64,000 nt of DNA, from assembly GCF_014204525.1 (NCBI RefSeq), contig NZ_JACHLP010000003.1, positions 1 to 64,000 on the forward strand. The letters are read 5' to 3'. This document shows positions 1 to 64,000 of the stretch, in pieces. Source of the stretch: Roseateles oligotrophus (lineage in GTDB: Bacteria; Pseudomonadota; Gammaproteobacteria; Burkholderiales; Burkholderiaceae_C). Each line of letters opens with the position of its first letter. Position 1 is the stretch's first letter. Made by a program: the position numbers and the translations under genes. The notes beneath the pieces are model-generated. The model was not told where the DNA came from, did not search any database, and saw nothing but the letters and a program-made list of their open reading frames with translations.

Positions 1-531
<531 letters not shown>

Positions 532-600
532 TTCTGCGCTCCTGCGAGGGACTCTGATCAGACCAGAAGAAAAAAAAGAAAGCGAAAGACTGAGGAATTG

Positions 601-675
<75 letters not shown>

Positions 676-766
676 ATCGACACGGGTTTGCAGACCTGAG
701 ATGCAAACCAACAAACCGGTATCGACGACTACTTCCGGCATTTGCTAACGACACCGACCCAGACGC

Positions 767-840
767 TGGAGCGGGAAACGGGAATCGAACCCGTGTCATT
801 AGCTTGGAAGGCTAAGGTTCTACCATTGAACTACTCCCGC
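767..840 (-). tRNA. tRNA-Gly (anticodon TCC)
   Basis: A 74-nt cloverleaf on the minus strand with acceptor stem GCGGGAG, T-loop GTTCGATTC and encoded CCA end. The anticodon stem-loop TTAGCCTTCCAAGCTAA places TCC at the anticodon. It is the middle member of the tRNA-Tyr, tRNA-Gly, tRNA-Thr, tuf block. Confidence 0.97.
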
Positions 841-924
841 CCGGGAGCCTTACCTTATCTCTCAATCTCTGAAGATCGAGTCGCCAGAACTTCTGGCGAC
901 TCGAGTCAAGCGATTGGTTTGCCT

Positions 925-1010
925 TGGTGGAGGAGGCTGGATTCGAACCAGCGTACGCGTTAGCGGGCAGATTTACAGTCTGCTGCCTTTAACCACTCGG
1001 CCACCCCTCC
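925..1010 (-). tRNA. tRNA-Tyr (anticodon GTA)
   Basis: An 86-nt class II tRNA with a long variable arm, on the minus strand. It begins GGAGGGGTGGCCGAGTGG and ends CCTCCTCCACCA. The anticodon loop ACTGTAAAT carries GTA. It is the first member of the tRNA-tuf transcription unit. Confidence 0.97.
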
Positions 1011-1024
1011 TAGGCAAGCCCGCA

Positions 1025-1054
1025 ACTATAGCAGAGCTTTTCAGGCTCAGCCAA
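1025..1054 (-). promoter_or_regulatory. Promoter of the tRNA-Tyr/Gly/Thr-tuf unit
   Basis: On the minus strand, a -35 like TTGGCT (1049-1054) is followed after 18 bp by a -10 TATAGT (1025-1030), then a GC-rich TTGCGGGC stretch just before tRNA-Tyr. A GC-rich discriminator is typical of stable-RNA promoters under stringent control. This is by-eye matching only. Confidence 0.6.
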
Positions 1055-1300
1055 GGTTTTTTGAAAAAGAATTGAAGAAGCCAGCCCACCAGACACCCCA
1101 AGCCAGCCGCAAAGCCCCTGGTCATGGGACTTCCAAGCCCTTCACAAGGCCAAGCCACGCCCCAAAAAATTTTCACATCCAAAACGCCAGGCCCATGCCC
1201 ACAGCCAAGCGCTTGAAGCCCCCTCCTCGCCACCCCGAGCAAACCCTGGCATCGCAGTCCACTGCAGACCAGCACCCCAGCACTTTGCGGCAAAGCGCCA

Positions 1301-1318
1301 ATACCAATTCCCTACCAA
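1301..1318 (-). promoter_or_regulatory. Tandem TGGT box (putative NagQ operator), distal to the TonB receptor
   Basis: Read on the minus strand this is TTGGTAG, four bases, TTGGTAT: two direct half-sites 11 bp apart. The same spacing and half-site occur at 1520-1537, 13502-13519 and 13606-13623, and less perfectly at 47486-47503. Binding by the GntR regulator encoded at 11825-12556 is an inference. Confidence 0.5.
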
Positions 1319-1519
1319 GCCCGGACGGCTTCTATTAGTGGTCCTACACCGCAGTAGCAGGCCAGTGAGCAGATTTCAAGGGGGTGGCGGCGCTGCGACA
1401 GCAGGGAAAACACGGCCCCGAAACTGGTAGCAAAGTGGCACTACTGAATCGTATAGTGGCATGGCATTGGTTGCATTCGTATGAAAATTGGGGGCATCAG
1501 GAACACACCATCCCTCGGA

Positions 1520-1537
1520 TTGGTATGAGCCTGGTTC
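1520..1537 (+). promoter_or_regulatory. Tandem TGGT box (putative NagQ operator) upstream of the TonB receptor
   Basis: Plus-strand sequence TTGGTAT, four bases, CTGGTTC, half-sites 11 bp apart, ending 50 bp upstream of the receptor ATG. It shares the layout of the boxes in front of nagK. The position downstream of a -10-like TATAGT (1452-1457) would fit repression. Binding is inferred, not shown. Confidence 0.6.
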
Positions 1538-1587
1538 CGTTAGAAACTGGCCAGTTGCGAGAGTCAAGGCCACATCGAGGAGCATTT

Positions 1588-4257
1588 ATGAAGATCAAAC
1601 CAAGTCCGATCGCTGCCGCGGTCACCATGACGCTACTGAGCGTCGCATTCGCCGCCCAGGCGCAACAAGCAGACAAGGCCCCGGCTGCCAAGTCCGAAGC
1701 CGCTCAGCTCGAACAAGTGGTGGTGACGGGCATCCGTGCTTCGCTGCAGTCGGCCACCAATATCAAGCGCAATTCCACGGCCGTTGTGGATGCCGTGTCG
1801 GCCGAAGATGTGGGCAAGCTGCCTGACTCGGACGTGGGCGAATCCCTGGGCCGTCTGCCCGGCATTACCGTGGGCCGGGCCTTCGGCCAAGGCGCTTCGG
1901 TGTCCGTGCGCGGCTCCGACCCCCAAATGACCTATACCACCCTGAATGGCCAGACCGTGGCCTCGACAGGCTGGTACGACCAGGCGACCGTTGATCGTTC
2001 GTTCAACTACAGCCTGCTGCCCTCCGAATTGATCGGCGGCATGGAGGTCTACAAGTCCTCGCAAGCCGACCTGACCGAAGGCGGTATCGGCGGCACCGTG
2101 ATCGTCAAGACCCGCAAGCCTCTGGACCTGAAGGCCAACACGGTTTTTGGCAGCGTCAAGTTCGGCAAGGGCACGGTCAGCACCGATCTGTCCAAGGACG
2201 TGGCAGGCCTCTACAGCTGGCGCAATGAGGGCAAGACTTTCGGCGTGCTGGTGGCCGGCGCGCGCGAGAACAGCCAGTACATCCGCCGCGGCATTGAGTC
2301 CGACGCAGGCTGGGCCGGCGACGTCGCCCCCGCCACCTTTGTGCAAGATCGCAAACGCTCCGCCATCAACCTGACCCTGCAGGCCAAGCCGACGGACAGC
2401 ATCGAACTGGGCCTGAACTATCTGAGTCTGGAACTGACCGGTGACAACACCAACAGCAATCTGTACCTGTTCACGGGCCAGAACGATCCCAATGCCGAGC
2501 AACCCAACGCCATCACCAACTGCGTGCAGAAGAACGCGGCCGGTCTTTGCGTGAAGGCAGAAGCCGGCGCCAACAACCCCGTCAACACCTTCATCCAAAC
2601 CTGGGCCCGCCAAGGCAAGATGAGCTCCGACAGCCTGGTGCTGAATGGTGCCTTCAAGGGCGACTCCTTCAAGCTCGAAGCCGTGGCCGGTGAAACCAAG
2701 GCCAAGGGCGGTACCAGCCACACCATGAACTACGGCGTGGGCTGGTGGGATGCGGGCCAGAGCCTGCCCAAGTTCAAAGGCACCATCGACGCGACCGGCA
2801 AGCAAATCAGCATTTCCCCCAGCGTTCCCATGGACGTCAGCGTGTCGAACTTGCCCAAGCAATTGGCACCGACCGGCTGGGCCACCGACCAGCAGCAACC
2901 GAATTCGGACAAAGAGCGCTTTGGCCAACTCGACGCCACCTTCGACTTCGACTGGGCAGGCCTGACCGCCTTCAAAACCGGCCTGCGCACGACCAGTCAC
3001 AAGTACGCGCAAAGTGCCTTGCGCGCCAAGTTCAACAAGGACGTGACACTGGGCAACGCCAGCGATCTGTACAGCGGCGGCACCATCAAGATGGGCCCCA
3101 ATGGCTGGGACTTCCCCAAGGCCAATCTGTCCGCCATGGCCGACCTCTATGTGAAGAACACTGCGTCCTGGACCGAGCAGCGCTCCTCCTTCGCCGAAAT
3201 CGAAGAGAGCAACTCGGCCGCCTACGGCATGTTCGAATTCGAGAAGGCGGGCTGGCGCGGTAACTTCGGTCTGCGCTACGTCAAGACCGATGTGAGCTCG
3301 CGCGGCTACAAGTTTGACGGCACCCCCTTGGCCGCCAACGACGTGCCCAATAACGACGGCTGGGGCCGCTCGATCGACGAGCAAAAGGCCAGCTATAGCG
3401 ACTGGCTGCCGAGCCTGAATGCGGCCTACAACATCGACAAGAACTTGGTGCTGCGCATCGCTGCGGCAAAGGCCATCACCCGCCCCAACTTCGAGTACAT
3501 GTTCCAAGCCAAGCAAGCCGGCTACAACGACGACCGCGCCGGCAACCTGTCCATGACCATGGGCACGGTGAGCCTGAAGCCTCAGTCGTCCAAGCAGTTT
3601 GACTTGGGCCTGGAGTACTACTATGGCCGCGGCAATATGGTCTCGGCAGCGGTGTTCCACAAGACCATTGACAACTTCGTGACCGCTCAAGTCCAGACCG
3701 GCGTGGATCTGAAGGTCTATGACCCGCGTTTCCCTGCCGACCGCTGGACGGTCAACAACTACCTGAACGCAGGTGGTGGCAAGATCAACGGTCTTGAGGC
3801 TCAGATCAACCACAGCCTGGACAACGGCTTCGGTTTTGCTGCCAGCTACACCTATGCTGACGCCAAGGCTCCCGGCACCAGCTACCCCGACCGTCTGGCC
3901 TTGTTCACGCAATCGTCCAAGCACACCGCCAATCTGGTGGGCTTCTACGAGAACGAGGTCTACTCGGCACGCGTCGCCTACAACTGGCGCTCCAAGTACA
4001 TGATTCGTGAAACGGGCTACTACAGCTACCGCATGCACGATCCCTATGGTTCCTTGGACGTCAGCGCAGGCTGGAACATCAACAAGAACCTTCGCTTGAG
4101 CCTGGAAGCCGTCAACCTGCTGAAGCAGGATGATGTGCAGTACGGTGCCGCCGATGCGTCGAACACCAATGTCAAGGGCAGCATGCGCGCTGGCTATCCG
4201 GCTTGGTCCTTCATGGGCGAAACCACCTACCGCGTCGGCCTGAGCGCCAAGTTCTGA
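1588..4257 (+). CDS. TonB-dependent receptor, probably for chito-oligosaccharides or GlcNAc
   Basis: Outer-membrane TonB-dependent transporter of 889 residues, of the large carbohydrate-receptor type seen in Xanthomonas and Caulobacter. A signal peptide covers about residues 1-25, ending AAQA. The plug starts at EQVVVTGIRASLQSA and contains the TLNGQTV and GGIGGTVIVKTRKP segments typical of the family. The C-terminal barrel ends in aromatic SAKF. The start was set at 1588 because GAGGAG lies 5 bp upstream and the signal peptide begins there; the longer open frame upstream has no such support. It stands alone on the plus strand and converges on the nag operon. The substrate is inferred from that neighbourhood and from the shared box at 1520-1537, not from the protein itself. 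Confidence 0.88.
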   Translation: MKIKPSPIAAAVTMTLLSVAFAAQAQQADKAPAAKSEAAQLEQVVVTGIRASLQSATNIKRNSTAVVDAVSAEDVGKLPDSDVGESLGRLPGITVGRAFGQGASVSVRGSDPQMTYTTLNGQTVASTGWYDQATVDRSFNYSLLPSELIGGMEVYKSSQADLTEGGIGGTVIVKTRKPLDLKANTVFGSVKFGKGTVSTDLSKDVAGLYSWRNEGKTFGVLVAGARENSQYIRRGIESDAGWAGDVAPATFVQDRKRSAINLTLQAKPTDSIELGLNYLSLELTGDNTNSNLYLFTGQNDPNAEQPNAITNCVQKNAAGLCVKAEAGANNPVNTFIQTWARQGKMSSDSLVLNGAFKGDSFKLEAVAGETKAKGGTSHTMNYGVGWWDAGQSLPKFKGTIDATGKQISISPSVPMDVSVSNLPKQLAPTGWATDQQQPNSDKERFGQLDATFDFDWAGLTAFKTGLRTTSHKYAQSALRAKFNKDVTLGNASDLYSGGTIKMGPNGWDFPKANLSAMADLYVKNTASWTEQRSSFAEIEESNSAAYGMFEFEKAGWRGNFGLRYVKTDVSSRGYKFDGTPLAANDVPNNDGWGRSIDEQKASYSDWLPSLNAAYNIDKNLVLRIAAAKAITRPNFEYMFQAKQAGYNDDRAGNLSMTMGTVSLKPQSSKQFDLGLEYYYGRGNMVSAAVFHKTIDNFVTAQVQTGVDLKVYDPRFPADRWTVNNYLNAGGGKINGLEAQINHSLDNGFGFAASYTYADAKAPGTSYPDRLALFTQSSKHTANLVGFYENEVYSARVAYNWRSKYMIRETGYYSYRMHDPYGSLDVSAGWNINKNLRLSLEAVNLLKQDDVQYGAADASNTNVKGSMRAGYPAWSFMGETTYRVGLSAKF

Positions 4258-4336
4258 TCGAACTGATCGCCGACAACAGAAAGGGCACCCGGTTCAATCC
4301 ATATCAATCTGGCACTGAGCCGAAGGCCTGAAGACA

Positions 4337-4370
4337 ATGCCCTGCAGCGTGAGTTGCAGGGCATTTTTCT
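4337..4370 (+). terminator. Intrinsic terminator of the TonB receptor gene
   Basis: A 10-bp stem ATGCCCTGCA / TGCAGGGCAT with an 8-nt loop, running into a T tract at 4364-4368. It lies 80 bp after the receptor stop codon. Confidence 0.85.
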
Positions 4371-4475
4371 TATGGTTATGGGATACCCAAAAATAGCGTT
4401 GAACGGCCAGGCGACGTAGCCTCGGCACACCCACGACAACGGCGCTGCGCGCTGGTGTTTCTGACGCCTGCAAGC

Positions 4476-4502
4476 AAAAAAACGCCCCGAAATCTCGGGG
4501 CG
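4476..4502 (-). terminator. Intrinsic terminator for the nag operon
   Basis: Read on the minus strand: stem CGCCCCGA / TCGGGGCG with a 4-nt loop, followed by a run of seven T. It lies about 260 bp beyond the nagX stop, so the operon would have a long 3' untranslated tail. Confidence 0.8.
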
Positions 4503-4760
4503 CTTGGCTATCGGCGCGGTCGATCGCGCCCGTTTGGGCTCAAACTGGATGGGGCGCCCTTTGCCAGGGTTCCGCACGATCCGCAAAAGGAGCAGACCCG
4601 CCCGCAGCCCACTATCGCACTCACCGCCGGTGGCAGATCGACGCCGCCGGGTCTTCAGCAGCAGCCATGACGCCAGCCTCCGGCAATGCACCTACCGTGC
4701 TAGCAATAGCCGATGAAGCCAGGCGTTTGGGCCGAGTGCGTGCCGACTTGCGCCCTCTGC

Positions 4761-5831
4761 TCAAACCTTGATGTAAACGCCCCGCTTGTCCAGCACCTTC
4801 ACGATCAAGGCCCACACAGCCACAAAGGCCAGGGCGAAGGCCAGGGATTGGCCATACGGCCCGACCAGAGGCTGCAGCCAGCCAAAGCCCTGGGCGTACA
4901 AGGGCGCCATCAGCCCCAAACCCTCCAGCAAGACGGTACACATCCAGGCCCCCGCATAGGCCGCGATGGCGTTGACGCCGAAAGCGCGACCTACTGGCGG
5001 CAGGCCGCGGCGGTCGATCAGCCAGTGCGCCAGGGCCAGGGCCAGGCAGGCCAGGCCGCCGGTCCACAGCACGAAGGAGGCGGTCCATAACTGCTTGTTG
5101 AGCGGCAGACCCAGCTGGTCCAGCAGCAGGCCGGCCAGGGCAGCCACCGCGCCAAAGGCCAGCAGCGGGCGCAGCGCCGCCCGGCGCAGCCATTCACCCG
5201 CGCGCAGGCCCAACAAGGTCGTGGCCAAGGCGCCCAGGGTACTGACCACGCCTTCCGGATCATGGCCCAGGCCGGTCTGCGCATTCCACTCGTAGCCGAA
5301 GCGGCCCAGCAGCCAGGCATCGGTTTGCGAGGCGATATTGCCCACCTTGTCCAGGCTGCCGCCCCACAGCAGCAGGCCGGCATAAGCCAGCAGCAAAGCG
5401 GCGATCAAGCCCCATTGCGCGCGCTCGCGCAGATAGATGGCGGCCAGGCCGGCCAGCGCAAAACAAATGCCGATGCGCTGCAAGACGCCGGGAAGGCGCA
5501 GCTCCGACTTGCCCATGATCCACCAGGCCAGCAGATGCAGGGCCAGACCCAGCAGCAGGATGCGGCCGGCGCGCTTGAGCACCGTCGCCGCCATCGGCGC
5601 CGCCGGCGCGCCGGCGGCGATGCGCCCCCCCATGGCCAGCGCCAGGGAGACGCCGACGATGAAGAGGAAGAAGGGGAAGATCAGATCGGTGGGCGTGCAG
5701 CCATGCCAGGCCGCATGCTCCAGCGGGTCCATCACATGGCCCCAGTCGCCGGGATTGTTGACGAGCAACATGCCCGCCACCGTCAGGCCCCGCAGCGCAT
5801 CCACCGATGCATAGCGCTTTGTCGAGCTCAT
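4761..5831 (-). CDS. nagX: NagX-type membrane protein, heparan-alpha-glucosaminide acetyltransferase-like
   Basis: Polytopic inner-membrane protein of 356 residues with roughly ten hydrophobic segments. The N-terminal signature RYASVDALRGLTVAGMLLVN and the PFFLFIVGVS segment mark the DUF5009 / HGSNAT-like acyltransferase group. Members in GlcNAc gene clusters are called NagX; their biochemical role (acetylation of an amino sugar across the membrane, or transport) is not firmly settled. The start at 5831 is preceded by AGAGGTG; an upstream in-frame codon would overlap the previous gene. It is the last gene of the nag operon, about 20 bp after the GH16 gene. Confidence 0.82.
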   Translation of the reverse strand: MSSTKRYASVDALRGLTVAGMLLVNNPGDWGHVMDPLEHAAWHGCTPTDLIFPFFLFIVGVSLALAMGGRIAAGAPAAPMAATVLKRAGRILLLGLALHLLAWWIMGKSELRLPGVLQRIGICFALAGLAAIYLRERAQWGLIAALLLAYAGLLLWGGSLDKVGNIASQTDAWLLGRFGYEWNAQTGLGHDPEGVVSTLGALATTLLGLRAGEWLRRAALRPLLAFGAVAALAGLLLDQLGLPLNKQLWTASFVLWTGGLACLALALAHWLIDRRGLPPVGRAFGVNAIAAYAGAWMCTVLLEGLGLMAPLYAQGFGWLQPLVGPYGQSLAFALAFVAVWALIVKVLDKRGVYIKV

Positions 5832-5851
5832 CGCCCACCTCTCACAAAAAC

Positions 5852-6760
5852 TCAAAAATCACAAAGGCTGGGCAAGGCCGGCTGGGCGGCGGGCACCGTA
5901 TCCATCTGCTTGACGCCGGCCGCACGCAAGCGCTTCACCTCGGCCAACACCTGCTTGGGGCTCAGGACCTGATTGCGGGCATGGAAGACCCAGTCCACAT
6001 CTTCCTCGTAGACCCGCGGCTGATCGCTCTTCTCCAGCAGGCCATCGGGCGAGAACCAGAGATTGAAGTTGATGGACATCAGCGAAACCGGGTAGTTGCG
6101 CCCGCCATGCTGGGCCAGCAAGCGGCCGTCCAGATAAAGCCGGGTCTTGCCCCCGGCGATCTGCATCATCAGCACATGCCAGCCATCCAGCGAGCCCATT
6201 TCCTCGTGGCTCTGGTTGAAGGCCTGCCAGGGCTCAAGCTGCACCGTCTGCCAGCTGATGCCGTACAGCCGCGTCTTGTCGCTGCCCCAGCCGCCGTTGG
6301 GCAAGTACTCGAAGTCCAGCTCCGAGAACAAGGGGTCGAAGTCGTGCCTGAGCGGGCTGACGACGTAGAAGGTCTGGATCACCGGGTCGCCATCCAAGCC
6401 GCTCAAGGGCTGGTCGCTGAAGCGCACCCGGGCGGCATAGGTGCCCTCCAGATACTTGCGCGCATGGCAGAGCTGGGCCTGGCGGCTGCCGGCGCCCGTG
6501 CCGTCGGTCTGGGCCCGCATGCGCAAGAGGCGGTTGCCCGGCTGCTGGGGGTCGGCCACCAGGCTGAACTGCTCGGCCGACCACAGCGCGCCGGGCACGC
6601 CCGGGTGGCCGGGCTTGCTGCGGGGGGTCCAGCCGGCCGCGCTCAGGGCCGCCAGATCGGGCTGCGAGAAGTCGTCAAAAAAAACCTCGGCCTGGGCCGG
6701 CAGCATGAAAGACAACAAGGCCGCAGCAGCGGCCTTGCAGCAACGCGAAGACAGAGACAT
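5852..6760 (-). CDS. Secreted glycoside hydrolase family 16 protein
   Basis: Predicted exported glycosidase of 302 residues. A signal peptide covers about residues 1-24 (ends PAQA). The GH16 catalytic motif ExDxE is present as ELDFE (about residues 147-151): nucleophile, assisting Asp and acid/base. A beta-jelly-roll flank (VDWVFHARNQVLSP) is also seen. GH16 enzymes usually cut beta-1,3/1,4-glucans or galactans; a GlcNAc-related substrate would be atypical, so placement inside a nag operon is notable. The ATG at 6760 was chosen; a GTG at 6769 directly abuts the stop of the MFS gene and is an alternative. Cotranscribed with the upstream MFS gene and nagX. Confidence 0.83.
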   Translation of the reverse strand: MSLSSRCCKAAAAALLSFMLPAQAEVFFDDFSQPDLAALSAAGWTPRSKPGHPGVPGALWSAEQFSLVADPQQPGNRLLRMRAQTDGTGAGSRQAQLCHARKYLEGTYAARVRFSDQPLSGLDGDPVIQTFYVVSPLRHDFDPLFSELDFEYLPNGGWGSDKTRLYGISWQTVQLEPWQAFNQSHEEMGSLDGWHVLMMQIAGGKTRLYLDGRLLAQHGGRNYPVSLMSINFNLWFSPDGLLEKSDQPRVYEEDVDWVFHARNQVLSPKQVLAEVKRLRAAGVKQMDTVPAAQPALPSLCDF

Positions 6761-6769
6761 GCAGAACAC

Positions 6770-8092
6770 TCAGCTTGAAGAGGCCGCCGCCGCAGGGTCG
6801 GCGGCCGCGGGTTCGGCCGCCTGGGGCTTGGGCATCTTGACGAAGAACAGCAGCACAAACACCGGCAGGCCGCACAGAATCGTCCAGAGGAAGAACTGCT
6901 CATAGCCCATGGCCAGCTGGATATCGCCGCTGATGGTCTTGGAAAAGATGAAGCCCAGCTGCATGATGCCCGTGCCCAGCGCGTAGTGCGCGGTGGAGAA
7001 CTTGCCCGGCGCCAGCACCTGCATGATGAACAGAATCATGCCGACAAAGCCGAATCCATAACCAAACATCTCCACGGTGACGGCGGCGCCGATGTGGAAC
7101 AGGTCCGGCGGCATGGTGGAGGCCAGGTAATAGAAGGTCAGATTGGGCACCAGCATGGCCAGCAGCAGGATGGGCATGGCCCGCTTCAGGTTCAGCCAGG
7201 AGGTGAAGTAGCCGCCGGCAATGCTGCCGGCCAGAAAAGCCGCCGTGCCGAAAGTGCCGTAGATGCCGCCCACCTGTTCGGTCGTCAGGCCCAGGCCGCC
7301 CTTATCGCGGGCCTCGATCAGGAACAGCGGCCCGATGGTCTGCACCTGGCCCTCTGCAAAGCGGAACAGCACGATGAACAGAATCATCAGCCAGATGCCG
7401 GGCTTTTTCAGCAGGTCGGCAATCACCTCTTGCAAGGTGGCGGCCACGCTGGCGGCGCTGACCTTGCCCGCCGCCGCATTCAGCACATCGGGCAGGGCGC
7501 GGGCGTTGTAGGCGGCCAGGCCAGCCAGCAGCAGGGCCAGGGCCGCGAAGATCACGCTCCAGGCATTGAACACGCCCAGGCTTTTTTCCATATGGCCGGC
7601 CAACACCAGCAGGCCGCCCAGGGTGAGGAATTTGGAAGCGTTGAAGAAGGCACCCTGCCAGCCCGCATAGGCCGCCTGCTGCTTGCTGTCCAGCGAGGCG
7701 AGGTAAAGCCCGTCGCAGGCGATGTCGTGCGTGGCGGCGGCGTAGGCGATCAGGAACAGCACCGCGATGCTGGCAGCGAAATACATCGGTACTTGCACGG
7801 CCAGAGCCATCAGCGCCAAGCCCGCCGCGCCGGTGAACTGCATGGCCACGACCACGCGCTTCTTGCTGCGCGCCAGCTCCAGAAAAGGGCTCCACAGCGG
7901 CTTGACGGCCCAGGCCAGGCCCAAGAGGCCGGTCCAGCGGGCGATCTGGTCGTTCGGCACGCCCATATTCTTGAACATCAGGCCGGCCAGCAGCATGACG
8001 ACGAAGAACTGCATGCCCTGCACAAAGTACAGGCTGGGCACCCAGCTGATGGGTGAGCGCGGCGCGCGGGCCGGCGTTTGAACTTGGGACAT
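6770..8092 (-). CDS. MFS permease of the GlcNAc operon
   Basis: A 440-residue inner-membrane protein with about twelve hydrophobic helices, resembling AmpG-like major facilitator permeases (N-terminal SLYFVQGMQFFVVMLLAGLMF, then KPLWSPFLE). The C-terminus is an Ala/Pro-rich tail. Located between the GH3 and GH16 genes, it is the only obvious inner-membrane carrier in the operon, since no phosphotransferase genes are present. It probably imports GlcNAc, chitobiose or a related sugar; a muropeptide-like substrate is the alternative suggested by the AmpG resemblance. The substrate is inferred from context. Confidence 0.8.
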   Translation of the reverse strand: MSQVQTPARAPRSPISWVPSLYFVQGMQFFVVMLLAGLMFKNMGVPNDQIARWTGLLGLAWAVKPLWSPFLELARSKKRVVVAMQFTGAAGLALMALAVQVPMYFAASIAVLFLIAYAAATHDIACDGLYLASLDSKQQAAYAGWQGAFFNASKFLTLGGLLVLAGHMEKSLGVFNAWSVIFAALALLLAGLAAYNARALPDVLNAAAGKVSAASVAATLQEVIADLLKKPGIWLMILFIVLFRFAEGQVQTIGPLFLIEARDKGGLGLTTEQVGGIYGTFGTAAFLAGSIAGGYFTSWLNLKRAMPILLLAMLVPNLTFYYLASTMPPDLFHIGAAVTVEMFGYGFGFVGMILFIMQVLAPGKFSTAHYALGTGIMQLGFIFSKTISGDIQLAMGYEQFFLWTILCGLPVFVLLFFVKMPKPQAAEPAAADPAAAASSS

Positions 8093-8124
8093 GGGCGTTT
8101 CCTTGTGCGGGGCTCAGGCGAGCT

Positions 8125-9609
8125 TCAAAGGCTGACGGGCGACTGCGCCGTGGCCTGGGCTCGGCCCTCCAGCCAGGCCTGCAAGCCGGCCAGCGCACCC
8201 TCGGCATAACCCCAGGTGACGACGGTCGGTGCTTTCACATCCAGGGCCTGGAAAGGATTCCACAGCACCAGATGCAGATCGGGCTGCCAGCCCGCCGCCG
8301 CGCCGTTGTAGCGGGCACGGTGGTTGGAGGCCAGCACATTGAGGCGGCCATCCAGCGGCACCTGGGCCCAGTCGAGCGCATCGATGCTGTCCAGGGCCAC
8401 AAACTCCACATCGCCGAAGCCCGCGAACAGGCCGCGCACCAGCTGGCCCGAGGGGCCGGCCTCGGAGACGCCGTCGCTGTCCACGCTGGCCTGGGTGTAG
8501 ACGCGCAGGGGCCGGTCCAGCGCCGGCGCCTGCGCGCCATGCAGGGCGGCCAGACCGGCGGACCAGGCGGCGCGCATCAGCTGGTCGTCCAGCTGGCGTT
8601 GCTCGAACTCGTAGTCGTCGTGACGCACCGGGTAGGCATTGGCCAGGGCGTCCAGGCGAGCACGGGCGCGCTGGCCCTGTTCGGCCGTCAACTCGCCCTT
8701 GGCAAAGGCCTCGTGCAAGGCCTGGATGGCGGCGGCCTGCTCCTGCAGATCGCCCTGGGCCAGAATCATGTCGGCGCCGGCCTGGATGGCCATCACGGCG
8801 GCGCGGGCGTAGCCATAGCGCTCGTAGATGGCCTTCATCATCAGCGCGTCGGTGATGACCACGCCCTCATAGCCCCACTCGCGGCGCAGGATGTCGCCGA
8901 GGATCTTGGTCGACAAGGTGGCCGGATGCTCGGGGTCGATCTGCGGGTAGACGATGTGGGCCGTCATCACAGCGGGCGCTTCATCACGCAGGTCCTTGAA
9001 GGGGCGCAGCTCCAGCGCGTCCAGCTCGGCGCGGCTCTTGTCCACCGTCGGCAGGGCGAGGTGCGAATCCACATGGGTGTCGCCATGGCCGGGGAAATGC
9101 TTGACGCAGCAGGCCACGCCCTCGGCCAGGGAGCCGCGCATCCAGGCGCCGGCCAAACGCGTCACCTCATCGGCATCCTCGGAGAAGCTGCGCTCGGCGA
9201 TGACGGGGTTGGCCGGGTTGTTATTGATGTCCAGCACCGGCGCGAAGTTCCAGTTGATGCCGATGGAGCGCAGGCCGCGCGCCACGGCCGCACCGACCTG
9301 CTCGGACAGGGCCGCATCACCGGCGGCGCCCAAGGCCATGGCCGAGGGGGCTTGCGGCAGAAAGGTGGCGCGCACGACCGAGCCGCCCTCTTGATCGAGG
9401 CCGATCAGGGCTTGCGGGCCCATCACATTGCGCAGATCGGCGGTGAGCTGCTTGACCTCGGCTTCGGTGCCCAGGTTTTTGCGGAACAGGCAGACGGCAC
9501 GCACCTTGTTGACGCGCAGAAACTCGGCCGTCGCAAAGTCCAGGCTCTTGCCCTGGATGTCGACCATGACCAGCTGGCCCGGGTGAAAGCCGGAATGAAA
9601 ATCGCTCAT
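8125..9609 (-). CDS. GH3 beta-N-acetylhexosaminidase
   Basis: A 494-residue NagZ-like glycoside hydrolase family 3 enzyme that should release terminal GlcNAc from chitobiose, chito-oligomers or muropeptides. The signature KHFPGHGDTHVDSH (from about residue 170) contains the mobile-loop His/Asp pair of the N-acetylglucosaminidase subgroup. ITDALMM (about 252-258) carries the nucleophile Asp. No signal peptide is seen, so it is likely cytoplasmic. The protein is longer than NagZ (about 340 residues) by a C-terminal domain from about residue 345. It lies 20 bp after the deaminase gene. Confidence 0.9.
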   Translation of the reverse strand: MSDFHSGFHPGQLVMVDIQGKSLDFATAEFLRVNKVRAVCLFRKNLGTEAEVKQLTADLRNVMGPQALIGLDQEGGSVVRATFLPQAPSAMALGAAGDAALSEQVGAAVARGLRSIGINWNFAPVLDINNNPANPVIAERSFSEDADEVTRLAGAWMRGSLAEGVACCVKHFPGHGDTHVDSHLALPTVDKSRAELDALELRPFKDLRDEAPAVMTAHIVYPQIDPEHPATLSTKILGDILRREWGYEGVVITDALMMKAIYERYGYARAAVMAIQAGADMILAQGDLQEQAAAIQALHEAFAKGELTAEQGQRARARLDALANAYPVRHDDYEFEQRQLDDQLMRAAWSAGLAALHGAQAPALDRPLRVYTQASVDSDGVSEAGPSGQLVRGLFAGFGDVEFVALDSIDALDWAQVPLDGRLNVLASNHRARYNGAAAGWQPDLHLVLWNPFQALDVKAPTVVTWGYAEGALAGLQAWLEGRAQATAQSPVSL

Positions 9610-9629
9610 GAACAGGTACTCGGGCTAAA

Positions 9630-10640
9630 TCAATGCGTCTTGGTGACCTTGGCCAGATGGGGCGGCTGATCGGGGTTGCGGCCGCGCGCGCGGGCCAGGG
9701 CCTCGACCATGGGGTAGAAGCTCTGCACGACGGCGATGGCGTCCAGGTCCTCATTGCCGGTGCAGGCCAGGGGCAGCTCGGCACCGGGCGTGCCGGCCGG
9801 TGCAGCCAGCAGCACGCGGGCGCCACGGCCACGCATCTCCTCGGCCAGGGCCAGCAGGCCGGCCTGGGCCGGGCCACGCGGCGCGAACACCAGCATGGGG
9901 TAGCCCTCCTCGATCAAGGCCATGGGGCCATGCTTGACCTCGGCGCCCGAGAAGGCCTCGGCCTGGATGCCGCAGGTCTCCTTGAACTTCAGCGCCGCTT
10001 CCTGGGCGATCGCCAGGCCGGTGCCGCGGCCGATCACGAACAGGCGGTTGGCCGGGGCCAGCACGTCCACGGCCACGTCCCAGCGCTGGGCCGCGGCCTG
10101 GCTCAGGGCGTCGGGCAGTTGCTGCAGGGCGGCTTGCAGGTCTTCGTCCTCCCCCCAGGCGGCCACCACACGGGCGCCGGCCACCAGCTGGGCGATATAG
10201 CTCTTGGTTGCCGCCACGCTGGTCTCGGGCCCGGCGTGCAGCGGGAAGACGTATTGCGCCGCCTCGGCCAGGGGCGAGCCCTCGGCATTCACAAAGGCCA
10301 CGGTGCGGGCTCCGCCGGCACGGAAGAACTGGGTCGGCGCCACCAGGTCCGGGCTCTGGCCGGACTGCGAGAAGGCCAGGGACACCAGACCCTCGCAGGC
10401 GATCTTGCTTTGATACAGCGTCACCAGGGACATGGGCAGAGAGGTGACCAGACGGCCCATGCGGGCCATCATCAGATAGGCCATGTAGTGGGCGGCGTGG
10501 TCGGAGCTGCCGCGGGCCACGGTCAGCAGCGAGGTGGGCGGCTGCTCGCGCAGGGCGGCGCCCAATTCGGCATAGGCCGATTGGTCGGCGGCCAGCTGGC
10601 GCGCCACCACATCGGGGGCGCTGAGGGCTTCGGCCAGCAT
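9630..10640 (-). CDS. nagB-II: Glucosamine-6-phosphate deaminase, SIS type (NagB-II)
   Basis: Tandem SIS-domain protein of 336 residues, like the isomerase half of GlmS, converting glucosamine-6-phosphate to fructose-6-phosphate and ammonia. The first SIS motif is LLTVARGSSDHAAHYMAYL and the second LFVIGRGTGLAIAQEAALKFKE. The C-terminal HLAKVTKTH resembles the GlmS tail. No glutaminase domain is present, which fits a deaminase rather than a synthase. The start is ambiguous: ATG at 10640, or TTG at 10682, which overlaps the nagA end by 14 nt and has AGGAG 6 bp upstream, giving 350 residues. It completes the NagK-NagA-NagB route encoded by its neighbours. Confidence 0.9.
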   Translation of the reverse strand: MLAEALSAPDVVARQLAADQSAYAELGAALREQPPTSLLTVARGSSDHAAHYMAYLMMARMGRLVTSLPMSLVTLYQSKIACEGLVSLAFSQSGQSPDLVAPTQFFRAGGARTVAFVNAEGSPLAEAAQYVFPLHAGPETSVAATKSYIAQLVAGARVVAAWGEDEDLQAALQQLPDALSQAAAQRWDVAVDVLAPANRLFVIGRGTGLAIAQEAALKFKETCGIQAEAFSGAEVKHGPMALIEEGYPMLVFAPRGPAQAGLLALAEEMRGRGARVLLAAPAGTPGAELPLACTGNEDLDAIAVVQSFYPMVEALARARGRNPDQPPHLAKVTKTH

Positions 10641-10668
10641 GCGCGTCTTCAAATTCGCCAACGAGGAA

Positions 10669-11799
10669 TCAGGCAAGGTCAATTTCTTCTCCTTCAACAA
10701 GCACCCGCTGCAACTGCAGCTCACGGTCCAAGACCACCAAATCAGCCCAAGCACCGACCGTCAACTGACCCCGATCACTCAAACCCATGTATTCCGCCGC
10801 GTTGCTGGAGACGCGCCGCGAGGCGTCTGCGATCTCCAGCCCCAGGCCGACCAGATTGCGCAAGGCCTGGTCCATCGTCAGCGTGCTGCCCGCCAGCGTG
10901 CCGTCGGGCAGGCGCACGCCACCCATGCACTTGGTGACGGTGTGGCGGCCCAGCTTGTAGTCGCCGTCCGGCTGGCCGGCCGCGGCCGTCGAGTCGGTGA
11001 CGCAGAACATGCAGGGAATGGCCCGCAAGGCCACGCGGATGGCGCCCGGGTGCACATGCAGCAGGTCCGGAATGATCTCGGCATAACGCGCATGGGCCAG
11101 GGCGGCGCCCACCATGCCGGGCTCGCGATGGTGCAGGCCGGTCATGGCATTGAACAAATGGGTGAAGCCTTGGGCACCATGGGCCAGGGCGGCCACGCCG
11201 TCCTCGTACGTGCCCAGAGTGTGGCCGATCTGCACCTGGTAGCCGGCCGCGCGCAGCTCGGTGATCAGCGCAAGATTGCCCGGCAGCTCGGGCGCCAGCG
11301 TGATCAGCTTGATGGGGGCCAGGGCATTGAGCTCGCTAACCTCCTGCATGGCCGCGGGCTTGGCGAAGTCGGGCTGCGCGCCCAGCTTGCCGGGGTTGAT
11401 GTAAGGGCCTTCCAGATGCACGCCCAGCACGCGCGCACCTTGGCGGTCGCGCTCGCGGCAGACGGGGCCCAGGGCGGCCAGGGCGCTGCGGATCTCGTCC
11501 ATCGGCGCCGTCATCGTGGTGGCCAACATCGAGGTGGTGCCGTGGCGCACATGCAGCTTGGAGATCTCGCGGGCGGCCTCACCGCCTTCCATGGTGTCGT
11601 GACCGCCGCCGCCGTGCACATGCACGTCGATGAAGCCGGGCAGCACGATGGGCAGGGCCGGCTGATCATGCCTGACCTGGGCTTCCGACACCGGCTCGCC
11701 GCTGATGGCTGTGATGCGCCCTGCGCTTTGGCTGAGGCGTCCGCGTACAAAGCCTTGCGGCGTCAGCACATAGCCATCAATGTGTTGGAAATCCCCCAT
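10669..11799 (-). CDS. nagA: N-acetylglucosamine-6-phosphate deacetylase
   Basis: Cytoplasmic amidohydrolase-fold enzyme of 376 residues, the usual NagA length. It deacetylates GlcNAc-6-phosphate. The metal-site motif DVHVHGGGGHDTMEG lies around residues 56-70, IGHTLGTY and THLFNAMTGLHHREPG supply further ligands, and the catalytic Asp lies in CVTDSTAAAGQPDG. The start is supported by GC-rich purine sequence upstream and by the normal N-terminus. It begins 25 bp after nagQ and its end overlaps a possible TTG start of the deaminase gene. Confidence 0.96.
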   Translation of the reverse strand: MGDFQHIDGYVLTPQGFVRGRLSQSAGRITAISGEPVSEAQVRHDQPALPIVLPGFIDVHVHGGGGHDTMEGGEAAREISKLHVRHGTTSMLATTMTAPMDEIRSALAALGPVCRERDRQGARVLGVHLEGPYINPGKLGAQPDFAKPAAMQEVSELNALAPIKLITLAPELPGNLALITELRAAGYQVQIGHTLGTYEDGVAALAHGAQGFTHLFNAMTGLHHREPGMVGAALAHARYAEIIPDLLHVHPGAIRVALRAIPCMFCVTDSTAAAGQPDGDYKLGRHTVTKCMGGVRLPDGTLAGSTLTMDQALRNLVGLGLEIADASRRVSSNAAEYMGLSDRGQLTVGAWADLVVLDRELQLQRVLVEGEEIDLA

Positions 11800-11824
11800 C
11801 CCTGCCCTGCTCCTCTTGTCTTGT

Positions 11825-12556
11825 TCAGTCTTCGCGCCGCATCTCGGCGACGAAGTCGTAGTAATCGCTGCGGCAATAGGAATGCGTCAGCTCCACCGCA
11901 TGACCCGATTCCAGATAGCCCACCCGGGTGATGAACAGCACCGCCTGCCCCACCGGCACCTCCAGCAAGCCGGCCAGCTTGGCATCGGCATTGATGGCGC
12001 GGATGTGTTGCAGCGCGCGCACCGGCGCGCCACCCAGGGTTTGCAGATGCTCGTAAAGCGAGGCCTCGACGGCCTGCGGATCGGGCAGCACCGCCTCGGG
12101 CAGCACGCTGACCTCGTAAGCCATCACCACCGTGTCGGCCAGGCGCAGGCGCTCCAGGCGCGCCACGCGGCCGCCGGTGGAGAGGCCCAGGCTCAGCTGC
12201 TCATCGGGCGCGGCCGGCGTGAAGCCGCGGGCCAGCCAGCGCGAGCTGGGGCGGAAACCCCGCTGCTGCAACTCTTCCGAGAAGCTGGTCAGGCGCGACA
12301 GCGGCTGCTCCAGCTTGGGCGCGATGTAATTGCCCGAACCGCGCTTGCGCACAATCATGCCCTGCTCGACCAGACGGTCTATGGCCTTGCGCGCGGTCAC
12401 GCGCGAGATCTCCAGTTGCTCCGACAGCACCCGCTCCGAAGGCAGGGCCTCGTCGGCCAGGAACAGGCCCTCACGGATGGCCTGGGCCAGCTTTTGCGCC
12501 AGCTGCATGTACAGCGGCGAGGCGGCTTCGTGGTCCGGCTTGAATTTGAATGGCAT
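11825..12556 (-). CDS. nagQ: GntR/HutC-family regulator of the nag genes (NagQ-like)
   Basis: A 243-residue repressor with an N-terminal winged helix (residues about 10-75; LPSERVLSEQLEISRVTARKA is the HTH core) and a C-terminal UTRA effector domain, the HutC subfamily architecture. Family members in GlcNAc clusters sense GlcNAc-6-phosphate or glucosamine-6-phosphate. ATG 12556 was preferred; a TTG at 12565 overlaps the nagK stop. It is encoded within the operon it probably controls. The tandem TGGT boxes at 1301, 1520, 13502, 13606 and perhaps 47486 are its likely operators (inference). Confidence 0.9.
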   Translation of the reverse strand: MPFKFKPDHEAASPLYMQLAQKLAQAIREGLFLADEALPSERVLSEQLEISRVTARKAIDRLVEQGMIVRKRGSGNYIAPKLEQPLSRLTSFSEELQQRGFRPSSRWLARGFTPAAPDEQLSLGLSTGGRVARLERLRLADTVVMAYEVSVLPEAVLPDPQAVEASLYEHLQTLGGAPVRALQHIRAINADAKLAGLLEVPVGQAVLFITRVGYLESGHAVELTHSYCRSDYYDFVAEMRRED

Positions 12557-12561
12557 GGCGG

Positions 12562-13497
12562 TCAATTTCCCAATCGTTGGAGGACGCTGCGAATCAGATG
12601 CAGCGCGCCGTCGGCGGAATCACCCTGGGGCGAAACGCAACGGCCGGCCATGGTGCCTGAGAAATTGGGAGCCAGACGCAGGGCGATGCTGCCGCACAAG
12701 GCCAGGGGCAGCTCGGCCGCCGGGTCCAGCGCCAGCGCCAGCCGCTCCAGCTCGGCCACCGCCTCTTGCACAAAGCCGACCGCCACCGGGTCGATGTTGT
12801 CGCCCTCGGCATGGTCGAACACCAGCCGGGCCAGGCTGGCATAAGCATGCTGACCGGCCTGGGCACACCAGGCCAGGATGGGCTCGCGCTCCGCGCCCAC
12901 GACCGCAAACACCGCGCGGGCCAGCGGGCCCACCGGCACCCGGCCGTCCTGCGCCTGATGGGCGTGGCGCATGGCCTTCAGGCCCAGCCAGGCACCGCTG
13001 CCTTCGTCGCCACAAATCCAGCCCCAGCCGCTGATGCAGGCGCGCGAGCCGTCGCGGCGCAAAACCTCGCCCACCGTGCCGGTACCGGCCGCCACCACGG
13101 CGCCGGGCCGGCCGCCATGGGCGCCCAGGACGGTGGTGAAACCGTCGCCATCCAGCGCCAGCAAGGCAAAGCCGGGCTGCAAGGCCAGAAAAGCCTCGAC
13201 CTGGGCGGGCACGCTGGCCCCGGACAAACCCAGGCCGATGGCGCAGTGCGACCAGTCCAGTGCCTCCACCCCGGCCAGCGCCTGCGCCTGGCGCGCGGCC
13301 AGCACAATATGGGCCCAGGCCTGCTCGGCCCCCTGCCCCAGGGCGGACGGCCCGGCCTCACCCTGGCCGAGGATGCGGCCGCTCAGATCGCTGAGCCGCA
13401 CCCGTGTCCCGGTGCCGCCGCCATCAACGCCCAAGAAAAAGCGCACCGAGGCCTTGGCAGATTCCGCACCGAGTGGACAAAGAGTGGTCGTATTCAT
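12562..13497 (-). CDS. nagK: N-acetylglucosamine kinase, BadF/BadG ATPase family
   Basis: ASKHA-fold kinase of 311 residues that should phosphorylate imported GlcNAc at C6. The phosphate-1 motif FFLGVDGGGTGTRVRLSD lies near the N-terminus and the adenosine-side glycine motif AAGTGTVGEVLRR around residue 135. GWGWICGDEGSGAWLG is typical of the family. The ATG at 13497 has no ribosome-binding site, and the likely -10 lies only 10 bp upstream, so the message would be leaderless. A GTG at 13446 with AAGG 5 bp upstream would start right at the kinase domain (294 residues) and may be the true start. First gene of the operon. Confidence 0.88.
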   Translation of the reverse strand: MNTTTLCPLGAESAKASVRFFLGVDGGGTGTRVRLSDLSGRILGQGEAGPSALGQGAEQAWAHIVLAARQAQALAGVEALDWSHCAIGLGLSGASVPAQVEAFLALQPGFALLALDGDGFTTVLGAHGGRPGAVVAAGTGTVGEVLRRDGSRACISGWGWICGDEGSGAWLGLKAMRHAHQAQDGRVPVGPLARAVFAVVGAEREPILAWCAQAGQHAYASLARLVFDHAEGDNIDPVAVGFVQEAVAELERLALALDPAAELPLALCGSIALRLAPNFSGTMAGRCVSPQGDSADGALHLIRSVLQRLGN

Positions 13498-13501
13498 ATT
13501 A

Positions 13502-13519
13502 ATACCAGTCTAGTACCAA
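13502..13519 (-). promoter_or_regulatory. Tandem TGGT box overlapping the nagK promoter
   Basis: Minus-strand TTGGTAC, four bases, CTGGTAT; half-sites 11 bp apart. It overlaps the spacer and -10 of the candidate nagK promoter and ends 5 bp before the ATG, an ideal repressor position. Confidence 0.65.
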
Positions 13520-13536
13520 ATTAAAGCCGCCGTCAA
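13507..13536 (-). promoter_or_regulatory. Candidate promoter of the nag operon
   Basis: On the minus strand, TTGACG (13531-13536) and TAGACT (13507-13512) are separated by 18 bp. Transcription would start around 13500, almost at the first nagK ATG. Confidence 0.5.
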
Positions 13537-13605
13537 TGCGGGTTCTACCCTTGTTGCACATTCATTGCAGCCCGATTAAGTGACAAAGACGAGCCCGGAA
13601 CGGCC

Positions 13606-13623
13606 ATACCAATTTAGAACCAA
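13606..13623 (-). promoter_or_regulatory. Second tandem TGGT box upstream of nagK
   Basis: Minus-strand TTGGTTC, four bases, TTGGTAT; half-sites 11 bp apart, 104 bp upstream of the first box. A pair of boxes this far apart could allow looping; the receptor gene also has a second, distal box. Confidence 0.55.
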
Positions 13624-13759
13624 GATGGCAATCCCAGGCCAACCCTAGGCCGGGGTTTCGCAGTCCGATTGAAGACCTTTTGTGCGGCACGCAATGTCCA
13701 CAAGGCTCAGGCCGCACAGAGGCGGCTATCCTTGCGCCAACCCCTGGAGCCCCTAGACC

Positions 13760-14782
13760 GTGAATTTCCTCGCCGCATCCGACGCCGGCGCCGCGCTGCT
13801 GCGGCGCCTCAACCATCTGGCCGAACGCCATCCGCAGATTGCGTTGCAGTGCCTGCAAACGCTGGAACAGCGTTGCCGCGCCGCGGGCAATCTGCCTGCG
13901 GCACTGGATGCACTCTATGCCCGCTTCTATCTGCTGGAGCATCGCGGGCGGGCGCTGGACTTGCAGCACGCGCTGCGCGCGGCCCTGCTGGAGTCCGCCG
14001 GCCTGGCCCTGCAGGCAGCCCGCATCCACGAGGCCCTGGGCCGCCTGGCCTATCAGCAGGGCGAATACGCCGAGGCCGCGGAGCGCTGGGCCCAGGCCAT
14101 CACCCTGAGCCAGCAGACCGGCGATGTCTGGCTGAGCGTGGCCGCGCGCATCGGCAAGGGCCAGATCCACTACGCCATGGGCGCCTGGGCGCAGGGCCGC
14201 GAGCTGCACCGCGAGGCCGCCACGCTGCTAGGCCCGCTGCAGGACAGCTATCTGGCCGCCAAGCTGGCCCTCAATATCGGCGTAGGCTATTTCGAGACGC
14301 AGCAGCACGATGACGCCGAGCGTTATTTCAGCCACGGCCTGGCCGCGGCGCGCAGCGGCAAGCATCGCGAATACGAGGCGGAAGCGCATTGGCATCTGGC
14401 CCGCGCCGCCCTGGTGCGCGGCCGCCTGGACTGGGCCACGACGGACTGCCGCATCGCCCTGAACATCGCCGGCAAGCTGGGCCATAGCTGGCTGGAAAGC
14501 GTGGCCAGCCAGACCTGGACCGAGATCGCCCTGGCCCGCGGCGATGTGGCCGGCGCCATCCTCAGCAGCCAGCACAGCCTGGCGCTGGCCCGCCGCATCC
14601 ACTCACGCCCGCAGGAGGGCCAGGCCCATCTGCAGCTGGCGCGCATGCTGGAGCGCCAAGGCGATCTGGCCGCCGCCCTGAGCCATCTGTGGCAGCACCT
14701 GGCCCTGCGCAATGAGCTGGACCGCCTGGGCAGCAGCGCCCTGCCCCAGCGGCTCGGCGAGGCTCAGGCAATCGCCGGATAG
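13760..14782 (+). CDS. Tetratricopeptide-repeat protein of unknown role
   Basis: A 340-residue, all-helical, Ala/Leu/Arg-rich protein made of TPR-like units; examples are EALGRLAYQQGEYAEAAERWAQAITL and AKLALNIGVGYFETQQHDDAERYFSHGL. No signal peptide or catalytic domain is seen. In related bacteria such TPR blocks often precede a GGDEF or kinase domain, but here the reading frame ends after the repeats. The start is GTG (13760). The 3' end overlaps the convergent map gene by 19 bp. It diverges from the nag operon. Function unknown; probably a protein-protein interaction scaffold. Confidence 0.75.
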   Translation: MNFLAASDAGAALLRRLNHLAERHPQIALQCLQTLEQRCRAAGNLPAALDALYARFYLLEHRGRALDLQHALRAALLESAGLALQAARIHEALGRLAYQQGEYAEAAERWAQAITLSQQTGDVWLSVAARIGKGQIHYAMGAWAQGRELHREAATLLGPLQDSYLAAKLALNIGVGYFETQQHDDAERYFSHGLAAARSGKHREYEAEAHWHLARAALVRGRLDWATTDCRIALNIAGKLGHSWLESVASQTWTEIALARGDVAGAILSSQHSLALARRIHSRPQEGQAHLQLARMLERQGDLAAALSHLWQHLALRNELDRLGSSALPQRLGEAQAIAG

Positions 14783-15567
14783 CTCCCCGTACCGTCGGGC
14801 CAGGGCGTCAGCACCTCGAAGCCCGCAGGGGTCACCAACACCATATGCTCCCACTGGGCCGACAGGGAATGGTCGCGGGTCACCACCGTCCAGCCGTCGG
14901 CCAGATCCTTGATGTCGCGCTTGCCGGCATTGATCATGGGTTCGATGGTGAAGATCATGCCCGCCTCCAGACGCAGGCCCTCGCCACGCTTGCCGTAGTG
15001 GAAGACATGGGGCTCGTCGTGGTAAATCGTGCCGATGCCATGGCCGCCGTACTCGCGCACCACGCTGAAGCCCTCCCGGTGCGCCACGCTCTGGATCGCG
15101 TGGCCCACATCGCCCAGGGTGGCGCCGGGCTTGACCGCGCGTATGCCCGCCACCATGGCCTCGTAACAGCTGTTCACCAGGCGCCGCGCCAAGGTGCTGG
15201 GCTCGCCGACAAAATACATGCGGCTGGTATCGCCGAACCAGCCGTCCTTGATGATGGCCACGTCCAGATTGACGATATCGCCCTTCTTCAGAATCTTGGC
15301 CGCCGTCGGGATGCCGTGGCAGACCACATGGTTGACCGAGGCGCACAAGGTCTTGGTATAGCCGTGGTAGCCGATATTGGCCGGCGTCACGCCCAGGTCC
15401 TTGATGATGAACTCGCGGCAGATATCGTCCAGCGCCTCGGTGCTGACCCCGGGCTGGACATGGGGCGCGATCATCTCCAGCACACGGGCGGCCAGCTGGC
15501 CGGCCTCGCGGGCTTTGACGATCTCTTCGGGGCTGCGGAGGGCGACCTTGCGTTTGCTGCTGCTCAT
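14764..15567 (-). CDS. map: Methionine aminopeptidase, type I
   Basis: Removes the initiator methionine from nascent proteins; 267 residues, the normal type I length. The dinuclear metal ligands are visible in LDVAIIKDGWFGDTSRMY (two Asp), GGHGIGTIYHDEPHV (His), FTIEPMI (Glu) and WEHMVLV (Glu). NHVVCHGIP carries the substrate-side His. The start MSSSKRKVAL was chosen at 15567; upstream frame-open sequence belongs to the PepSY gene. This may be an extra MetAP copy, since the canonical map usually neighbours rpsB. It follows the PepSY gene by about 30 bp. Confidence 0.95.
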   Translation of the reverse strand: MSSSKRKVALRSPEEIVKAREAGQLAARVLEMIAPHVQPGVSTEALDDICREFIIKDLGVTPANIGYHGYTKTLCASVNHVVCHGIPTAAKILKKGDIVNLDVAIIKDGWFGDTSRMYFVGEPSTLARRLVNSCYEAMVAGIRAVKPGATLGDVGHAIQSVAHREGFSVVREYGGHGIGTIYHDEPHVFHYGKRGEGLRLEAGMIFTIEPMINAGKRDIKDLADGWTVVTRDHSLSAQWEHMVLVTPAGFEVLTPWPDGTGSYPAIA

Positions 15568-15596
15568 GGTTTGCGGATCTGGTTGATGGCGTATTT

Positions 15597-17072
15597 TCAC
15601 CCATGCCGCATCCGCAGCCGCCGCCAACCCAGCCAGACCCCGCTGAGGCAAAGCGCCAGGCCGGCCAAACCAAAACCCAGCATCCAGCCATCCCACAGCG
15701 GCCGCAAGGCCAGCAGCTGGGGCAGATCGAAGCTGTGCAAAAAGGCGAACAGCCAGCGCTCCAATCTTTGCCGGCTGTTGCTGGTTTGCAGCAGGGCGCC
15801 GCTGGCCGGGTCCAGCACCACCCAATGCGCTTGGGCATCGTCAAACACCAGGCGCAAGGCCGGCAGCGGGCGCTCGCGCTGGCCCGTCATGGTATGGGGC
15901 TCGCGCGCGTAGTAGTAGGCGTCATAACTGCGCAGCCACTCGCGCCCCTGAATGCGCGCCTGCGGCAGCATGGGCGCGGCGGCGGCGACCAAGGCCGCTT
16001 CATCCAGGGCCTGCAGCGGCCGGGCCTGGGCGTCCAGCAGCATGCCGCCGGCCGGGCTCTGCGCCCACACATACTGCCGGCCACCCACCCGCCGCCATTC
16101 CAGCGTGCGGGCCGCAAAGCCCCGCTCGGCCAGGGTCGCCAGCACCGCCTCGGCCGAAGGCCCGGCCTGTGCTTGCAAAAGCCCACCGGCATAAGCCCGG
16201 CTATCCAGCTTGGGGCCCCCGGCCTCAAACACCCGCCAGGGGTTCAGCGAAAGCAGGCCGCTCAACACCCAGGTTAGCGCCAGTAAACCGCCCACCAGCC
16301 CCAGCACATGATGCCAACGCGCCAGCGGCGCGCGGTAGGGCGAGCGCGAGCCGCTCTTGTAGCGCCCCTTGAAGCGCCAGCGCCAGATGCCCACGGTCAG
16401 CCCGCTCAGCCCCAGCACGCAGCCGGCCAGCGACAGCGCGATGACGATGTCCGTCCACCAAGCCCCCAGGGCTCCGCCGCGGAAGATGTAGAGCCAGTGC
16501 AACCAGGCGCCCAGCCAGCCCCAAGTTCGCTCGGTGATGCTGGCGTCGCGTACCACCTCGCCGCTGACGGCGCTGACATACAGCCAGTTGTGCGCCGCGT
16601 CCGCCACGGCGACCCGGTGCAGGGGCCGATAGGCGTCGAGGGCGCGCGAATGGGTCCAGGCGTCCTCCTGCACCGGGCCCAGGCTTTGGCCGTCCACGCC
16701 CGCGGCGAAATGGCGGGCCGCGGCCACGGCCTCATCCTCGCTAACGGACGAAATCCGTTGACCCGTCAAGGCATCCACCGCCACCAGGGTCTTGCGGCCA
16801 TCACCAAAGAAGTAGCGCGGCTGGCCGGCCACGCTGGCCAGCCGCCATTGCCGGGGCTCGTGCAGGCCCGAGGCTTGCAAGGCCTGCTTCAGCGGCACAC
16901 AGCAGCCCTGCGTGGGCAGGGGCGCCAGCCCGCGCAACTGCTCGGCCGGCGTCAGCTTGGGGTAACCCACATAAAGCATCACCAGGCCCGAGACAAACCA
17001 CAGCGCCATCACCAGGCACAGGGCAATGCCGGCCCAGCGGTGCAGCAGATAAAGCCAGCGGCGCGCGCTCAT
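15597..17072 (-). CDS. PepSY-domain inner-membrane protein
   Basis: Inner-membrane protein of 491 residues with about four to five TM helices in the PepSY_TM layout: an N-terminal helix (RWLYLLHRWAGIALCLVMALWFVSGLVMLYVGYP), a periplasmic stretch, WLHWLYIFRGG, a central pair of helices, and a C-terminal helix ending GVWLGWRRLRMRHG. Such proteins accompany siderophore receptors and are thought to help iron release or reduction at the inner membrane. Its ATG overlaps the stop of the receptor gene (ATGA), a strong sign of translational coupling. Confidence 0.87.
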   Translation of the reverse strand: MSARRWLYLLHRWAGIALCLVMALWFVSGLVMLYVGYPKLTPAEQLRGLAPLPTQGCCVPLKQALQASGLHEPRQWRLASVAGQPRYFFGDGRKTLVAVDALTGQRISSVSEDEAVAAARHFAAGVDGQSLGPVQEDAWTHSRALDAYRPLHRVAVADAAHNWLYVSAVSGEVVRDASITERTWGWLGAWLHWLYIFRGGALGAWWTDIVIALSLAGCVLGLSGLTVGIWRWRFKGRYKSGSRSPYRAPLARWHHVLGLVGGLLALTWVLSGLLSLNPWRVFEAGGPKLDSRAYAGGLLQAQAGPSAEAVLATLAERGFAARTLEWRRVGGRQYVWAQSPAGGMLLDAQARPLQALDEAALVAAAAPMLPQARIQGREWLRSYDAYYYAREPHTMTGQRERPLPALRLVFDDAQAHWVVLDPASGALLQTSNSRQRLERWLFAFLHSFDLPQLLALRPLWDGWMLGFGLAGLALCLSGVWLGWRRLRMRHG

Positions 17073-19258
17073 CAAAAGCGCCAGTCCAGTGCGGCCGTGG
17101 CGCTGCGCGGCGCCCCCAGATAGGGCAGGCTGCTGCTCAGATTGGCGACGTAGCGGGTATTCGTGAGGTTGTCCACCCGCAGGTTCAGGCTGAGGCGCGG
17201 GTCCAGCTGCAGGCGGGCGCCCAGGCCCAGCAGTTGGTAGGCGCCGTCCCATAAATCATTGGCCGCGTTGGCATAGCGCCGGCCCACATAGCGCCAGTCC
17301 AGGCTCAGGCCCAGGCTGGCCCTGGCCTGCCAGTCCAGCGCGGCGCCGGCCACCCAATCCGGCACATTGGCCGGGCGCTGGCCGGCGCGCGAAACGGGCT
17401 GGCCATTCAGCGGTTCGACAAAGTCCTCGTAGCGCGCCCGCGTATGGCTCAGATGGCCGCTCAGGCTTAGCGCGCTGCTGGGCTGCCAACGGGCGGCCAG
17501 CTCCAGGCCCAGGCTGCTTTGCTCGCCGACCGGGATCACCTTGGTTTTGTCGCTAGGGTCGGTGATGGCGATATGGCGGCGGCGGATCTCATAGACCGCC
17601 GCCGTGGCCGAGCCCCGCCCGCCGTCAAAGCTCAGCTTGCTGCCCAGCTCGAACTGGCGGCCGCGGGTCAAATCAAAATCGCGCAGGGCGCTGAACCCGG
17701 CCGTGGCGAGCAGGCCGGCCGGTGGATCGGCGGCCGTGCTGGCCTGGGCATAGATCTGCCAGTCGGCGCTCAAATCCTTCACCAAGCCCAGGCGGCCGGT
17801 GAGGGGCTTGAAGGTGGTGGCGAACAGCGCCGGGCTGCTGGCCGTGGCTGTGCGCAGATTGCGCGCCAGCAGGCTGATGCGGTCGAAGCGCAGGGCGCTC
17901 ACCAGGGCGAAGCCAGCGCCCAGCACCGTGCGGTTCTCGGCGAACAAGGCCAGGCTGTGCAACTGGTTGCTGGCGCCCGGCGTATAGCCCGGCAGCAGAC
18001 CCGAGGCCGGGTAGAACTGGGCCGCTGCGGGCGCGTAGGGGTCGACCAGATCAAAAGGCTTTTTGATCACCGCGACCGAGTTGGGGAAGCGGGTCTGGCG
18101 GTTATAGCTCCAGTCCAGGCCCAGCGCCGAGTCGGAAGCCCGGCCGGCCAGTTGGCCACTGTGGCTCAGCTCCCAGCGGCTGCCCCAGACCTGCTGGTCA
18201 TGGCGCTGCAGCAAGGCGTTGGAGCGGGCCACCTGGCTGTTGCCGTTCTTGAAGGTATAGGTCTCGACGTTCTCGAAATCGCGCAAGGCGTCGTAGTGAT
18301 ACAGGGTGTGGCGCAGCTGGCTGTGCTCGTTCAGGCGCCAGTCCAGCAGGGAACGCAACCAGGTCACATCCTGCTGGTAACGCCCATCTTCGACGTTGTA
18401 ATTGATGCCCAGGGTGGCGGGATCAAAGCGCAGTTGGCCGGCCACCGCGCCGCCGCCCAAGGGCTGCAGCATCGGCGTGCCCCAGTAGGGCTGGCTGACT
18501 TTCTCGTGCTGGCGCTCCACGGCCAGGGTGTGGCTCACATTCTGAGCCAGGGGCAGCAACCAGGAGGCCGCGAGCTGCCAAGCCTGGCGATCACGCCCCT
18601 GCGTCCACAGCGCGCCTTCGCTGCGATTGAGCTCCAGGCGCAAGACCTGCTCGGCCACACCGCGCTGCAGGCTCAGGGCCGCCTGGCCGCGGCCGCTATC
18701 GCCAAGGCCGAAGCGGAGCCGACCCTGATCGCCGCTGCGGTCGGCGATCTTGGTGATCACATTGAGCGTGCCGCCGACGGCGCCCGAGCCATTCAAAAAG
18801 CTGGAGGGCCCGCCTATGGCCTCCACCCGCTCGACGATCCAGCTGTCCACCGGCCGGGCGGCGATGGCGTCGTACTGCACGCTGATGCCGTTGTAAAGCT
18901 GGGACAGCGAGCCCGAGCCAAAGCCGCGGTAGAACACCGTGCCGGCCGAACCCGGTGGGTCGGCAAAGATCAGGCCGGGCACGCTCTTGAGTATCTCCTG
19001 GGTATTGCTGGCGCCGCGCAACTCGATCTCTTCGCGGTCGAGCACGCTGACGCTGGCCGGCGTCTCGCGCAGGCTCAAACCCAGGCGGGAGCTGCTGCCC
19101 GCGTTTTCATTCAAGCCGGTGGCGGCGATGGCGCTGCCGGTGACCAGCACGGGCGGCAGCTTTTGCAGCGCTTCTTTTTCCTGGGCTTGAACTGGGCAGG
19201 CGCAGGCGAACAGGGCCAGGCTCAGAGCCTGAGCCAGGGGAGAAAACTGATATTTCAT
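17072..19258 (-). CDS. TonB-dependent siderophore receptor
   Basis: Outer-membrane receptor of 728 residues. The signal peptide ends near CPVQAQ (about residue 26). The plug includes LPPVLVTGSA and the siderophore-receptor signature RETPASVSVLDREEIELRGASNTQEILKSVPG, then NGSGAVGGTLNVITK. The barrel ends SATAALDWRF with a terminal Phe. The ligand cannot be read from sequence; ferric siderophore is the family default. ATG 19258 precedes a clear signal peptide. Operon with the DUF2946 gene upstream and the PepSY gene downstream. No convincing Fur box was found by eye in the 123 bp before the start. Confidence 0.92.
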   Translation of the reverse strand: MKYQFSPLAQALSLALFACACPVQAQEKEALQKLPPVLVTGSAIAATGLNENAGSSSRLGLSLRETPASVSVLDREEIELRGASNTQEILKSVPGLIFADPPGSAGTVFYRGFGSGSLSQLYNGISVQYDAIAARPVDSWIVERVEAIGGPSSFLNGSGAVGGTLNVITKIADRSGDQGRLRFGLGDSGRGQAALSLQRGVAEQVLRLELNRSEGALWTQGRDRQAWQLAASWLLPLAQNVSHTLAVERQHEKVSQPYWGTPMLQPLGGGAVAGQLRFDPATLGINYNVEDGRYQQDVTWLRSLLDWRLNEHSQLRHTLYHYDALRDFENVETYTFKNGNSQVARSNALLQRHDQQVWGSRWELSHSGQLAGRASDSALGLDWSYNRQTRFPNSVAVIKKPFDLVDPYAPAAAQFYPASGLLPGYTPGASNQLHSLALFAENRTVLGAGFALVSALRFDRISLLARNLRTATASSPALFATTFKPLTGRLGLVKDLSADWQIYAQASTAADPPAGLLATAGFSALRDFDLTRGRQFELGSKLSFDGGRGSATAAVYEIRRRHIAITDPSDKTKVIPVGEQSSLGLELAARWQPSSALSLSGHLSHTRARYEDFVEPLNGQPVSRAGQRPANVPDWVAGAALDWQARASLGLSLDWRYVGRRYANAANDLWDGAYQLLGLGARLQLDPRLSLNLRVDNLTNTRYVANLSSSLPYLGAPRSATAALDWRF

Positions 19259-19382
19259 AAGACAGGAAATGGGGATGCAGCGGCGCGGCGCGCAGGCCTT
19301 GGCAGGCCTGCGGCCGGGGCCGGGCATGGAATCGAGGAGGGGCGCCGCCGCTATGGGCTGGGCGTCGAGGATCGCGCGCTAT

Positions 19383-19787
19383 TCAGCGCGGCGGCGCGCG
19401 CGGCTGGGCACTGGCCCAAACGTGCAAAGTGCGCGGCGCATGCAGGAACAGGGCCGGCAGGGCCTGGCCCAGCTGGGGCAGCAGAAGCAGGGCTTGATCG
19501 GGCGGGGCGGGTGGCAGGCCCAGCTCATGGCTGTGCAGCGAGCAGCAGGGGCAATGCTTGAGGGTTTGAATCTCGGCAGGAGAGCCCGAGGAGCTTGCTG
19601 CGCCATCCGGCGCCAACAGCACGAGCTTGGCGCCGGTGACGGTACACACCTCCGTCCAGCCCGAGCCCGGCCCCTGGTTCAAGCCGCTTTGCAGCGCGTG
19701 GGAAATCGAAGGTGCAAGCGCGGCCCACAGCATGGCGAAACATGCGATCCAGGCACTCAACAATTGATGACTTCGCTTGAAGACCAT
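19383..19787 (-). CDS. DUF2946 family exported protein
   Basis: A 134-residue protein with an N-terminal signal anchor (LLSAWIACFAMLWAALAPSISHA) and the family hallmark HCPCCSLH near the middle, a likely metal-binding CxxC-His cluster. DUF2946 proteins are commonly encoded with TonB receptors and copper or iron uptake genes, as here. The ATG at 19787 was chosen because it starts the hydrophobic segment. Biochemical role unknown. Confidence 0.8.
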   Translation of the reverse strand: MVFKRSHQLLSAWIACFAMLWAALAPSISHALQSGLNQGPGSGWTEVCTVTGAKLVLLAPDGAASSSGSPAEIQTLKHCPCCSLHSHELGLPPAPPDQALLLLPQLGQALPALFLHAPRTLHVWASAQPRAPPR

Positions 19788-19876
19788 GGTGGGAAATTCT
19801 AGGGCGGGCTTCGGTCGCGGCAGGGTAGCGAGTGCGCAGATCGAAGCCCATTTGCTTTGCCGCAAAAAGTCTGCAA

Positions 19877-20419
19877 TCAGACTCGCTCCAGTGCACGGTG
19901 AGGCAAGGGGGGCAGCAGCACCCGGATAGCATCCCCGGGACGCACAAGACCGGAGTTGAGCACCACGGCCATGATGCCCGCCTTGCGAATCAGGCGCCCA
20001 TCGGCCGCACGCTCCAGCACGGCGGCCAATAGGCCGGCCTGGAATTGCTCGATCTGCCCGCAGGGGTTGCGCAGGCCGGTGACCCGCAAACGCGCAGAGT
20101 CGCCAATGCTCAAGACCGTGTCCACGGGCAAGGCCAGCAGGTCCAGGCCCTGGGTCGTGAGGTTCTCGCCCATCTGGCCTGGCGAGACTTGGAGGCCCTG
20201 CCTGCTCAGTTGCTCAAACAGCTCGGCCTGTATGAGGTGAACCTGGCGCAGATTGGGCTGGGTCGGATCTTGCGCCACACGCGAACGGTGCTTGACCGTC
20301 TCGCCGCAATGCACATCACCCTCCACGCCCAAGCCGGCCAACAAGTTCAGCTGCGGCATGGCCGATTTGGAAAAGCTATGCGTCTGGCTGCGATGCAGGG
20401 CAAGAACTTGGGCAGTCAT
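19877..20419 (-). CDS. MOSC-domain protein
   Basis: A 180-residue MOSC (molybdenum cofactor sulfurase C-terminal) domain protein, a stand-alone YiiM-like form. GVEGDVHCGETVKHRSR and QVHLIQAELFEQL at the front and GENLTTQGLDLLALPVDTVLSIG plus LRVTGLRNPCGQIEQF are typical, with the conserved Cys in RNPCGQ that could carry sulfur or ligate Mo. A role in N-hydroxylated base reduction is known for some relatives and cannot be assigned here. It ends 11 bp before the ung stop region and may share a transcript. Confidence 0.88.
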   Translation of the reverse strand: MTAQVLALHRSQTHSFSKSAMPQLNLLAGLGVEGDVHCGETVKHRSRVAQDPTQPNLRQVHLIQAELFEQLSRQGLQVSPGQMGENLTTQGLDLLALPVDTVLSIGDSARLRVTGLRNPCGQIEQFQAGLLAAVLERAADGRLIRKAGIMAVVLNSGLVRPGDAIRVLLPPLPHRALERV

Positions 20420-20430
20420 GGCTTCCGGGT

Positions 20431-21144
20431 CTAAAAAAGAGTGTTGCCGCAGGCCGCGCTCAAGCCCCAGTCGAGCTCCACGCCCCGCGCTCCCAACCAG
20501 GCCTGCGCCTGCGAGAAATGCCCGCAGCCGATAAAGGGCTGGGGCGGCCGCAGGGCCGACAGCGGCGAAGGATGGTTGGCTTGCAGAATCAGATGCGCGC
20601 CCTGCCCTGCTGCCTCAATCAAAAGCGCTTTGGCTTGCGCATGAGCGCCCCAGAGCATGAAGACCTTGGGCGCGGCGTCCTGGGCCACGGCCTGGATCAG
20701 GCGGTCGGTGAAGGCCTCCCAGCCCTTGCCCGCATGGCTGGCGGGCGCACCGTCCTCCACCGTCAGCACGGTGTTGAGCAGCAGCACGCCGCGCGCGGCC
20801 CAGGGCTTGAGCGAGCCCTCCATCGGCGGCTGCTGGCCCAGATCGCGCTGCAGCTCCTTGAAGAGATTGCGCAAGCTGGGCGGGAATTTGCAGCCGGGTG
20901 CCACCGAGAAGGCCAGGCCCTCGGCCTGGCCCGCACCGTGGTACGGATCCTGCCCCAGGATCACGACGCGGCAGGCCGAGAGCGGGGTCAGCCGCAGGGC
21001 GGCCAGAGGGTCGGGCGGATAGATCGCGGCGCCGGCCTGGTGGCGTGCGTCCAGGTAAGCGCTGAGCCCAAGACCCGCCGGGCTTTGCGCCCAGGCTTGC
21101 AGCAGCGGCTGCCAGCCTGTGTCCAGCGGTGCGCCCCAGTCCAT
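20431..21144 (-). CDS. ung: Uracil-DNA glycosylase, family 1
   Basis: Excises uracil from DNA; 237 residues. Family-1 motifs are intact: the water-activating GQDPYH motif (VVILGQDPYHGAGQAEGLAFSV), LLLNTVLTVEDG, and the Leu-loop HPSPLSA in NHPSPLSALR. The ATG at 21144 lies only 7 bp beyond the trpC stop codon, so ung probably depends on the trp transcript, an arrangement seen in other beta-proteobacteria. Confidence 0.97.
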   Translation of the reverse strand: MDWGAPLDTGWQPLLQAWAQSPAGLGLSAYLDARHQAGAAIYPPDPLAALRLTPLSACRVVILGQDPYHGAGQAEGLAFSVAPGCKFPPSLRNLFKELQRDLGQQPPMEGSLKPWAARGVLLLNTVLTVEDGAPASHAGKGWEAFTDRLIQAVAQDAAPKVFMLWGAHAQAKALLIEAAGQGAHLILQANHPSPLSALRPPQPFIGCGHFSQAQAWLGARGVELDWGLSAACGNTLF

Positions 21145-21151
21145 CAGACGA

Positions 21152-21940
21152 TCAGGCGAACAGCGCCGCCAGGGCCTCGCCCGGCTCGGGCGCGCGCATA
21201 AAGGCCTCGCCGACCAGGAAGGCATGCACATTCGCCGCGCGCATCTTCTGCACATCGGTGTGGGCCAGGATGCCGCTCTCGGTCACCAGCAATTTGTCTT
21301 GCGGCACGCGCTCCAGCAGGCCCAAGGTCGTGTCCAGCGTGACCTCGAAGCTGCGCAGATTGCGATTGTTGATGCCTAGCAGCGGGGTCTTCAGCCGCAG
21401 GGCGCGGTCCAGCTCGGCCCCGTCATGCACCTCCACCAGCACATCCATCTGCAGGCTCAGGGCCAGGGCCTCCAGGTCGGCCATCTGCGCGTCGTCCAGG
21501 CAGGCCGCGATCAGCAGAATGCAGTCCGCCCCCATGGCGCGCGCTTCATAGACCTGGTATTCATCGACCATGAAGTCCTTGCGCAGCACCGGCAGGGCGC
21601 AGGCGGCGCGAGCCTGCTCCAGAAAGGCTTGCGAGCCCTGGAAGAACTGCGCATCGGTCAGCACGCTCAAACAGGCCGCGCCGTGCTGGGCATAGCTCTG
21701 CGCGATCTGGGCGGGGCGGAAGTCGGCGCGCAGCACGCCCTTGCTGGGGCTGGCCTTCTTGATCTCGGCGATGACGGCGCTCTGGCCCGCCGCGATCTTG
21801 GCGCGCAGCGCGGCCTCGAAGCCGCGCGTGTCGCGGCGCGCCTCGGCCTCTTCGCGCTGGCTGGCCAGCGAGCGGGCCTGGCGAGCCAGCTTCAATTCCT
21901 CGTGCTTGACGGCGACGATGCGGTTCAGGATGTCGGACAT
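21152..21940 (-). CDS. trpC: Indole-3-glycerol phosphate synthase
   Basis: Tryptophan pathway enzyme closing the indole ring; 262-residue TIM barrel. [16 protein letters not shown] is the usual start, [12 protein letters not shown] contains catalytic Lys, [21 protein letters not shown] carries the second Lys and Asp, and [14 protein letters not shown] and TESGI complete the phosphate site. It lies downstream of the mqsA antitoxin gene rather than directly after trpD. Confidence 0.97.
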
Positions 21941-21983
21941 AGATCGTTTCACTTGGTTTGGCGCTGCCAAACGGCCTGGCATA

Positions 21984-22391
21984 TCAGGCCGTCCTCAGCT
22001 CGTTCAACAGGTCCGGGTGCCTGTCCAGCAATTGGAGCAGCTTCACCAGGGCCAGCGGCGGTTTGGTCTTGCCGGTTTCATAACGCGAGAAGGCATTGAC
22101 ACCACCACCAAAAATTTCAGCGGCCTCGCGCTGGTCCAGCGCCAGCTTCTTGCGCACCTTGACGATGAAGTCGGGGGCCACGCTGGCCGCATTCACCTGC
22201 TTTGCAAAGCTGCGCATGGCCTGCATGACGCGCTCCGACTCGGCGGCATCCAGAATCGACTCACCACAAGCCGGGCAGAAATCCCCCCTGACGGCCGCAA
22301 TCGACAGGTGTTCGCCCTTGTAGGTATAGGGCTGGTCGCGGGTGTCAGGGATCAGTTCGGCCGCGCCACAAACAGGGCATTTCATGCTCAT
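21984..22391 (-). CDS. mqsA: MqsA antitoxin and repressor
   Basis: A 135-residue antitoxin with the two-domain MqsA plan: N-terminal zinc domain with paired CPVC and CPAC motifs, C-terminal HTH ([29 protein letters not shown]). The [12 protein letters not shown] segment matches the E. coli protein as remembered. It neutralises MqsR and represses its own promoter. The ATG overlaps the mqsR stop (ATGA). Toxin-first order is normal for this family. It sits between trpD and trpC on the same strand. Confidence 0.95.
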
Positions 22392-22684
22392 AGCTCCTTG
22401 AAGGACACGATCAACACATCGTCCACGACCGTCAATTTCAGATACACATCACCCAACTGAGTGCGCGGGCGGTAGACGTCTTGCCAGATCGTATGGTCGG
22501 CATGGGTGGTCATGCTTTTGTAAAAATCCTGGGACGAAAGCGCCATCACCACCGCCAGCAAGCCAGGGAAGTCAAAACCCAGTTCTGCGGCCCCCAGTCG
22601 CGCCCCATGGGTAGTGCGAACCCGGCCCGCCTCGACCAAAGCCTTGACTACGCTCAGCTTGCAGTGCGGTGAGCGTTTTTCCAT
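22388..22684 (-). CDS. mqsR: MqsR toxin, mRNA interferase
   Basis: Ribosome-independent mRNA interferase of 98 residues, the same length as E. coli MqsR, which cleaves at GC-N sites. The start MEKRSPHCKLSVVKALV and the block DFYKSMTTHADHTIWQDVYRP match the family closely, including Lys, Tyr and Arg residues of the active site (KSMTT, VYRP), so the toxin looks intact. A TAACC/GGTTA inverted repeat lies 11 bp upstream. Inserted within the trp operon, same strand. Confidence 0.95.
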   Translation of the reverse strand: MEKRSPHCKLSVVKALVEAGRVRTTHGARLGAAELGFDFPGLLAVVMALSSQDFYKSMTTHADHTIWQDVYRPRTQLGDVYLKLTVVDDVLIVSFKEL

Positions 22685-22695
22685 GCCGGGAATAA

Positions 22696-22710
22696 TAACC
22701 TACTTGGTTA
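22696..22710 (-). promoter_or_regulatory. Probable MqsA operator
   Basis: Inverted repeat TAACC, five bases, GGTTA immediately upstream of mqsR. It resembles the AACCT/AGGTT palindromes bound by E. coli MqsA (from memory). It overlaps a second inverted repeat ACTTG, seven bases, CAAGT, and a -35-like TTGAT. Confidence 0.6.
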
Positions 22711-22737
22711 AATCAAGTGGACTTGCCGCCAGTTCGT

Positions 22738-23772
22738 TTAGGCCCCACCCAGGCGCTGAGTAGCGGAAACAAACTGATCCAGCTTGGCACGCGCCGCGCC
22801 GCTGGCAATCGCCGCGCGGGCGCGCTCAATGCCATCGGCTATCGAGCTGGCCACATTGGCGGCGTAGAGCGTGGCACCGGCGTTGAGGATGACGATGTCG
22901 CGGGCGGCGCCGGCCTGGTTGTCCAGCGCGCCCAGCAGCATCTGGCGCGATTGCTCGGGGTTGTCGACCCGCAGCGTGCGGTTGGAGACCATGGCCAGGC
23001 CGAAGTCCTCGGGGTGGATTTCGTACTCGCGCACCGCGCCGTCCTTCAGCTCACCCACCAGGGTGGAGGCGCCCAGCGAGATCTCGTCCATGCCGTCCTT
23101 GCCGTAGACCACCAGCGCATGCTCGGCGCCCAGGCGCTGCATGACGCGCACCTGGATGCCCACCAGATCGGGGTGGAACACGCCCATCAGAATGTTCGGC
23201 GCACCGGCCGGGTTGGTCAGCGGGCCCAGGATGTTGAAGATGGTGCGCACACCTAACTCTTTACGCACCGGGGCGATGTTCTTCATGGCCGGGTGGTGGT
23301 TGGGCGCGAACATGAAGCCGATGCCGGTCTCCTGCACGCTCTGCGCCACCTGCTCGGGCTGCAGCATGATGTTGGCGCCCAGGGCCTCCAGCACATCGGC
23401 GCTGCCGGTCTTGCTGGAGACGCTGCGATTGCCATGCTTGGCCACCTGCGCTCCGGCCGCGGCGGCCACAAACATGGAGCAGGTGGAGATATTGAAGGTG
23501 TGCGAACCGTCGCCGCCCGTGCCCACCACATCGACCAGATGCTTGCCCGGCTGCAGCGGCACCTTGTTGGACAGCTCGCGCATCACTTGCGCGGCGGCGG
23601 CAATCTCGCCAATGGTCTCCTTCTTGACGCGCAGGCCGACCAGCAGGGCGGCGGCCATCACCGGCGGCATCTCGCCGGCCATGATGCGGCGCATCAGGGC
23701 CAGCATCTCGTCGTGGAAGATCTCGCGGTGTTCGATGACGCGGGTCAGCGCTTCGGCATTGGTGATGGACAT
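22738..23772 (-). CDS. trpD: Anthranilate phosphoribosyltransferase
   Basis: Transfers phosphoribose to anthranilate; 344 residues, full length. The PRPP-binding glycine motif [20 protein letters not shown], the [21 protein letters not shown] segment and [29 protein letters not shown] are all canonical. It stops 53 bp before mqsR and starts 47 bp after ltaE ends. Part of the split trp operon. Confidence 0.97.
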
Positions 23773-23819
23773 GGTCTTGTCACTCCAGGATTGCAGCGTT
23801 GAAGGAATCGATCAGTAAA

Positions 23820-24893
23820 TCAGTAAGGGCCGGTCGCCGCCTTGGCCGCGGCCGGCTTGGCCGGATCGGCAAAGAACTCGCGCACGGCGGCCAGGGTGCG
23901 TTCTATGCCCTCGCAGTCCACATCCAGATGCGTGACAAAGCGCAGGCCTATCAGGCCGGTGGCCCAGATGCCGCGCGATTTCAGATGCGCCAGCAGATCG
24001 GCGCCGAGCCCATCCGCCACATCGACGAAGACGATATTGGTGGCGGCCGAACGCAGGCTCAAGCCGGGGATGGCGCTCAAGCCCTCGGCCAGCTGGGCCG
24101 CCAAGGCATGGTCCTCGTGCAGGCGCTGAACATGGTGGTCCAGCGCATGCTCGGCCGCGGCGGCCAGCAAGCCCACCTGGCGCATGCCACCGCCCACCAT
24201 CTTGCGCAGGCGTTTGGCGCGGGCGATCAGCTCCTCGGAGCCGCACAGCACCGAGCCCACCGGCGCGCCCAGGCCCTTGCTGAAGCAGACCGAGACGCTG
24301 TCGAAATAACTCGTGATGCGGGCGAGCGCGGCAAACACATCGCCGCCCGGCCCGGCATCGGCCGCCGCGGCATTGAAGACGCGCGCACCGTCCAGATGGC
24401 AGGCCAGGCCGTGCTGGCGGGCCAGGGCCGTGGCCTCGGCCAGATAGCTGTGCGGCATGACCTGGCCGTTCCAGGTGTTCTCCAGGCAGAGCAGGCGGCT
24501 GCGGGCGAAATGCGGGTCGTCCGGCTTGATGGCGGCGGCGATATCGGCCAGGGCCATCTGGCCCCGCGCGTCCTGCAGCAGCGGCTGTGGCTGGATGCTG
24601 CCCAGCACGGCCGCGCCGCCGCCCTCGTAGCGGTAGGTGTGGGCGAGCTGGCCGACGATGTATTCATCGCCGCGCTGGCAATGCGCCAGCATGCCGCACA
24701 GATTGCTCTGCGTGCCGCTGGGCATGAAGAGCGCGGCCTCCATGCCGGTCAGGGCGGCGACGCGCTGCTGCAGGGCCAGCACGCTGGGGTCGTCACCGAA
24801 CACATCGTCGCCCACCTCGGCGCGGGCAATCGCCTCGCGCATAGCGGCCGTGGGTCGGGTAACGGTATCGCTGCGCAGGTCGATGATCTTCAT
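23820..24893 (-). CDS. ltaE: Low-specificity L-threonine aldolase
   Basis: PLP enzyme of 357 residues cleaving threonine or allo-threonine to glycine and acetaldehyde. The N-terminus [18 protein letters not shown] and [15 protein letters not shown] are family signatures. The PLP Lys is in [18 protein letters not shown] and the Asp that contacts the PLP ring in [12 protein letters not shown]. The start lies 4 bp after the trpG stop, so it is cotranscribed with trp genes although not a tryptophan enzyme. Its tail [12 protein letters not shown] extends beyond the usual end. Confidence 0.95.
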
Positions 24894-24897
24894 GAGC

Positions 24898-25485
24898 TCA
24901 CAAAGCCAGGTTGAGGAAGTTCTTCAACATGGCATGGCCATGCTCGGACAGTATGGACTCGGGGTGGAACTGCACGCCCTCCATGGGCGTGGCCGTGCCG
25001 GCCAGGGCGCGGTGGCGCACGCCCATGATCTCGCCGTCCTCGCTGCGCGCCGTGATGTCGAATTCCTTGGGGCAGGAGGCTTCTTCGATCACCAGGGAGT
25101 GGTAGCGGATGACGCTGAACTCACGCGGCAGGTTCTTGAACACGCCTTTCTGATCGGTGCTCAGCATGCTGGCCTTGCCATGCATCTGGGTCTTGGCCCG
25201 CACGATCTTGCCGCCCAAGGCCGCACCCATGCTTTGATGGCCCAGGCAAACGCCCAGGATGGGCAGCTTGCCCATGAATTCCTGGATGGCGGCGATGCAG
25301 ATGCCGGCCTCGGCGGGCGAGCAGGGGCCGGGCGAGAGCACCAGATGGTCGGGCTTGAGCGCGGCAATCTCGGCCAGTGTGATCTCGTCGTTACGGGCGA
25401 CCTGGACCTCGGCGCCCAGCTCACCGAAGTACTGCACCAGATTGAAGGTGAAGCTGTCGTAGTTGTCTATCATCAGCAGGCGCAT
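24898..25485 (-). CDS. trpG: Anthranilate synthase glutaminase component
   Basis: Class I glutamine amidotransferase of 195 residues supplying ammonia to Trp[17 protein letters not shown] is the conserved start, the nucleophile Cys is in [11 protein letters not shown], and the His/Glu pair in [10 protein letters not shown]. The start is supported by TTGGAG 8 bp upstream. That ribosome-binding site lies in the arm of the inverted repeat bounding the GxxExxY segment. Confidence 0.97.
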
Positions 25486-25490
25486 GATTC

Positions 25491-25948
25491 GGCTCCAAAA
25501 CAAAATGCAACCACAGAGGCACTGAGACACAGAGGCTTTGAGTTCATAGCGCCACCCTCTTCAGCCCTTGACGCAATTGCGCGCAATTGAAATTGATCAA
25601 CAAACCTGTAGGCAAATTCAGCAGCTTCAGATAGGTCAATAGCTGCGCGGTATGAACCGCCTCCAATCGTTCAACTGCCTTCAACTCCAGCACCAAACTT
25701 TCCTCAACGATCAAATCCACCCGATAGCTTTGAGCCAGGGGGACGCCCTTGTAGACGATGGGCATTTCAATCTGACGCCGAAACTGGATGCCTCGCAATG
25801 CAAACTCGGCGCACAAGGCAGCTTCATATGCAGCTTCAAGAAGCCCTGGACCTAACTCTCGGTGAACCTCAATGGCCGCACCTATCGTGAGCTCGGACAC
25901 ATCAAAACTCTGTGCCTCTGTGCCTCTGTGGTTGCATTGATTGGAGCC
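25491..25948. mobile_element. Inverted-repeat-bounded segment carrying a GxxExxY gene
   Basis: The ends form an inverted repeat. A 19-bp perfect core AATGCAACCACAGAGGCAC (25504-25522) is inverted at 25920-25938, with an outer GGCTCCAA (25491-25498) matched by TTGGAGCC (25941-25948). Inner imperfect copies of ACAGAGGCAC follow. The segment lies exactly at the trpE/trpG junction and is less GC-rich than its surroundings. No target-site duplication was recognised. Mobility is an inference from the repeats, the location and the family's frequent association with such repeats. Confidence 0.5.
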
Positions 25949-25951
25949 CAT
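25544..25951 (-). CDS. GxxExxY family protein
   Basis: A 135-residue protein of the GxxExxY family, named for a motif seen here as GPGLLEAAY (about residues 34-42). The family is often regarded as PD-(D/E)XK nuclease-like; [17 protein letters not shown] fits the D...ExK pattern of that fold. No function is established. The ATG at 25951 overlaps the trpE stop by one base; the first residues (CNHRGTEAQ) are translated repeat sequence. A GTG at 25900 would give a start just before the conserved domain ([17 protein letters not shown]). Sandwiched between trpE and trpG. Confidence 0.78.
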
Positions 25952-27435
25952 CAAAACCCCTCCTCAACGAGTTCAGCCGCGCGTATCAAAGCGCGAGCCT
26001 TGTGTTCGGTCTCGGCCCATTCCAGCTCGGGCACCGAGTCGGCCACCACGCCGGCCGCGGCCTGCACATAGAGCACCTGGTCCTTGACGATGCCGGTGCG
26101 GATGGCGATGGCCAGGTCCATATCGCCGGCAAAGCTGATGTAGCCGCAGGCACCACCGTAAAGCCCGCGCTTGACGGGTTCCAGCTCATCGATGATTTCC
26201 ATCGCGCGGATCTTGGGCGCGCCGCTCAAGGTGCCGGCCGGGAAGGTGGCGCGGAACACATCCATATTCGACAAGCCCTCGCGCAAGCCCCCCTCGACAT
26301 TGCTGACGATGTGCATGACGTGGGAGTAACGCTCCACCGCAAAGGCGTCGCTGACCTTGACCGAACCGGTCTTGGCGATGCGGCCGATGTCGTTGCGGGC
26401 CAGGTCGATCAGCATCAGATGCTCGGCCAGCTCCTTGGGGTCGGCGCGCAGCTCGGCTTCCAGGGCCTGGTCTTTCTCAAGCGTGCCACCGCGCGGGCGG
26501 GTGCCGGCCAGCGGGCGAATCGTGACCTTTTGTCCCTCGGGCGTGGGCTCCTGGCGCACCAGGATCTCGGGCGAGGCACCGACGATCTGGAAGTCCCCCA
26601 TGTCATAGAAGTACATGTATGGGCTGGGGTTGAGCGAACGCAGGGCGCGGTACAGGCTCAGCGGCGACTCGGTATAGCGCTTGCGCAGGCGCTGGCCGAT
26701 CTGCACCTGCATCATGTCGCCGGCGGCGATGTATTCCTTGGCCTTGAGCACGGCGGCGAGGTAGTCGGCCTTGGCGAATTCGCGCTCCACCGGATGGGCC
26801 TGGCCGCGCTTGACCTGGGGGGCGCTGACGCTGTAGCTGAGCTGGTCGCGCAAGGCCGTCAGGCGCTTCTGGGCGCGGAAATAGGCCTCGGGCTGGGCCG
26901 GGTCGGCGTAGACGATGAGGTAGAGCCGGCCCGAGAGGTTGTCGATCACCGCCAGCTCCTCGCATTGCAGAAGCATCACATCGGGGGTATCAATGCCACC
27001 GGCCTTGTCCGTCTTGGCCAGCTTGGGCTCGATATAGCGCACGGCGTCGTAGCCGAAGTAGCCGGCCAGGCCGCCGCAAAAGCGCGGCAGGCCGGGGCGC
27101 AGCGCCACCTTGAAGCGCTTTTGATAGGCCTCGATAAAGGCCAGCGGGTCGCCCTCGTGGCGCTCCTGCAATTCGCCGTCGCGCAAGACCTCGGTGAGCC
27201 GGCCCACGCTTTTAAGCACGGTGCGGGCCGGCAGGCCGATGAAGGAGTAGCGGCCGAAGCGCTCGCCGCCCACCACCGACTCCAGCAAGAAGCTGTTCCT
27301 GCCGCCACCGGCACCGCCGGCACAGAGCTTGAGGTAGAGGGAGAGCGGCGTTTCCAGATCGGCGAAGGCCTCGCTGATCAGCGGAATGCGGTTATAGCCT
27401 TGGGCGGCCAGGCTTTTGAATTCAAGTTCGGTCAT
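25951..27435 (-). CDS. trpE: Anthranilate synthase component I
   Basis: Converts chorismate to anthranilate with TrpG; 494 residues, full length. Chorismate-binding motifs are intact: VGASPEILVR, IRPLAGTRPRG, AEHLMLIDLARNDIGR, FPAGTLSGAPKIRAMEIIDELEP and GGACGYISFAGDMDLAIAIRT. The N-terminal region around residues 45-65 (NSFLLESVVGGERFGRYSFIG) contains the LLES element used in tryptophan feedback in the family. ATG 27435 was chosen over GTG 27438. First trp structural gene; a 0.4 kb leader region lies upstream. Confidence 0.97.
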   Translation of the reverse strand: MTELEFKSLAAQGYNRIPLISEAFADLETPLSLYLKLCAGGAGGGRNSFLLESVVGGERFGRYSFIGLPARTVLKSVGRLTEVLRDGELQERHEGDPLAFIEAYQKRFKVALRPGLPRFCGGLAGYFGYDAVRYIEPKLAKTDKAGGIDTPDVMLLQCEELAVIDNLSGRLYLIVYADPAQPEAYFRAQKRLTALRDQLSYSVSAPQVKRGQAHPVEREFAKADYLAAVLKAKEYIAAGDMMQVQIGQRLRKRYTESPLSLYRALRSLNPSPYMYFYDMGDFQIVGASPEILVRQEPTPEGQKVTIRPLAGTRPRGGTLEKDQALEAELRADPKELAEHLMLIDLARNDIGRIAKTGSVKVSDAFAVERYSHVMHIVSNVEGGLREGLSNMDVFRATFPAGTLSGAPKIRAMEIIDELEPVKRGLYGGACGYISFAGDMDLAIAIRTGIVKDQVLYVQAAAGVVADSVPELEWAETEHKARALIRAAELVEEGF

Positions 27436-27858
27436 CACGAAACCCAGTTCTTGGATTTGCGGCGGCCCCGGGCAGAGATGGCTACAGGGGCGCCGCTGGA
27501 TTCATTCAGGGCGCTTGGCTGACGGATTTTCACGCGCAGGAGGGCGTTTTTGGCGCCGGGTGTTCAGGCCCTCGCGGCCAGGGCACCCGTGCATGCGTAC
27601 AGCATCAAGCGGCTTCAGCGTTTGAAGTCGTGCAGCGGACGACGCCAGGGCCAGGCTCCCCGGTCATGCGACCCTTTGATGTGCTTGCGCGTGATGAACA
27701 TGGGGCGGAGTGTAGCAGCGCCCTTGCAGCTCGGCGCAGCGCCTTGCCGGGGCGGCGTAAGGGCTTGTCCCGTCGAGACGCGGGGTTTGACCGATACTCA
27801 CGGCCTCAGGGATCTTGCATCGGCCTCGGCAGAAGGCCGTCAAAATTGGAGACTAGGA
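27436..27858. other. Intergenic leader region between trpE and the divergent chalcone isomerase-like gene
   Basis: About 420 bp with no full-size gene. On the minus strand it holds a possible short leader peptide (27615-27701). It is followed by a GC-rich stem-loop with arms CGGGTG / CACCCG and an internal CCCT / AGGG pair. No terminator with a T run was found, so classical attenuation is not established. Confidence 0.4.
27615..27701 (-). CDS. Possible trp leader peptide (28 codons)
   Basis: A short minus-strand ORF 180 bp upstream of trpE encoding a basic peptide starting MFITRKHIKGSHDRG, with the Trp-Pro-Trp sequence AWPWRR in the middle. Two Trp codons in 28 would be expected by chance only rarely and recall leader peptides of attenuated trp operons. 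There is no clear ribosome-binding site; a TACACT hexamer ends 7 bp before the ATG. The evidence is only suggestive. Confidence 0.35.
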   Translation of the reverse strand: MFITRKHIKGSHDRGAWPWRRPLHDFKR

Positions 27859-28449
27859 ATGCGTGCATTCTTTGTGGCGGCGGCCCTGACACTGGCGGCC
27901 GCCATGGCCTGTGCCGAAACGGTGGAGGTGGCCGGCGTCAAATACGAAACCGAGGTCGAGATCGGCAAGCAGCCGGCCCATCTCAACGGCGCGGGCATAC
28001 GCTACAAGGCCGTGTTCAAGGTCTACACGGCGGCGCTCTATCTGGGCAGCAAGAGCAGCAATGTCGAGACGGTGCTGGGCAGCAATACCGTCAAGCGCAT
28101 GCACATCACCATGTTGCGCGAGGTTGATGGCACCGAACTGGGCAAGCTCTTCACCAAGGGCATCGAACAGAACGCCACCCGGGATGAATTCACCAAGGCC
28201 ATCAACGGCGTGCTGCGGGTGGGCGAGATCTTCTCCAGTCGCAAGAGCCTGGCGGCGGGCGAACATTTCTCGGTGGACTACATCCCCGGCACCGGCTCGG
28301 TGATCCAGCTCAACGGCAAGGTGATGGGCGCGCCCATCAAGGAGCCGGAGTTCTACGCCGCCTTTCTGCGCGTCTGGCTGGGCAAGGCCCCCGCGGATGA
28401 ATTCCTGAAGGACGCCTTGCTCGGCGTGCCGCGCGGCCGCCAGCGTTGA
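27859..28449 (+). CDS. Chalcone isomerase-like exported protein
   Basis: A 196-residue protein with a signal peptide (MRAFFVAAALTLAAAMACA, cleaved around residue 19). It is followed by the chalcone-isomerase-like fold of PF16036: VEVAGVKYETEVEIGKQPAHLNGAGIRYKAVFKVYTAALYLG, then MREVDGTELGKLF-like and FSVDYIPGTGSVIQLNGK segments. Bacterial members are periplasmic with no proven catalysis. The ATG is preceded by GGAGACTAGGA. It is divergent from trpE and convergent with gph. Confidence 0.87.
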   Translation: MRAFFVAAALTLAAAMACAETVEVAGVKYETEVEIGKQPAHLNGAGIRYKAVFKVYTAALYLGSKSSNVETVLGSNTVKRMHITMLREVDGTELGKLFTKGIEQNATRDEFTKAINGVLRVGEIFSSRKSLAAGEHFSVDYIPGTGSVIQLNGKVMGAPIKEPEFYAAFLRVWLGKAPADEFLKDALLGVPRGRQR

Positions 28450-28467
28450 CGGCGCGCCCATCTGGAT

Positions 28468-29148
28468 TCAGCCCAGGCGCAGCTGATCCAGGCGATCCAG
28501 ATGCTGCAGGGCCGGCACGGCCTGTATCGGCTCGCCGTGGTTATAGCCATAGCTCATCAAGACCACCGGGCAGCCGGCCGCACGGGCGGCCTTGGCATCG
28601 TTGCTGGAGTCGCCAATCATCCAGGTCTGCTCGGGCCTTGAGCCCAGGGCCTCGCAGGTCTTAAGCAGGGGCATGGGGTCGGGCTTTTTGCGCTCGAAGC
28701 TGTCGCCGCCGAAGACCTGGTCAAAATAGTCCAGCAAACCCTTGCTGGCCAGCAAGTCCTTGGCGAAGGCCGCCGGCTTATTGGTCACGCAGGCCATGGG
28801 CAGGCCGAGCGCGCGCACCCGCTCCAGGCCCTCGACGACGCCGGGGAAGACGGCCGAGAACTGGCCGTTCAATTCGCGGTAATGGGCTTGGTAGGCGGCC
28901 CAGGCCGGCTCGTACAGGCCGCGCTCGGCACCCACATGGGCCAGGGTGCTGCGAATCAGGTGCTCGCTGCCCTGCCCGATTGTCAGCGCCACAAAATCGC
29001 GCGCCACCGCCGGCAGGCCCAGTTCGGCCAATACCCGGTTGAGCACCACGACGAAATCACCCAAGGTGTCGACCAGGGTGCCGTCGAGATCGAAGATGGT
29101 GGCCCGGGGGCGGGCAAAAGATGAGGGCGTCGCAAGGGCAGAGTTCAT
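28468..29148 (-). CDS. gph: Phosphoglycolate phosphatase, HAD family
   Basis: Removes phosphate from 2-phosphoglycolate formed in DNA repair or oxygenase reactions; 226 residues. HAD motif I is IFDLDGTLVDTLGDF, motif II MACVTNKP, motif III the Lys of FERKKPDPMPL and motif IV WMIGDSSNDAKAARAAG. In many beta-proteobacteria gph lies between rpe and trpE. Here it is on the same strand as trp but separated from trpE by the chalcone isomerase-like gene, and rpe is 4 kb away. Confidence 0.94.
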   Translation of the reverse strand: MNSALATPSSFARPRATIFDLDGTLVDTLGDFVVVLNRVLAELGLPAVARDFVALTIGQGSEHLIRSTLAHVGAERGLYEPAWAAYQAHYRELNGQFSAVFPGVVEGLERVRALGLPMACVTNKPAAFAKDLLASKGLLDYFDQVFGGDSFERKKPDPMPLLKTCEALGSRPEQTWMIGDSSNDAKAARAAGCPVVLMSYGYNHGEPIQAVPALQHLDRLDQLRLG

Positions 29149-29241
29149 GGGCTTGGCGTCGTGCTTGGGAATGGCACGGATCCTAGCCGCTGGGGATGGC
29201 CGGCCGCGCCGGCACCCCGAATGCCCTTGCGCGGGCCTGCC

Positions 29242-29820
29242 TTAATCCCGGCCTGGGCGGCGGCGTAAGGCCAGCAAGGCCAGGCCGCCCAGCGACAGCA
29301 GCGCCCATGCGGCGGGCTCGGGCACCGGCTGCAGCTGGAAGCTGACCTGCGCCTCGTGGCTATAGCCCTGGGCCGGGATGGTCATGAACTCCACATTGGC
29401 CGCCGGCGACAGCCATTCCGCAAAAAACACATTGGCATAGCTGCCCGATTGGGTTTGGTAGCCGAAGCCCTCGCCCGTCAGCTGGCCATCGGCCTTGATC
29501 CAGTTGTCCACCACAAAAGGCTCGTTGCCGGGAATGGCCGTGCCGGCGGGCTGCAGGCCGATGATGAGGTCGCCATTGCGCTGGCCGCTGATGGACAGGA
29601 TCTCGTAAAAGCCCGCGCTGTTGACGCTCAAGCTGGTAGTTAGCGTGCCGGCGGCCGCAATGCCGCTGCCGCTATAGCTCCAGTTCCACAGCTGCACCGG
29701 CGTGGCCGCCGAAACCGCAGTGGTGGCCATCAGCCCCCCCGCCAGGAAAAGACTCGCCGCGGTCCGGCGCAGCAGCGCGCTGGATGGCTTGCCTGCGATG
29801 CCTGAAAAATATGTCGTCAT
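29242..29820 (-). CDS. PEP-CTERM sorted secreted protein
   Basis: A 192-residue secreted protein: signal peptide within residues 1-38 (LFLAGGLMATTAVSAA) and a C-terminal PEP-CTERM anchor (VPEPAAWALLSLGGLALLALRRR). Such proteins are sorted by an exosortase and usually belong to an exopolysaccharide or biofilm matrix, so the genome should encode exosortase (not in this window). The central domain is unrecognised. The start at 29820 has GGGAG 8 bp upstream. Confidence 0.88.
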   Translation of the reverse strand: MTTYFSGIAGKPSSALLRRTAASLFLAGGLMATTAVSAATPVQLWNWSYSGSGIAAAGTLTTSLSVNSAGFYEILSISGQRNGDLIIGLQPAGTAIPGNEPFVVDNWIKADGQLTGEGFGYQTQSGSYANVFFAEWLSPAANVEFMTIPAQGYSHEAQVSFQLQPVPEPAAWALLSLGGLALLALRRRPGRD

Positions 29821-30029
29821 GGTTTTCTCCCTGAGTTTTGTGATTGAAGCCTGCAAAGGCAGCGTGAATATAGCCCGCGCTCTCGGCCACTTGGCGGGCA
29901 AGCTGTCCCCTGTTTGCGCTTGGTCAGGGATGGAAATTCAAAAGACGTATATTTCATACACCTTTAAAGGCGCCCCAAAAAACGGCGGCGCGCGCTGGCA
30001 AACCCGGCCGCAACGCCCTCCTCAATCAC

Positions 30030-30425
30030 ATGGACTACCTCCTTCTCAAAACCCTGCACCAGAGCCTGGTGACTCTTTCCATCGCCGGCTTTGCGGCCCG
30101 CGGCCTTGGCAGCCTGAATGGCGCGGCCTGGGTGGGCCGTCCCCTGGCCAAACGCCTGCCGCATCTGGTCGATTCCCTGCTGCTGCTCTCGGCCCTGGCG
30201 CTTTTGTGGATGCTGCAGCTCAATCCGCTGAGCAGCCCCTGGCTGCTGGCCAAGCTTTTAGGCTTGTTGCTCTATATCGGCCTGGGCGTGCTGGCCTTGC
30301 AAGCCCGACGGCCTGCTTGGCAAAGAACCCTGGCCTTCGCCGCGGCCCTGGCCACCGTGGGCTGGATGGTGTCGGTGGCGATCAGCAAAAGCCCCTGGGG
30401 TTTCTTTCGGCTGATGCTGCAATAA
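30030..30425 (+). CDS. SirB2-family membrane protein
   Basis: A 131-residue inner-membrane protein with four hydrophobic segments, the SirB2 architecture (YLLLKTLHQSLVTLSIAGFAARG; RLPHLVDSLLLLSALALLWML; WLLAKLLGLLLYIGLGVLAL; then a last helix). The His residues in LKTLHQ and RLPHLVDS are conserved in the family. Function unknown. Its stop codon lies inside the palindrome before psuK. Confidence 0.85.
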   Translation: MDYLLLKTLHQSLVTLSIAGFAARGLGSLNGAAWVGRPLAKRLPHLVDSLLLLSALALLWMLQLNPLSSPWLLAKLLGLLLYIGLGVLALQARRPAWQRTLAFAAALATVGWMVSVAISKSPWGFFRLMLQ

Positions 30426-30455
30426 ACAATTGTCCCTTCAGAAGGACAATTGTTT
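30424..30455 (+). promoter_or_regulatory. Palindromic operator upstream of psuK
   Basis: Perfect 12-bp inverted repeat AAACAATTGTCC / GGACAATTGTTT around an 8-bp centre, ending 12 bp before the psuK ATG. PsuK carries an N-terminal winged-helix domain, so autoregulation is the obvious hypothesis. A TTGTCC and a TTTACA 17 bp apart could be the promoter it covers. Confidence 0.7.
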
Positions 30456-30467
30456 TACAGTCCGGCC

Positions 30468-31565
30468 ATGGATTCAAAGAAAGAACGCCTGCTGGGCCTG
30501 GTGCGCGCCAACCCCTTCATCGGCCAGCAGGAGCTGGCCGATGCCCTGGGCTTGTCGCGCTCGGCCGTGGCCGGCCATATCGCGGCCCTGACGCGAGAGC
30601 GCCGCCTGCTGGGCCGGGCCTATGTGCTGCCCAAGGAGCAGCCCATCGTCTGCATAGGCGGCAGCAATATCGATCGCAAGCTACGTGGCATCAAGCCCCT
30701 GTACCTGGGCAACTCCAATCCGGCCAGCCAGAGCGAGAGCTTGGGCGGCGTGGCCCGCAATGTGGCCGAGAACCTGGCCCGCCTGGGCCTGCCCGTGCAT
30801 CTGCTGACGGCCGTAGGCCAGGACGCCGCCGGCCAGGCCTTGCTGGCCCATGCAAGACAGCTGGGGGTGGACACCCGCGGCAGCCTGAGCGCGGCGGACG
30901 TCCCCACCGGCAGCTACACCGCCGTGCTCAATCCCGATGGCGAGCTGCTGCTGGGCCTGGCGCAGATGGATTTGTGCGAGCGCATGGACCCGGACTTTCT
31001 GCGCCAGTGCGCGGCCCAGCGCGCCCAGGCCGGCCTGCTGATGCTGGACCTGAACCTGCCCCGCGACTCGGTGGCGGCCCTGCTGGCCGAGAGCCGGGAA
31101 AGCGGCACGACCTTGCTGGCCGTGGCCGTCTCCGGCCCCAAGATGGAACGCCTGCCCGAGGACTTGCAGGGCCTGGACTTGCTGCTGCTCAACCGCGATG
31201 AATTGGCCGCCGCCACCGGCATCAGCCTCAACTCCGAAGCGGCCCTGAACCGCGCACGCAAGCAGCTCGGCCAACGCGGGCTGCAGCGCCTCTTGCTGAC
31301 GGATGGCGGCGAGCCCCTGCGCTTTTGCGAGGATCTGCTGGGCGGCGACTGGCAGGTGCTCAAGCCGCCCAAGCTCAAGTTGCGTGAAGTGCGCGATGTG
31401 ACCGGGGCGGGCGATGCCTTTGCCGCCGGTGTCTGCGCCGGCCTGCACCAGGACCCCGCCGATCTGCGCAGCGCCTGCCGCCTGGGCCTGCGCCTGGCGG
31501 CACTGACACTGCAAAGCGAGCACAGCGTATCGCCCGAACTCAGCCCTGCCTTGCTGGAACGCTAA
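30468..31565 (+). CDS. psuK: Pseudouridine kinase fused to a DNA-binding domain (PfkB family)
   Basis: A 365-residue two-domain protein. Residues 1-50 form a winged-helix module (LLGLVRANPFIGQQELADALGLSRSAVAGHIAALTRE). The rest is a ribokinase-fold PfkB kinase with N-terminal VCIGGSNIDRKLRG, GGVARNVAENLARLG and the C-terminal catalytic DVTGAGDAFAAG. It should phosphorylate pseudouridine to the 5'-phosphate used by PsuG, encoded 2 bp downstream, and may repress its own operon. The start at 30468 begins the HTH domain. A strong 12-bp palindrome sits directly upstream. Confidence 0.92.
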   Translation: MDSKKERLLGLVRANPFIGQQELADALGLSRSAVAGHIAALTRERRLLGRAYVLPKEQPIVCIGGSNIDRKLRGIKPLYLGNSNPASQSESLGGVARNVAENLARLGLPVHLLTAVGQDAAGQALLAHARQLGVDTRGSLSAADVPTGSYTAVLNPDGELLLGLAQMDLCERMDPDFLRQCAAQRAQAGLLMLDLNLPRDSVAALLAESRESGTTLLAVAVSGPKMERLPEDLQGLDLLLLNRDELAAATGISLNSEAALNRARKQLGQRGLQRLLLTDGGEPLRFCEDLLGGDWQVLKPPKLKLREVRDVTGAGDAFAAGVCAGLHQDPADLRSACRLGLRLAALTLQSEHSVSPELSPALLER

Positions 31566-31567
31566 AC

Positions 31568-32524
31568 ATGAAACCCAACGCATCCTTTGAACGCTTCCTC
31601 GCCTGCTCCGACGAGGTGGCCGCCGCACGCGCCGCCGGCCTGCCCCTGGTGGCGCTGGAGTCCACCATCATTTCGCACGGCATGCCTTACCCGCAGAATG
31701 TGCAGACGGCGCGCGCGGTCGAGGCCATCATCCGCGCCGCCGGCGCGGTGCCCGCCACCATCGCGGTGCTGGGCGGCAAGATCCGCATCGGCCTGTCGGA
31801 GGCGGAGCTGGAATTGCTGGGCCAGTCGCCCGAGGCCATGAAGCTGAGCCGCCGCGACCTGCCCTTCGCACTGAGCCAAAACAAGATCGGCGCCACCACC
31901 GTGGCGGCCACCATGATTTGCGCCGAGCTGGCCGGCATCCAAGTCTTCGTCACCGGCGGCATCGGCGGCGTGCATCGCGGCGCCGAGACCTCGTTTGACA
32001 TCTCCGCCGATCTGCAGGAGCTGGCCCGGACCTCGGTGGCCGTGGTCTGCGCCGGGGCCAAATCGATTCTGGACATCGCCCTGACCCTGGAATACCTGGA
32101 GACCCATGGCGTGCCGGTGCTCAGCGTGGGCCAGGCCAATTTCGCGGCCTTCTACACCCCGGACAGCGGCCACCGCGCCGACTTCCAGATCGACAGCCCC
32201 GCCGAGCAAGCCCGCTTTCTGCGGACCAAATGGGGCTTGGGCCTGAGCGGCGGCGTGGTGATCAGCAACCCCGTGCCCGCCGCCGAGGCCATGCCCGGCG
32301 CCGAGATCGAGGCCATCACCCAACAAGCCCTGCAGGAAGCGGCCGCCCAGGGCATTCAGGGCAAGGCCGTCACGCCCTTCTTGCTGGCCCGCATCAAGGC
32401 CTTGACTGGGGGCCGCAGCCTGGCCAGCAATATCGCCCTGGTGAAAAACAATGCCCGCGTGGGCGCGGCCCTGGCGCTGGCCCTGCAACAAGGTCAAGGG
32501 CTGGCTCAGGCCCGGCCCAAGTAG
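31568..32524 (+). CDS. psuG: Pseudouridine-5'-phosphate glycosidase
   Basis: Splits the C-C bond of pseudouridine-5'-phosphate to uracil and ribose-5-phosphate; 318 residues. Family motifs are clear: LVALESTIISHGMPYPQN, GKIRIGLSEAELE, KIGATTVAATM, VFVTGGIGGVHRGAE and GGVVISNPVP. It forms a two-gene operon with psuK (2 bp gap). It removes pseudouridine released by RNA turnover or taken up from outside. Confidence 0.97.
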   Translation: MKPNASFERFLACSDEVAAARAAGLPLVALESTIISHGMPYPQNVQTARAVEAIIRAAGAVPATIAVLGGKIRIGLSEAELELLGQSPEAMKLSRRDLPFALSQNKIGATTVAATMICAELAGIQVFVTGGIGGVHRGAETSFDISADLQELARTSVAVVCAGAKSILDIALTLEYLETHGVPVLSVGQANFAAFYTPDSGHRADFQIDSPAEQARFLRTKWGLGLSGGVVISNPVPAAEAMPGAEIEAITQQALQEAAAQGIQGKAVTPFLLARIKALTGGRSLASNIALVKNNARVGAALALALQQGQGLAQARPK

Positions 32525-32569
32525 GCGCGCGCCAGGACTTGGTCGCCCGTGACAGGCGGCAAGCTACGC

Positions 32570-33076
32570 TCAGGCCGCGCTTTGCGCCTCTGCCGCCCGG
32601 GTCTGACTGTCGATCAGGCCTTGCAGGCCTTGGCCCAACAGGCCCAGCACCCGGTCGAACGCGACCACGGGGCTGAAATACGGGTCAGGAATCTCATGCC
32701 CGGCCAGGCCAGGCGCGTAGTCCAGCAGCAGCTTGACGCGCGACTGCAGATGCTGGGGGCACAGGCGGCGCAGATCGTCCAGATTTTCCAGGTCCATGGC
32801 CAGCACCAGGTCGAAGCGTTCGAAGTCCTCGGGCACGACGCGGCGGGAGCGGAACTTGCGATCCGCCTTGAGCCCGCTTCTTTGCAGCGCGGCGGCGGCA
32901 CGGGCGTCCACGGTCTGCGGGCGCGGCGCGGCACGGGTGCCGGCCGACTCGACCCGGTTCGGGTCCAGCGGCGCGGCCGGGCCCATGGCGATCAACAAGG
33001 CCTTCAGCACCGTCTCGGCCATGGGCGAGCGGCACAGATTGGCTGTGCAGACCAGCAGCACCGAGGGCGTGGCCAC
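32570..33076 (-). CDS. Low-molecular-weight protein-tyrosine phosphatase
   Basis: A 168-residue phosphatase with the N-terminal P-loop VCTANLCRSPMAE (C-x5-R) and the general-acid motif DPYFSP near the C-terminus, so the active site is complete. The start is not certain: the GTG at 33076, 2 bp after the rpe stop, gives the usual LMW-PTP N-terminus just ahead of the P-loop. It is probably translated from the rpe transcript. Confidence 0.9.
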   Translation of the reverse strand: MATPSVLLVCTANLCRSPMAETVLKALLIAMGPAAPLDPNRVESAGTRAAPRPQTVDARAAAALQRSGLKADRKFRSRRVVPEDFERFDLVLAMDLENLDDLRRLCPQHLQSRVKLLLDYAPGLAGHEIPDPYFSPVVAFDRVLGLLGQGLQGLIDSQTRAAEAQSAA

Positions 33077-33078
33077 GG

Positions 33079-33762
33079 TCAGCGCACCAGTTCCTGACGC
33101 ATGGCGTCGATCACGGCCTTGTAGTCGGGCTTGCCGAAGATGGCGGAGCCGGCCACAAAGGTGTCGGCGCCGGCGTCGGCAATCTGGCGGATATTGTCGA
33201 CCTTGACGCCGCCATCGATCTCCAGGCGGATGTCGCGGCCGCTGCGCTCGATGATCTTGCGGGCCGCTTCCAGCTTCTTCAAGGCGCTGGGGATGAAGCT
33301 CTGACCGCCGAAGCCGGGGTTGACGCTCATGATCAACACCAGGTCGACCTTGTCGATCACCCACTCCAGCACGTCCAGCGATTCGGCCGGGTTGAAGACC
33401 AGGCCGGCCTGCTTGCCCTCGGCCTTGATCAGTTGCAGGGTGCGGTCCACATGCTTGGAGGCATCGGGGTGGAAGCTGACCAGATCGGCACCGGCCTTGG
33501 CGAAGGCCACGGCCAGGCTGTCCACCGGCTCCACCATCAGGTGCACATCGATGGGGGCGGGCGTGCCGTCGGGCTTGACCGAGTGCTTGCGCAAGGCCTC
33601 GCAAACCATGGGCCCGAAGGTCAGATTGGGGACGTAATGGTTGTCCATCACGTCGAAGTGGATCCAGTCGGCCCCGGCCGCCAGGACATTGCGCACCTCC
33701 TCGCCCAGGCGGGCAAAGTCGGCCGAAAGAATGCTGGGGGCGATGCGGAATGTCTTGTTCAT
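33079..33762 (-). CDS. rpe: Ribulose-phosphate 3-epimerase
   Basis: Interconverts ribulose- and xylulose-5-phosphate in the pentose phosphate and Calvin cycles; 227-residue TIM barrel. Metal and catalytic motifs: [65 protein letters not shown] and [11 protein letters not shown] at 33762. It is followed immediately by the phosphatase gene. Confidence 0.97.
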
Positions 33763-33832
33763 GGCGATGGGCGGACCAGGGAATATGTGCGCGAATTCTA
33801 GGGCCTGCGCCCACCGCCACGAGCCCGCCAGT

Positions 33833-34543
33833 TCAAGCGGGGATCTTCAGCCCCCGCTGCACGGCGGGCCGGGCCAGAAAGGCGCTCAACACCCGCTGCA
33901 CTTCGGGGAAGTCGGCAAAGCCCACCAACTCGCCCGCGGCATAGAAGTCGATCAGATTGTTGACCCAGGGGAAGATGGCGATATCGGCAATGCTGTAGTC
34001 CGCCCCCATCATCCAGGCGCGGCCGGCCAGGTGCTGGTTCAGCACCGCCAGCAGGCGGCGCGACTCGGCCGCATAACGATCGCGCGGGCGCTTGTCCTCA
34101 AAGTCCTTGCCGGCGAATTTGTGGAAGAAACCCAGCTGGCCAAACATGGGGCCCACGCCGCCCATCTGGAACATCAGCCACTGAATCGTCTGATAGCGCG
34201 CCGCGGCCTCGCGAGGCAGCAGCTGGCCGGTCTTCTCGGCCAGATAGATCAGGATGGCGCCGGACTCGAACAAGGCCAGGGGCTGGCCGCCGGGGCCATC
34301 GGGGTCGACGATGGCGGGGATCTTGTTGTTCGGATTGAGCGACAAAAACTCCGGCGTGAGCTGATCCTGGCTGGCAAAGCTGAGCAGATGCGGCTCATAG
34401 GCCAGGCCGGTCTCCTCCAGCATGATGGAGACCTTGACCCCGTTGGGCGTGGGCAGCGAGTAGAGCTGCAGGCGCTCGGGGTGGCGGGCCGGCCATCTGT
34501 CGCTGATGCGGGGACGAGCCTGGTGATCTGGCGCTGCGGACAT
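33833..34543 (-). CDS. Glutathione S-transferase family protein (YghU/YfcG-like)
   Basis: A 236-residue GST-fold protein. The thioredoxin-like N-domain has [18 protein letters not shown], with the TPNG motif of the nu-class YghU/YfcG enzymes that act as disulfide-bond reductases. [15 protein letters not shown] and [15 protein letters not shown] follow, then an all-helical C-domain ([14 protein letters not shown]). The start has AGGAG 8 bp upstream. Glutathione dependence is inferred from the family. Confidence 0.9.
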
Positions 34544-34644
34544 GGGTTCTCTCCTGGGCAATCGTGCAAGGTCGGCCGATTGTCAGCGCCCCGGCAAAGC
34601 CCTTGCCCGACCCAGGGCTGTCACGCAGCCCCGGGGCCAGAGTC

Positions 34645-36021
34645 TCAGCGCCCCATTTCCTTCAGATAACGCTGGCGTGCGTCAAAGGCGGTGCCGGCGA
34701 AGTCGCTGAACACACCGTCCACACCGGCGCGGTAATAGGCCAGGTACTCGGCCACCGGATCGCCTTGATAGACGCCGGCCAGGCGGCTGGCCTCGCTGCG
34801 GAAGGTGTAGACATGCACGATCAAGCCGGCCTTGTGCGCATCGGCGATCACGCTGCTGGGCGTGACCTTGTTGACGGCCTTCAGCCCGCCCGTGCCATCG
34901 GGCGTGGTGTGCAGCATCAGCTGCGGCTTCCAGGGGCCGATGCCGTCGGCATAGGTTTTGATCTCGGCCAGGCCGGCCGGGGTCAGCAGAACGCCGAAGT
35001 AACGCGGGTCACCGGCGACGGTCCAGCTATAGGGTCGGCCGGAGATGAAGTTCCACTCGTCCGGCTGCTGGTAAATCATCTCGCCGGTCTTGTAGTTGAC
35101 GTCATTGCCGTCGATCAGCTGCACAGCGCGCGCCTGCATGCCGGCGGCGCGCAGGTATTTGAGCGTCGGCGGGTCAAAGCTCTGCACAAAGATGGGGGCA
35201 TCGCGGCTGTCCAGCTTGTTGTCGCGAATGACCTTGAGGAAGATGTCCTCGAACGGCCGCTCGCCCGTGCCGCAGCCATTGGCCTTGGCCTGAGCGTTGT
35301 TCCAGACCGGGTTCTTCAGCTCGGGGTAGACGCTCAGCTTGCGACCGCTGGCCTTGCTCTTGGCCGCGGCAATATCGATCACCTCCTGGAAGGTGATGAC
35401 CGGGTATTTGCCGTTCTGGGCCGTGGCCTGCACCCGGTCCTTGGCGTTGTCATAGCTGGTGCCGCCCAGCCATTTCTTCAGCTCGGCCGCCGTGAAGTCG
35501 CTGATGGACCAATCGCCCGTGTGGTCTTCGCCGTCGACCACCAGGGACTTCAGCACCGACTTGGGATCCTTGGGGTCGGTCAGGTCACTCAGATAGAAGG
35601 CCGGGCCGCCGTAGACGGCCACATCGTATTTGACCGGCACCTTGACGCCGGGCACCGTGCGCTTGCGGGCGGCCACCTCGGCATTGCTCTTGGCGACCTC
35701 GGCGATATTGGTGTTGTCGCTGAGCCAGGGGTTGTGGCGGGCGATCAGCTGGCAGTCCTTGCTGAGGTGCAAGTCCAGCTCCAGCGAGTCGGCGCCGGCA
35801 TCGGCCGCGCCCTCGTAGGCCGGGCCGGTCTCCTCGGGGAACAGACCCGGCAGGCCGCGATGGCCGATCACCAGCGGGTCCGCGCCGCCCAGCGTGGGCA
35901 GGGGCGTGAGCACATCGCCGCCGCCACAGGCCACCAGGCCCAGGCTTGCGGCCAGGGCCGACAGCGCCAGGCCGCCACGGGCCAGGTATTGATTCTTCTT
36001 GAGGGAGGGCTGGGTTTTCAT
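34645..36021 (-). CDS. glpQ: Glycerophosphodiester phosphodiesterase, lipoprotein
   Basis: A 458-residue exported enzyme that should hydrolyse glycerophosphodiesters to glycerol-3-phosphate and an alcohol. The N-terminus ALSALAASLGLVACGGG has a lipobox LVAC, so it is predicted to be lipidated and anchored, rather than a soluble periplasmic protein. Catalytic motifs: VIGHRGLPGLFPEET (His, Glu), DSLELDLHL (metal Glu/Asp) and IARHNPW. The length is larger than E. coli GlpQ (about 358 residues), with an inserted region around 130-230. Confidence 0.92.
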   Translation of the reverse strand: MKTQPSLKKNQYLARGGLALSALAASLGLVACGGGDVLTPLPTLGGADPLVIGHRGLPGLFPEETGPAYEGAADAGADSLELDLHLSKDCQLIARHNPWLSDNTNIAEVAKSNAEVAARKRTVPGVKVPVKYDVAVYGGPAFYLSDLTDPKDPKSVLKSLVVDGEDHTGDWSISDFTAAELKKWLGGTSYDNAKDRVQATAQNGKYPVITFQEVIDIAAAKSKASGRKLSVYPELKNPVWNNAQAKANGCGTGERPFEDIFLKVIRDNKLDSRDAPIFVQSFDPPTLKYLRAAGMQARAVQLIDGNDVNYKTGEMIYQQPDEWNFISGRPYSWTVAGDPRYFGVLLTPAGLAEIKTYADGIGPWKPQLMLHTTPDGTGGLKAVNKVTPSSVIADAHKAGLIVHVYTFRSEASRLAGVYQGDPVAEYLAYYRAGVDGVFSDFAGTAFDARQRYLKEMGR

Positions 36022-36100
36022 GCGATCTTCAGGGCAAGCCAAGGGATGGTCACAGTGTGCCCAGCCCAGGTGTCCAGCGCATGACAGTGTCACAAACGCA

Positions 36101-36730
36101 TCAGCGCGGTCGTTGGAAGGCCGCCCGGGCCTTGGCCGTCTGCTCCCGGATCACGCAACCATGAGCATGGTCGTTGATCAGGCCCATGGACTGGATGAAG
36201 GCATACATGGTGGTGGGGCCGACAAACTTCCAGCCGCGCTTCTTCAAGTCCTTGGACAGGGCCTTTGATGCCTCGGACTCCGTCAGCGACTGCGGCTCGG
36301 GCTCCTGGCCACCCTGCTGCTGCGGCTCGAAGCGCCAGATATAGCGGGCCAGCGAGCCCTGCTCGGCCACCAGCTCCAGGCAGCGCTGTGCATTATTGAT
36401 GGCGGCTTCGATCTTGCCGCGGTGGCGCACGATGGCGGCGTCCTGCAGCAGGCGCTCCACATCGGCCGGGCCGAAACGCGCGACCTGCTCGAAGTCAAAG
36501 CCAGCGAAGGCGGCGCGGAAGCCCTCCCGCTTGTTCAGAATCGTGCGCCAGGACAGGCCGGACTGAAAGCCTTCCAGGCACAGCTTCTCGAACAGGCGCT
36601 TGTCATCGCCAACCGGGAAGCCCCACTCCGTGTCGTGATAGCGCAGATAAGCCTCGTCCCCGGCCGCGGCCGCGCACCAGCGGCAACGTGGCCAACCATC
36701 GGGAGGCAGATACAGCGTTTCAGAACTCAT
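36101..36730 (-). CDS. tag: DNA-3-methyladenine glycosylase I
   Basis: Removes 3-methyladenine from alkylated DNA; 209 residues. The zinc-binding residues appear as RCRWC at the N-terminus and HAHGC near the C-terminus. YHDTEWGFPVGDDKRLFEKLCLEGFQSGLSWRTIL contains the conserved Glu of the base pocket, and GPTTMYAFIQSMGLINDHAHGC is canonical. A short insertion QQQGGQEPEPQ lies around residues 135-145. ATG at 36730. Confidence 0.96.
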   Translation of the reverse strand: MSSETLYLPPDGWPRCRWCAAAAGDEAYLRYHDTEWGFPVGDDKRLFEKLCLEGFQSGLSWRTILNKREGFRAAFAGFDFEQVARFGPADVERLLQDAAIVRHRGKIEAAINNAQRCLELVAEQGSLARYIWRFEPQQQGGQEPEPQSLTESEASKALSKDLKKRGWKFVGPTTMYAFIQSMGLINDHAHGCVIREQTAKARAAFQRPR

Positions 36731-36814
36731 GGGCGGCTCGCGGCAGGAATAAGCAGACCTGCCAGCATAGCCGCGCAAGCACCCAGAAGTTTGTCGGGAT
36801 CCTAGAATGCAGCC

Positions 36815-37189
36815 ATGGCAAATCCTCAATTCACATGCAGCGTCCAGGTCGCAGTCCTGGCCGAACAGACGCAAGTCGAGCAAGGCATCCATGCCTATAG
36901 CTACACCATCACGATTGAGAACACGGGCGATATCGCGGCCCAGCTGATCGCTCGCCACTGGACCATCGTCGACGCCCGCGGCCACGAGCAGACGGTGGAC
37001 GGCCTGGCCGTCGTCGGCCACCAGCCCCTGCTGGCGCCGGGCCAGTCCTTCAAATACAGCTCCTGGGCGCAGATCGCCACACCACAGGGCAGCATGCGCG
37101 GCCGCTTTCTGTGCGTCAGCGAAGAGGCCGAGGTCTTCTACACCGAAGTGCCCGAGTTCATGCTGGCCGACAGCAGCACTCTGCATTGA
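36815..37189 (+). CDS. apaG: ApaG protein
   Basis: A 124-residue single-domain protein of the ApaG family (fibronectin-III-like beta sandwich). YSYTITIENTGDIAAQLIARHWTIVDARG and GQSFKYSSWAQIATPQGSMRGRF are family hallmarks. It is linked in E. coli to Ap4A and cobalt phenotypes, but its molecular role is not defined. It is followed after 14 bp by the PF10136 gene, so probably an operon. Confidence 0.96.
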   Translation: MANPQFTCSVQVAVLAEQTQVEQGIHAYSYTITIENTGDIAAQLIARHWTIVDARGHEQTVDGLAVVGHQPLLAPGQSFKYSSWAQIATPQGSMRGRFLCVSEEAEVFYTEVPEFMLADSSTLH

Positions 37190-37203
37190 GCCTGCTGTCG
37201 CCC

Positions 37204-39216
37204 ATGCTGATCCGTCCTGCCAAGACCTGGGACCTGACGGCCCTGCTCAATGCCGCCGACCCACGCGCCCAGCTCGCCGCTCGCAATCTGTGGCTGGCCC
37301 GCTTGCTGGAATGGCTGCGCCACCCGGCCGAGCGCGAAGAAAAAGCCAGCCAGACCCCACTGCCCCTGCTGCGGCTCAAGCACCTGCTCAATGTGCTGGA
37401 CCGCCACCCCGAACATGCCAAGCCCATCGCCGAGCTGCTGAACAGCATCTGGCGCGATGTGGAGGCCGTCGGCCTGTTCACCGATGTGGGCTTTGCGCCG
37501 CGCGTGGCCTTGTGGAGCGAGTGCCTGCACCGCCTGCGCCAGCACCTGCTGCCCCGCAGCGCCGACACCGATGATCTGGGCGAGCTCTTCGACCTGCTCT
37601 TCCCCGACGAGGCGGACGAGCAATGGCTGCTGGCCATGGACGAGGACATGATCCAGCGCCTGAGCGATCTGCTGGCCCTGGGCCGCTCGGCGCTGCACAC
37701 CACGGAGCCCAAACCCTGGACCATGCCCATGATCAGCGGCCTGACGGCCCTGGTCAGCGCCGTGCGCGCCTCGGGCCTGAACGGCAGCCTGCGCCGGCGC
37801 ATGAGCGAAGAGCTGCTGGCCACCAAGCCCTTCGAGCAATTGGCGAGCGCCTGCGACGCCCTGGTGCAGGCCCTGCACGAGCAGGACCCGGCCGCCACCC
37901 AGCAAAGCCTGCAATACCTGCGCGCCCTGCTGGAGGCCTGCCACCGCGCCGCCGCCAGCGTGCCCGAGCATCTGGAGCAGCATGGCGTGTCGGTGGACAT
38001 CATGTTCGCCGTCGAACAGCTGCAGGCCCGCATCCAGCGCATTGAAGCCCTGCTGGACTGCCTCTGCAGCGAGCAGCCCCAGCGCGAGCTGCAGCGCCTG
38101 TTGGCCAGCCTGGTGCGGGTGGACCATGAACGGCGCAGCATCCGCACCCTGTTTGCCAGCCATTACTCCCTGCTGGCCCGCAAAGTGGCCGAGCGCAGCG
38201 CCGAGACGGGTGAGCACTACATCACCCGCGACCGCGCCGACTACCGCCTGATGCTGAACCACGCGGCGGGCGGCGGCGCCATCATCGCCGGCACCACCTT
38301 CGTCAAATTCCTGGTCATGGCCCTGGGCCTGAGCGCCTTGTGGGGCGGCTTCTGGGCCGGCGTCAACTACGCCGCCAGCTTCGTCATCATCCATCTGCTG
38401 CACTGGACGGTCGCGACCAAGCAACCGGCCATGACGGCACCGGCGATGGCGCAAAAGCTGGAGCACATCGAGACCGAGGAAGGCCTGCAGAGCTTTGTCG
38501 ACGAGGTGGCCAATCTGCTGCGTTCGCAGATGGCCGGCATCCTGGGCAATCTGGCCGTGGTGGCACCGCTGGTGCTGGGCGCGCAAGTGCTGAGCCAGCT
38601 GATCTTTGGCGCGCCCCTGGTCGGGCCGCAGCAAGCCCACTACGTCCTGCACAGCCTGACCCTGCTGGGCCCCTCGCTGCTGTTCGCCGCCTTCACCGGT
38701 GTGCTGCTGTTCAGCAGCAGCCTGGTGGCGGGCTGGGTCGAGAACTGGTTTGTCTTCCACCGCCTGGATGCCGCCATCGCCTGGAACCCCGGCCTGATCG
38801 CCCGCCTGGGCGCCGCCCGTGCCCAGCGCTGGGCGCAGTGGTGGCGGGCCAATATCAGCGGCATGGCCGCCAATGTCTCGCTGGGCCTGATGCTGGGCCT
38901 GGTTCCGCCGGTGCTGGGCTTTATCGGCATCCCGCTGGATGTGCGCCACGTCACCCTGTCCACCGGCCAGCTGGCCGCGGCGGCCGGCGCCCTCGGCCCC
39001 GAGGTGCTGAAGATGGGCGCCTTCTGGTGGTGCGTGGCCGGCATCGCCTGCACCGGCGTGCTGAATCTGGGCGTCAGCTTTTACCTGGCGATGAAGGTGG
39101 CGCTGCGCTCGCGCGGTATCCGCCTGGCCGACCGGGCGCGGGTGACGCGCGCTATCTGGCAGCGCCTGCGCGAGCAGCCCCGCAGCTTCTTCCTGCCGCC
39201 CAAGCAGAGCTCATGA
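37204..39216 (+). CDS. PF10136-type membrane protein ('site-specific recombinase')
   Basis: A 670-residue protein of the family labelled SpecificRecomb after a Neisseria gene. The first 370 residues are soluble and helix-rich. The remainder has about six hydrophobic segments (for example GGGAIIAGTTFVKFLVMALGL and ANVSLGLMLGLVPPVLGFIG). No serine- or tyrosine-recombinase catalytic motif is visible, so the recombinase label is doubtful; a membrane-associated role is more likely. The ATG at 37204 is used. Encoded next to apaG, as in related beta-proteobacteria. Confidence 0.88.
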   Translation: MLIRPAKTWDLTALLNAADPRAQLAARNLWLARLLEWLRHPAEREEKASQTPLPLLRLKHLLNVLDRHPEHAKPIAELLNSIWRDVEAVGLFTDVGFAPRVALWSECLHRLRQHLLPRSADTDDLGELFDLLFPDEADEQWLLAMDEDMIQRLSDLLALGRSALHTTEPKPWTMPMISGLTALVSAVRASGLNGSLRRRMSEELLATKPFEQLASACDALVQALHEQDPAATQQSLQYLRALLEACHRAAASVPEHLEQHGVSVDIMFAVEQLQARIQRIEALLDCLCSEQPQRELQRLLASLVRVDHERRSIRTLFASHYSLLARKVAERSAETGEHYITRDRADYRLMLNHAAGGGAIIAGTTFVKFLVMALGLSALWGGFWAGVNYAASFVIIHLLHWTVATKQPAMTAPAMAQKLEHIETEEGLQSFVDEVANLLRSQMAGILGNLAVVAPLVLGAQVLSQLIFGAPLVGPQQAHYVLHSLTLLGPSLLFAAFTGVLLFSSSLVAGWVENWFVFHRLDAAIAWNPGLIARLGAARAQRWAQWWRANISGMAANVSLGLMLGLVPPVLGFIGIPLDVRHVTLSTGQLAAAAGALGPEVLKMGAFWWCVAGIACTGVLNLGVSFYLAMKVALRSRGIRLADRARVTRAIWQRLREQPRSFFLPPKQSS

Positions 39217-39330
39217 ATCGCTGCCCTCATCGCGCCGCTCCCCGCCCTTGCGCCCCGAGAACATGGTCCACCAAACAATAAAAATCAGCAGTGCCAAGGC
39301 GGCCAAGGCCTCCAGCAAAATCACAGCCAT
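39211..39330 (-). CDS. Possible small single-span membrane protein
   Basis: A 39-residue ORF: one hydrophobic helix (MAVILLEALAALALLIFIVWW) and a charged tail (FSGRKGGERRDEGSDS), a plausible inner-membrane micropeptide. It overlaps the end of the PF10136 gene by 6 bp and lies antisense to the proposed mltA start. The WWTMFSGR-type junction recalls small proteins of related bacteria (from memory). If real, mltA must start farther downstream or the two overlap. Confidence 0.4.
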   Translation of the reverse strand: MAVILLEALAALALLIFIVWWTMFSGRKGGERRDEGSDS

Positions 39331-40543
39331 CGTTTTCGCCCCATCCACAAGATTTGCAAGGTTTGCAAGCCTGCGCCCAGCCGCAGCGCTGGCGATTCTA
39401 GGGCTGCTGGCGGCCTGCTCGACGCCGCCGCCCAGCAGCACCGCGCCGGGTAAAACCGCCCCCAGCCTCGGCGAGGCCCGCAGCGCCGAGGCCGAGGCCA
39501 CGCCGCAACGCAGCCGCCAGGTGCTGCTGCGCGAACGCTCGCGCTGGGTTGCCGCCGATTGGAGCGAGTTGCCCGGCTGGGGCGAGGACCGCGCCAGCGA
39601 GCTGTGGCCGGCCTTGCTGCAAGGCTGTGCGCGGCCCGCGCCCGGCTGGGCCGAGGTCTGCGCCCAGGCCCGTGTGGAAACACCACAGAGCGATGCCGAA
39701 GCCAGCTTGTGGCTGATGCAGCATCTGCGCCCCTACCGGGTGGAAAGCCTGGAGGGCGAGGGCCAAGGCCTCTTGACCGGCTATTTCGAACCCCAGCTGG
39801 AGGCCAGGCGGCGGCCGCAAGGCGCCTTCCAGGTGCCGGTGCATGCGGCGCCGGCCGATCTGCAGCAGCGCCGGCCCTATTTCACCCGCCAGCAGATCGA
39901 GAGCGAGCCGCAGCTGCGGGCGCGCCTGCGCAAGCATGAGCTGGCCTTTCTGGACGACCCGCTGGATCTGCTGGTGCTGCAGATCCAGGGCTCGGGCCGG
40001 CTGCGCATCAGCGGGCCGGACGGCGCCGAGCAATGGGTTCGCATGGCTTTTGCCGGCCACAACGACCAGCCCTATCAATCGGTGGGCAAGGCCTTGATCG
40101 AACGCGGCGAGCTGCGCCCCGGCGAGGCCTCCTGGCCGCAGATCCGCGACTGGCTGCGCCGCAACCCGCTGCGCGCCAGCGAGGTCCTGTGGAGCAATCC
40201 GCGCTATGTCTTCTTCCGCGAGGAGCCCCTGGGCGATCCGAACAAAGGCCCGCGCGGCGCCCAGGGCGTGCCCCTGACGCCGGGCCGCTCGGTGGCGGTG
40301 GACCGCGCCAGCATCCCCTACGGCACACCCTTGTGGCTGGACAGCCTGGACCCCATGAGCCTGCTGCCCCTGCGCCGCCTGACCATGGCCCAGGACACCG
40401 GCAGCGCCATCACCGGCGCCGTGCGGGCCGACTACTTCTGGGGCTGGGGCCGCGAAGCCGAGGCGCAGGCCGGCCGCATGAAAAACCCGCTGCGGCTGTG
40501 GGCGCTGTGGCCGGCGACCGAGGCCGGCAAGACCCTCTATTGA
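39263..40543 (+). CDS. mltA: Membrane-bound lytic murein transglycosylase A
   Basis: Lipoprotein of 426 residues that cleaves peptidoglycan to 1,6-anhydromuropeptides. The MltA barrel shows LLTGYFEPQLEARR, LQIQGSGRLRISGPDG, GRSVAVDRASIPYGTPLWL and a 3D domain with the catalytic Asp in MAQDTGSAITGAVRADYFWGWG. A lipobox LLAAC is present. With the ATG at 39263 the Cys is at about residue 52, unusually far in, so the start is uncertain; no better ATG/GTG was found between 39263 and the hydrophobic segment. Confidence 0.92.
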   Translation: MVHQTIKISSAKAAKASSKITAIVFAPSTRFARFASLRPAAALAILGLLAACSTPPPSSTAPGKTAPSLGEARSAEAEATPQRSRQVLLRERSRWVAADWSELPGWGEDRASELWPALLQGCARPAPGWAEVCAQARVETPQSDAEASLWLMQHLRPYRVESLEGEGQGLLTGYFEPQLEARRRPQGAFQVPVHAAPADLQQRRPYFTRQQIESEPQLRARLRKHELAFLDDPLDLLVLQIQGSGRLRISGPDGAEQWVRMAFAGHNDQPYQSVGKALIERGELRPGEASWPQIRDWLRRNPLRASEVLWSNPRYVFFREEPLGDPNKGPRGAQGVPLTPGRSVAVDRASIPYGTPLWLDSLDPMSLLPLRRLTMAQDTGSAITGAVRADYFWGWGREAEAQAGRMKNPLRLWALWPATEAGKTLY

Positions 40544-40636
40544 TATGCGCCTGGCGCTGGCGCAGCGCGCCGCTTGAGACTACAGTTAGAGCGTCGGAGG
40601 ACAGGGAGCCATCGCCTTTTTACCAAGGAGCTCATC

Positions 40637-40810
40637 ATGTCCAGGCAAAAACTCCACGAGTATTCCGAAGGTGGCTTGCATATGGCGCTCTTGATCGCCG
40701 TGCTGCTCATCTTTGCCGGCGTCCTGCTCAAGGCCTTGTTCCTCGACTCCGAAGCGAGCCAATTCCTGCTCGGGCTGTTCGAGGCCGCCGTCAACAGCCG
40801 CTCCGGCTGA
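40637..40810 (+). CDS. Small membrane protein, 57 residues
   Basis: A short ORF with an excellent ribosome-binding site (AAGGAG, 6 bp before ATG). It has one hydrophobic segment, MALLIAVLLIFAGVLLKALF, flanked by a polar N-terminus MSRQKLHEYSEGG. No family recognised. It lies between mltA and the DUF427 gene. Confidence 0.7.
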   Translation: MSRQKLHEYSEGGLHMALLIAVLLIFAGVLLKALFLDSEASQFLLGLFEAAVNSRSG

Positions 40811-40820
40811 CGAGCTGCGT

Positions 40821-41102
40821 TCAAGGCAGGATCTGCACGCCCTTCCAGAAGGCGTAACGGCCCTTGATTTCGGCAGCAGCCTCCGTGGGCTCGGGGTAGA
40901 ACCAGACCGCGTCGGGGTTCATCTCGCCATTGACGAACAGGCTCAGGTAGTGCGCCTGGCCCTTCCAGGCGCAGCCCGTGCGATGGTTGCTGAATGTGGT
41001 GTATTCGCGCTTGAGCGAATCCGCCGGGAAATAGTGATTGCCTTCCACCAGCACGGTGTCGGCGCTCTCGGCGAGCACCACGCCATTCCAAACTGCCTTC
41101 AT
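40821..41102 (-). CDS. DUF427 domain protein
   Basis: A 93-residue single DUF427 domain: MKAVWNGVVLAESADTVLVEGNHYFP, REYTTFSNHRTGCAWKGQAHYLSL, and a C-terminal KGRYAFWKGVQI. The SNHRTGCAWKGQA-type loop is the conserved core with His/Cys/Trp. Function is unknown in the family. Divergent from the small gene at 41143 with a 40 bp gap that probably holds both promoters. Confidence 0.9.
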   Translation of the reverse strand: MKAVWNGVVLAESADTVLVEGNHYFPADSLKREYTTFSNHRTGCAWKGQAHYLSLFVNGEMNPDAVWFYPEPTEAAAEIKGRYAFWKGVQILP

Positions 41103-41142
41103 CAGCAGAGCCTCCTTGTTGTTTGCCTGGCGGACTATAGCC

Positions 41143-41397
41143 ATGGCGGACAATGGGCGGGTGAAACGCTACCACTCCCATCTCGGCAAAGACATCTTCA
41201 TCACCGCCGGCTCGGCCAAGGAATTGGCCCCCGGCAGCTTCGGCGTCTGCGCCATCGGCGGCGGCGCCGAAGGCTGGTCCGTCGTCCACATCGGCCCGGA
41301 AGGCGATGTCGCCGACCTGGGCGGCGAGTACTACTTCGGCACGCCGGAGGAGGCGCTGGAATTCGTCAAGGAGTTGATCGAAATCATGACAACCTGA
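41143..41397 (+). CDS. Small conserved-looking hypothetical protein, 84 residues
   Basis: Soluble 84-residue protein, MADNGRVKRYHSHLGKDIF at the start, then a Gly-rich middle (GSFGVCAIGGGAEGWSVVHIGPEGDVADLGGEYYFGTPEEALEFVKELI). Codon use is like its neighbours. No family recognised. The start is the first ATG after the divergent promoter gap. Confidence 0.7.
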   Translation: MADNGRVKRYHSHLGKDIFITAGSAKELAPGSFGVCAIGGGAEGWSVVHIGPEGDVADLGGEYYFGTPEEALEFVKELIEIMTT

Positions 41398-41537
41398 GTT
41401 GCCTGGCGCTAATAAGCAACAAAATGTACGTATCGCATAACGCATATCTTGAGCGCACAAATACACACATAAGATCCGCGCTCCCTGAATGAATGCGAGC
41501 TTCTCAAGGTATGGAACTCGCGCCAACAGATACGCCG

Positions 41538-41723
41538 ATGAACACCTGCCTGCTCTATTTCCTGATCGTCTTCGCCAGCACCGACTGGCACAGTGCCACC
41601 GTACTAAAGGAATTCAGAGAAGCAGACCGCTGCGAGGCGATTGAACGCCAGCTGGAGAAAATTGAAGGCGGCAGCCGACACTACCGCTGCATGACCATGG
41701 TCACCATGGAAGACAAGGCTTAG
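41538..41723 (+). CDS. Small possible exported protein, 61 residues
   Basis: MNTCLLYFLIVFASTDW forms a signal-like hydrophobic start. The rest is charged with cysteines at RCEAIERQ and YRCMTM, compatible with one disulfide. It follows an unusually AT-rich stretch (41398-41500). No family recognised; no strong ribosome-binding site. It may be a recently acquired or decayed gene. Confidence 0.5.
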   Translation: MNTCLLYFLIVFASTDWHSATVLKEFREADRCEAIERQLEKIEGGSRHYRCMTMVTMEDKA

Positions 41724-41746
41724 GCGGAACCCGCCCGCGTTCAGCC

Positions 41747-43405
41747 TTAAGGCCCCAGCAGATCCCGGCCCAAGGCCTCCGCCACCTCGATGCCATCCAC
41801 CCCGGCCGACATGATGCCGCCGGCATAACCCGCACCTTCACCGGCGGGGTACAGGCCTTTGACATTGAGACTTTGGTAGTCGCGCCCGCGGGTGATGCGC
41901 AGCGGCGAGGAGGTGCGGGTCTCGACACCGGTCAGCACCGCATCGGCCATGCTGAAGCCCTTGATCTGACGCTCAAAGGCCGGCAAGGCTTCGCGGATCG
42001 CGTCCAGACAGTAGCCGGGCAGGCTGCCACGGCCTTTTTGCTGCAGATCGGTCAGCGTCACGCCGGGCTTGTAGCTGGGCTCCACATTGCCCAGAACCTT
42101 GCTGCGCTGGCGCTTGATGAAGTCGCCCACCAGGGCGCCGGGGGCTTTGTAGCCGCCCTCGCCCAGCTCGTAGGCGCGGCTCTCCCAGATGCGCTGGAAG
42201 GCCATGCCGTCCAGCGGGCTGACCGGGCCTTCCGTCTTGCCGTCCTGGCGATAGTCCTGCGGGCTGATGCCGACCACGATGCCGGCATTGGCATTGCGCT
42301 CGTTGCGCGAATACTGGCTCATGCCATTGGTGACCACGCGCTCGGGCTCGGAGGTGGCCGCCACCACGGTGCCACCGGGGCACATGCAGAAGCTGTAGAC
42401 CGAACGGCCGTTCTTGGCGTGATGCACCAGCTTGTAATCGGCGGCGCCGAGGATCTCGTTGCCGGCGTTGGGGCCGAAGCGGGCGGCGTCGATGATGCTT
42501 TGCGGATGCTCGATGCGATAGCCGATGGAAAAAGGCTTGGCCTCCATGAAGACGCCGCGCTCGTGCAGCATCGCGAAGGTGTCGCGGGCGCTGTGGCCCA
42601 GGGCCAGCACGACGTGATCTGCGGCGATCTGCTCGCCCGAGGCCAGCAGCACACCGCGCACATGGCCTTGCTCGATCAGCACATCCGAAACCTTTTGCTC
42701 GAAACGGATCTCGCCGCCCAGGGCCTCGATATCGGCGCGCATCTTGATCACCATCGAAACAAGGCGGAAGGTGCCGATATGGGGCTTGCTGACGTACAGG
42801 ATCTCCTCCGGCGCGCCCGCCTTGACGAACTCGTTCAAGACCTTGCGGGTCAGGTGGCGCGGGTCGGAGATCTGGCTCCACAGCTTGCCGTCGGAGAAGG
42901 TGCCGGCCCCGCCCTCGCCGAATTGCACATTCGACTCCGGGTTCAGCTCGCTGGTCCGCCACAGGCCCCAGGTGTCCTTGGTGCGTTCGCGCACGGGCTT
43001 GCCGCGCTCCAGCACGATGGGGCGCAAGCCCATCTGGGCCAGGATCAGGGCCGCAAAAATGCCGCAGGGGCCGAAGCCGACCACCACCGGCCGCGGGCGC
43101 TGCTGAGCGTAGAAATCTGCCGGCGCGTGGCCAACAAATTGGTAATTCGTATCGGGCGAGGGCTTGATATGCGCGTCACCCGCATGGCGCTGCAAAAGCT
43201 CCGCCTCCAGGCCCGCCGCCAACTCGCAATCGAGGGTGTAGATCAGCTGAATGGCCGACTTCTTGCGCGCGTCATAACTGCGCTTGAAGACGGTAAAACC
43301 CAGCAGCTGCGCCGCAGCGCCCAGACCCAGGCGTTGCTCGATGGCGGGGCGCAGGGCGTCCTCGGCATGGTCCAGCGGCAGGCGGAGTTCGGTGATGCGA
43401 AGCAT
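41747..43405 (-). CDS. FAD-dependent oxidoreductase (uncharacterised dehydrogenase family)
   Basis: A 552-residue flavoprotein. After an N-terminal alpha/beta domain (LRITELRLPLDHAEDALRPAI) comes the FAD-binding Rossmann motif PVVVGFGPCGIFAALILAQMG with ERGKPVRERT, then LNPESNVQFGEGGAGTFSDGKLW and GEGAGYAGGIMSAGVDGIEVAEALG at the end. This COG2509-type family lacks a defined substrate. It is a stand-alone gene on the minus strand. Confidence 0.9.
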   Translation of the reverse strand: MLRITELRLPLDHAEDALRPAIEQRLGLGAAAQLLGFTVFKRSYDARKKSAIQLIYTLDCELAAGLEAELLQRHAGDAHIKPSPDTNYQFVGHAPADFYAQQRPRPVVVGFGPCGIFAALILAQMGLRPIVLERGKPVRERTKDTWGLWRTSELNPESNVQFGEGGAGTFSDGKLWSQISDPRHLTRKVLNEFVKAGAPEEILYVSKPHIGTFRLVSMVIKMRADIEALGGEIRFEQKVSDVLIEQGHVRGVLLASGEQIAADHVVLALGHSARDTFAMLHERGVFMEAKPFSIGYRIEHPQSIIDAARFGPNAGNEILGAADYKLVHHAKNGRSVYSFCMCPGGTVVAATSEPERVVTNGMSQYSRNERNANAGIVVGISPQDYRQDGKTEGPVSPLDGMAFQRIWESRAYELGEGGYKAPGALVGDFIKRQRSKVLGNVEPSYKPGVTLTDLQQKGRGSLPGYCLDAIREALPAFERQIKGFSMADAVLTGVETRTSSPLRITRGRDYQSLNVKGLYPAGEGAGYAGGIMSAGVDGIEVAEALGRDLLGP

Positions 43406-43464
43406 GGCGGTGATTCAGTGAGTCAGCAAAACAGGCGGGGCCACAAAACAGGATTGGCGCGCTC

Positions 43465-43500
43465 AAAAAAACACAGGCCCTGCCGAATGGTAGGGCCTGT
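43465..43500 (-). terminator. Intrinsic terminator after the small basic protein gene
   Basis: Minus strand: stem ACAGGCCCT / AGGGCCTGT around a 10-nt loop, followed by a run of T (43465-43471). It lies about 60 bp after the 43559-43726 gene. Confidence 0.8.
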
Positions 43501-43558
43501 TGTTCTCAGCTCGGGCGCCCGATTCCGCAAAGAACCGGAGCCGCAAACTGGCAAGGGC

Positions 43559-43726
43559 TTAGCCGCCGTTGCTGCAACGCTTGCCGGGGTTCTTCTTGCT
43601 GCGGGTGTGCGAACCGCGCTCCAGGCTGACCTTTTGGCCGCGGGGAGCCGTGAAGGTCACGCCTTTGGGAGCGGCGGGACGGGGGGTAGCGCGACGTGCG
43701 GCTTCGGTGACGATTTTGTTGCCCAT
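43559..43726 (-). CDS. Small basic protein, 55 residues
   Basis: Very basic, proline-rich peptide: MGNKIVTEAARRATPRPAAP, then KGVTFTAPRGQKVSLERGS, ending SKKNPGKRCSNGG. No membrane segment; Lys/Arg content suggests nucleic-acid binding, which is only a guess. A dedicated terminator lies downstream, which supports it being a real gene. The start is the ATG beginning MGNKIV. Confidence 0.72.
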   Translation of the reverse strand: MGNKIVTEAARRATPRPAAPKGVTFTAPRGQKVSLERGSHTRSKKNPGKRCSNGG

Positions 43727-43888
43727 GAATGGCTCCGGTACAAGGAATTGGATGCTGATAAAAGCAGACGATATCCAACCCATTGGTTGGAATGAACTGC
43801 GCATTTTACGGTGTTCTGAGCTTGCCTGGCCCGAAGCCTGCAATTCGGGCCCGCTGCATCAGCTCCAAACCTGTTTACGATCCTCACC

Positions 43889-44839
43889 ATGCACACCCAC
43901 AAAGTCATCGAGGAGCCGGACGACCCCAGCATCAGCCCGCAGGAGAAGGTGGCCGCCGCCTCGCGCAGCACCTGGGTCAGCGTCGTCGTCAATGTGATCC
44001 TGAGCAGCATCCAGATCGTCGTCGGCGTGCTGGCCAAATCGCAGGCCCTGGTGGCGGACGGCATCCATTCGCTCTCGGATCTGGTGTCGGACTTCGTCGT
44101 GCTCTTCGCCAACCACCACAGCCAGAAGGACGCCGATGCGGACCACCCCTACGGCCACCACCGCTTCGAGACGGCCGCCTCCCTGGCCCTGGGCCTTTTG
44201 CTGCTGAGCGTGGGAGTGGGCATGTTGTGGAGCGCGGCGGCCAAGCTGCAGAACCCCGAAGCCATCCCGACCGTACACGGCCTGGCCCTGTGGGTGGCCG
44301 GCATCGCCCTGGTGGCCAAGGAGACGCTGTTCCGCTACATGCTGACTGTTGCCAAGCGGGTCAAGTCCAGCATGCTGGTGGCCAATGCCTGGCATGCACG
44401 CTCGGACGCCGCCTCCAGCCTGGTGGTGGGGCTGGGCATCGTCGGCAATCTGGCCGGCTATCCCTTGCTGGACCCGATTGCCGCGCTGATCGTGGGCTTT
44501 ATGGTCGGCAAGATGGGCTGGAGCTTTGGCTGGAGCGCCCTGCATGATTTGATGGACCGCGCGGCCGACGACGAGGAGGTCGCGGCCATACGCCAGACCC
44601 TGCTCGAGACCCCCGGCGTGCGTAACGTCCACGATGTGCGCAGCCGCAAGATGGGCGACATGATTGTGGTGGACGCGCACCTGGAGGTGGACGCCCAGAT
44701 CACCGTCGAGGCCGGCCACGAGATCTCGGTGCTGGCGCGCCAGCGCGTGCTGCAGCGTCACCGCGTGCTGGACCTGATGACCCATCTGGACCCCTGGAGG
44801 CGGCCCGATCTGGATCACGCGATCAAGCCAGGCGGCTGA
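43889..44839 (+). CDS. Cation diffusion facilitator family transporter
   Basis: A 316-residue metal/proton antiporter with six TM helices and a cytosolic C-terminal domain. Metal-site helices show HSLSDLVSD (TM2) and HARSDAASS (TM5); the interhelix loop has DADHPYGHHRFE. The HxxxD pattern in both helices fits zinc or ferrous iron, as in MamM/FieF-like proteins; the ion cannot be assigned. ATG 43889. It converges with the OprB gene (10 bp apart). Confidence 0.93.
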   Translation: MHTHKVIEEPDDPSISPQEKVAAASRSTWVSVVVNVILSSIQIVVGVLAKSQALVADGIHSLSDLVSDFVVLFANHHSQKDADADHPYGHHRFETAASLALGLLLLSVGVGMLWSAAAKLQNPEAIPTVHGLALWVAGIALVAKETLFRYMLTVAKRVKSSMLVANAWHARSDAASSLVVGLGIVGNLAGYPLLDPIAALIVGFMVGKMGWSFGWSALHDLMDRAADDEEVAAIRQTLLETPGVRNVHDVRSRKMGDMIVVDAHLEVDAQITVEAGHEISVLARQRVLQRHRVLDLMTHLDPWRRPDLDHAIKPGG

Positions 44840-44848
44840 AACCTCCGC

Positions 44849-46057
44849 TCAGTGCGGGCCTAATGCCCATTCCATGCGCAACCCCAGCACGGTGCTCGAC
44901 TCGCCCGGCCTGCCGCCGGGGCGCCAGATCTGTTGCAGCAGGGGCTGGACGCTCAGCTCGGTGCCCAGCAACCAGCGCAGGCCCAGTTCCAGGGCGATTT
45001 CACTGTCAGCTTGCGCTTGACCCAGGGCTTGCTGGGCATCGCGATAAGCCCGGCCATAGCGGACCACGGCCAGGCCGGCGGTGAAGGACGCAGGCGCCGC
45101 CTCGGCCAGGCTGGCAACCTTGGCGAAAGGCTGCTCCACCAGCACCCCCAGATCAAATGCCAGATCGATCTGGTTCATGCTGCGCTGCGCCAGGCCGGCG
45201 CGCGCAAAGCCCAGGCTGCGGCTGCCCCCACCCTCGTGCAACAGGCCTTGCAGCAAGCCGTAAACACCTTGATTGCGACGCAGCTGCGCGTCATTGGGAA
45301 CGCGTGACTCGGTGGCACGGCTGTAGGCCCAGGCGCCCAAAGCCCATTTGCCCGGGCCATTGACCTGCGCCTCGCCTTCGCCAGCACGCGACTGGTAGCC
45401 AAACTCCAGCACCGCCAGGGCACCCTCTTCCGAGCTCAGCTTGAAGGTCGTGCGGCCAGGATGCATGGGGTCGCCCGGCACCCCGTCCAGGATCACGCCC
45501 TGCACATAATGATGCATGCCCACGGTCTGGCGCATGCGCAGGCCCAGACCCAGATTGGGAAAGATGGAGGGGCCGTTGGGGCCGCTTTGCGAGGCATCGG
45601 GCCCGATGCCGAAGGAAGGATGGATGAGCTGGGCCGAGGCCTCGGTGGCGTAGAAATCGGAGTTCAGGTCGTAAAGGCCAAACAGCACGCGGGTGCCGCT
45701 GTCCTTGAACTCCCGCTCGACCCAAGTGGCGTAGAGCCGGGCGGCGGCCTCGGCCACCTCCAGATTGCTGACGCCCTGGCTGCTGCCTATGCGCTGGTTG
45801 GGCCGGCCGCCGTGGTTGAGCAAGGCTTCAACGTGGAGGTGGGTGTCCGTCCAGGCCCATAGCTTGTCCAGATCGGCATCGGCATGCAGATTGAGGTGGC
45901 CGATCCAGGTGTTCAGGCGGGGCGTGCTGATGTGCAGGGCGTCGGCCTTGTAAACACCACCCCATTGCCAAGCCTTGCCCTCCTCGGGCGCCGCAGACGC
46001 GGCCAGGGCGGCGGCGGCCAGCGCAATGCCCGTGAGACGCTGTGTCAATAACTTCAT
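44849..46057 (-). CDS. OprB-type carbohydrate porin
   Basis: Outer-membrane porin of 402 residues with a signal peptide (ending ALAASAAP, about residue 22). The barrel shows OprB-family segments: WQWGGVYKADALHIS, LNLHADADLDKLWAWTDTHLHVEAL, LLFGLYDLNSDFYATEAS-like and the C-terminal LRMEWALGPH. It allows sugar diffusion. Lying 88 bp after the chitinase gene on the same strand, it probably passes chitin fragments. It has no own box, so cotranscription is assumed. Confidence 0.85.
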   Translation of the reverse strand: MKLLTQRLTGIALAAAALAASAAPEEGKAWQWGGVYKADALHISTPRLNTWIGHLNLHADADLDKLWAWTDTHLHVEALLNHGGRPNQRIGSSQGVSNLEVAEAAARLYATWVEREFKDSGTRVLFGLYDLNSDFYATEASAQLIHPSFGIGPDASQSGPNGPSIFPNLGLGLRMRQTVGMHHYVQGVILDGVPGDPMHPGRTTFKLSSEEGALAVLEFGYQSRAGEGEAQVNGPGKWALGAWAYSRATESRVPNDAQLRRNQGVYGLLQGLLHEGGGSRSLGFARAGLAQRSMNQIDLAFDLGVLVEQPFAKVASLAEAAPASFTAGLAVVRYGRAYRDAQQALGQAQADSEIALELGLRWLLGTELSVQPLLQQIWRPGGRPGESSTVLGLRMEWALGPH

Positions 46058-46144
46058 TGGGCAAACTGTAGTCACGGGAAGGGGGCCGACAGCCGCCAAA
46101 ACCCGCACTTTCACGGCCTTTTTTCTGGCAACACGCCGCGGCCG

Positions 46145-47443
46145 TCAGGGCAGCAGCAGATTACCCACCCCAAAATTCATGGCATTGAGCAGGTCGCCGT
46201 TGTCCTGGCTCAGCTCCCAGGCGAACACCCCGCCCAGGCCCAGCTGCTGGACGAAACGGCCCTTGGCGATCACGGCACGCGGGTCTTCATAGCCCAGATA
46301 GAGCTTGAGCTTGGGGTTGTACAGATGCCAGGCCTGGGTGACGGGGTCAAGTCTTGCCTGGAAGCCGCGCAGACCCCGGCCTTGCGGGCCCAGATAGTCG
46401 CGCGCAATGCTGCGGTAGGCGATGGAGCCGTCGGCGCCGGGGAAGGGCCCCGTCTTGGCCGCTCCGGTCTGCGCCTTGCTCACGCCGGCAAAGCCGCGCC
46501 CATACATGGCCACGCCGGCCACCATCTTGGCGCGCGGCACACCGGCCCGCTCCAGATTGCGCACCGAGCGCTCCAGGCTGTCGTCGGCCTCCGGCGCACT
46601 GCTGCGCAGGGCGGCATGGTGGCCCAGGCTCGGCGACCAGCCACCGTAGAAGTCGTAAGTCATCATGAAGACATGGTCCAGCACCGGGGCGGCGGCCTTG
46701 AAATCAATGCGCTCCACCACCGGACTGCCGGTGTTGACGGCGATGCTCAGCTGATAGGGGCGGCCGGTCTCGGCCGTCAGCCGGCTCAGGCCCTGGCGCA
46801 AGTCCTGCAAGAGCAGGGCGTAATGCCGGCCGTCCTCGGCGCTGCCCAGTTGCACGCCGTTGGCGGCGCCGTTATTGCCGGGGTGTTCCCAGTCGATGTC
46901 GAGGCCGTCAAAGCCGGGGTGATCGCGCAGGAACTGCAAGCTGGACTCGATAAAAACCTCGCGTTTGAGCGGGTCGCCGGCCATGTGGAAGAAGGGGTCG
47001 GAGCCGCCCCAGCCGCCCACCGAGGCCAGCACCTTGATGTGCGGGGCGCGCGCCTTGAGGCGGCCGAAGGCGGCGTCAAAGCGCTGCTCCACCGGGCCGC
47101 TCGTCAGCTCAAAGTCCTTTTTGCCGGCGCAGCGGGCGGCGTCCTGGCCCAGGGCACCGGGACCGCAGAGACGCAAAAAGGCGTAGAGCAGATGGGTGAC
47201 GCTATCGCCCTGCAGGCGCTCCACCAGGGCCACCGGCTCCCACATGGGCGTGTACACGCCGACCACCTTGGCGTTGGTCCGCTCCACCCGCAGGGGCTGG
47301 GCGCCGAACAAGAGGTAATTGGGCGCCGGAGCGGCCGTGGCCTTGGGCAGCTCCGCTGCGGCTTGCGCCGGGCGCGCACCGAAGACCAGGGCCGCCAGCG
47401 CCACGCTGGCCAAACAAAGAAACCGTCCTTGGCTGAAATTCAT
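46145..47443 (-). CDS. Secreted glycoside hydrolase family 18 chitinase
   Basis: A 432-residue exported chitinase. The signal peptide ends around RPAQAAA (residue 28). The GH18 active-site motif DxxDxDxE is intact as FDGLDIDWEHP (acid Glu), SVGGWGG is the second conserved strand, and MTYDFYGGW and the late FAWELSQDN complete the barrel. No carbohydrate-binding module is visible. It should attack chitin or chito-oligosaccharides outside the cell. It sits upstream of the OprB gene, and a TGGT-type box lies 43-60 bp upstream of its ATG. Confidence 0.93.
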   Translation of the reverse strand: MNFSQGRFLCLASVALAALVFGARPAQAAAELPKATAAPAPNYLLFGAQPLRVERTNAKVVGVYTPMWEPVALVERLQGDSVTHLLYAFLRLCGPGALGQDAARCAGKKDFELTSGPVEQRFDAAFGRLKARAPHIKVLASVGGWGGSDPFFHMAGDPLKREVFIESSLQFLRDHPGFDGLDIDWEHPGNNGAANGVQLGSAEDGRHYALLLQDLRQGLSRLTAETGRPYQLSIAVNTGSPVVERIDFKAAAPVLDHVFMMTYDFYGGWSPSLGHHAALRSSAPEADDSLERSVRNLERAGVPRAKMVAGVAMYGRGFAGVSKAQTGAAKTGPFPGADGSIAYRSIARDYLGPQGRGLRGFQARLDPVTQAWHLYNPKLKLYLGYEDPRAVIAKGRFVQQLGLGGVFAWELSQDNGDLLNAMNFGVGNLLLP

Positions 47444-47485
47444 GCAATCAACTCCCGAGAAGTTTCGAGAGCCTAGCACCCAAAA

Positions 47486-47503
47486 AGGCCAATCAAATAC
47501 CAG
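47486..47503 (-). promoter_or_regulatory. Candidate NagQ-type tandem box upstream of the chitinase gene
   Basis: Minus-strand CTGGTAT, four bases, TTGGCCT: two TGG half-sites 11 bp apart, the spacing of the nag boxes. The second half-site is degenerate, so confidence is lower than for the others. A TTGACG lies 6 bp upstream. Confidence 0.4.
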
Positions 47504-47526
47504 TTGCGCCGTCAAACGCCCGCCCA

Positions 47527-48234
47527 TCAAGGCGCCAAATCAAGCCTGATCTGTAGCTCGCGGCTGGCCCGGCCCTCGGCATCGCGGCTGCTCAGCATGC
47601 CGCGCTCCTGCGCCTCGGCCCTGAGGCCGCTGCGGGCAATCGTCAGCCACTCGCCCAGCGGCAGCAAAACGGTGCTCTGGATCTGCGTGCTCTGGCCGGC
47701 CTGGGCATGGGTGGCAGGGTTGATGGGCGGGGCCGGCTCACCCGCAACACCGGGCGCGCGCCCCTGCTGCACCTGCAGGCTCAGACGCACCGGCTGACGC
47801 CCGCCCGGCCATTGCGGCGTAACGCTGAATTCCGACAGCATCTCGACCGAGGCGCTGCGCGGCAAGGCCAACACTTTGGCGCCCAGCGCCTGGCCCGTCT
47901 CCAGTTGCAGGCCGTAATCCAGCCACTGCACCGGCAACTGCTCGCTCAGGCGCACCCGGGCCGTGCTGCCATTGAGCACCAGCAAGCGCTGCAGCTGGCT
48001 GCTGCCATTGCTTTCACGCCGGGTGCTCAAGCCCAGGCCGCCGCGTGGCGACACCGAGCCGGCCGTGCCCACCACCACCGCGCCCTCGCGCACGCCGCTC
48101 AGGGCCGCATTGCTGAGGCTGCTGTCCACCCAGCGGATGTCCACCCACAGATTGCGGCGCGGGCCGCTCTCGGCCCGGGCCGGCAAGGCCAGGAACAGCA
48201 ACACACAGACAAGGCCGGACAGCAAGGACTTCAT
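47527..48234 (-). CDS. Exported protein of unknown function, 235 residues
   Basis: Signal peptide (MKSLLSGLVCVLLFLALPARA) followed by a beta-rich domain. LQRLLVLNGSTARVRLSEQLPVQW and the repeated mix of Gly/Ser/Arg are reminiscent of secretin or pilus-associated periplasmic proteins, but this is not a firm match. Its ATG overlaps the stop of the EamA gene (ATGA), so it is translationally coupled. Confidence 0.65.
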   Translation of the reverse strand: MKSLLSGLVCVLLFLALPARAESGPRRNLWVDIRWVDSSLSNAALSGVREGAVVVGTAGSVSPRGGLGLSTRRESNGSSQLQRLLVLNGSTARVRLSEQLPVQWLDYGLQLETGQALGAKVLALPRSASVEMLSEFSVTPQWPGGRQPVRLSLQVQQGRAPGVAGEPAPPINPATHAQAGQSTQIQSTVLLPLGEWLTIARSGLRAEAQERGMLSSRDAEGRASRELQIRLDLAP

Positions 48235-49133
48235 GCGCTCAGCATACGCGCCCGCGCCAGCGGCCACAGCAGATTGAGCGCCAGGCCGCTGAGCACCAGG
48301 GCGGCGGCGATCAGCTTCCAGGCCGGCAGGCTTTCACCCAGGGCCCAGGCCGCTGTACTCATGCCGAAGACGGGCACCAACAAGGCCATGGGCACGATGG
48401 TGGCCGCCGCGTGGCGGGCCAGCAGCCAACCCCAGACGCCATAGCCGAACAAGGTATTGCCCAGGGCCTGCCAGAGCACGGCCGCCCAGGTGACGCCATC
48501 GGCCCGCGCCAGGCCTTGGCCCATCAGGGCCGGGCCCTCGAACAGCAGGGACAGAATCAGCAGCGGTGGCACGGCGAACACGCTGGTCCAGACCATATAG
48601 GCCAGCATATTCACCCGCCCCGCCCGCTTGCCCACCATATTGGCGCAGGCCCAGGAAAAGGCCGCCAACAGAATCATCAAAAGGCCTAGCGGCGTGGCGC
48701 TGCCGTCGGTATGGCTGGCGATCACGCCTATGCCCGAGGCGGCCAGGCCCAGGGCCAGCCACTGAAAGGGCTGCACGCGCTCCTTGTTCACCCGCATGGA
48801 CAGCATCAGCGTGAAGAAGACTTGCGTCTGAATCACCAGCGAAGCCAGGCCGGGCGAGATCTGGCTGCGCATGGCCAGGAAGAGCAGGCCGAACTGGCCC
48901 ACGCCGATCAAAAGCCCGTAGGCCGCCAGATTGCGCCAGGGCAGGTCCGGCTTTTTCAAAAAGAAAATGGCCGGCAGCACCGCGAAGCTGAAGCGCAGGG
49001 TGGCAAACAGCAGCGGCGGCAGGGCATTGAGCCCCAGGCGGATGACGACGAAATTGCTGCCCCAGATGGCGACGACGGCCAGGGCCAGCAGGAAGTGCTT
49101 GAAAGGCAGGCGGGCGGAGAGGGTGTGGGGCAT
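48231..49133 (-). CDS. EamA/DMT-superfamily transporter
   Basis: A 300-residue inner-membrane protein with ten TM helices in two EamA repeats. It begins FLLALAVVAIWGSNFVVIRLGLNALPPLLFATLRF and has the second repeat from about residue 150 (AFSWACANMVGKRAGRVNML). DMT proteins of this type export amino acids or other metabolites; substrate unknown. The downstream exported protein overlaps by 4 bp. Confidence 0.92.
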   Translation of the reverse strand: MPHTLSARLPFKHFLLALAVVAIWGSNFVVIRLGLNALPPLLFATLRFSFAVLPAIFFLKKPDLPWRNLAAYGLLIGVGQFGLLFLAMRSQISPGLASLVIQTQVFFTLMLSMRVNKERVQPFQWLALGLAASGIGVIASHTDGSATPLGLLMILLAAFSWACANMVGKRAGRVNMLAYMVWTSVFAVPPLLILSLLFEGPALMGQGLARADGVTWAAVLWQALGNTLFGYGVWGWLLARHAAATIVPMALLVPVFGMSTAAWALGESLPAWKLIAAALVLSGLALNLLWPLARARMLSA

Positions 49134-49179
49134 GGGGCGGTGTTCTCAACGGCGGTACCCCATTGTGAGGGCCAGCGTA

Positions 49180-49527
49180 TCAGCCCAGCTTCACCGCCGT
49201 GCCACTCACGGCCACCATCATCATGCCGTTGGCCTCGCCCAGAACCTCGTAATCGAAGTCGATGCCGATCACGCCGTTGGCGCCCAGCTCCTTGGCCGCG
49301 TCGATCAGCCCTTCCAGCGCCGCATCCCGCGCGCCCGACAAGGCCCGCTCATAGCCGCCGGCCCGGCCGCCCACCACATCGCGGACGGAGGAGAACATGT
49401 CACGGAAGATATTGGCGCCGATGATGGCCTCGCCGTTGACCACGCCCAGATACTGGCCGATGGCGATATCGGGCGGCGTGGTGGTGGCCAGGAAAAAACC
49501 GTCCGTGCTTTTGGAAAACCAGCCCAT
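49180..49527 (-). CDS. YbjQ/UPF0145 family protein
   Basis: A 115-residue single-domain protein with the YbjQ fold: LATTTPPDIAIGQYLGVVNGEAIIGANIFRD, GGRAGGYERALSGARDAALEGLIDAAKELGANGVIGIDFDYE, then VAVSGTAVKL. The fold resembles heavy-metal-associated pentamers; function unknown. It starts at ATG 49527. Confidence 0.92.
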   Translation of the reverse strand: MGWFSKSTDGFFLATTTPPDIAIGQYLGVVNGEAIIGANIFRDMFSSVRDVVGGRAGGYERALSGARDAALEGLIDAAKELGANGVIGIDFDYEVLGEANGMMMVAVSGTAVKLG

Positions 49528-49611
49528 TGGGAGCTCCTTGGGGAAAGTGGTGTGGGGGGATTCTCACCTAGCCTGGACGGCTGCATTGGGCCATCCACCG
49601 CAGCAGGGCTA

Positions 49612-49689
49612 AGAGCGGCTAACAAAACTCTCCTGGCTGCATTGCGTTGCCTTGCCAGGACCGCTTCGCTGAGTTTTGTTAGCCGCTCT
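49612..49689. repeat. 78-bp nested inverted repeat between two genes
   Basis: Outer perfect 19-bp arms (49612-49630, beginning AGAGCGGCTAACAAAACTC, inverted at 49671-49689) enclose an inner TCCTGGC / GCCAGGA pair (49631-49637, 49654-49660). There is no T run, so it is not a simple terminator. The right arm touches the stop codon of the next gene. It looks like a REP-type intergenic repeat; other genome copies would confirm this. Confidence 0.6.
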
Positions 49690-50017
49690 AAATCCCCGCA
49701 ACAGCTTCGACAAGCTGGCCCGCATCATTGAAGCGCAGGCCGAGGCGGCCAACCCAAAGATAACCCTCTTTCTCAAAGGGCTCAGAAGAGGGCCAGGCCT
49801 TTTGTGCTGCGGCAACAAGCTCGGCGCGTGAGGCGCCGTGAGCGGCCATGGCATTGATGATGGCGAGCGCCTGTGAAAAGCCCTGCCGGTTGTCCTCCAG
49901 CGAGATGGCTTGATAGCTGCGCGAGATACCCGCGTCCAATGCGCGGTAAGCCCACCATGCATTCGAGGCGAGGAGCGTCGCGCTCAAAAGCGCGATGGCG
50001 AGGGTCGTTCTTCTCAT
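49688..50017 (-). CDS. Unknown membrane-anchored protein, 109 residues
   Basis: One N-terminal hydrophobic segment (LAIALLSATLLASNAWWAYRAL) followed by a soluble region (EDNRQGFSQALAIINAMAAHGASRAELVAAAQKAWPSSEPFEKEGYLWVGRLGLRF). No family recognised. The start overlaps the stop of the upstream gene by 4 bp, so the two form a coupled pair. Confidence 0.65.
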   Translation of the reverse strand: MRRTTLAIALLSATLLASNAWWAYRALDAGISRSYQAISLEDNRQGFSQALAIINAMAAHGASRAELVAAAQKAWPSSEPFEKEGYLWVGRLGLRFNDAGQLVEAVAGI

Positions 50018-50562
50018 GGCAGTTGCCTTGCCGACAGCGGCTGATTTTGGAAAAAGTGGACCAAGTCGCGGACAGTCTTGACCCTGCCGAAGTAAGGATT
50101 GAGCACAAAGCTGCCCATGGGCCGTCCGGTCCGCATTGAAATTTCATGCGCAAGATCCAAGTCCAAATCATCGTCGTCGAGTCGCAAATCCTCCTTCAGC
50201 CTGTCATCCGCGCGGACTGGAAAAGATGGAGCTGCGTGATTGAGCTGACCCTGTATTTGCTCGTACACGGCACGGACGACCCAGGTGTCTACGGCCCGGG
50301 TCTCGAAGTCCCGTGCGAATTCGCAAATGGTTTGACCTTCGCGCAAGGATGCGAGAGCGCGGAGCTTTTGTGCATCACGGCGATACTCGATCCCCGCTAG
50401 ACAGAGAAGCGCGGCAAACACGCCCAGCACAGCAAGGAATGCCTTTAAATCCACGAGCGCAAGGTACGCGAGGCCGGCTGCGACACAAGCCAGAAGCAAC
50501 CATGCAGGAAAGCCCAAGGGCCGGCGAAGAAACTTCGGCATATGACGAGAGGCAAGGCGCAT
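50014..50562 (-). CDS. DUF1493-like protein with N-terminal membrane helices
   Basis: A 182-residue protein. Two hydrophobic segments (FPAWLLLACVAAGLAYLALV and AFLAVLGVFAALLCLAGIEY) precede a soluble part with ADDRLKEDLRLDDDDLDLDLAHEIS, an acidic acyl-carrier-like DUF1493 pattern, but without an obvious Ser for a phosphopantetheine arm. The start is uncertain: ATG 50562, ATG 50541 or TTG 50571. It is coupled to the gene below through a 4-bp overlap. Function unknown. Confidence 0.6.
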   Translation of the reverse strand: MRLASRHMPKFLRRPLGFPAWLLLACVAAGLAYLALVDLKAFLAVLGVFAALLCLAGIEYRRDAQKLRALASLREGQTICEFARDFETRAVDTWVVRAVYEQIQGQLNHAAPSFPVRADDRLKEDLRLDDDDLDLDLAHEISMRTGRPMGSFVLNPYFGRVKTVRDLVHFFQNQPLSARQLP

Positions 50563-51441
50563 GGCTGGCAATGTACTACTGTAGTGTTCGACGCTGTTTG
50601 AAACTTAAGAGCATGTTGCTGAATTCGGTCGGACGGCGAATGTCAGCTAGGTTTAACGCCCTGTCGAGGCGGTGCGTAGCGCCATCACCTAATTTTCTTT
50701 CTCGACGGCCCAGCCGGGAGTTCGCCCCGGCAGGCGACCTCCTTTCTTTGCTTCGCCAAAGAAAGGAGGCAAAGAAAGGCGACCCGAAGCCTGGCCCCTG
50801 ACGGGGTGCGTTGCGGTGCTCAGCTTCGCTGGGCCGCGCCCAACTCACTGCGCTACGCTCCGTTCAGACAAGGGGCGCGAGTCAGACAACGAAGTCGCTT
50901 CGCGACGCCCAGCGAAGCTTGCGCTCCTCACCCAGGCTCAACGGGACCGACCCCCGTCACGCCTCGCTGCGCATCGGCTTGAGGGGCTGCGCGCGCCAAG
51001 CGCACGCAGCGACAGCTGCGGCGCTATCGAGGCGACGCGCAGCGAGCCGTGTGGGCTTCGCATTCCCCGTGTTGCCTGGGCTGCGGCGCTTGGCTTTGGC
51101 GGGCGTCGCGAAGCGACTTCGTGAACTGACTTCGCGCCCCCTGTCTGAACGGAGCGTAGCGCAGAGAGTTGGGCGCGGCCCGGCAAAGACGAGTGCCGCA
51201 GCGGACCCCGAAGGGGCCAGGCATTCGGGGCGGTTTCTTTGCCTTCTTTCTTGGGCGCCCAAGAAAGAAGGTCGCCTGCCGGGGCGAACTCCCGGCTGGG
51301 CCTAGGCAGAGGGTGAGGCTGCAAACAACCAGCACCACCCACTCCAAGAACGAGACACTGATAAGTTCACACAAGAATCAACCACTGCACTACCGTGCCC
51401 GCAAGCCTCAGCGGCCCGGATGCCTGCCGCCGCCCCCGGGC
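50563..51441. other. Gene-free 0.9 kb containing a large palindromic element
   Basis: No gene is supported. Open frames here run through the inverted repeat in several phases and encode low-complexity Arg/Ser-rich sequence. The core is the repeat at 50707-51302. Flanks 50563-50706 and 51303-51441 show nothing recognisable. Confidence 0.6.
50707..51302. repeat. Large imperfect palindrome with internal hairpins (about 600 bp)
   Basis: The left arm (50707-50910) and right arm (51101-51302) are closely similar inverted copies: both run from GGCCCAGCCGGGAGTTCGCC to CGAAGTCGCTTCGCGACGCCC. The spacer is about 190 bp. Each arm carries an internal hairpin: 50738-50769 (13-bp stem, 6-nt loop) and 51242-51271 (a 30-bp perfect palindrome). 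Several differences between the hairpins are paired, keeping the stem. It may be a non-autonomous element or a structured-RNA locus; nothing in it encodes a transposase. Confidence 0.75.
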
Positions 51442-52245
51442 CTACATCTCCCTGAACAAATGCAGATAGCTGCGGCTCACCGGCAGGCGCTCGGGCCGGC
51501 CCTTGAGCAGGATCTCGGCGGTCTCGTTATCGCCGCGCAGCACGCTCTGGATAAGGCTTAGATTCACCACCACGGCCCGGTGGACCTGCACGAACTGCGT
51601 GCCGTCCAGCTGCGCCAGCAGCTCCTTGAGCGGCAGGCGGATCAAGGCCTCGGCGCTGCTGCCGTCGTCCTCGCGCCAGGCCACCAAGGTGTATTTGGTG
51701 TCGGCACGCAGATAGGCGATGGCCTCCACCGGGATCATGCGCAGGGCGCCGGCCACCGTGGCGCGCACCCAGCGCAGCGGTGCCAGCCCGGGGCTGGCCT
51801 CGCCGGCCGCCCGCGCCAGTTGGGCCGCCAGTTGCTGCAGCAGTTGCTCGGAATGCACGGGCGCTTGCGCATAGTCCAAACGGGCTTGCAGGCGCCGCAC
51901 AGTCTCGGCCAGGCGGGTCGGCGTCACCGGCTTGACCAGGTAGTCCAGCACGCCATGCTCAAAAGCCTGCAAGGCGTATTGCTCGAAGGCGGTGACGAAG
52001 ACGAGATGGGTCTGCCGCCCCGGCAGCTGAGCGATCTGCCGCGCCGCCTCCACACCCGACAGGCCGGGCATATGCACATCCAGAAAACACAGCTCGGGCT
52101 GCAGAAGCCGCACCTGCTCGATGGCCTCGCGCCCGTTGCGCACCTCGGCGACGATTTGCAGCGCCGGCCACAGCTCGGCCAGGCGGCGCCGCAAGACCTC
52201 GCGCAGCAAGGGCTCATCGTCGGCGATGAGGGCGCGCGGATTCAA
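51442..52245 (-). CDS. LytTR-family response regulator
   Basis: A 267-residue regulator. The receiver domain (residues 1-120) begins ALIADDEPLLREVLRRRL, with phosphoacceptor Asp in LCFLDVHMPG and Lys in YLVKPVTPTRL. The C-terminal LytTR DNA-binding domain contains IAYLRADTKYTLV and FVQVHRAVVVNLS. The TTG start at 52245 overlaps the kinase stop (TTGA) and has GGAGG 7 bp upstream; it also starts exactly at the receiver fold. Pairs with the LytS-like kinase upstream, the AlgR/AlgZ-type arrangement. Confidence 0.92.
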   Translation of the reverse strand: MNPRALIADDEPLLREVLRRRLAELWPALQIVAEVRNGREAIEQVRLLQPELCFLDVHMPGLSGVEAARQIAQLPGRQTHLVFVTAFEQYALQAFEHGVLDYLVKPVTPTRLAETVRRLQARLDYAQAPVHSEQLLQQLAAQLARAAGEASPGLAPLRWVRATVAGALRMIPVEAIAYLRADTKYTLVAWREDDGSSAEALIRLPLKELLAQLDGTQFVQVHRAVVVNLSLIQSVLRGDNETAEILLKGRPERLPVSRSYLHLFREM

Positions 52246-53336
52246 ACGGCCACCTCCTGCGCCGGCAGGTCCAGCTCGACGCACACGCCATGGGGTTCAA
52301 CGGCGCGCAAATGCATGGCGACATCGCCGTTGAAAAATAGCGTTAGCCGTTCGCGCAAGCTCTTCAAGCCCGTGCCCAGGCCGCTGCCGCTGGCGCGCAG
52401 GCCCACACCGCTGTCCTGCACGCGCAGCAGGTAGCGCGGGCCCACGCGGCGGGCGCTGATGTCGATGCGCCCACCCTCCTCGCTGGGGTCGATGCCATGG
52501 CGCACGGCGTTCTCCACCAGGGTCAGCAAGCACATGGGCGGGCAGCGCAAGGCCGCCAGGCCCGGCTCGATCTGCAGGGCGTAGCCAAGCCGATCGGGGA
52601 TGCGCATCTGCATCACGGCCAGATAGGCGCGCACCAACTCCAGCTCCTGGCCCAGGCTGGCCTCGCCCTCGTCCAGGCGGGGCACAGCGGCGCGCAGGTA
52701 CTCGATCAGGTTCTCCAGCACCGGCGCGGCGCGGGGTGAACCCGTCTCCACCAGGGCATGGACATTGGCCAGGGTATTGAACAGAAAATGCGGCTGCACC
52801 TGGGCCGTGAGCAGGCGCATGCGGGCGTCCAGGGCCTGGCGGGCCAGCTCGCTACGCTCCAGCTCGAAGGCCAGGGCCTGCTCGCGCGCCCAAGCCTCGC
52901 GCTGGCGCACCAGGGCGGCCAGCGCGATCCAGGGTGCCACCAGCAAGGGCAGCAGGGTCAAGGCCAAGAAGCCACCCACCCGGCGGCCCTCCCGCCAGAA
53001 GGGCGGAGCACCGGGCTCGGTGCCGTACACATACAGGGCGGCGGTACACAGCGGTATGGCCAACGCCACCGCCAGCACCTGCAAGGCCCAGCGCGCCAGC
53101 CAGGGCGGCAGGCGGTACGGCCATTGTTCGGCCAAGCCGAAAGCCAACATGGCGGCCAGGCCGGTGACGAAGGCGCGCAGGAAAAATACGGTCTTGCTGT
53201 CCTGCCAGGCCAGGCTCATGGGCAGGGCCAGAATCAAGGTGGCGATGAAGGTGGTGCGCAGGCGGCGGCGATTGAACAGCAGCGCCAAGCTCTGCCTGCG
53301 GGAGCGTTGTGGATGGGCTGGGGTGGCAGGATTCAC
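52242..53336 (-). CDS. LytS/YehU-type sensor histidine kinase
   Basis: A 364-residue membrane sensor kinase with about four N-terminal TM helices (from TFIATLILALPMSLAW to LTLLPLLVAPWIALAAL). The His_kinase domain has the phospho-His in LLTAQVQPHFLFNTLANVHALVETG (PF06580) and the ATP-binding C-domain with LTLVENAVRHGID (N-box), VQDSGVG and GTGLKSLRERL. The start at GTG 53336 has no good ribosome-binding site. No periplasmic ligand domain is seen. It is coupled to the response regulator gene. Confidence 0.9.
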   Translation of the reverse strand: MNPATPAHPQRSRRQSLALLFNRRRLRTTFIATLILALPMSLAWQDSKTVFFLRAFVTGLAAMLAFGLAEQWPYRLPPWLARWALQVLAVALAIPLCTAALYVYGTEPGAPPFWREGRRVGGFLALTLLPLLVAPWIALAALVRQREAWAREQALAFELERSELARQALDARMRLLTAQVQPHFLFNTLANVHALVETGSPRAAPVLENLIEYLRAAVPRLDEGEASLGQELELVRAYLAVMQMRIPDRLGYALQIEPGLAALRCPPMCLLTLVENAVRHGIDPSEEGGRIDISARRVGPRYLLRVQDSGVGLRASGSGLGTGLKSLRERLTLFFNGDVAMHLRAVEPHGVCVELDLPAQEVAV

Positions 53337-53350
53337 AGCGCTACGCTAAC

Positions 53351-54196
53351 TCATACCAGGCGCGGCCACCACATCAAGGCGCTCGCCGCCGCAATACCGC
53401 CCGCCGTGGCCAGCAGCAGCAGGGCCAGGGTGGCGCTGGCCGCCCATTGCTGCGCGGGCCGCTGGCTGGCCTGGGCCCACAGCACGCCTTGCAAGACGGC
53501 CAAGGGCAGCAAGGTCTGGGCAAAACTCAGGAAGGTGAGAAAAGGGCCCTCAAAAGTCTTGGGATCAAAGCCGACCGGCCCCTGGTTCACCACCAGCCAC
53601 AGCATCAGCCCGATGCGGAAGAACCAGACGCCGCCCACCACCAGAAAGAGGCGCAGCATCCAGCGCCGATGCTCGGCCATGCGCCGCTGGCGGGCCGCCC
53701 GCCAGCCCAACCAGGCAAAAACCAAGATGAACAAGGCGTTCAGGCTGATGCCCAGATGCTGGCCGAGGCCGCCCAGGCCCACACCCTCGCGCGTCCACAC
53801 CATCAGCAGCCCGCCCAGGCTCAGGATCAGGGCAGACAAGAGGTAGAAGCGGCCGTTCCAGCGATGCAGGCCCGGTGCCTTGTGCCGCAAGCGCGGCCAC
53901 AGCTGCAGGCCGCCGCCCAACAGAATGGTGATGGTGAACAGCAAATGCCCCGCCAGCACGCTATTGCCCCAGGTGTGGCCGGCCCGCCAGCCATGGGGCA
54001 AGACCTGGTTCCACAGCTCGGGCTGGCCGGCCAGGGCGTGCCGGCCGTAAAAGCCCAGCACGTAGATCACAAAGACCAGCTGACCCAGCAAGGCCAGCAG
54101 CAGCCAGGCGGCCGAGACCCGCGCCAGCGTGCGGCCGGCAAGGCCCGTGCCGAGCCACGCGAGTGCGGGGGAATGGGAAGTCATGGCAGCTTGCAT
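53351..54196 (-). CDS. DUF2306 membrane protein
   Basis: A 281-residue integral membrane protein with seven hydrophobic segments. It contains the DUF2306-like block HTWGNSVLAGHLLFTITILLGGGLQLWPRLR and KAPGLHRWNGRFYLLSALI with conserved His. Family role unknown, possibly heme or quinone-related given the paired His. Start at ATG 54196 (a second ATG at 54184). It ends 14 bp before the kinase gene start and may be cotranscribed with it. Confidence 0.82.
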   Translation of the reverse strand: MQAAMTSHSPALAWLGTGLAGRTLARVSAAWLLLALLGQLVFVIYVLGFYGRHALAGQPELWNQVLPHGWRAGHTWGNSVLAGHLLFTITILLGGGLQLWPRLRHKAPGLHRWNGRFYLLSALILSLGGLLMVWTREGVGLGGLGQHLGISLNALFILVFAWLGWRAARQRRMAEHRRWMLRLFLVVGGVWFFRIGLMLWLVVNQGPVGFDPKTFEGPFLTFLSFAQTLLPLAVLQGVLWAQASQRPAQQWAASATLALLLLATAGGIAAASALMWWPRLV

Positions 54197-54344
54197 GGCA
54201 AAGCCTTTCGCAGTGCGTGGAAGATGGGGCGGACTGTGCCCCGCCTTGCTCAAGCGCTGTGACTCGACCCGACGAAGCCCCGGCCAGCTCGACCGAAGCG
54301 CCGCAGACCGCGACCAGCCACGGCGGCCTGACACGCAGGCCGCT

Positions 54345-54776
54345 TCAAGTGTCCGGATAACGCCGCCGCGTCGCCGCGATGGACGCCTGGACGAGGGCCT
54401 CCAGCACCGGCAGTTCGACATCCGCCAGCCGCTTGATGTAGAGGCAGGCCTTGCCGGTTTTGTGCTTGCCCAGGCGGGCCAGCAGCTCGGCGCGGGCCTC
54501 GAATTCGGCCGCCAGGTAGAGGGCGATCTCGGCCTTGCGGGAGGAGAAGCCGACCAGGCAGGCCTCGCCCTCATGGCCGCTGTCGTAGCGGTAGTGGTAA
54601 CGGCCAAAGCCGACGATGCTGGGCCCCCACAGCGTCGCCGGGGCCTGGCTCAGGCCCTGCATCAGCGCGATGAGCGCCTCGCAATCCGCGCGCCGGCCGG
54701 CGTCCTCGATCGCGTCGAGGTAGGCCTGCACGCTGGCCTGGCTGGGCTGGGTTTTCAGATCCGCCGATTTCGCCAT
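54345..54776 (-). CDS. DUF1801 domain protein
   Basis: A 143-residue YdhG-like protein with DUF1801 features: VQAYLDAIEDAGRRADCEALIALMQ, WGPSIVGFGRYHYRYDSGHEGEACLVGFSSRKAEIALY, and GKHKTGKACLYIKRLADV. Function unknown; the fold resembles a TATA-binding-protein-like or iron-chaperone domain in relatives. It follows the Lrp gene by about 28 bp. Confidence 0.88.
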   Translation of the reverse strand: MAKSADLKTQPSQASVQAYLDAIEDAGRRADCEALIALMQGLSQAPATLWGPSIVGFGRYHYRYDSGHEGEACLVGFSSRKAEIALYLAAEFEARAELLARLGKHKTGKACLYIKRLADVELPVLEALVQASIAATRRRYPDT

Positions 54777-54804
54777 CGCGGCCTCCAGGGCTGATGAATG
54801 TCCA

Positions 54805-55377
54805 TCATCGCTCAGCGCCCCCCAGATGCCCCAGCGGCGTCACCCCGCCCGCCTTCACCTCGCCCAGCGAAAAACTGGTGTGCACATCTTTGACATTGGG
54901 CAGATTGAGCAAGGTGTCGATGGTGAAGCGGCTGAAGGCGTCCAGATCGGTGGCCAGCACCTGCAGCTCGAAAGTGCCCGCGCCCGAGATGTAGTGGCAG
55001 CTGATGACCTCGGGCTGCTGGCGCAGCGCGTCTTCCAGGGCCTTGGTGGTGGCGCCGTTATTGCGGTCGGCATCCACCCGCACAAAGGCCAGCACGCCCA
55101 GGCCTATCTTGCGGCGGTCGATCTCGGCGCGGTAGGCGGTGATGAAGCCCTGCTCCTCCAGCCATTTGACCCGCCGCCAGGTGGGCGCGGCCGACAGGCC
55201 GACGCGGGCCGCCAGCTCGGCATTGGACAGCCGCGCATCGCGCTGCAATTCCCTCAGGATGGCGATGTCGTAGCGATCCAGGCCCCCGGCGGACGAGGGC
55301 GGCCGGCCGTCCGCCGGGGCTTGTTCGGCAGGCCCTGGGGTTTTCACTGAATTTTGATTCTTTGAAATGCTTCTCAT
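54805..55377 (-). CDS. Lrp/AsnC-family transcriptional regulator
   Basis: A 190-residue regulator with an extended Pro/Ala N-terminus (about 30 residues). The HTH is LDRYDIAILRELQRDARLSNAELAARVGLSAAPTWRRVKWLEEQGFITAYRAE; the RAM effector domain follows (FVRVDADRNN...SFSLGEVKAGG). Divergent from the indolepyruvate oxidoreductase gene, a frequent pairing, so it probably regulates that gene and itself in response to an aromatic or branched amino acid (inference). Confidence 0.93.
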   Translation of the reverse strand: MRSISKNQNSVKTPGPAEQAPADGRPPSSAGGLDRYDIAILRELQRDARLSNAELAARVGLSAAPTWRRVKWLEEQGFITAYRAEIDRRKIGLGVLAFVRVDADRNNGATTKALEDALRQQPEVISCHYISGAGTFELQVLATDLDAFSRFTIDTLLNLPNVKDVHTSFSLGEVKAGGVTPLGHLGGAER

Positions 55378-55453
55378 GATTCAGGCCTTTGTTTAGCAAG
55401 ATTATTGCTCACAGCTCCCGGCTTGAGCCTGAATTCGCAAGCACCAAACGCGG

Positions 55454-55498
55454 GGCTTTTCATACACTCCCGTACCCGTTAAAAACCGGTGAAAAGCC
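55454..55498. promoter_or_regulatory. Inverted repeat in the Lrp / oxidoreductase intergenic region
   Basis: GGCTTTTCA (55454-55462) and TGAAAAGCC (55490-55498), 9-bp perfect arms with 27 bp between them. A TACACT -10-like hexamer (55463-55468) lies between the arms. Candidate Lrp binding site or promoter element for the oxidoreductase gene. Confidence 0.45.
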
Positions 55499-55582
55499 GG
55501 AAGGACGGCCCTCGCCCGCGCCACAAGCGCCTTGGCCGAGCGGCCGCATGCCAAGCCCTCACACCCCTGGAGTCCAGCCCCG

Positions 55583-58500
55583 ATGAACGCCCCCTTGCCC
55601 GATCACATCTTGCGTGCGCTAGAAACCGTCACGCTGGACGATAAATACGCGCTGGACAACGGCCGTGCCTTCATGAGCGGGGTGCAAGCCCTGGTGCGCC
55701 TGCCCATGCTGCAGCGCACGCGCGACGCGCTGGACGGCCTGAACACCGCCGGCTTTGTGTCGGGTTACCGCGGTTCGCCGCTGGGCGGCTATGACCAGGC
55801 CTTGCAAGCGGCCAAAAAACATCTGGCCAAGCAGAACATCGTGTTCCAGCCTGGCGTCAACGAGGAGTTGGGCGCCACCGCCGTCTGGGGCACGCAGCAG
55901 CTGGACCTGTTCAAGGAAAAGGCCAAGTTCGACGGCGTGTTCGGCATCTGGTACGGCAAGGGCCCGGGCGTGGACCGCTGCATCGACGTGTTCAAGCACG
56001 CCAATATGGCCGGCACCTCCAAGCATGGCGGCGTGATCGCCGTGGCGGGGGATGACCACATCGCCAAGAGCTCCACCGCCGCCCACCAGAGCGACCACGT
56101 CTTCAAGGCCGCCGGCTTCCCGGTCTTCTTCCCCAGCAGCGTGCAGGACATCCTGGACATGGGCTTGCACGCCTTTGCCATGAGCCGCTTCTCGGGCCTG
56201 TGGTCGGGGCTGAAGACGATTCAGGAAATCGTCGAGTCCTCGGCCTCGGTCAGCGTGGACCCGGACCGCGTCAAGATCATCCTGCCCGAAGACTTCCCCA
56301 TGCCCGAGGGCGGCCTGCACATCCGCTGGCCCGATGTGCCGCTGGAGCAGGAAGCCCGGATGATGGACCACAAGTGGTACGCCGCCCTGGCCTATGTGCG
56401 TGCCAACAAGCTGAACTACAACGTCATCGCGTCCAAGCAGGACCGCTTCGGCATCATCGCCAGCGGCAAGGCCTGGAACGACACCCGCCAGGCCCTGCAC
56501 GACCTGGGCCTGGACGACGACACCTGCCGCCGCCTGGGCATCCGCCTGCACAAGGTCAATGTCGTGTGGCCGCTGGAGGCCACCATCACCCGCGACTTTG
56601 CCGACGGCCTGAAGGAGATCCTGGTCGTCGAAGAGAAGCGCCAGGTCATCGAATACCAGATCAAGGAACAACTCTACAACTGGCGCCCCGATGTGCGCCC
56701 CCATGTGCTGGGCAAGTTCGACGACGACGGCCAGAGCGAAGAAGGCATGGGCGGCGAATGGGGCCTGCCCAACCCGAGCAAGAACTGGCTGCTGCGCCCG
56801 CAGGCCGACCTGACGCCGGCCATCATCGCCCGCGCCATCACCAAGCGCCTGAAGAAGCTGGGCGTGGACGCCGATGTGGCCGCCCGCCTGGACGCCCGCA
56901 TGGCCATCATCGACGCCAAGGAAAACGCGCTCAAGGCCGAGGCCCAGACCGCCGGCGGCGCCGACCGCACGCCCTGGTTCTGCTCGGGCTGCCCGCACAA
57001 CACCAGCACCCGCGTGCCCGAGGGCTCGCGCGCCGTGGGCGGCATCGGCTGCCACTATATGGTGACCTGGATGCCCGGCCGCAACACCGCCACCTTCACC
57101 CAGATGGGCGGCGAGGGCGTGCCCTGGACCGGCCAGCAATGGTTCACCGACGAGAAGCACATCTTCTCCAATCTGGGTGACGGCACCTACTTCCACAGCG
57201 GCATCCTGGCCATACGCCAAAGCATCGCCTCGGGCGTGAACATCACCTACAAGGTGCTGTACAACGACGCCGTCGCCATGACCGGCGGCCAGCAGGTGGG
57301 CGAGCGCGCCGAGGGCCACTCGGTGCTGCAGATCATGCAGAGCCTGATCTCCGAGGGCGTGAAAAAGCTGGTCATCGTCACCGACGAGCCGGCGAAGTAC
57401 CACGGCGTGTCCCTGCTCGCCGGCGTCACCGTGCATCACCGCGACGAGCTGGACGCCATCCAGCGCGAGTTCCGCGAGATCCCCGGCACCACCGCCATCA
57501 TCTACGACCAGACCTGCGCCACCGAGAAGCGCCGCCGCCGCAAGCGCGGCAAGCTGGTGGACCCGGCCAAGCGCGTCGTCATCAACGAGCTGGTCTGCGA
57601 GGGCTGCGGCGACTGCTCGGTGCAGAGCAACTGCCTGTCCATCGAGCCGCTGGACACCGACTTCGGCCGCAAGCGCCAGATCAACCAGAACAGCTGCAAC
57701 AAGGACTTCTCCTGCGTCAAGGGCTTCTGCCCCAGCTTCGTCACCGTCGAAGGCGGCGCGCTGAAAAAGCCCAAGAAGGACAAAAAGCTCAGCCCCTTCG
57801 ACAGCGCCGCCCTGGGTGCCCTGCCCCAGCCTGCCGTGCCTAACGCCGAGCGCGCCTGGGGCATCGTCGTGGCCGGCGTAGGCGGCACCGGCGTCATCAC
57901 CATCGGCCAGTTGCTGGGCATGGCCGCCCACCTGGAGGGCAAGGGCGTGATCACCCAGGACGCGGCCGGCCTGGCGCAAAAAGGCGGCGCCACCTGGAGT
58001 CATATCCAGATCGCCAACCGGGCCGAGGACATCCACTGCACCAAGGTCGGCACGGCCGAGGCCCGGCTGGTGATCGCCTGCGACTCCATCGTCGCCGCCA
58101 ACAAGGCCAGCCTGGCCGTGATGCGCGAAGGCCAGACCTATGTGGCGCTGAACACCCATGGCTCGCCCACCGCCAATCTGGTCAACGATGCCAACTGGAG
58201 CTTCCCCGGCGCCGCCTGCGAAAGCGCCGTGCAAGCGGCCGTGGGCGCCAGCCATCTGGGCATGTTTGATGCCGAGGAAGTGGCGGTCAAGCTGGTCGGC
58301 GACTCGCTCTACACCAACCCCCTGATGCTGGGCTATGCCTGGCAGCAAGGCCGCATCCCGCTGAGCTATGCGGCCCTGATGCGCGCCATCGAGTTGAACA
58401 ATGTGCAGATCGAGAACAACAAGATCGCCTTCGAATGGGGCCGCCGCTGCGCCCATGATCTGGCCGCCGTGCAAGCCTTGTTCGCCGCCAGCCAGGTGAT

Positions 58501-59152
58501 CAACTTCGTCAAGCGCCAAAGCGTCGACGAGCTGGTGGCCAAGCGGGTGGACTTCCTCACCGGCTACCAGAACGCCGCCTACGCCGCCAGCTACAAGGCC
58601 TTGGTCGACCAGGTCGTGGCCGCTGAAAAGATCCTGGGTTCGCACAAGCTGAGCGAGGCCGTGGCCCGCTACCTGTTCAAGGTCATGGCCTACAAGGACG
58701 AGTACGAAGTCGCCCGCCTGCATACCGACAAGAGCTTCACCGACAAGGTGGCCGCCCAGTTCGAGGGCGACTACAAGCTGGTCCACCATCTGGCCCCGCC
58801 GCTCTTGGCCAAGAAGAACGCCAAGGGCGAGCTGATCAAGCAGCAGATGGGCGCCTGGGTGCGCCCGGCCTTCGGCCTGCTGGCCAAGCTGAAGGGCTTG
58901 CGTGGCACGGCGCTGGACCTCTTCGGCCACACCGAGGAGCGCAAGCAGGAGCGCGCCCTGATTGCCGACTACCGCTCGGCAGTAGAAGCCATCCTGGCCA
59001 AGGGCCTGACGGCGGAGCGCTTGAACCTGGCCGTGGAGATCGCCCGCATCCCCGAGGAGATTCGCGGTTATGGCCATGTGAAGGAACGCCACCTGAAGGC
59101 GGCCCGGGCCAAGTGGGAGGGGTTGACGGCGCAGTGGAAGCAGGCTGCTTGA
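55583..59152 (+). CDS. Indolepyruvate ferredoxin oxidoreductase (fused alpha/beta subunits)
   Basis: A 1189-residue fused enzyme that oxidatively decarboxylates arylpyruvates to acyl-CoA with ferredoxin, a step in aromatic (and some branched) amino-acid breakdown. The N-terminal pyrimidine-binding domain includes VSGYRGSPLGGYDQAL. The TPP domain shows PWFCSGCPHNTSTRVPEGSRAVGGIGCHYM. The ferredoxin-like insert has CEGCGDCSVQSNCLS and NKDFSCVKGFCP. The C-terminal gamma-like domain starts GIVVAGVGGTGVITIGQLLGM. Start ATG 55583 has a GGAG upstream. Single-gene unit opposite an Lrp regulator. Confidence 0.97.
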   Translation: MNAPLPDHILRALETVTLDDKYALDNGRAFMSGVQALVRLPMLQRTRDALDGLNTAGFVSGYRGSPLGGYDQALQAAKKHLAKQNIVFQPGVNEELGATAVWGTQQLDLFKEKAKFDGVFGIWYGKGPGVDRCIDVFKHANMAGTSKHGGVIAVAGDDHIAKSSTAAHQSDHVFKAAGFPVFFPSSVQDILDMGLHAFAMSRFSGLWSGLKTIQEIVESSASVSVDPDRVKIILPEDFPMPEGGLHIRWPDVPLEQEARMMDHKWYAALAYVRANKLNYNVIASKQDRFGIIASGKAWNDTRQALHDLGLDDDTCRRLGIRLHKVNVVWPLEATITRDFADGLKEILVVEEKRQVIEYQIKEQLYNWRPDVRPHVLGKFDDDGQSEEGMGGEWGLPNPSKNWLLRPQADLTPAIIARAITKRLKKLGVDADVAARLDARMAIIDAKENALKAEAQTAGGADRTPWFCSGCPHNTSTRVPEGSRAVGGIGCHYMVTWMPGRNTATFTQMGGEGVPWTGQQWFTDEKHIFSNLGDGTYFHSGILAIRQSIASGVNITYKVLYNDAVAMTGGQQVGERAEGHSVLQIMQSLISEGVKKLVIVTDEPAKYHGVSLLAGVTVHHRDELDAIQREFREIPGTTAIIYDQTCATEKRRRRKRGKLVDPAKRVVINELVCEGCGDCSVQSNCLSIEPLDTDFGRKRQINQNSCNKDFSCVKGFCPSFVTVEGGALKKPKKDKKLSPFDSAALGALPQPAVPNAERAWGIVVAGVGGTGVITIGQLLGMAAHLEGKGVITQDAAGLAQKGGATWSHIQIANRAEDIHCTKVGTAEARLVIACDSIVAANKASLAVMREGQTYVALNTHGSPTANLVNDANWSFPGAACESAVQAAVGASHLGMFDAEEVAVKLVGDSLYTNPLMLGYAWQQGRIPLSYAALMRAIELNNVQIENNKIAFEWGRRCAHDLAAVQALFAASQVINFVKRQSVDELVAKRVDFLTGYQNAAYAASYKALVDQVVAAEKILGSHKLSEAVARYLFKVMAYKDEYEVARLHTDKSFTDKVAAQFEGDYKLVHHLAPPLLAKKNAKGELIKQQMGAWVRPAFGLLAKLKGLRGTALDLFGHTEERKQERALIADYRSAVEAILAKGLTAERLNLAVEIARIPEEIRGYGHVKERHLKAARAKWEGLTAQWKQAA

Positions 59153-59195
59153 CGCTCAACCACGCCAGCTGCCGCTGAGCCGGTTAAGGAAAAGT

Positions 59196-59233
59196 ACAAG
59201 GCCCACCAGGTCGTGAGACATGGCGGGCCTTGT
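59196..59233. terminator. Stem-loop between convergent oxidoreductase and AbiEii genes
   Basis: A 9-bp stem ACAAGGCCC / GGGCCTTGT with a possible CCA/TGG extension inside; both strands then run into pyrimidine-rich sequence without a full T run. Probably a shared terminator, weakly supported. Confidence 0.45.
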
Positions 59234-59266
59234 CCTTTGAAGCATGGCTTGGGCGTCATGCCCGCT

Positions 59267-60187
59267 TCATGCAGACTCCCAGCCGATTTGCGCCTGCCAT
59301 TGGCGCTCAAAACCTTCCCCTGCGGCCATCGCCTTCAAAGCGGGCAGGAGGAAAGCACGCAAGGCTTCGATCACCGTCGCCAGCGCCATCGGCTCCAGTG
59401 CGTTCTTGCGCAGAAAGGCCGTCCATTGCAGGTTCTTCTGTGCATCCTGCGCAAAATCGTCCCTGAGGCCAAGCGGCAAGTCCACGGGAAGAACCGTCCC
59501 GCGACGATTGAAGGTGGCATGGAGGGCACGGGCCAGCACAGCACCTTCAAAGGCGCAATGCCGCGCCAGAACCCATAGGTCAAAGTAGTCCTTCATCCGG
59601 CTGTTGAGCATGCCCAGCTTGACCATGGCCTCAAATTTTTCGGCGATAACGGTGTAGCGCGGATAGACCCGCAGCTGTGCTGAAGGCATCCCTTCCAGCA
59701 TCGTCGGATACTGCGCATCCTCCGGGCCAGGGACGACGACATCGCCAAAGCCAATATCGACCTGCACCAAGCAGCGTGCGCCGTCAAGCAGGCCCAACAG
59801 CGTGACACGCACACCGGCGTAATTCGCATCCTTCCGGATTTCGGACGCTTTCACGGTATCGGCCTGGAACACGATGCCGTCATCGCCATCGATCTGGCTG
59901 ATCTGGCGGAACAGTGCCGCCATCTGTGGAATATCGGCAGAGCCAAAGCCCAGCAAATCGGCATCGCGGGTTGGGCGCTGTGGCATATCGAACCAGAGGT
60001 CGAACAGCAAAGCGCCCTTGAGTAGGAATTGGTCTTTCCGCTCGGAGACGCTCAGGCGGTACAGCATGCGCTCCAGCGCATAGCGTGTCAGCAGCAGATT
60101 GAAATCCAGCTTTTCAGCACGGGCTTTGTTGAGCAGGCGGGCGCGGACCGAGGGCGCGCTGTTGTGGCTGGCTTTGCGCGAATTCAT
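59267..60187 (-). CDS. AbiEii toxin, nucleotidyltransferase
   Basis: A 306-residue nucleotidyltransferase of the AbiEii/type IV toxin family. The catalytic pattern is FLLKGALLFDLWFDMPQRPTRDADLLGFG, where the KG and the DxD after RPTR are conserved. LVQVDIGFGDVVVPGP supplies the third acidic residue. Toxins of this family block growth by modifying RNA, classically in response to phage. Its ATG overlaps the AbiEi stop (ATGA), as is typical. Confidence 0.93.
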   Translation of the reverse strand: MNSRKASHNSAPSVRARLLNKARAEKLDFNLLLTRYALERMLYRLSVSERKDQFLLKGALLFDLWFDMPQRPTRDADLLGFGSADIPQMAALFRQISQIDGDDGIVFQADTVKASEIRKDANYAGVRVTLLGLLDGARCLVQVDIGFGDVVVPGPEDAQYPTMLEGMPSAQLRVYPRYTVIAEKFEAMVKLGMLNSRMKDYFDLWVLARHCAFEGAVLARALHATFNRRGTVLPVDLPLGLRDDFAQDAQKNLQWTAFLRKNALEPMALATVIEALRAFLLPALKAMAAGEGFERQWQAQIGWESA

Positions 60188-60786
60188 GCCAGCAGGCTGT
60201 CCAGATAGGGTCGCATCACCTTGGCCATACGATCAACCTTGGCGCAATGCCAGATCTCATCGCTGGTGAAGCGTTTGGCATGCCAGCCCTCGCGCAGCGC
60301 TTCCAGCGCCACGTCCAGCCCGATCTTGTTCCTGTACTTGAAGCAGTCCGCCACCGTTTTTGCCACACTGGTGACGCGGACGGTGACGCCATCGACCACA
60401 TGCTCTTCGACGCCTTCGGCCAGGGCCGGCCCGGAGAAACGCAGGAGACGCAGCGGCGGGTAGTCCAGCTTCGGCGTCGCCGCCTTGTTGGCGATGGCCA
60501 GCCAAACCTCGAAGGGCGACTGCGTCGTGAGTTCATGAAAGCTCAGCGCCGACAGCAGGCAGACCACGCCCTTGGGGACACGGCACGCAACCTCGGCCAG
60601 CGTGCCATGGGCCGACACCGGACGCGCCATCAGGCCATACAGCCCGCGACTCACGCGCTCCAGCTGACCGGCCTGCACCGCTCTTGTCAGGGTGACCCGC
60701 GGAATGCCCAAAGGGGCCAGATCCCTGGGGCGCACGAGGCCACGCGAACGCGCGAAATCGATCAGCTTGTCGGCATGGGTGTTCAT
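60184..60786 (-). CDS. AbiEi antitoxin, type IV
   Basis: A 200-residue AbiEi-type antitoxin and autorepressor. The N-terminal winged helix (FARSRGLVRPRDLAPLGIPRVTLTRAVQAGQLERVSRGLYGL) is followed by the conserved AbiEi C-domain (VCLLSALSFHELTTQSPFEVWLAI and VTSVAKTVADCFKYRNKIGLDVALEALRE). The start at ATG 60786 is the conserved one. Upstream repeats CCTATC / AATAGG could be its operator. With AbiEii it forms a complete toxin-antitoxin pair. Confidence 0.93.
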   Translation of the reverse strand: MNTHADKLIDFARSRGLVRPRDLAPLGIPRVTLTRAVQAGQLERVSRGLYGLMARPVSAHGTLAEVACRVPKGVVCLLSALSFHELTTQSPFEVWLAIANKAATPKLDYPPLRLLRFSGPALAEGVEEHVVDGVTVRVTSVAKTVADCFKYRNKIGLDVALEALREGWHAKRFTSDEIWHCAKVDRMAKVMRPYLDSLLA

Positions 60787-60817
60787 CAGCGTCACATTGT
60801 TCCAATTAATAGGCTTA

Positions 60818-60841
60818 TGTCAATAACACCCTATCAATAGG
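60818..60841 (-). promoter_or_regulatory. AbiE promoter and possible operator
   Basis: On the minus strand a TTGACA hexamer (60818-60823) lies 31 bp before the abiEi ATG, downstream of a CCTAT-CA-ATAGG palindrome (60830-60841). A second CCTATT copy lies closer to the gene. AbiEi antitoxins bind repeats in their own promoter, so these are candidates. Confidence 0.45.
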
Positions 60842-60948
60842 AACATGTATCTTTGGCGGATCCAGTCTCGCGGCCTTGCTGCCGAGCCAGCAGTGGGAGT
60901 GCAGGCTGCCGCATCCAGACGGCACGCGAGAGATTGATCGCTTCGGCG

Positions 60949-61782
60949 TCAATTTCCGCTGATCCGCTCGGCCGCCAAAAACCGCCCCACCCGCTCCAGC
61001 ACCTCCGCCTCGCGCTCCCGATGCGGCACATGCTTGCAGCCCTCGATGATTTGCACCTGCGTCTTGCCGCCCGACCATTGCCGCAGCAGCTCGGGGTGGC
61101 GGGTGGAGCCGTATTCATCCTCGCTGCCATGCAAGGCCAGGTGCGGGCAGGGCAAGGCCTGCATGGCTTTGCGCAAACTCCAATCGGCGAAGCCGGGCGA
61201 GAGCCAGGTCTGGACCCAAGCATCCAGCACCCAGCGGGCCTTGCCCTCGGTGTGATAGCGGCCCAAACGCTGCAGCTGCACGGGGTCGGCAAAACCGGCC
61301 TTCGCTTCCGCCACGCCGGCAAGGGTGCGGTCCTCCACAAAGGCCTGGGCGGACTCGGTGATCAGGCCCAGGCAATGCCGGGGGTGGTGCGCGGCGCAAA
61401 ACGCCGCCATGCCGCCGCCCACGCTGTGGCCGAAGGCGATGAATCGCTCCAGCCCCAGGCCCGCGCGCAGGGACGCAAAGCCGCCAAGCGCCTCGTCCTC
61501 GACAAAGCCGGGCGGTAGCGGCAGAGGATCGGGTCTTGCCTGCGAGCGCCCGAAGCCCAGGCGGTCGTAGGCCACGACCGGCCGGCCTGTGCTGCGGGCC
61601 AAGGCGGCGGGGAAGTCGCGCCACAACTCGACGCAACCCAGGGAGTCGTGCAGCAGCACGATGGGCACATGGGCGGCCAGTCGTGGCTCAAGCGCGGGCG
61701 GCCACCAAATCTTGGCAAACAGCTGCCCGGCCGGGCTGGGCAATTGATGAGTCTCGGAAACCAGGCTTGGGGCTGGCGGCAT
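60949..61782 (-). CDS. Alpha/beta-hydrolase
   Basis: A 277-residue alpha/beta-hydrolase fold protein. The nucleophile elbow is FGHSVGGGMAAF (Ser in GHSVG), the acid Asp lies in LHGSEDEYG, and the His in CKHVPHRE. The oxyanion region is VLLHDSLGCVELWRDFP. It lacks a lid or other specificity signature, so the substrate is unknown. The ATG at 61782 is preferred over GTG 61791. Confidence 0.88.
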   Translation of the reverse strand: MPPAPSLVSETHQLPSPAGQLFAKIWWPPALEPRLAAHVPIVLLHDSLGCVELWRDFPAALARSTGRPVVAYDRLGFGRSQARPDPLPLPPGFVEDEALGGFASLRAGLGLERFIAFGHSVGGGMAAFCAAHHPRHCLGLITESAQAFVEDRTLAGVAEAKAGFADPVQLQRLGRYHTEGKARWVLDAWVQTWLSPGFADWSLRKAMQALPCPHLALHGSEDEYGSTRHPELLRQWSGGKTQVQIIEGCKHVPHREREAEVLERVGRFLAAERISGN

Positions 61783-61825
61783 GGGTGGCACTCGTCGTCA
61801 CGATGAAGCCGCCACGATAGCAAGA

Positions 61826-63037
61826 TCAGGCCAGGGCCGGCCGCCGGCTGCGCGCGCCCGACCACAGCGTCACCAGCGCCGCCAGGGCCAGCCAGGGCAG
61901 TACCAGCCATTGAATCGTCTCCCAACCCCAGCGGCTGTAGCTGGCGCCGGCCAGCAAGGAGGCGGCGGCTACGGCAGCAAAGGTGATGAACTCATTGGCG
62001 GCCTGGGCGCGGGCGCGGTCCTGGGGCGGGCTGTCGGCAAAGCTTTGGGCCAAGAGCGTGCTGCCGCCCACAAACATCAGGTTCCAGGCCAGGCCGTTGA
62101 GGGCCAGCGCCAGGCCGAAATGCGGCAGGGTGAGGCCGCTCAAGGCCACCGCACTGCCCAGGGCAAACAAGGCCGCGCCCAGCAGCAGCACAGTCCGCAC
62201 ACCCCAGCGCGCGATCAGGCGGCCGCTGAAAAAGCCCGGCGCAAACATGGCGAGCAGATGCCACTGGATCACCGCCGCCGCCTCCCCCACACCCAGGCCG
62301 CAGCCCAGCACGGCCAGGGGCGTGGCCGTCATCACAAACATCATCACGGCATAGGACACCAGGCTATTGCCCGCCGCCGCGATAAAGGCCGGGCGGCGCA
62401 GCAAGCTCAACCAGGGCGTGGGCCGGGCCTGGCCGGCGGCCGGCGCGGCGGGCTTGTCCATGCGCGCCCCGGCCAGCACCAGGGCGGACAGCAGGGCCGC
62501 GCCCAGCACGCCCAGATAGGAGCCGGCAAACGTGTGCGGCGCCAGCGCATCGCGCGCCCAGGCCGCGAGGCCCGGGCCCAGCAGGGCGGCCAGCACGCCG
62601 CCGCCTATCACCCAGGCGATGGCGCGGCTGCGGAAGGTCGCCGCCGCCACCTCGGTGGCGGCAAAGCGGTAGTACTGGGCGCTGGCCTGGAACAGGCCTT
62701 GCAGCAAACAGGCCAGGCAGAACAGCGCAAAGCTGCTGCGCACAATCGCCCAGGCCGCCAGGCCGCCGCCCAGAGCGCCGCAGGCGCAGCCGAGCAGGAA
62801 CAAGGGCTTGCGCCCCCAGCGTGCCATGGCCAGCGAGACCGGGATGGTGCTGAGGGCCGTGGCCACGGTCACCAGGGCAAACGGCAGGGTGGCCAGGCCG
62901 GCGCTGGGCGCCAGCTGCAGGCCGACCAGGCCGGTCAGGGTCAGGCCGATGGCGGAGGCGCAGACATACAAGGCCTGGGCGGCGATCAGCAGGGCCACGG
63001 GGCGCTGCTGCGGGGCGAGGATGGCGGGGGTTTTCAT
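61826..63037 (-). CDS. MFS transporter
   Basis: A 403-residue major facilitator with twelve hydrophobic helices and the MFS loop motif ARWGRKPLFLLG between helices 2 and 3. No substrate signature. Divergent from the GlxA-type regulator, with a shared palindrome in the intergenic gap covering the region of its -35; a TAGACT -10 sits at 63044-63049. Probable efflux or sugar transport under control of that regulator. Confidence 0.88.
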   Translation of the reverse strand: MKTPAILAPQQRPVALLIAAQALYVCASAIGLTLTGLVGLQLAPSAGLATLPFALVTVATALSTIPVSLAMARWGRKPLFLLGCACGALGGGLAAWAIVRSSFALFCLACLLQGLFQASAQYYRFAATEVAAATFRSRAIAWVIGGGVLAALLGPGLAAWARDALAPHTFAGSYLGVLGAALLSALVLAGARMDKPAAPAAGQARPTPWLSLLRRPAFIAAAGNSLVSYAVMMFVMTATPLAVLGCGLGVGEAAAVIQWHLLAMFAPGFFSGRLIARWGVRTVLLLGAALFALGSAVALSGLTLPHFGLALALNGLAWNLMFVGGSTLLAQSFADSPPQDRARAQAANEFITFAAVAAASLLAGASYSRWGWETIQWLVLPWLALAALVTLWSGARSRRPALA

Positions 63038-63058
63038 GGCCTCAGTCTAGGATTTACC

Positions 63059-63080
63059 ATCATGTCTGTTCCGACATGAT
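63059..63080. promoter_or_regulatory. Shared palindrome between the MFS and GlxA-type regulator genes
   Basis: Perfect 8-bp arms ATCATGTC / GACATGAT with a 6-bp centre. It lies in the 59 bp divergent gap and overlaps an alternative regulator start (63076), which favours the 63097 start. Likely operator of the regulator. Confidence 0.6.
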
Positions 63081-63096
63081 TACCGCAATTTCTGCC

Positions 63097-64000
63097 ATGA
63101 ACTCAAAACCCAGTCGTCTCGTTGTGCTGCTGGCCTACCCGGGCTGCCAATCGCTGGATGTGAGCGGGCCCTGGGAGGTGTTCAGCAAGGCCGCCGCCCA
63201 TGCCGCCGACCTGAACGGTGCCGGGCCACCGGCCTACCGCCTGCAGCTGGCCTCGCCGCTGGGCGGCCCGGTGCGCTGCAACTCGGGCCTGCAATGGGCG
63301 GACTCCACCGCCCTCGCCCGCCTGCGCGGCCCGCTGGACACGGTGCTGGTGGTGGGCGGCGATGCCGGCGCCTTCGAGCCCGGCGGCGCGGCCCATGGCC
63401 TGCTGCCCTGGCTGCGGCGCAAGGCGCCCGAGGTGCGCCGCATGGGCAGCGTCTGCACCGGTGCTTTTGCGTTGGCGGCGGCCGGCCTGCTGCAGGGGCG
63501 GCGCGCCACCACGCACTGGCATTCCTGTGCCGAGCTGGCGCTCAAATACCCGGGTATTCGGGTGGAGCATGACGCCATCTTCGTGGCCGACCCGCCGCTC
63601 TACAGCTCGGCCGGCATCACCGCCGGTATCGATCTGGCCCTGGCCCTGGTGGAGGATGATCTGGGCCAGGCCGTGGCGCTGGCGGTGGCGCGCGAGCTGG
63701 TGCTGTATCTGCGCCGGCCCGGCGGGCAATCGCAGTTCTCGGCCGGCTTGCAGGCCCAGGCCAGAGCCTCGGACCGTTTCCAGGCCTTGCTGGCCTGGAT
63801 GCAGGAACACCCGGCGGCCGATCTGAGCGTGGGCGAGTTGGCCGCGCGCATGGCCTTGAGCGAGCGCCATTTCGCCCGCCAGTTCCAGCAGCAAACGGGG
63901 TGTACGCCGGCCCGCTTCGTCGCGGCCCTGCGCCTGGAGCGGGCCAAACACCATCTGGAGCAGACCCGCTGGCCGCTGGAGCGGGTGGCGCAGAAAGCCG
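63097..64000 (+). CDS. GlxA-family AraC-type regulator (runs off the right edge)
   Basis: The first 301 codons of a regulator: N-terminal DJ-1/PfpI-like domain (LVVLLAYPGCQSLDVSGPWEVF, with MGSVCTGAFALAAAGLLQGRRATTHW near residue 130, the nucleophile-elbow region). A C-terminal AraC HTH begins near residue 248 (LSVGELAARMALSERHFARQFQQQTGCTPARFVAALRLERAKHHLEQT). The 3' end is cut by the window. Divergent from the MFS gene it likely controls. Effector unknown; GlxA-type proteins often sense small metabolites such as amines or glycine betaine. Confidence 0.9.
   Translation, partial: MNSKPSRLVVLLAYPGCQSLDVSGPWEVFSKAAAHAADLNGAGPPAYRLQLASPLGGPVRCNSGLQWADSTALARLRGPLDTVLVVGGDAGAFEPGGAAHGLLPWLRRKAPEVRRMGSVCTGAFALAAAGLLQGRRATTHWHSCAELALKYPGIRVEHDAIFVADPPLYSSAGITAGIDLALALVEDDLGQAVALAVARELVLYLRRPGGQSQFSAGLQAQARASDRFQALLAWMQEHPAADLSVGELAARMALSERHFARQFQQQTGCTPARFVAALRLERAKHHLEQTRWPLERVAQKA

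Follow-up and report, generated by a model that had tools for sequence, protein, structure and literature searches.

At the left end of a 64,000-nucleotide stretch of Roseateles oligotrophus DNA (the window), tandem TGGT boxes lie before a TonB-dependent receptor gene and before nagK, the first gene of a nag operon, which raises the question of which protein reads them and whether receptor and operon share one control. A sequence-only reading had listed four 18-bp elements, two at each unit, and proposed that the operon-encoded GntR protein represses both. All four were found, with direct half-sites 11 bp apart in each (see table). They fit yTGGT-N6-yTGGT, while the full TGGTATT unit is matched only in part, and the inverted GT-N4-AC core of HutC palindromes (NagR/DasR type) is absent from the four boxes, as their half-sites are direct. 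YTGGT-N6-YTGGT gave five matches in the window (the four boxes and 53710) against 0.20 expected by shuffling (sd 0.45), and at least five were reached by none of 100 shuffles. In the whole 5.34-Mb genome, YTGGTWN5YTGGTWY gave six matches, four being these boxes, compared with three for the reversed control; the remaining two, C1:939879 ahead of a gene of PEP-CTERM/ice-binding-like type and C5:283943, where no target was identified, are unproven as targets.

Coordinates of the boxes, promoter elements and genes in the window
Feature	Position	Strand	Remarks
NagQ-type tandem box TTGGTAGGGAATTGGTAT	1301-1318	(-), antisense to receptor	upstream of TonB-receptor promoter
Conserved upstream part of receptor promoter block, CAGCAGGGAAAACACG...	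1399..1423	(+)	conservation; candidate element
Candidate tandem box CTGGTAGCAAAGTGGCAC	1424..1441	(+)	over receptor -35 region; mean conservation 0.915 (17 sequences)
TATAGT, predicted receptor -10	1452..1457	(+)	no good -35 seen
Second TGG-N8-TGG pair GTGGCATGGCATTGGTTG	1456..1473	(+)	over -10/start region; mean conservation 0.925
Box of the sequence-only reading TTGGTATGAGCCTGGTTC	1520-1537	(+)	within predicted 5' leader of receptor gene
TonB-dependent receptor, TIGR01782 type	1588..4254	(+)	
NagX-like membrane protein	4761..5855	(-)	115 bits, model cut-off 480
Operon protein, no family assigned	5852..6769	(-)	
MFS transporter, AmpG-like	6770..8092	(-)	below AmpG cut-off; probable GlcNAc permease
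GH3 beta-N-acetylhexosaminidase	8125..9609	(-)	NF003740 above cut-off
Glucosamine-6-phosphate deaminase, NagB-II type	9630..10754	(-)	276 bits against a cut-off of 430; translation probably starts within the ORF
nagA, GlcNAc-6-phosphate deacetylase	10669..11799	(-)	TIGR00221 above cut-off
nagQ, GntR/UTRA (HutC-type) regulator	11825..12565	(-)	PF00392 and PF07702 above cut-offs
nagK, BadF-type GlcNAc kinase	12562..13497	(-)	NagK model below cut-off; predicted leaderless ATG 13495-13497
nagK-proximal NagQ-type box TTGGTACTAGACTGGTAT	13502-13519	(-)	contains -10
TAGACT, -10 of nagK	13507-13512	(-)	inside proximal box; consensus match
TTGACG, -35 of nagK	13531-13536	(-)	18 nt from TAGACT
Distal NagQ-type box of nagK TTGGTTCTAAATTGGTAT	13606-13623	(-)	

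The candidate regulator is encoded by the second gene of the operon, beside nagA, nagB, the kinase and the transporter. Both a GntR helix-turn-helix and a UTRA domain were found in it, as expected of a HutC-type protein, and its nearest solved relative is YvoA/NagR of Bacillus subtilis (E 8e-36). It is the only NagQ-like match in its own genome at E<=1e-40, and the scanned operon proteins included no further recognisable regulator. The target promoters carry the tandem TGGTATT-type operator with an 11-bp repeat expected for NagQ; the published motif is a direct or tandem TGGTATT repeat (PMC4494728, PMC5343134). Of the four nagQ homologues found outside the family, two, from two other families (59% and 47% identical), have the exact form TGGTATT-N4-TGGTATT that the sequence-only reading had named, and no TGGT-N7-TGGT box was found at the other two (L265, L266). 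Taken together, the comparisons lead us to regard the boxes as operators of NagQ, acting as a repressor, with a probability of about 0.88.

The nagK promoter was compared in 76 readable loci from Roseateles-group relatives. All of them have the proximal box, which encloses the -10, and in 73 a TTGAC stands 16-17 nt upstream of the box; likewise, TAGACT lies within the 13502-13519 box of the window, as had been noticed from the sequence. An ATG follows the box by 2-5 nt in 50 of the 76 loci, suggesting that the nagK mRNA is probably leaderless. An internal GTG was rejected as the start because this codon varies (L066 and L067 have ATA, L070 has GTA), and the ATG behind the box is therefore preferred. 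No report of a leaderless nagK in connection with N-acetylglucosamine was found in the open-licence literature, from which we do not claim its absence from print. An inverted tandem box adjoins the -35 in 50 of the 76 loci, its second half being TGGA or TGGC in 24 of these 50, and is decayed in the R. oligotrophus window; a distal same-strand box (at least 12 of 13) was found in 36, 67-175 bp from the proximal one. Among TGGT pairs upstream of nagK in 51 non-redundant loci, the 11-bp spacing occurred 94 times, and no other spacing between 5 and 30 exceeded 10 occurrences.

At the receptor gene, the 1301 box had a mean column conservation of 0.74 versus 0.42 for positions 1319-1398, and in 19 of 22 receptor loci an antisense box (at least 10 of 13) was separated from the promoter-block box by 85-154 bp. 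The 1520 box was found in only two of 17 aligned receptor promoters, and its conservation (0.65 versus 0.62 for 1476-1575, 17 sequences) is about that of its neighbourhood; it may be lineage-specific or due to chance. Equal standing of the four elements, as first proposed, is thus unsupported: comparison with relatives backs the boxes at 1301, 13502 and 13606, and not that at 1520. The most conserved element at this gene is instead the promoter block 1399-1475 with its two TGG-N8-TGG pairs, and the comparison reveals candidate sites beyond the four first named that are better conserved. The 1424..1441 box was absent from the earlier list, as were the rest of this block, the inverted box that relatives have at the -35, the leaderless start that nagK probably has, and the targets elsewhere. 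The promoter scan did not list TATAGT at 1452..1457. A sigma-54 promoter at the receptor was set aside: when sequences were read by eye against the consensus, TGGCAT...TTGGT had no GC at -12, either in the window or in those relatives that were inspected; the locus L089 fits sigma-54 spacing. Looping by helical phasing was likewise rejected, the centre distances from upstream antisense box to promoter-block box (19 loci, 85-154 bp) showing no period of 10-11.5 bp (Rayleigh p 0.08-0.94).

The strict motif was found in 26 of 32 NagQ-positive genomes (66 sites versus 4 in the control; no match in the other six) and in five of 32 NagQ-negative ones (6 versus 2), two sets that differ by clade, the negative one containing many smaller genomes. 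As the scan pattern was fixed after viewing nag loci, matches there arise partly by construction; outside them, 11 of 17 sites lay upstream of GH18, GH19, LPMO, receptor or tonB-exbBD genes, so that the motif also precedes chitinases, an LPMO and tonB-exbB-exbD. The sequence-only reading had named random occurrence without enrichment before GlcNAc/chitin genes as counting against it; this was not observed with the strict pattern in NagQ-positive genomes, whereas the own genome, with one mismatch allowed in TTGGTWN5YTGGTWY, gave 27 matches versus 34 in the control. There is accordingly no enrichment at that level, and weak single sites are not claimed. A GH19 chitinase site (C6:70199) and a tonB site are weak own-genome sites with some support in relatives.

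The boxes, their conservation, their overlap with promoters and their enrichment before target genes are established computationally, and comparison with relatives likewise supports the operon's GntR protein as the likely regulator of both units. In the absence of amino sugar, NagQ would occupy the tandem half-sites, covering the -10 and start of nagK and hence also controlling nagQ itself, and would sit at sites around the outer-membrane receptor promoter. The probable inducer is GlcNAc-6-phosphate, which NagK would form from GlcNAc entering the cell; once it had freed NagQ from the DNA, uptake would be switched on, together with the catabolic operon and the genes for chitin degradation.

That the boxes are chance repeats or mere promoter elements is scarcely credible. 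The proximal box does hold the -10, and part of its conservation is therefore that of a promoter; however, the box count was matched by no shuffle, the spacing is strict, and conserved boxes also lie outside promoter hexamers. Binding by another protein, such as NagR of the LacI type or an additional HutC paralogue, is improbable. Several relatives do encode such a paralogue (43-48% identity), but LacI operators are palindromes and the boxes direct, the operon proteins scanned offered no further candidate, the own genome has no second NagQ-like match at E<=1e-40, and motif presence tracks NagQ. LacI-type NagR governs GlcNAc genes in other bacteria, and in Xanthomonas does so alongside NagQ (PMC4494728/PMC5343134).

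A more serious alternative, though not the one we favour, is that NagQ owns the nagK boxes while another factor, perhaps an activator, binds the receptor block, so that receptor and operon are controlled differently. The inner half-sites of the block are TGGC or TGGA rather than TGGT, no TTGACA-like -35 lies at about 17 nt, and CAGCAGGGAAAACACG forms an extra conserved stretch upstream. Yet the block shares the 11-bp tandem geometry, TGGA or TGGC second halves recur in the inverted nagK boxes of relatives, a NagQ-type box precedes the block in most receptor loci, and its first pair, TGGTANCNAANTGGNNCTA, has only one exact match in the own genome. Within the NagQ reading, a fuller version is put forward tentatively and is rather doubtful as a whole: that the NagQ of this clade acts on composite operators, with divergent tandem boxes around the -35/-10 of a leaderless nagK and the two-pair block inside the receptor promoter, its dimers arranged head-to-tail (HutC relatives bind palindromes), in joint control of kinase, receptor, TonB-ExbB-ExbD energiser and chitinases.

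NagR/YvoA of B. subtilis and DasR of Streptomyces, the nearest solved structures to NagQ, are HutC regulators of amino-sugar pathways and share the TGGT half-site. NanR of Escherichia coli, another GntR protein, belongs to the FadR subfamily. According to PMC8012715, it binds a direct-repeat operator of three GGTATA units, one dimer per repeat, with a cooperativity that depends on an N-terminal extension of 32 residues; in NagQ, about 17 residues precede the GntR domain. Operators of the HutC type, including those of NagR/YvoA and DasR, are normally palindromic, their GT and AC separated by 4 nt, unlike the tandem boxes here, and direct half-sites are indeed unusual for GntR dimers, as had been remarked, NagQ, FarR and NanR being published exceptions (PMC4494728/PMC5343134). 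The NagQ regulon of Xanthomonas and other Proteobacteria has the same regulator type, nagA/nagB/uptake targets and tandem TGGTATT operator, so the kind of system is known; differing here are the kinase-first operon, the probably leaderless nagK, the receptor promoter block, the second, inverted box that many relatives have at the -35, and tonB-exbBD as candidate target, although some of these may already be in print elsewhere. The term NagQ box (with TonB-dependent receptor, chitin, Roseateles or GntR) was not found among the matches listed from the open-licence literature.

The system is thus ordinary in kind and what is new is useful detail: the tandem boxes are very probably NagQ switch sites, three of the four backed by comparison with relatives. 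No NagQ structure was present among the PDB sequence matches to show how direct repeats are recognised by a HutC regulator whose near relatives read palindromes, and natural test DNA is offered by the 76 nagK loci (51 non-redundant), whose promoters bear between one and three tandem boxes in direct or inverted orientation. The reading predicts that in chitin-degrading Roseateles-group bacteria the receptor, the TonB energiser and chitinases would be switched together with GlcNAc catabolism.

The window holds five matches to the expression YTGGT-N6-YTGGT, where 0.20 would be expected and none of 100 shuffles reached five, and the four 18-bp boxes of the sequence-only reading, tandem TGGT pairs with half-sites 11 bp apart, were found at the positions it had assigned to them. 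In the whole genome (GCF_014204525.1), the stricter YTGGTWN5YTGGTWY gave six matches, including these four boxes, and its reversed control three; with one mismatch permitted the signal was lost (27 matches versus 34 in the control). One of the one-mismatch boxes lies upstream of a GH19 chitinase gene on contig C6.

Boxes and genes of the nag operon and the TonB-dependent receptor in the window
Feature	Position	Strand	Remark
Receptor box	1301-1318	-	antisense to receptor
Receptor promoter block	1399-1475		
Receptor box	1520-1537	+	
Receptor gene, TIGR01782 type	1588-4254	convergent with nag operon	model cut-off passed
nagQ, GntR + UTRA	11825-12565	-	second gene of operon
nagK, BadF type	12562-13497	-	first gene of operon
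Proximal nagK box	13502-13519	-	holds predicted −10
Distal nagK box	13606-13623	-	

After nagQ, the minus strand carries in order nagA and the genes for a NagB-II type protein, a GH3 hexosaminidase, an AmpG-like MFS transporter, a protein of unknown family and a NagX-like protein. Cut-offs were passed by the nagA, GH3 and receptor models; the NagX, NagB-II, NagK and AmpG matches were below theirs. The operon protein encoded at 5852-6769 has no Pfam match, yet is found in most relatives' nag operons (49–86% identity). Among solved structures, the regulator is closest to YvoA/NagR of B. subtilis (E 8e-36), with DasR at 3e-25. Among the matches listed, Paucibacter sp. KBW04 is the closest named relative by NagQ (98%), followed by Roseateles, Mitsuaria, Pelomonas, Rhizobacter and others. 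At four loci of other genera (L083, L086, L088 and L090), a second HutC-type regulator, 44–48% identical to NagQ, is encoded near the nag operon and a receptor gene.

The nagK promoter was compared in 81 loci, the window and the top 80 among 262 named ones; four of the 81 had no nagK match (L150, L207, L219 and L220) and one lay on a contig starting at nagK (L210), leaving 76 readable loci; these are not independent, 51 being left once promoters at least 90% alike were removed. The proximal box, searched with an expression fixing TGGT, TA and TGG in place, which cost no readable locus, was present in all 76. TTGAC starts 16 or 17 nt 5' of the box in 73 of these loci (48/51 non-redundant; exceptions L204, L206 and L226), which places the hexamer within the box (TAAACT in 27 loci, TAGAGT in 23, TAGACT in 18, others in 8) 17–18 nt from the −35, as a putative −10; the overlap of a box with the predicted nagK −10, proposed for the window, is upheld at this level. 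An in-frame ATG follows 2–5 nt past the box in 50 of the 76 loci (32/51 non-redundant), and in L226 there is an ATG at −2 only. AGGA, GGAG, GAGG and AAGG were absent from the 13 nt scanned 5' of the ATG in all 51 cases (the 50 loci and L226), and its frame was open through to the GVDGG motif in 50 of the 51, L200 having AVDGG and so escaping the expression. Differences between near relatives were commonest at third codon positions (137:118:207 in 38 pairs), a modest bias. If transcription begins 6–8 nt past the −10, the leader would measure about 0–4 nt, and the nagK mRNA is predicted to be leaderless. The first ATG lies 14–20 nt past the box in 18 of the 76 loci and at 7 nt, at 54–64 nt or outside the starts listed in the remaining seven.

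Further boxes lie upstream. A distal same-strand box with at least 12 of the 13 fixed letters was found in 36 of the 76 loci, 67–175 bp from the proximal one. An inverted tandem box abuts the −35, 34–35 bp from the proximal box (as AAACCAGTGGAATACCAA-TTGAC in L069), and scored at least 10 in 50 of the 76 loci (29/51 non-redundant); it scored 6 in the window, 7 in L147, 8 in L148 and 10 in L149, where the TGG half-sites are not intact. In 24 of the 50, the second half of the inverted box has A or C as its fourth letter, giving TGGA or TGGC instead of TGGT. Same-strand TGGT pairs in 51 loci were spaced by 11 bp 94 times and by any other distance from 5 to 30 at most 10 times, at least one 11-bp pair per locus following from how the loci were found.

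Upstream regions of 18 receptor genes (the window's and those of 17 relatives, at least 50% identical and with an alignable start) were collected, and 17 were aligned, L090 being dropped as too diverged. Of the two boxes proposed here, the one at 1301 is conserved, its mean column conservation being 0.74 versus 0.42 for 1319-1398, and the one at 1520 was not supported, being barely above its neighbourhood (0.65 versus 0.62 for 1476-1575); it is complete only in the window and in one relative, G144. The strongest conserved element is a block absent from the sequence-only reading, CTGGTAGCAAAGTGGCAC...GTATAGTGGCATGGCATTGGTTG (0.83 overall, 0.915 at 1424-1441 and 0.925 at 1456-1473), with two TGG pairs of 11 bp set 32 bp from pair to pair; TATAGT within it is likely the −10 of the receptor gene. 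A search with a block expression located it in 22 of the loci collected, including receptors about 30% identical (L069, L075 and L089). An antisense box scoring at least 10 lies upstream of the block in 19 of the 22, with the full score in 13; the block is degenerate in L074, and L090 retains the first pair only. The first pair has one exact match in the window's own genome. The receptor mRNA is predicted to have a leader of some 120 nt (1476-1587), which contains conserved stretches such as GGCCACATCGAGGAGC and could hold a regulatory RNA element. Genes for tRNA-Thr, tRNA-Gly and tRNA-Tyr (601-1010) adjoin the receptor promoter, with a tuf-like reading frame read beyond them, and L136 and L138 seem to share a similar setting.

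NagQ was matched at E<=1e-40 in 35 of the 200 genomes sampled from the family; the 32 with a match of at least 70% identity (33 genes, two in one genome) were analysed, G076, G139 and G143, with 43–45% matches only, being omitted, and the DNA around these 33 genes was scanned for genes and boxes. Many of these genomes also belong to the nagK promoter sample. The pattern YTGGTN5AYTGGTAT, picked after the nag stretches of these genomes had been searched, occurred in 26 of the 32 (66 sites versus 4 for the control) and, among 32 family genomes without a NagQ match, in five (6 versus 2), a comparison in which NagQ is confounded with clade and many smaller genomes fall in the latter set. All 17 sites outside the nag stretches were inspected, and 11 lie upstream of chitin/GlcNAc-theme genes, an enrichment in line with the proposed regulation: chitinases of families GH18 (four) and GH19 (one, with an uncertain start), an LPMO, three receptors (the L138 one assigned by likeness to L136) and two tonB-exbB-exbD operons, with sites 379 and 513 bp upstream. 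Two sites precede FAD/BBE oxidases, and no clear target gene was seen at the sites of L125, L129, L131 and L139. At L135 and L137 (genus g28), a full-score NagQ-type box stands immediately before FAD-dependent (BBE) oxidase genes, possibly encoding an oligosaccharide oxidase.

The TonB-like protein, which had no match among Pfam and NCBIfam models, was named from its proline-rich sequence and from neighbours resembling ExbB/TolQ and ExbD/TolR, below cut-offs; it was present in 29 of the 32 genomes with NagQ versus 2 of the 32 without. The upstream scan covered 25 of 30 loci, five partial or weak matches being excluded. Boxes scoring at least 11 preceded 12 of the 25 (1.2 expected; opposite orientation in L232 and L233) and at least 12 preceded five (0.14 expected), the background being masked nag loci, mostly coding DNA. 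With a looser expression, set once the scored boxes had been seen, boxes mostly of the form ACCANTAARATACCA were found 366–532 bp upstream in 12 of the 25 loci. The window's own genome is among the tonB-box loci (about C1:444,642-444,659, score 11). Around 9395 of L093 (C7:230394 of the same genome), a molybdopterin oxidoreductase gene is preceded by TTGGTATTAATTTGGTAA, which stands amid TTGGTATT-like units in both direct and inverted orientation.

A class-wide search of 369 genomes gave a NagQ match at E<=1e-40 in four besides the window's own, all from outside the family. TGGTATT-N4-TGGTATT, the form given for Xanthomonas NagQ boxes in the sequence-only reading, precedes nagQ-nagA-nagB or nagQ-nagB-nagA in L264 (59% identical) and L267 (47%); a TGGT-N7-TGGT box was not found within the stretch examined at L265 and L266, nor a further nag gene within that of L265. 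Two papers describe NagQ as a GntR regulator (of the HutC subfamily in one) of alpha-, beta- and some gammaproteobacteria with a tandem or direct TGGTATT repeat as operator, and HutC operators as palindromes as a rule (PMC5343134, PMC4494728). GlcNAc-6-phosphate is cited, in a paper on a LacI-type regulator, as an inducer common to several species (PMC13055268), and NanR, a GntR protein, acts on direct repeats, with one dimer per repeat (PMC8012715). Given the published NagQ operators and the NanR precedent, this kind of system is already known, and what is added here is its promoter anatomy in this clade.
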